This document shows positions 1-11,452 of a DNA stretch of 11,452 nt, piece after piece. The stretch covers positions 1 through 11,452 of the forward strand of contig URWL01000032.1 in NCBI GenBank assembly GCA_900551465.1. Reading direction: 5' to 3'. The number at the start of each line of letters is the position of its first letter. Within the stretch, counting starts at the first letter, position 1. Source of the DNA: an uncultured Blautia sp. Lineage in GTDB: Bacteria > Bacillota > Clostridia > Lachnospirales > Lachnospiraceae. The notes under the pieces are model-generated. The model was not told where the DNA came from. It ran no database searches and saw only the letters and a program-made list of their open reading frames with translations. The position numbers and the translations under genes are program-made.

Positions 1-290
1 GAAAGAGATACCAGCACCACACGCCTGTCCTCTTCACTTCGCACACGGTTTACATAACCTTTTTTAACCAGATTATTCATGGCTATGGTCAATGTCCCTA
101 CTGTGACCGAAAGGCTTTTTGCCACAGCAGACATATTCCTGGGATTTCCGATTCCCACAGCCTCTATCACATGCATATCCTTTACAGAAATATCTTTATA
201 TTCAGAAGTGATCAGCGCTCTTTCTTCAATATCCATGATTTCATTAAACAAGTTTACCAGAATATCATTTACAGTCTCAACAGAATTCAT
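1..290 (-). CDS. MarR-family transcriptional regulator, FabT-like (3' end cut by window edge)
   Basis: The visible N-terminal 96 residues form a MarR-type winged helix. The helix-turn-helix spans about residues 52-75 (MSAVAKSLSVTVGTLTIAM) and is followed by the family's wing signature at 84-90 (RSEEDRR). The start is an ATG at 288-290 with AAAGGAG about seven bases upstream. The N-terminus (DIEERALITSEYKDISVKDMH) resembles the FabT-type regulators that precede fabH and the fatty-acid synthesis genes in Clostridia. That assignment is from recall, and no fab gene is inside the window; they would lie beyond the left edge. If it is FabT, it represses fatty-acid synthesis genes using acyl-ACP as corepressor. 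The MarR class is secure and the FabT role is inference. The gene runs off the window, so roughly the last third is missing. Confidence 0.85.
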   Translation of the reverse strand, partial: MNSVETVNDILVNLFNEIMDIEERALITSEYKDISVKDMHVIEAVGIGNPRNMSAVAKSLSVTVGTLTIAMNNLVKKGYVNRVRSEEDRRVVLVSL

Positions 291-318
291 AGCTGACTCC
301 TTTCTTGTGCTTTTCTAT

Positions 319-346
319 ATTATACCCCAAACCCTCCTGACCACAA
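319..346 (-). promoter_or_regulatory. Putative promoter of the MarR/FabT-like gene
   Basis: On the minus strand a perfect TATAAT lies at 319-324, with TTGTGG at 341-346 as a weak -35 and a 16-base spacer. It is about 28 bases upstream of the start codon. Its -35 is only eight bases from the -35 of the divergent capA promoter, so one bound protein could affect both. I saw no clear TTTGA-type inverted repeat typical of FabT operators. Confidence 0.5.
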
Positions 347-354
347 AGTATTTT

Positions 355-383
355 TTGCAGTTTTAGCGGAAGTTTGCTATAAT
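355..383 (+). promoter_or_regulatory. Putative sigma-A promoter of capA
   Basis: TTGCAG at 355-360 and TATAAT at 378-383 are separated by exactly 17 bases. This predicts a transcript start near 390 and a leader of about 36 bases before the chosen capA start. Confidence 0.65.
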
Positions 384-426
384 GATGAAATAAAAACAAT
401 CTCACCTTATGGAAAAGGAATTTATT

Positions 427-1929
427 ATGAAAAAAAATAAAAATATGCCGCTGAACCTCAGGGAAAAAACCAACTCCCGGGCTGTTTTTTTCAGCGCAGT
501 TATTGTTCTGGCAGTACTGGTGGGCTTTTTCTGCCAGCTTGATTATAATATAATCCAGAAACCTGCCGAAGCCGCCAGGCGGGAGGCAGCACAAAAAAAA
601 GCCGAAGAAAAGAAAAAAGCAAATACCCCTACGGTTACTACTGCAACGGTAGTCGCTGTTGGAGATAATCTTTATCATGACAGCCTTCTCCAATCCGGTC
701 AGAATGAATCCGGTACCTGGAATTATGACCACATCTATGAAAATGTAAAAGATGAAATTTCCGCTGCAGATATAGCAATGGTCGATCAGGAAACTGTTCT
801 TACAAAAGACCATGACTATGTCAGCGGCTATCCGTCCTTTGCCACACCTACAGAGGTTGGGGATGCCCTGATCAATGCAGGTTTTGATGTGATCGAATCC
901 GCAACCAATCATGTGGATGATTACGGTGCCGACTTTATTGAACAGACTCTTGATTTCTGGAATACAAAATATCCTGATGTCCCTGTTCTTGGCATCCATG
1001 ATTCTCAGGAAGATGCAGACACTGTTAAAACAATGGAAGTAAATGGCATACGGATCGCTTTTCTCAATTTTGTCTACGGAACCAACAATGGAGGCCCAGG
1101 CGAGGGAAAAAACTACATGATCGACATTTTTGATAAAACAAAAGTGGCATCCATGATCCAGAAAGCCAAGGAAGACAGCGACTGCCTGATCTTTGTTGCC
1201 CAATGGGGCAAGGAAGAAGAATCTATGCCTACGGAATATGAAAAAGAATGGGCGGCTTTCCTGATGCAGCAAGGGGTCGATGTGGTCATTGGAGGTCATC
1301 CCCATGTGCTTCAGCCCTACGGCCGCATGTCTGACGATGAAGGAAATGAAATGCTGATCTTTTACTCTCTTGGCAATTTTGTTTCCACTCAGGAGGGACT
1401 TTCCAATCTTCTGGGCGGCATGGCCAGCTTTACTATCCAAAAATCTGTTCTTAAAGGAAAAACCGAAATCCAGATTCTGGATCCTGTAATAAAGCCTACG
1501 GTCATGCATTATAATAAAGATGAAGGAATCTTCGGTCCCTATATGCTGGAAGATTATACGGAAGAGCTTGCCTCCCAGCACGGAGTACGAAATATCATTG
1601 GTGATGAATTTTCTCTTGAAAATCTGAAGAAAAAATTCAATGAGATCATGTCCATGAATGTGGAGCCTTCCACCAGGACAAACCTTTTGGATGTTTCTTT
1701 TGATTATGAAATGAATATGACAGATTCCAGGGGAAATTATGTAGAAGACACCTGGTCTGTCAGTGCGGCACAATATCTGGAGGAAAAATCCAGCAATTCT
1801 TCCTCTGGTTCTTCTGACAGTTCGGAAGGCTATGAAGATTCCGAAAACAGCGGGGAATCCGGAAATTATGATGAATCCGGAGAAGAGGACAGTTCCGATG
1901 AATATGATGAATCAGAAGAATATTACTGA
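427..1929 (+). CDS. CapA-family (PGA_cap) membrane-anchored protein
   Basis: This 500-residue protein has an N-terminal membrane anchor (about residues 19-36) after a basic start, then a charged, coiled-coil-like linker (48-65), then a CapA/PGA_cap metallophosphatase-like domain (about 73-340). Family motifs are VAVGDN (76-81), ATNH (159-162), GGHPHVLQP (289-297) and SLGNFV (314-319). CapA relatives take part in poly-gamma-glutamate capsule synthesis or export; many clostridial copies are single genes of unknown substrate, as here. The catalytic domain should face outside. Two usual positions differ: the common HWG motif reads QWG (259-261) and the NLE motif reads DQE (120-122). The C-terminus (about 455-500) is a Ser/Gly then Glu/Asp/Tyr-rich disordered tail. 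I prefer ATG 427 because AAGGA lies about eight bases before it; the in-frame ATG at 409 lacks such a site. No capB/capC neighbours are present, so polyglutamate synthesis is not supported. Confidence 0.85.
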   Translation: MKKNKNMPLNLREKTNSRAVFFSAVIVLAVLVGFFCQLDYNIIQKPAEAARREAAQKKAEEKKKANTPTVTTATVVAVGDNLYHDSLLQSGQNESGTWNYDHIYENVKDEISAADIAMVDQETVLTKDHDYVSGYPSFATPTEVGDALINAGFDVIESATNHVDDYGADFIEQTLDFWNTKYPDVPVLGIHDSQEDADTVKTMEVNGIRIAFLNFVYGTNNGGPGEGKNYMIDIFDKTKVASMIQKAKEDSDCLIFVAQWGKEEESMPTEYEKEWAAFLMQQGVDVVIGGHPHVLQPYGRMSDDEGNEMLIFYSLGNFVSTQEGLSNLLGGMASFTIQKSVLKGKTEIQILDPVIKPTVMHYNKDEGIFGPYMLEDYTEELASQHGVRNIIGDEFSLENLKKKFNEIMSMNVEPSTRTNLLDVSFDYEMNMTDSRGNYVEDTWSVSAAQYLEEKSSNSSSGSSDSSEGYEDSENSGESGNYDESGEEDSSDEYDESEEYY

Positions 1930-1955
1930 TTCTGTATGGAATAAATACGATAAGT

Positions 1956-2018
1956 AAAAAAGCCCTTTACAGAATGGCTGCCGATTCCTGCTGCAGCTTA
2001 CTGTTAAGGGCTTTTCAT
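1956..2018. terminator. Bidirectional terminator between convergent capA and tatD
   Basis: Arms 1958-1972 and 2001-2015 (AAAAGCCCTTTACAG against CTGTTAAGGGCTTTT) pair over 15 bases with one mismatch. The 28-base loop holds a nested 5-bp stem (GCTGC 1977-1981 with GCAGC 1993-1997). On the minus strand the stem is followed by TTTTTT, and on the plus strand by TTTT and further T-rich sequence. It ends both converging transcripts. Confidence 0.85.
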
Positions 2019-2813
2019 TTATTTTATCTTCTCCGGAAACAACAGCTGTTCCGCATTTTTTCTTGTTGTACAGATCACTTCCTCAGGAGAAATTCCCTTC
2101 AGCTCCGCGATTGCCTGCGCCACATAAGGCAGATTCAGAGAACTGTTCCTTTTTCCACGGTTAGGCTCCGGACTTAAATAGGGGCTGTCTGTTTCCAGAA
2201 CCAGCTGTTCCAACGGAGCATATTCCACAACCTCCTTCAGCTTTCTGGCATTTTTAAAGGTAACTACGCCGCCAATCCCCAGATAAAGTCCCATATCCAG
2301 ATACTCTGCCGCCATTTCCTTTCCATAGGAAAAACAGTGAATGACACCGCCGTACATGCCTTTTTCCATATATTCCTTTACTATATCCAGCGTATCTTTT
2401 GCCGCCTCTCTGCTGTGGATCATAAAAGGAAGCTTTTCCTCCCTGGCAATATCCATCTGAGCCTGGAACATTTTTTTCTGTATCTCATGTTCATGAGCTT
2501 CTTTATGCCAGTAATAGTCCAGGCCGATCTCACCTATGGCGATAAATTTTTCCATATGGGAAATCCTGCGTATCTCTTCCAGGGTTTCCTCTGTCATCTG
2601 ATCTGCATCATCCGGATGCACTCCTACTGCTCCATAAATAAATGGATATTTTTCTGTAAGAGAAATCGTTCTCCCAAATTCACCTATAGATGCACAGACA
2701 TTGACCATTGTTCCAATCCCGTTCTCCTCCATAGAAGCTAAAAGGCTGTCCCGATCCTGATCAAATGCTTTGTCATCATAATGCGCATGGGTTTCAAAAA
2801 TATCTGTTCTCAT
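2019..2813 (-). CDS. tatD: TatD-family metal-dependent hydrolase (DNase/exonuclease)
   Basis: This 264-residue TIM-barrel hydrolase has the expected family length. Metal-binding and catalytic positions are visible: H9 and H11 (ETHAHYDD, with E replacing the usual leading D of DTH), E95 in GEIGLDY (94-100), H133 in IHSRE, H159 in IHCFS and D209 in ETDSPYLSPEP. TatD proteins are cytoplasmic, divalent-metal 3'-5' nucleases acting on DNA or RNA ends, and the family is also tied to D-aminoacyl-tRNA or repair roles in some lineages. The start codon overlaps the stop of the upstream MOSC gene in an ATGA arrangement, so translation is probably coupled and tatD is the last gene of the moa operon. The usual downstream partners rnmV and ksgA are absent; capA converges instead. 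Family assignment is firm; the physiological substrate is unknown. Confidence 0.93.
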   Translation of the reverse strand: MRTDIFETHAHYDDKAFDQDRDSLLASMEENGIGTMVNVCASIGEFGRTISLTEKYPFIYGAVGVHPDDADQMTEETLEEIRRISHMEKFIAIGEIGLDYYWHKEAHEHEIQKKMFQAQMDIAREEKLPFMIHSREAAKDTLDIVKEYMEKGMYGGVIHCFSYGKEMAAEYLDMGLYLGIGGVVTFKNARKLKEVVEYAPLEQLVLETDSPYLSPEPNRGKRNSSLNLPYVAQAIAELKGISPEEVICTTRKNAEQLLFPEKIK

Positions 2814-3256
2814 TGTTCCTGTCCTTTTTCACAGCACACAAATTCATCGCCCGGACGGATCACTCCTCCGTGAAGGACTTTTGTAAAAACGCCTTCTCTT
2901 GGCATGATGCAGTCACCCATGATCTGAAAAATCTCACAGCCGTGATGACACTTCTTCCCGATCTGTGTCATTTCCAGCACCACGTCATTGCAGCGGAATA
3001 TGGTTCCCACCGGCATTTTTGCAAAGTCAAAACCCTCTACGATAATATTTTCACCAAAAGCTCCGTCAGCTACCTGCGCTCCTCTGGCACGAAAATCCTC
3101 GATTTTATCATGAGAAAGAAGACTGACCTGTCTGTGCCATTTCCCTGCATGGGCATCCCCCTTAATACCCCAGTCTTCAATAAATTCTGCCTCCGGCACG
3201 CTGTGTTTCTGTGTTCCCTTTTCTTCACTGATACATACTGCAATTACTTTTCCCAT
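2810..3256 (-). CDS. MOSC domain protein, molybdenum-cofactor associated
   Basis: This 148-residue stand-alone MOSC (Mo-cofactor sulfurase C-terminal) protein shows the typical core: WGIKGDAHAGKWHRQVSLLS (29-48), GAFGENI (65-71), PVGTIFR (82-88) and a Cys/His patch KKCHHGC (101-107) with another Cys at 116. MOSC domains bind or hand over the sulfurated cofactor; small bacterial ones are poorly characterised. It lies between mogA and tatD in the moa operon, which supports a Mo-cofactor role. The start at 3256 (MGKVIAVCIS) is chosen because GAAGG lies seven bases upstream and homologues usually begin there. In-frame upstream ATGs at 3310 and 3283 add basic residues without family resemblance. 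Its stop overlaps the tatD start by four bases. About 70 bases separate it from mogA, the widest gap in this operon. Confidence 0.88.
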   Translation of the reverse strand: MGKVIAVCISEEKGTQKHSVPEAEFIEDWGIKGDAHAGKWHRQVSLLSHDKIEDFRARGAQVADGAFGENIIVEGFDFAKMPVGTIFRCNDVVLEMTQIGKKCHHGCEIFQIMGDCIMPREGVFTKVLHGGVIRPGDEFVCCEKGQEQ

Positions 3257-3326
3257 ATTCTTACCTTCTTTATATTTACTCATCCGCTTCCATTCTGCTG
3301 CTTTATTCATTCAGAGGCAAGGCTCT

Positions 3327-3818
3327 TTATTTCCTCGCACAGTCAGAAGCTTCCCCTGTAAGGATTTCTATTCCATGACCCAAAGCTCCGATAATGTATT
3401 CCAGACTTTCTTTTACCGCCCTGGGACTTCCCGGAAGATTGATGATCAATGTTTTTTTTCGGATCCCCGCTGTCGCCCGGCTCAGCATAGCCCTCCTGGT
3501 GATAGTCATACTATAGGCACGCATAGCTTCCGGAATCCCCGGTACTCTGCGCTCTATGATATCCTCTGTAGTCTCCGGCATCACATCTCTCTGAGAAAAT
3601 CCGGTTCCTCCGGTCGTAAGGATCAGTTCCGCAAGATTATTGTCTGCGATTTCTGTCATTTTTTCACCAAGCATGGTTCTGTCATCCGGAAGGATATCCA
3701 TGGATACCACCTGGTAACCTTCTCTTTCCAGGATCTCGCGGATAGCCGGACCACTCAGATCCTCCCTCTCTCTTCTGTAACCAGAATCACTTGATGTTAT
3801 GATCGCTGCACGTTTCAT
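3327..3818 (-). CDS. mogA: MogA/MoaB-family molybdenum cofactor biosynthesis protein
   Basis: The 163 residues match the MoCF_biosynth fold of MogA/MoaB. There is an N-terminal strand AAIITSSD (4-11), the nucleotide/pterin-binding loop TTGGTGFSQRDVMPET (68-83), and the second signature NLPGSPRAVKE (127-137). MogA adenylylates molybdopterin before molybdate insertion by MoeA; MoaB is a close paralogue, and the two cannot be separated from sequence alone. The start ATG is two bases after the moaA stop, and its AGGAGG (3825-3830) lies inside the end of moaA, so it belongs to the same transcript. No MoeA is encoded nearby, so the later molybdate insertion step must be supplied from elsewhere in the genome. 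Confidence 0.92.
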   Translation of the reverse strand: MKRAAIITSSDSGYRREREDLSGPAIREILEREGYQVVSMDILPDDRTMLGEKMTEIADNNLAELILTTGGTGFSQRDVMPETTEDIIERRVPGIPEAMRAYSMTITRRAMLSRATAGIRKKTLIINLPGSPRAVKESLEYIIGALGHGIEILTGEASDCARK

Positions 3819-3820
3819 CT

Positions 3821-4801
3821 TCAGCCTCCTATCTGAGACATACAGAGTTTTTCTGTATCGTCCTCCTGTGCTTTTTCCATAAAATGATGTCCGTCCGGCT
3901 TCTCATTTAAAGCCTGCCGGATCACTTTTTTCAAGTCCTCATCAGATCCTCCGTTTCTCAGGATTTCTCTCAGATCTCTGCCTGCTGTGTACTGCAGACA
4001 TGTTTTCAGAAATCCCTGAGAAGTCAGACGGATACGGTTGCACTCCCCGCAGAACTTGTGACTGACTGCACTGATAAATCCCAGCTTACCCACAAATCCT
4101 TCTGCCTCATAATACCGGGAAGGCCCGTTTCCAAGCGGTTTTCCCTGATATATACTGAGCGGTCCAAATTTTTTTTCCAGAAGAGCAACCAGCTCCGTCT
4201 CTGACATCCCTTTAAATTCTGTTCCGCAGCCAATGGGCATCATCTCGATAAATCTTACATGAACAGGATATTTCCGTGCAAGCTCTGCTATCTGACAGAT
4301 GTCCTGTCCCTCTATGCCCAAAGGAACACAGTTGATTTTTACAGATACCTGCGGATACCGCAGGGCTTCCTGTATCCCTTCCAGGGACTGATCCAGAAGA
4401 TCTCTTCTGGCTATCTTTCTGAAACATTCTCTGTCCAGAGTATCCAGACTGATATTAACTGCATCCAGCCCTGCCTCTGCCAGATCTTTCATCTGTTCCT
4501 TTAAAAGAACACCGTTTGTCGTAAGTGTTACTTTCCGGATTCCCGGCAGCCGTTTGATCTGCTCTATCAGTTCCGGCATACGAACATGGATCAGAGGTTC
4601 TCCTCCGGTCAGCTTGATCTTGGTGATCCCAAGCTCTGCCATAACTCTGCAGATCCGTATGATCTCCTCCTCCCGAAGGATCAGAGAGCGGTCTACCAGC
4701 TTCACTCCATCCTCCGGCATACAGTAAATACAACGGAGATTGCAGCGGTCTGTTACCGAGATCCGCAGATAATCAATTGTTCTTCCACATCGGTCTATCA
4801 T
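3821..4801 (-). CDS. moaA: GTP 3',8-cyclase MoaA (radical SAM)
   Basis: This 326-residue protein has all MoaA hallmarks. The radical-SAM cluster motif is CNLRCIYC (C20, C24, C27), and the SAM-binding GGE is in LTGGEPL (64-70). The second, substrate-binding 4Fe-4S cluster is ligated by C251, C254 and C268 ([18 protein letters not shown]). The C-terminus ends in the double glycine (IGG) that inserts into the active site. With MoaC it converts GTP to cyclic pyranopterin monophosphate, the first committed step of molybdenum-cofactor synthesis, in the cytoplasm. Its ATG overlaps the moaC stop (ATGA, four bases), so the two are likely translationally coupled in the order of catalysis partners. All catalytic residues appear intact, and length is normal for the family. 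Confidence 0.96.
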
Positions 4802-5283
4802 TTTTCTTCAAAACGGAACACTCCGCTTTTTCCTCCTGTCTTCTCCACAAGATGTATCTCTGACATGACCATGTGCTTGTCAATCGCCTTGCACATGTCA
4901 TAAATCGTCAAAAGCGTTACCTGAACTCCGGTCAGCGCCTCCATCTCCACCCCGGTTTTTCCCTCTGTCTTTACCGTACAATATACGTGGATCCGGCTGT
5001 TTTCCTGATCCAGCTGAAAATCTACCGTACACTTCTGGATAGGCAGCGGATGGCACATGGGAATCAGAGAAGAGGTTTGCTTTACCCCCATGATCCCGGC
5101 CACTCTGGCCACTCCCAGAACATCGCCTTTTTTTATATTTCCTTCTGTGACAGCCGCCATGATCTCCGGCCCCACAGCAATATACCCGGTTGCTGCAGCA
5201 GTGCGGAAGGTGGGCGTCTTGTTGGAAACATCCACCATCACTGCATTCCCGTTTTTATCAAAATGGCTGAATTTCTTCCCCAT
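4798..5283 (-). CDS. moaC: Cyclic pyranopterin monophosphate synthase MoaC
   Basis: This 161-residue protein has the standard MoaC length and motifs. The N-terminal [17 protein letters not shown] is followed by the core [20 protein letters not shown], the active-site segment [10 protein letters not shown], the [12 protein letters not shown] stretch, and [11 protein letters not shown] near the C-terminus. MoaC rearranges the MoaA product 3',8-cH2GTP into cyclic pyranopterin monophosphate. The start at 5281-5283 is fixed by AGGAGGGG just upstream. A longer reading frame exists to 5430 but would translate through the metG terminator, so I reject it. It is the first gene of the operon, with a promoter of its own overlapping the metG terminator. 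The following moaA overlaps it by four bases. Confidence 0.96.
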
Positions 5284-5311
5284 TTTTATCCCCTCCTGTA
5301 TACTTCCCTTT

Positions 5312-5340
5312 AGTATAAAAAAAATCCCCGGTTCCGTCAA
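5312..5340 (-). promoter_or_regulatory. Putative promoter of the moaC-moaA-mogA-MOSC-tatD operon
   Basis: On the minus strand TTGACG (5335-5340) and TATACT (5312-5317) are separated by exactly 17 bases. Five of six bases match consensus at each element. The -35 lies in the loop and loop-side arm of the metG terminator, and the spacer holds the rest of that arm and the T-tract. Transcription would begin near 5304, giving a leader of only about 20 bases before moaC, too short for a molybdenum-cofactor riboswitch. Confidence 0.65.
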
Positions 5341-5355
5341 GTAACCGGAACCGGG
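5317..5355 (-). terminator. Intrinsic terminator of metG
   Basis: Perfect 10-bp arms CGGAACCGGG/CCCGGTTCCG (5346-5355 and 5327-5336 on the plus strand) enclose a nine-base loop. On the minus strand the stem is followed after GA by eight T residues (complement of 5317-5324). The plus strand has no T-tract, so it works in the metG direction only. It lies about 60 bases beyond the metG stop. Confidence 0.9.
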
Positions 5356-5413
5356 ATTGGATGAAATTTCTGTAAAATTTTGGTTTAACAAAAAATTATT
5401 TGTATTAATCTTA

Positions 5414-7363
5414 TCAGCAGATCTCTGCACCTGCAGGCATATTTTTCTCAGGAGCCATCAGGGCAAGATTTCCCTCTGCATCTTCTGCACAGAGGATCAT
5501 TCCCTCACTGAGCACTCCGGCAAGCTTAGCCGGTTTCAGGTTTGTTACTACCATTACCTTTTTGCCTACCATTTCCTCCGGAGTATAATGAGCCTTGATA
5601 CCGGATACAATCTGGCGGACCTGACTTCCGATCTTTACCTGAGAGCAAAGAAGTTTTTTGGATTTTTTCACTGCTTCGCAGGCAATGATCTCACCCACCT
5701 GGAACTGCAGCTTCTCAAAATCCTCAAATGTGATCTCTGCTTTCGGCTCAAGGTCGATTCCAGGTTCCTCTTCTTTTTCTTCCTGTACAGGCGGATGAAG
5801 TTCTTCTACCTTCGCCATTACTTCTTTCAGGTCAAGACGTGCAAACAGGATCTCCGGTTTCTCAACCACCTTATTTCCGGACGGATACAGACCGAAAGTC
5901 TTCAGAGATTCCAGATTGCGCTTCTCAGCATTCAACTGTGCAAGGATACGGTCTGTGGTATCCGGCATAAAAGCTTCCAGAAGAGCGGCACCAATAGTGA
6001 TTCCCTCAACCAGATTATAAAGAACAGTTGCAAGACGATCCTGCTTGTCCTCTTCCTTTGCAAGAGCCCATGGCATAGTCTCATCAATATATTTGTTCAG
6101 ACGTTTAAAGAGACTGAATACATCTGTCATAGCGTCTGCCACGCGAAGCTTATCCATTTTTGCAGATACTTTGGCCGGTATACCAAGCACAAAGGATTTC
6201 ATATCTTCATCAACCGGCTCTGTGACGCCCTTGTTCTCCACAACGCCGCCAAAATATTTATTTGACATGGAGATTGTACGGTTTACAAGGTTTCCAAGTG
6301 TGTTGGCAAGTTCTGAGTTCAGACGCTCTACCATCAGCTCCCATGTAATCACACCGTCGTTTTCAAAAGGCATCTCATGAAGCACGAAATAACGCACTGC
6401 ATCCACGCCAAAGAAATCTACCAGTTCGTCTGCATAGAGAACATTTCCCTTGGACTTACTCATCTTTCCATCGCCCTGAAGCAGCCACGGATGACCAAAT
6501 ACCTGCTTTGGAAGAGGCAGATCCAGTGACATCAGGAAAATTGGCCAGTAAATCGTATGGAAACGGATGATGTCCTTTCCGATCAGATGAAGGTCTGCCG
6601 GCCACAGCTTATTAAACTGCTCTGTGCTGTCACCATCGCAGTCATAACCGATTCCTGTAATATAGTTTGTAAGAGCGTCAAGCCATACATAAACCACATG
6701 CTTCGGATCAAAGTCTACCGGGATTCCCCATTTAAAAGATGTTCTGGATACACAAAGATCCTGCAGACCCGGAAGAAGGAAGTTGTTCATCATCTCATTT
6801 TTACGGGATTCCGGCTGAATAAATTCCGGATGTGTCTTAATATGCTCGATCAGACGATCGGCATATTTGCTCATTTTAAAGAAATATGCTTCTTCCTTTG
6901 CCGGAACACATGGACGTCCGCAGTCCGGACATTTTCCGTCTACCAGCTGGCTTTCTGTAAAGAAAGATTCACATGGAGTACAGTACATTCCCTCATAATG
7001 TCCCTTGTAAATATCTCCTTTTGCATACATTTTCTTAAAGATCTTCTGTACCTGTTTCTCATGATCTTCGTCTGTAGTACGGATAAATTTATCATAGGAA
7101 GTGTTCATCAGATCCCAGATATTTTTGATCTCACCGGAAACATTATCCACAAATTCCTTTGGTGTGATCCCTGCTTCCTCTGCCTTTAATTCGATCTTCT
7201 GTCCATGCTCATCTGTTCCGGTCTGAAAAAACACATCATAGCCTTCCAGCCTTTTATAGCGGGCAATAGCATCTGCCAGAACAGCCTCATAGGTATTTCC
7301 GATATGCGGCTTGCCGGAAGTGTAGGCAATGGCCGTTGTAATATAATATTTCTGTTTTTCCAT
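5414..7363 (-). CDS. metG: Methionyl-tRNA synthetase with C-terminal tRNA-binding domain
   Basis: This 649-residue class I synthetase charges tRNA-Met with methionine using ATP. The HIGH box appears as HIGN (20-23) and the KMSKS loop as KMSKS (300-304). A zinc knuckle with Cys pairs C128/C131 and C145/C148 sits in the connective insert. An anticodon-binding helical domain covers about 340-500, and then an acidic linker (about 525-540) leads to an EMAP/Trbp111-like tRNA-binding domain (about 545-649) that supports dimerisation and tRNA capture. Length and layout match the C-terminally extended enzyme of Clostridia. The start is backed by AGGAGG (7373-7378) nine bases upstream. It has its own promoter and terminator, so it is a single-gene unit despite the same-strand moa operon behind it. 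No T-box or SAM riboswitch is visible in its leader. Confidence 0.97.
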
Positions 7364-7402
7364 TATAAAAATCCTCCTGGGGGTATTTTGTAAATAATAA
7401 AC

Positions 7403-7435
7403 TGTCTCGGCAGCCGGATATACAGGCGCCGGACA
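7403..7435 (-). other. Hairpin in the metG 5' leader
   Basis: On the minus strand TGTC-CGGC-GCC pairs with GGC-GCCG-GACA around a nine-base loop, with two single-base bulges. It lies between the promoter and the ribosome site of metG. It is not followed by a clean T-tract and is too short for a T-box. Any regulatory role (stability or weak attenuation) is a guess. Confidence 0.35.
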
Positions 7436-7454
7436 AATGGAAATCGCTCCTTAA

Positions 7455-7483
7455 ATACTAGCATATTTAAAGGGATTTAGCAA
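7455..7483 (-). promoter_or_regulatory. Putative extended -10 promoter of metG
   Basis: TTGCTA (7478-7483) and TAGTAT (7455-7460) have a 17-base spacer, and a TG lies one base before the -10 (TGCTAGTAT), as in extended -10 promoters. The predicted leader is about 85 bases. Confidence 0.6.
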
Positions 7484-7507
7484 ATTAGATTTTTATAATA
7501 AGACAGA

Positions 7508-7726
7508 TCATAGATTCCTATCTGCACCTTCTATCCTTATGATCTCGTCTATGGAAACCTCCGTCATGTCAGAGATTTCTTCATAGGTAAATTGTTTTTT
7601 AGCCAAAAGCTTCCGGACAAATTTTCTTTCTGCGGATTTTATTCCATCCTCACGCCCTTCTTTGCGTCCTTCTTTGCGACCTTCCTCACGACCTTCCTCT
7701 TTCAGATCTTCCAATGCTTTGCACAT
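7508..7726 (-). CDS. Candidate nested small protein (RpnS-like) from internal start in the Rpn gene
   Basis: An in-frame ATG at 7724-7726 is preceded by GAGGAGGAGGTCAAT, containing two overlapping AGGAGG motifs five and eight bases from the start. This is stronger than the ribosome site of the full-length protein. The product would be the last 72 residues of the Rpn protein, starting MCKALEDLKEE. It holds the EGR/KEGR repeat and a C-terminal helical segment (FTYEEISDMTEVSIDEIIRI). In described rpn gene-within-gene loci the short C-terminal form neutralises the nuclease. Seen: the ribosome site, start codon and frame. Inferred: that it is made and acts as antitoxin. The alternative is that the Glu-Glu-Glu-Val codons create AGGAGG by chance. 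Confidence 0.5.
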   Translation of the reverse strand: MCKALEDLKEEGREEGRKEGRKEGREDGIKSAERKFVRKLLAKKQFTYEEISDMTEVSIDEIIRIEGADRNL

Positions 7727-8524
7727 ATTGACCTCCTCCTCTTTTTCATTGATCTTAAACTCGCTGCCTGTCATAATCTTTATCACCTGACTGGCCTTCT
7801 GCTCTACAGACAGAAATCGTGGATCTGTAGAAACAAGCTTCTGAAGCCGTTCCTTATCTTTTGAATATTTGATAAACAGCAGTACCTCCCTGAGACTGGA
7901 GTGGAAGTTCTCCATTTCTGTATCGGCAATACTGTGCGGAGAAATAAGGTTGATTCTGTAATCCGGAATGTAAGGAAGCAGTGCAGATTCTCTGATATCC
8001 AGCATATCATGGATCCCCAGGGGACCATCCCATTTATCCGGTCCAAAATACAGTACCAGGGTAATAACGGGAATCAGCCTGTCTTCTTTGTAAAAACCTG
8101 AAAGAAATTCCCCTGAACTTATCTTTTGTAAAAATTTCTTCCCATTATTTTTTGCTGCATTCATATGCCGTCTGTGTGCCCGGGCAATTTTATCCACCTG
8201 AGATGTATACTCCATGGAATCATAGAGCATATTTTTAACTGGCATGGCATAATGGATCTCAGACTGATCCTCCACTCCCAGAAGGAGATAAGCGGCCTCC
8301 TTATTCTGCATGGCCGCCAGATACTTAAAGTTATCACGGAATCTCTGAACCGGGTGTATCTTGCCATCCTCTCCATAGGGCAAAACAATCTCCACAGTAT
8401 CCAGCGGATAGAGGTCCTCTGGAGCGATCACCTGCTTTCCATGATAGATAAAATAATTAAATGCATCTGCAAAAATCCGCGGATCGTTCATATAATCTTT
8501 TGTAATCGTATCTTTTTTACCCAA
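7508..8524 (-). CDS. Rpn-family PD-(D/E)XK nuclease / putative transposase (RpnA-like)
   Basis: I read 338 residues from a TTG at 8522-8524, giving MGKKDTITKDYM, the usual N-terminus of Lachnospiraceae relatives; AGGTGG lies eight bases upstream. In-frame GTG codons at 8536 and 8533 overlap that ribosome site and are less likely. The N-terminal two thirds match the PD-(D/E)XK nuclease fold of the Rpn (recombination-promoting nuclease, Transposase_31/YhgA-like) family. Candidate catalytic residues are D64 in RFRDN and the E-x-Q triad E85-D86-Q87 in LLLGVEDQSEIHYAMPVKN. Residues 276-291 are a fourfold EEGR/KEGR repeat, followed by a helical end. Rpn proteins cleave DNA and promote RecA-independent recombination; some act as toxins held by a small protein translated from within the gene. 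Such an internal start is present here. It is a single gene with no inverted repeats or other IS parts nearby. Confidence 0.85.
   Translation of the reverse strand: MGKKDTITKDYMNDPRIFADAFNYFIYHGKQVIAPEDLYPLDTVEIVLPYGEDGKIHPVQRFRDNFKYLAAMQNKEAAYLLLGVEDQSEIHYAMPVKNMLYDSMEYTSQVDKIARAHRRHMNAAKNNGKKFLQKISSGEFLSGFYKEDRLIPVITLVLYFGPDKWDGPLGIHDMLDIRESALLPYIPDYRINLISPHSIADTEMENFHSSLREVLLFIKYSKDKERLQKLVSTDPRFLSVEQKASQVIKIMTGSEFKINEKEEEVNMCKALEDLKEEGREEGRKEGRKEGREDGIKSAERKFVRKLLAKKQFTYEEISDMTEVSIDEIIRIEGADRNL
7652..7699 (-). repeat. Four tandem 12-bp repeats encoding (E/K)EGR
   Basis: Read on the minus strand, the units are GAGGAAGGTCGT, GAGGAAGGTCGC, AAAGAAGGACGC and AAAGAAGGGCGT. Each encodes E/K-E-G-R, and a degenerate fifth unit encodes EDGI. 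The 12-base period keeps frame, so copy-number change would lengthen or shorten the tail without a frameshift. Such runs are typical of the Rpn C-terminus. Confidence 0.85.
7727..7740 (-). promoter_or_regulatory. Internal Shine-Dalgarno inside the Rpn gene
   Basis: The complement of 7732-7740 reads AGGAGGAGG and lies five bases before the in-frame ATG at 7726. It decides the internal start of the nested product. Confidence 0.55.
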
Positions 8525-8634
8525 ATTTATCACCACCTGTTAAGATTTTCAGCTGCTTCCATTCTTTAAATTGGGATTTTATTTTATGGAAGTTTATCTT
8601 AAGTAAGCGGCTCTCTCTGGTAAGAGCTGCTTTC

Positions 8635-8663
8635 AGCATAGCACATTGAAACAGGCAAAACAA
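8635..8663 (-). promoter_or_regulatory. Putative promoter of the Rpn gene
   Basis: TTGTTT (8658-8663) and TATGCT (8635-8640) have a 17-base spacer, with TG one base before the -10 (TGCTATGCT). The predicted leader of about 105 bases contains the AGCAGCTCT/AGAGCCGCT inverted repeat at its start. Confidence 0.45.
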
Positions 8664-8688
8664 TAAAAATGTCCTTCTAAGTTCCGCC

Positions 8689-8737
8689 AAAAATCCCCAT
8701 GATACGCTATAATTACTCAGGCATCATGGGGATTTTT
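8689..8737. terminator. Bidirectional hairpin terminator, 15-bp perfect stem
   Basis: AAAAATCCCCATGAT (8689-8703) and ATCATGGGGATTTTT (8723-8737) are perfect inverted repeats around a 19-base loop, with T-runs in both directions. No gene lies between it and the next terminator at 8813, so it is either a backup terminator for the nan module or the end of a small RNA starting near 8771. Confidence 0.8.
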
Positions 8738-8812
8738 ATATTAGTATTGTTAAAAAGATTTAATTTGCATAATATCCATTATAAAATATAGGACTTCTTC
8801 CTCTAATCCATA

Positions 8813-8871
8813 AAAAACACCGCAGCTCCCGGCGAGATGATTTCTCATTCTCCAGAAACAGCGGTGTTTTT
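8813..8871. terminator. Terminator of the nanE-ROK module
   Basis: AAAAACACCGC (8813-8823) and GCGGTGTTTTT (8861-8871) pair perfectly over 11 bases. The 37-base loop contains a small nested GAGA/TCTC stem. It begins six bases after the ROK stop codon, and T-runs flank it on both strands. Confidence 0.85.
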
Positions 8872-8877
8872 CTGTTT

Positions 8878-9825
8878 TTATTTCAGATTTTCATGCTTCT
8901 TCAAAAATGCCACTGCGCCCAAAAGCCCGGCATTGTTTCCAAGCTCCGCAGCGCAAATATGGAGATTTTCCCGGAAACAGGGCATTACCTTCTTCAGGAT
9001 TTTTTCTTTCAGAGGACAGATAAACAATTCTTCCTGCTGGCTGACGCCGCCTCCGATGATCACAGTTTCCGGATTAAAAATGTGGATCAGTCCAATCAGC
9101 CCTACGGCAATATCCTGAATCCATTCATCCAGAATTTTCAAGATTTTCTGATTTCCTTCTGCTGCCTGACGAAAAATATATCTGCCGTCAATATCCGTAT
9201 CGGATAAGGTGTCAGAAAGTTCCTTCACCCGTCTTACCAGAGCCGTTGTAGACGCATAGCTTTCATAGCAGCCTGTATTTCCGCAGCTGCATGGAATTCC
9301 GTCTTTTTTTATGGTAAAATGCCCCAGTTCTCCGGCAATTCCTACTGATCCGGAAAGAAGCTGATCCTGTACAATGATCCCGCCTCCTACTCCGGTTCCT
9401 ACTGTGATCATGATCACATTGCAGCTGTCTTTTGCCGCTCCTTTCCACTGCTCTCCCATAACGGCACAGTTGGCATCATTTGTCACTGTGACCGGAAGAT
9501 GATAATGTTCCTCCAGAATTGTTTTTACAGGAGTTCCAAGCCAGTTGGCAATATGCCCTGCAGAGCCGGCCACAGTTCCCTCCTGCACATTGATCTGTCC
9601 GGTAGCAGAAACTCCAATCCCGGAAAGGTTTTCCACTGAAGTACCAATGCGTTTCAGAAAAATGTCTGTATTTTTTACTACAGTTTCAATGATAGGTGTC
9701 TGATATCCATCAAAGCTGACAGAAAAAGAATCCATTTCCAGGATATCTCCATCGCTGTTCACAAGACCGATCTTTGCCGCTGTTCCCCCAATATCAATAC
9801 CCAGAAATATTTTATTTGTCTGCAT
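8878..9825 (-). CDS. nanK: ROK-family sugar kinase, probable N-acetylmannosamine kinase NanK
   Basis: This 315-residue ROK kinase shows the ATP-phosphate motif DIGGT (11-15), the catalytic Asp in TNDAN (D117), the ATP-binding GTGVGGG (143-149), and the ROK zinc site H169 in ELGHF plus C179, C181 and C186 in CSCGNTGC. A second nucleotide-binding GGG is at 258-260. There is no N-terminal helix-turn-helix, so it is a kinase and not a ROK repressor. It overlaps nanE by 14 bases and has AAGGA before its ATG, so they are co-translated. The kinase that feeds NanE phosphorylates ManNAc at C6, hence the NanK proposal. ROK substrate specificity cannot be read from these motifs; glucokinase or N-acetylglucosamine kinase activity is the main alternative. 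Confidence 0.88.
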   Translation of the reverse strand: MQTNKIFLGIDIGGTAAKIGLVNSDGDILEMDSFSVSFDGYQTPIIETVVKNTDIFLKRIGTSVENLSGIGVSATGQINVQEGTVAGSAGHIANWLGTPVKTILEEHYHLPVTVTNDANCAVMGEQWKGAAKDSCNVIMITVGTGVGGGIIVQDQLLSGSVGIAGELGHFTIKKDGIPCSCGNTGCYESYASTTALVRRVKELSDTLSDTDIDGRYIFRQAAEGNQKILKILDEWIQDIAVGLIGLIHIFNPETVIIGGGVSQQEELFICPLKEKILKKVMPCFRENLHICAAELGNNAGLLGAVAFLKKHENLK

Positions 9826-10531
9826 TGTGATATTCCTTCACTCTGTTGATAAAGCGGGTGGCAATCTCCAGCGGCCGTGTGATCGCCCCTCCTACTACAA
9901 CGGCATAAGCGCCTGCCTCCAGCATCTGCACTGCCTCATCCGGATAGTGCACCTTACCTTCTGCAATCACAGGAATATCAATTGTTTCCGAAAGCTTTTT
10001 CACCAGCTCCACATCCGGTCCGTCCACCTTCGGAGAATAGTCCGTATATCCGCTTAATGTGGTTCCCACAAAATCCACGCCGCATTTCCATGCGTTTACA
10101 CCCTCTTCATAAGTAGAAATATCCGCCATAAGCACAACGTCCGGATATTTTTCTTTGATCTGGGCGATAAATTCATTAATGGTAGATCCATCTCCTCTTC
10201 TTCTCATGGTGCAGTCCAGTGCAATGATATCTGCATCTGCTGCGTAAAGCTCATCTACTTCTTTCATAGTGGGTGTAATGTAGGAATCATAACCGTCATA
10301 AACAATCTTGATGATTCCGATTACCGGAAGATCCGTTTCTTCTTTGATTGCCAGCACATCCCTGATACTGCTGGTGCGGATACAGGGCGAGCCTGCCTGC
10401 TTGGCAGCCCGGGCCATCAGATACATAATTGATTTTTCTTCCACATAAAGGGGTTCAGAAGGAAGAGCCTGACAGGAAACGATCAGCTGTCCTTTGATCC
10501 TCTCGAGGATTTCTTGTTTAGAATACCTCAT
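9812..10531 (-). CDS. nanE: N-acetylmannosamine-6-phosphate 2-epimerase NanE
   Basis: This 239-residue (beta/alpha)8 barrel matches NanE. Signatures are GQLIVSCQALP (14-24) near the N-terminus, the active-site strand IGIIKIVYDGYDSYITPT (71-88) with likely catalytic Lys75, ALDCTMRRR (104-112), DFVGTTLSGYT (153-163), the second catalytic residue Glu191 in VIAEGK, and the phosphate-binding VVVGGAITRP (211-220). Lys75 and Glu191 are assigned by analogy with the Clostridium perfringens enzyme. It converts ManNAc-6-P to GlcNAc-6-P, linking sialic-acid catabolism to amino-sugar metabolism. AGGTGG precedes the ATG. A ROK kinase follows with overlap, and an RpiR regulator lies upstream on the same strand. 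The lyase NanA, a transporter and a sialidase are not in the window. Confidence 0.95.
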   Translation of the reverse strand: MRYSKQEILERIKGQLIVSCQALPSEPLYVEEKSIMYLMARAAKQAGSPCIRTSSIRDVLAIKEETDLPVIGIIKIVYDGYDSYITPTMKEVDELYAADADIIALDCTMRRRGDGSTINEFIAQIKEKYPDVVLMADISTYEEGVNAWKCGVDFVGTTLSGYTDYSPKVDGPDVELVKKLSETIDIPVIAEGKVHYPDEAVQMLEAGAYAVVVGGAITRPLEIATRFINRVKEYHNADK

Positions 10532-10570
10532 AAAAGTCCACCTCCGTAAAAATACCTATATTTTTATCTT

Positions 10571-10604
10571 TACCATACATCATTTTCGTCAAAATAACAA
10601 TAGA
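10571..10604 (-). promoter_or_regulatory. Possible nanE promoter
   Basis: Two overlapping readings exist on the minus strand. One is TTGTTA, 17 bases, TATGGT (four of six matches each). The other is TTGACG, followed 16-17 bases later by a poor -10 (TAAAGA or AGATAA). Neither is decisive, which would fit a promoter that needs an activator. Both lie just downstream of the two palindromes at 10625-10659. Confidence 0.35.
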
Positions 10605-10624
10605 TAATACCTGCATTAAGAAAA

Positions 10625-10659
10625 TAATTTTTAAAATTACTAAATTATAAAAATAATTT
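10625..10659. promoter_or_regulatory. Two adjacent AT-rich palindromes, candidate RpiR operators
   Basis: TAATTTT-T-AAAATTA (10625-10639) and AAATTAT-AAAA-ATAATTT (10642-10659) are both perfect inverted repeats with 7-bp arms, with centres about 18-19 bases apart. They lie between rpiR and nanE, upstream of the possible nanE promoter, where an RpiR-family dimer would act. The AT-rich composition makes chance palindromes plausible. Confidence 0.35.
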
Positions 10660-11452
10660 CACAGCAATTTTCTGGAAACCGCCTGAGAAGTCGCATCCCT
10701 GAATGCAGAATTTTCTTCTGCATTTCTGCCGCAATAGGTATTAAACAGACAGTCGATCAAAAACATCTGTCCCATTTTCGCCGCAACAGAACCTGACTGC
10801 AGAGGATTTTCATTATATCCACAGATCAGACTTACATCTGCAAAACTGGCAGCCAGAGATTTTCGAAAATGTGTAATAAGGATAATGGGAATATGACGTT
10901 CGCTGGCAAGATCCAGCACCTCTTTCATATCTCTGGTAGATCCGGAATAAGAAAAAAACAAGATCACGTCTCCCGGTGTCATAAGGGCTGCTGCTATGGT
11001 CTGCATATGAGAATCCTCAATATGGATAAACTTTGTTGTTACTGTAGAAAACAAAGCCCAGGCTTCTTTTGCCATTACCATGCTGCCGCCCTGGCCAAAA
11101 CAGTAAACATGTCGGGCATTTACCAGCAGATCTACAGCAGTCTTTAATGAAAACGGATCCAGCTGGGCAATGGTATCATTCAAAGAAGAAAGATAGGAGT
11201 CTCTCAGCTTTCTGCACATATTTTCCAATGCTGCACTGTCACTGACAGAAGTAAAGGCTGATTCAAAATCTTCTGATGAATTCGCCCGGTCTGATTTTGC
11301 AAGAGCCAGCTTAAGTTCATGATAACCGCTTAATCCCATCATACGGCAGAAACGCGTAATAGTAGCTTCTGACACACCTGAGTTTTCTGCAAGTGAACTA
11401 ATAGACAGATACTGAGTTTCTGCTGTATTGGATAAAATATAATTTGCCAGCT
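10659..11452 (-). CDS. RpiR/MurR-family regulator with SIS domain (5' end cut by window edge)
   Basis: 263 residues are visible and the frame stays open to the right edge, so the true start is outside the window (family length about 280). The N-terminal HTH_6 domain has its recognition region at ENSGVSEATITRFCRMMG (22-39). The C-terminal SIS phosphosugar-binding domain runs about 105-240, with VYCFGQGGS (115-123) and the phosphate-contact loop FFSYSGSTRD (165-174). RpiR-type regulators sense phosphorylated sugars; next to nanE the likely ligand is ManNAc-6-P or GlcNAc-6-P (inference). The apparent start at 11375 is a GTG within the DNA-binding helix and is not real. There is a 127-base gap to nanE on the same strand, with no GC-rich terminator, so read-through from rpiR into nanE is possible. 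Confidence 0.9.
   Translation of the reverse strand, partial: LANYILSNTAETQYLSISSLAENSGVSEATITRFCRMMGLSGYHELKLALAKSDRANSSEDFESAFTSVSDSAALENMCRKLRDSYLSSLNDTIAQLDPFSLKTAVDLLVNARHVYCFGQGGSMVMAKEAWALFSTVTTKFIHIEDSHMQTIAAALMTPGDVILFFSYSGSTRDMKEVLDLASERHIPIILITHFRKSLAASFADVSLICGYNENPLQSGSVAAKMGQMFLIDCLFNTYCGRNAEENSAFRDATSQAVSRKLL

Follow-up and report, generated by a model that had tools for sequence, protein, structure and literature searches.

The window analyzed here, a stretch of 11,452 nucleotides of DNA from an uncultured Blautia sp., carries on its minus strand an rpn gene which, with a probability of roughly 0.87, constitutes a gene-within-gene toxin-antitoxin module. According to the proposed mechanism, two proteins would be translated from a single reading frame: RpnL, a 338-aa DNA nuclease whose TTG start is weak, and RpnS, a 72-aa C-terminal protein initiated at a strong internal Shine-Dalgarno (SD)-ATG pair. 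RpnS shares with RpnL the repeat helix and the helix-turn-helix-like bundle at the C-terminus. RpnS would pair with RpnL via the repeat helix, keeping the nuclease inactive, until a trigger, e.g., phage infection, releases RpnL. Since the C-terminus is common to both proteins, any change in repeat number would alter both at once. We infer the production of RpnS, its binding to and inhibition of RpnL and an action on phages from published relatives.

Genes of the rpn type have been characterized as encoding RpnL toxins together with RpnS antitoxins made from internal starts (Zhong et al., 2023; PMC10327210). RpnS was demonstrated for five E. coli genes and, with E. coli as expression host, for one C. 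difficile gene; RpnS proteins suppress the growth inhibition, the SOS induction and the DNA cleavage that RpnL causes. In addition, rpn genes contain variable four-residue repeats, and RpnP2 protects against phages (PMC10327210). The background on which the original prediction was built, namely that rpn loci produce a nuclease toxin and an internally started small antitoxin and are linked to phage defense, is correct according to this study. The rpn gene-within-gene arrangement has already been published for E. coli and for the C. difficile gene in E. coli, and the window locus is a further case; what the present analysis provides is evolutionary evidence, drawn from a large family of gut bacteria, that the rpn internal start is under selection. 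A literature search on RpnL/RpnS, rpn internal starts and near-cognate toxin starts, at the level of paper listings and of the main text of PMC10327210, yielded nothing on rpn internal starts beyond that publication.

The window gene resembles the E. coli RpnL/RpnS pairs (RpnA-E and RpnP2; PMC10327210) in being an Rpn nuclease gene with an internal SD-ATG leading to a small C-terminal protein, in its variable tetrapeptide repeats, whose onset lies 8-20 residues past the internal Met in E. coli and at residue 11 in the window, and in a three-helix C-terminal domain. It differs from the E. coli system in its low similarity to the TIGR01784 model and in that its function is predicted from sequence. 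Furthermore, E. coli rpn has an internal transcription start, whereas no promoter signal was detected in the family of the window gene: the sigma-70-like score, the only promoter type scored, was 8.18 for 187 genes versus 8.14 after recoding and thus showed no excess, and a pattern scan of the window found no promoter directly ahead of 7726 on the minus strand. The C. difficile gene is likewise of Gram-positive origin, and its RpnS, made in E. coli, was lost when the predicted ribosome site and the internal start were changed (PMC10327210); it stems, however, from another organism and is likened to the window gene by its published description. A further parallel, mentioned in PMC10327210, is Cas10d/Cas11d of type I-D CRISPR systems, where the small subunit also originates from an internal in-frame start, although Cas11d is presented there as a cooperating subunit and not as an inhibitor.

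The features of the locus are compiled in Table 1. The mechanical ORF call for rpnL begins at GTG 8536, but both the SD and the relatives favor TTG 8524-8522, in agreement with the original prediction, which had the full-length protein seemingly beginning at a TTG. Rpn nucleases correspond to PF04754/TIGR01784 and COG5464. The protein matched PF04754 (Pfam Transposase_31) over residues 150-243 with an E-value of 2.4e-6 and 27.7 bits, above the cut-off of 21, and reached 23.6 bits against TIGR01784, below the curated cut-off of 52.1 bits. The subfamily is divergent, so that the name Rpn is based on the Pfam match, the motif, the anatomy and the names that a few homologues bear in their sources. 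Presumed catalytic residues match D11, D63, E82, and Q84 of RpnA, paired by order and spacing only; the RpnA substitutions D11A, D63A, E82A, and Q84K lead to loss of activity. A sequence-based search of solved structures gave two unrelated matches (best E-value 0.13), and nothing was significant among the Foldseek rows shown, from which RpnA-S was absent, an absence that proves nothing. No Rfam elements were present in the window at gathering thresholds, and no relative was found among viral contigs.

Table 1. Features of the rpn locus, in coordinates of the window.
Feature	Position	Strand	Basis or remark
rpnL, full-length Rpn PD-(D/E)XK nuclease, 338 aa, TTG start	7508..8524	minus	PF04754 match; start set by SD and relatives
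SD-like AGGTGG of rpnL, within AGGTGGTGATAAAT-TTG	8533..8538	minus	kept in L001, L002, and L003; pairing -10.2 kcal/mol
Start codon TTG of rpnL	8522..8524	minus	same position: TTG in L001, ATG in L002, TTA in L003
Presumed PD-(D/E)XK core stretch with D21, D65, E86, and Q88 (numbered from N1 at 8527)	8264..8467	minus	invariant in 59 alignment rows (A1)
Internal SD, two overlapping AGGAGG (7740-7735 and 7737-7732)	7732..7740	minus	read directly; selected family-wide beyond what the codons need
Internal ATG start (iTIS) of rpnS	7724..7726	minus	column ATG 162, GTG 22, GTA 2, TTA 2 in 188 homologues
rpnS, 72-aa C-terminal product, predicted antitoxin	7508..7726	minus	helices of the full-length model; first begins at the internal Met
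Four EGRx tetrapeptide units, first helix of RpnS	7649..7696	minus	unit number differs between close relatives (window, L001, L002, L004)

Read on the minus strand, the sequence around the internal start is GAAAAAG AGGAGGAGG TCAAT ATG TGC, with AGGAGGAGG at 7740-7732. The overlapping AGGAGG pair had been placed five and eight bases from an in-frame ATG at 7726, which is exact on this reading: the two copies lie 8 and 5 bases ahead of the A of the ATG, which shares the rpn reading frame. The product predicted from this ATG to the stop at 7508 (MCKALEDL...) contains, as had also been foreseen, the EGRE/EGRK units and the C-terminal helices. The latter span residues 268-309, 315-322, and 326-338 in the full-length model, and the internal SD and start stand in frame just ahead of them, as is characteristic of RpnL/RpnS. 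When RpnS was modeled alone, confidence was low across the repeat part (mean pLDDT 71.6). The claim that translation is skewed toward the small form is supported at sequence level by start codon and SD pairing energy (ATG with -13.0 kcal/mol at the internal start vs. TTG with -10.2 kcal/mol) and by the accessibility of the two sites across representatives (given below), but in the window itself accessibility is about equal for the internal and the toxin site (5.5 vs. 5.9 kcal/mol).

The pattern AGGAGGN4-10ATG occurs five times in the window, against 1.1 expected. Among the other four sites, two lie at listed ORF starts (3818 and 7363), and the third, at 5283, has its ATG in the frame of a listed ORF, 49 codons past the listed beginning; this ATG is taken as the true start of that ORF. 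The fourth, an AGGAGG with a well-spaced ATG at 2219-2236, lies out of frame within another ORF on the minus strand and is probably due to chance. For the window gene alone, an equally strong or stronger SD arose in 15% of 100 synonymous recodings, so that the window by itself is no proof of selection on the site; this evidence is supplied by its relatives.

Homologues were collected from genome collections in which at least 86 of 299, 59 of 397, and 73 of 397 genomes had a match, these being draws from larger, overlapping groups. The profile matched 251 ORFs of at least 190 aa, 193 of them distinct once copies were removed; scoring was limited to a few candidates per genome, and the set is part of the matches listed. 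In five of the 193 the internal-start column is empty, leaving 188, of which 184 carry ATG or GTG and none TTG. The four exceptions have an in-frame start two to three codons upstream (ATG in L065, L068, and L124; GTG in L116). Where the column encodes Val, the codon is GTG in 22 of 24 homologues. Within the first set of 147 genes this applied to 20 of 21 such valines, compared to 152 of 440 other valines of the same genes (P ~8e-9, a value that ignores kinship), and among 106 representatives below 60% identity to 12 of 13 (P 2.5e-5). The strict subfamily was found in at least 3 of 299 genomes of the wider phylum, one being G001 itself, a scarcity that confines the strict column test to one bacterial family. 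A late in-frame start with an SD of -6.5 or better was present in all of 34 wider-phylum loci, but a mid-gene one was also present in 17 of these; this set contains wrong or broken ORFs as well as one locus twice and is merely suggestive.

The SD preceding this start was compared with synonymous recodings of the same genes. Over 184 genes the internal SD averaged -10.9 versus -8.2 for the recodings (z -15.7); it beat the gene's own recoded mean in 178 of them, reached -8 or better in 180 and was -5.9 at its weakest. The excess per gene is modest: in the first set, the SD surpasses 95% of the recodings in only 22 of 147 genes. Among 106 representatives, GAG accounts for 79 of 113 Glu codons at positions -5 to -3, compared to 1314 of 3588 elsewhere. 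The SD is moreover read in different codon phases: among 173 genes it overlies Glu-Glu in 84, Gly-Gly in 76 and neither in 9, with 4 unscored. Parsimony on a FastTree phylogeny built from the nuclease part requires at least 36 phase switches, a count that leans on this quick tree and on our assignment of the SD register and can be inflated by errors in either. Shuffled phase labels gave a mean of 53 changes and a minimum of 45; as the observed number falls below this range, the phase also follows descent. Because related sequences are not independent, the P values given here are guides, and the phase changes and the subset below 60% identity are the safer evidence. Taken at the level of the sequences compared, the start signal itself is conserved and selected while the protein letters beneath it change.

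These data bear directly on the explanation that there is no internal start at all and that the AGGAGG-ATG arises as a by-product, from a linker rich in Glu followed by a Met that the structure requires. Such a reading could appeal to the 15% of synonymous versions of the window linker that reach the same SD strength, and to another Met column in the nuclease that is equally conserved (94 of 103 Met). Against it, Gly-Gly or Lys-Gly replaces Glu-Glu while the SD persists, substitutions in the other best conserved Met columns lead mostly to Leu with codons of several kinds instead of to GTG-encoded Val, and stretches of equal charge pair far more weakly than the SD (for 106 representatives, mean -6.0 in 3492 Glu/Lys/Gly/Arg-rich windows from these genes vs. 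-10.8 at the internal site). The by-product is contradicted by the Val-codon, recoding and codon-phase tests, and we consider it highly improbable. The same tests answer the question attached to the original prediction, whether SD and start are conserved across relatives beyond what the encoded residues require, in the affirmative; the pattern that would have contradicted it, a Glu-rich protein retained with the ribosome site lost, was not seen, and the reverse was found, with Glu-rich letters varying and site and start staying.

Copies with a broken or missing nuclease half are relevant to two further explanations. A syntenic copy in a close relative, L004, whose adjoining methionyl-tRNA-synthetase-like protein is 99% identical to that of the window, aligns to the window with 92% identity over 4521-8109, 91% over 8235-8613, and 88% over 8874-11450. 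Its rpn gene (2900-3420) lacks 125 bases corresponding to 8110-8234 of the nuclease in the window, which shifts the nuclease frame, and it retains the internal SD, the ATG and a 76-aa short ORF. Altogether, 13 of 16 such copies, hand-picked from search tables and not a random sample, still have an SD-preceded start and an uninterrupted short frame (L004, L005, L011, L028, L036, L048, L082, L089, L106, L115, L194, L216, and L229; for L082, L089, and L106 the N-terminus may be missing for other reasons), whereas the pattern used found no internal start in L016, L086, and L165. The short protein might be made and yet act mainly as something other than an inhibitor, either as a structural partner of RpnL, as Cas11d is of Cas10d, or as a DNA-binding autoregulator via its TrpR-like C-terminal helices. 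This appears unlikely given that published RpnS proteins block RpnL growth inhibition, SOS induction and DNA cleavage (PMC10327210), and that retention of the internal gene in 13 of 16 examined broken copies suits an antitoxin better than a protein that is only a partner. L164 (1290-1352), in which the nuclease part is whole and only 20 residues follow the internal start, has lost the C-terminus from both forms and is a poor fit to an antitoxin that must always be kept. Short C-termini (34-43 aa) also occur in L057, L105, and L140, near contig ends. A low probability is likewise assigned to the window rpn being a decaying remnant with an already inactive nuclease and with RpnS retained as residual immunity: although L004 and several other related copies are broken, the window ORF is intact with all four presumed catalytic residues, as is the copy L001 with 89% DNA identity to it. 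The toxin-antitoxin module is the preferred reading of the window locus.

The part most worth following is the unequal start of the toxin. The genes neighboring rpnL in the window, which we take to be a metG-like (methionyl-tRNA-synthetase-like) and a ROK-kinase-like gene, served as controls with their 30 best loci each from the same bacterial family. Among 175 readable N-termini, the best supported rpnL start was ATG in 118, TTG in 26, GTG in 16 and none in 15, a count that omits 18 of the 193 genes (N-terminus missing or at an edge) and enters L097 and L112 (ACG) as GTG. The 60 control loci had ATG in 56, TTG in one and GTG in two, with one ATG barely below the SD threshold. For ATG versus non-ATG this corresponds to a Fisher P of ~1e-5, calculated with two table counts off by one (57/56 for 56/57), a slip that leaves the value essentially unchanged. 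TTG was found at 26 of 160 toxin starts but at 0 of 184 internal starts (Fisher P 7e-10). On these codon counts, full-length rpn starts look weakened relative to neighbor genes. The 15 genes without a scored toxin start comprise ten with near-cognate codons, L046, L182, and L210 with a weak-SD ATG, L115 with a stop as second codon and the ambiguous L126.

Near-cognate codons occupy the place of the rpnL start in 12 genes, behind an SD of -9.6 to -11.7: ATA in L025, L027, L029, L053, L061, and L245, ACG in L097, L099, L112, L137, and L202, and TTA in L003. L027 has no canonical start upstream in frame or within the next 24 codons. The nuclease parts of L029 and L061 (both ATA) differ with a dN of 0.12 and a dS of 1.28, and those of the ACG genes L097, L099, and L137 show pairwise dN of ~0.2 with dS high or beyond estimate; such low dN and high dS indicate protein-level selection on these frames. 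At least seven changes of the near-cognate state are required on the tree. Several observations speak against near-cognate initiation, however: L097 and L112, which have identical nuclease parts, possess an upstream GTG with a weaker SD, L053 has a weak-SD ATG three codons beyond the conserved Asp, and L025 and L245 have canonical codons upstream with weak SDs. L137 and L202, moreover, are 98% identical, and L003 may simply have lost its toxin start. As gene finders reject near-cognate codons, they would overlook toxins of this type or annotate them wrongly. Initiation at AUA and ACG, if it does take place, would amount to a safety catch, acting during translation, on a toxin that cuts DNA, and part of these genes would then be escaping annotation pipelines.

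The leaders of the two sites differ as well. Ten of 96 representatives have a CTCCT at a distance of 18-60 bases before the toxin start, from where it could pair with the SD, compared to 1.3% of shuffled leaders; before the internal start, it is present in one of 96. The internal site is easier to open than the toxin site in 70 of the 96, with means of 4.1 and 7.0 kcal/mol. In L022, L072, L080, L084, L109, and L164, a CTCCT-type sequence is located just before the rpnL SD and could form a putative SD-hiding hairpin. It is tentatively proposed, at rather less than even odds, that the toxin:antitoxin ratio in this bacterial family might be set by two unequal start sites of one frame, with ATG or GTG and a strong SD, kept by selection even as its codon phase changes, for the antitoxin, and for the toxin a start made weaker by its codon (TTG or GTG), in some genes possibly by leaders that hide the SD, and in several lineages by near-cognate AUA, ACG, and perhaps UUA.

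A separate observation concerns the C-terminal part of L003 (3787-3993). Its nuclease part is 77% identical to that of L002, yet the C-terminal domain following the repeat looks unrelated, and the antitoxin domain of L003 seems to have been exchanged at the repeat.
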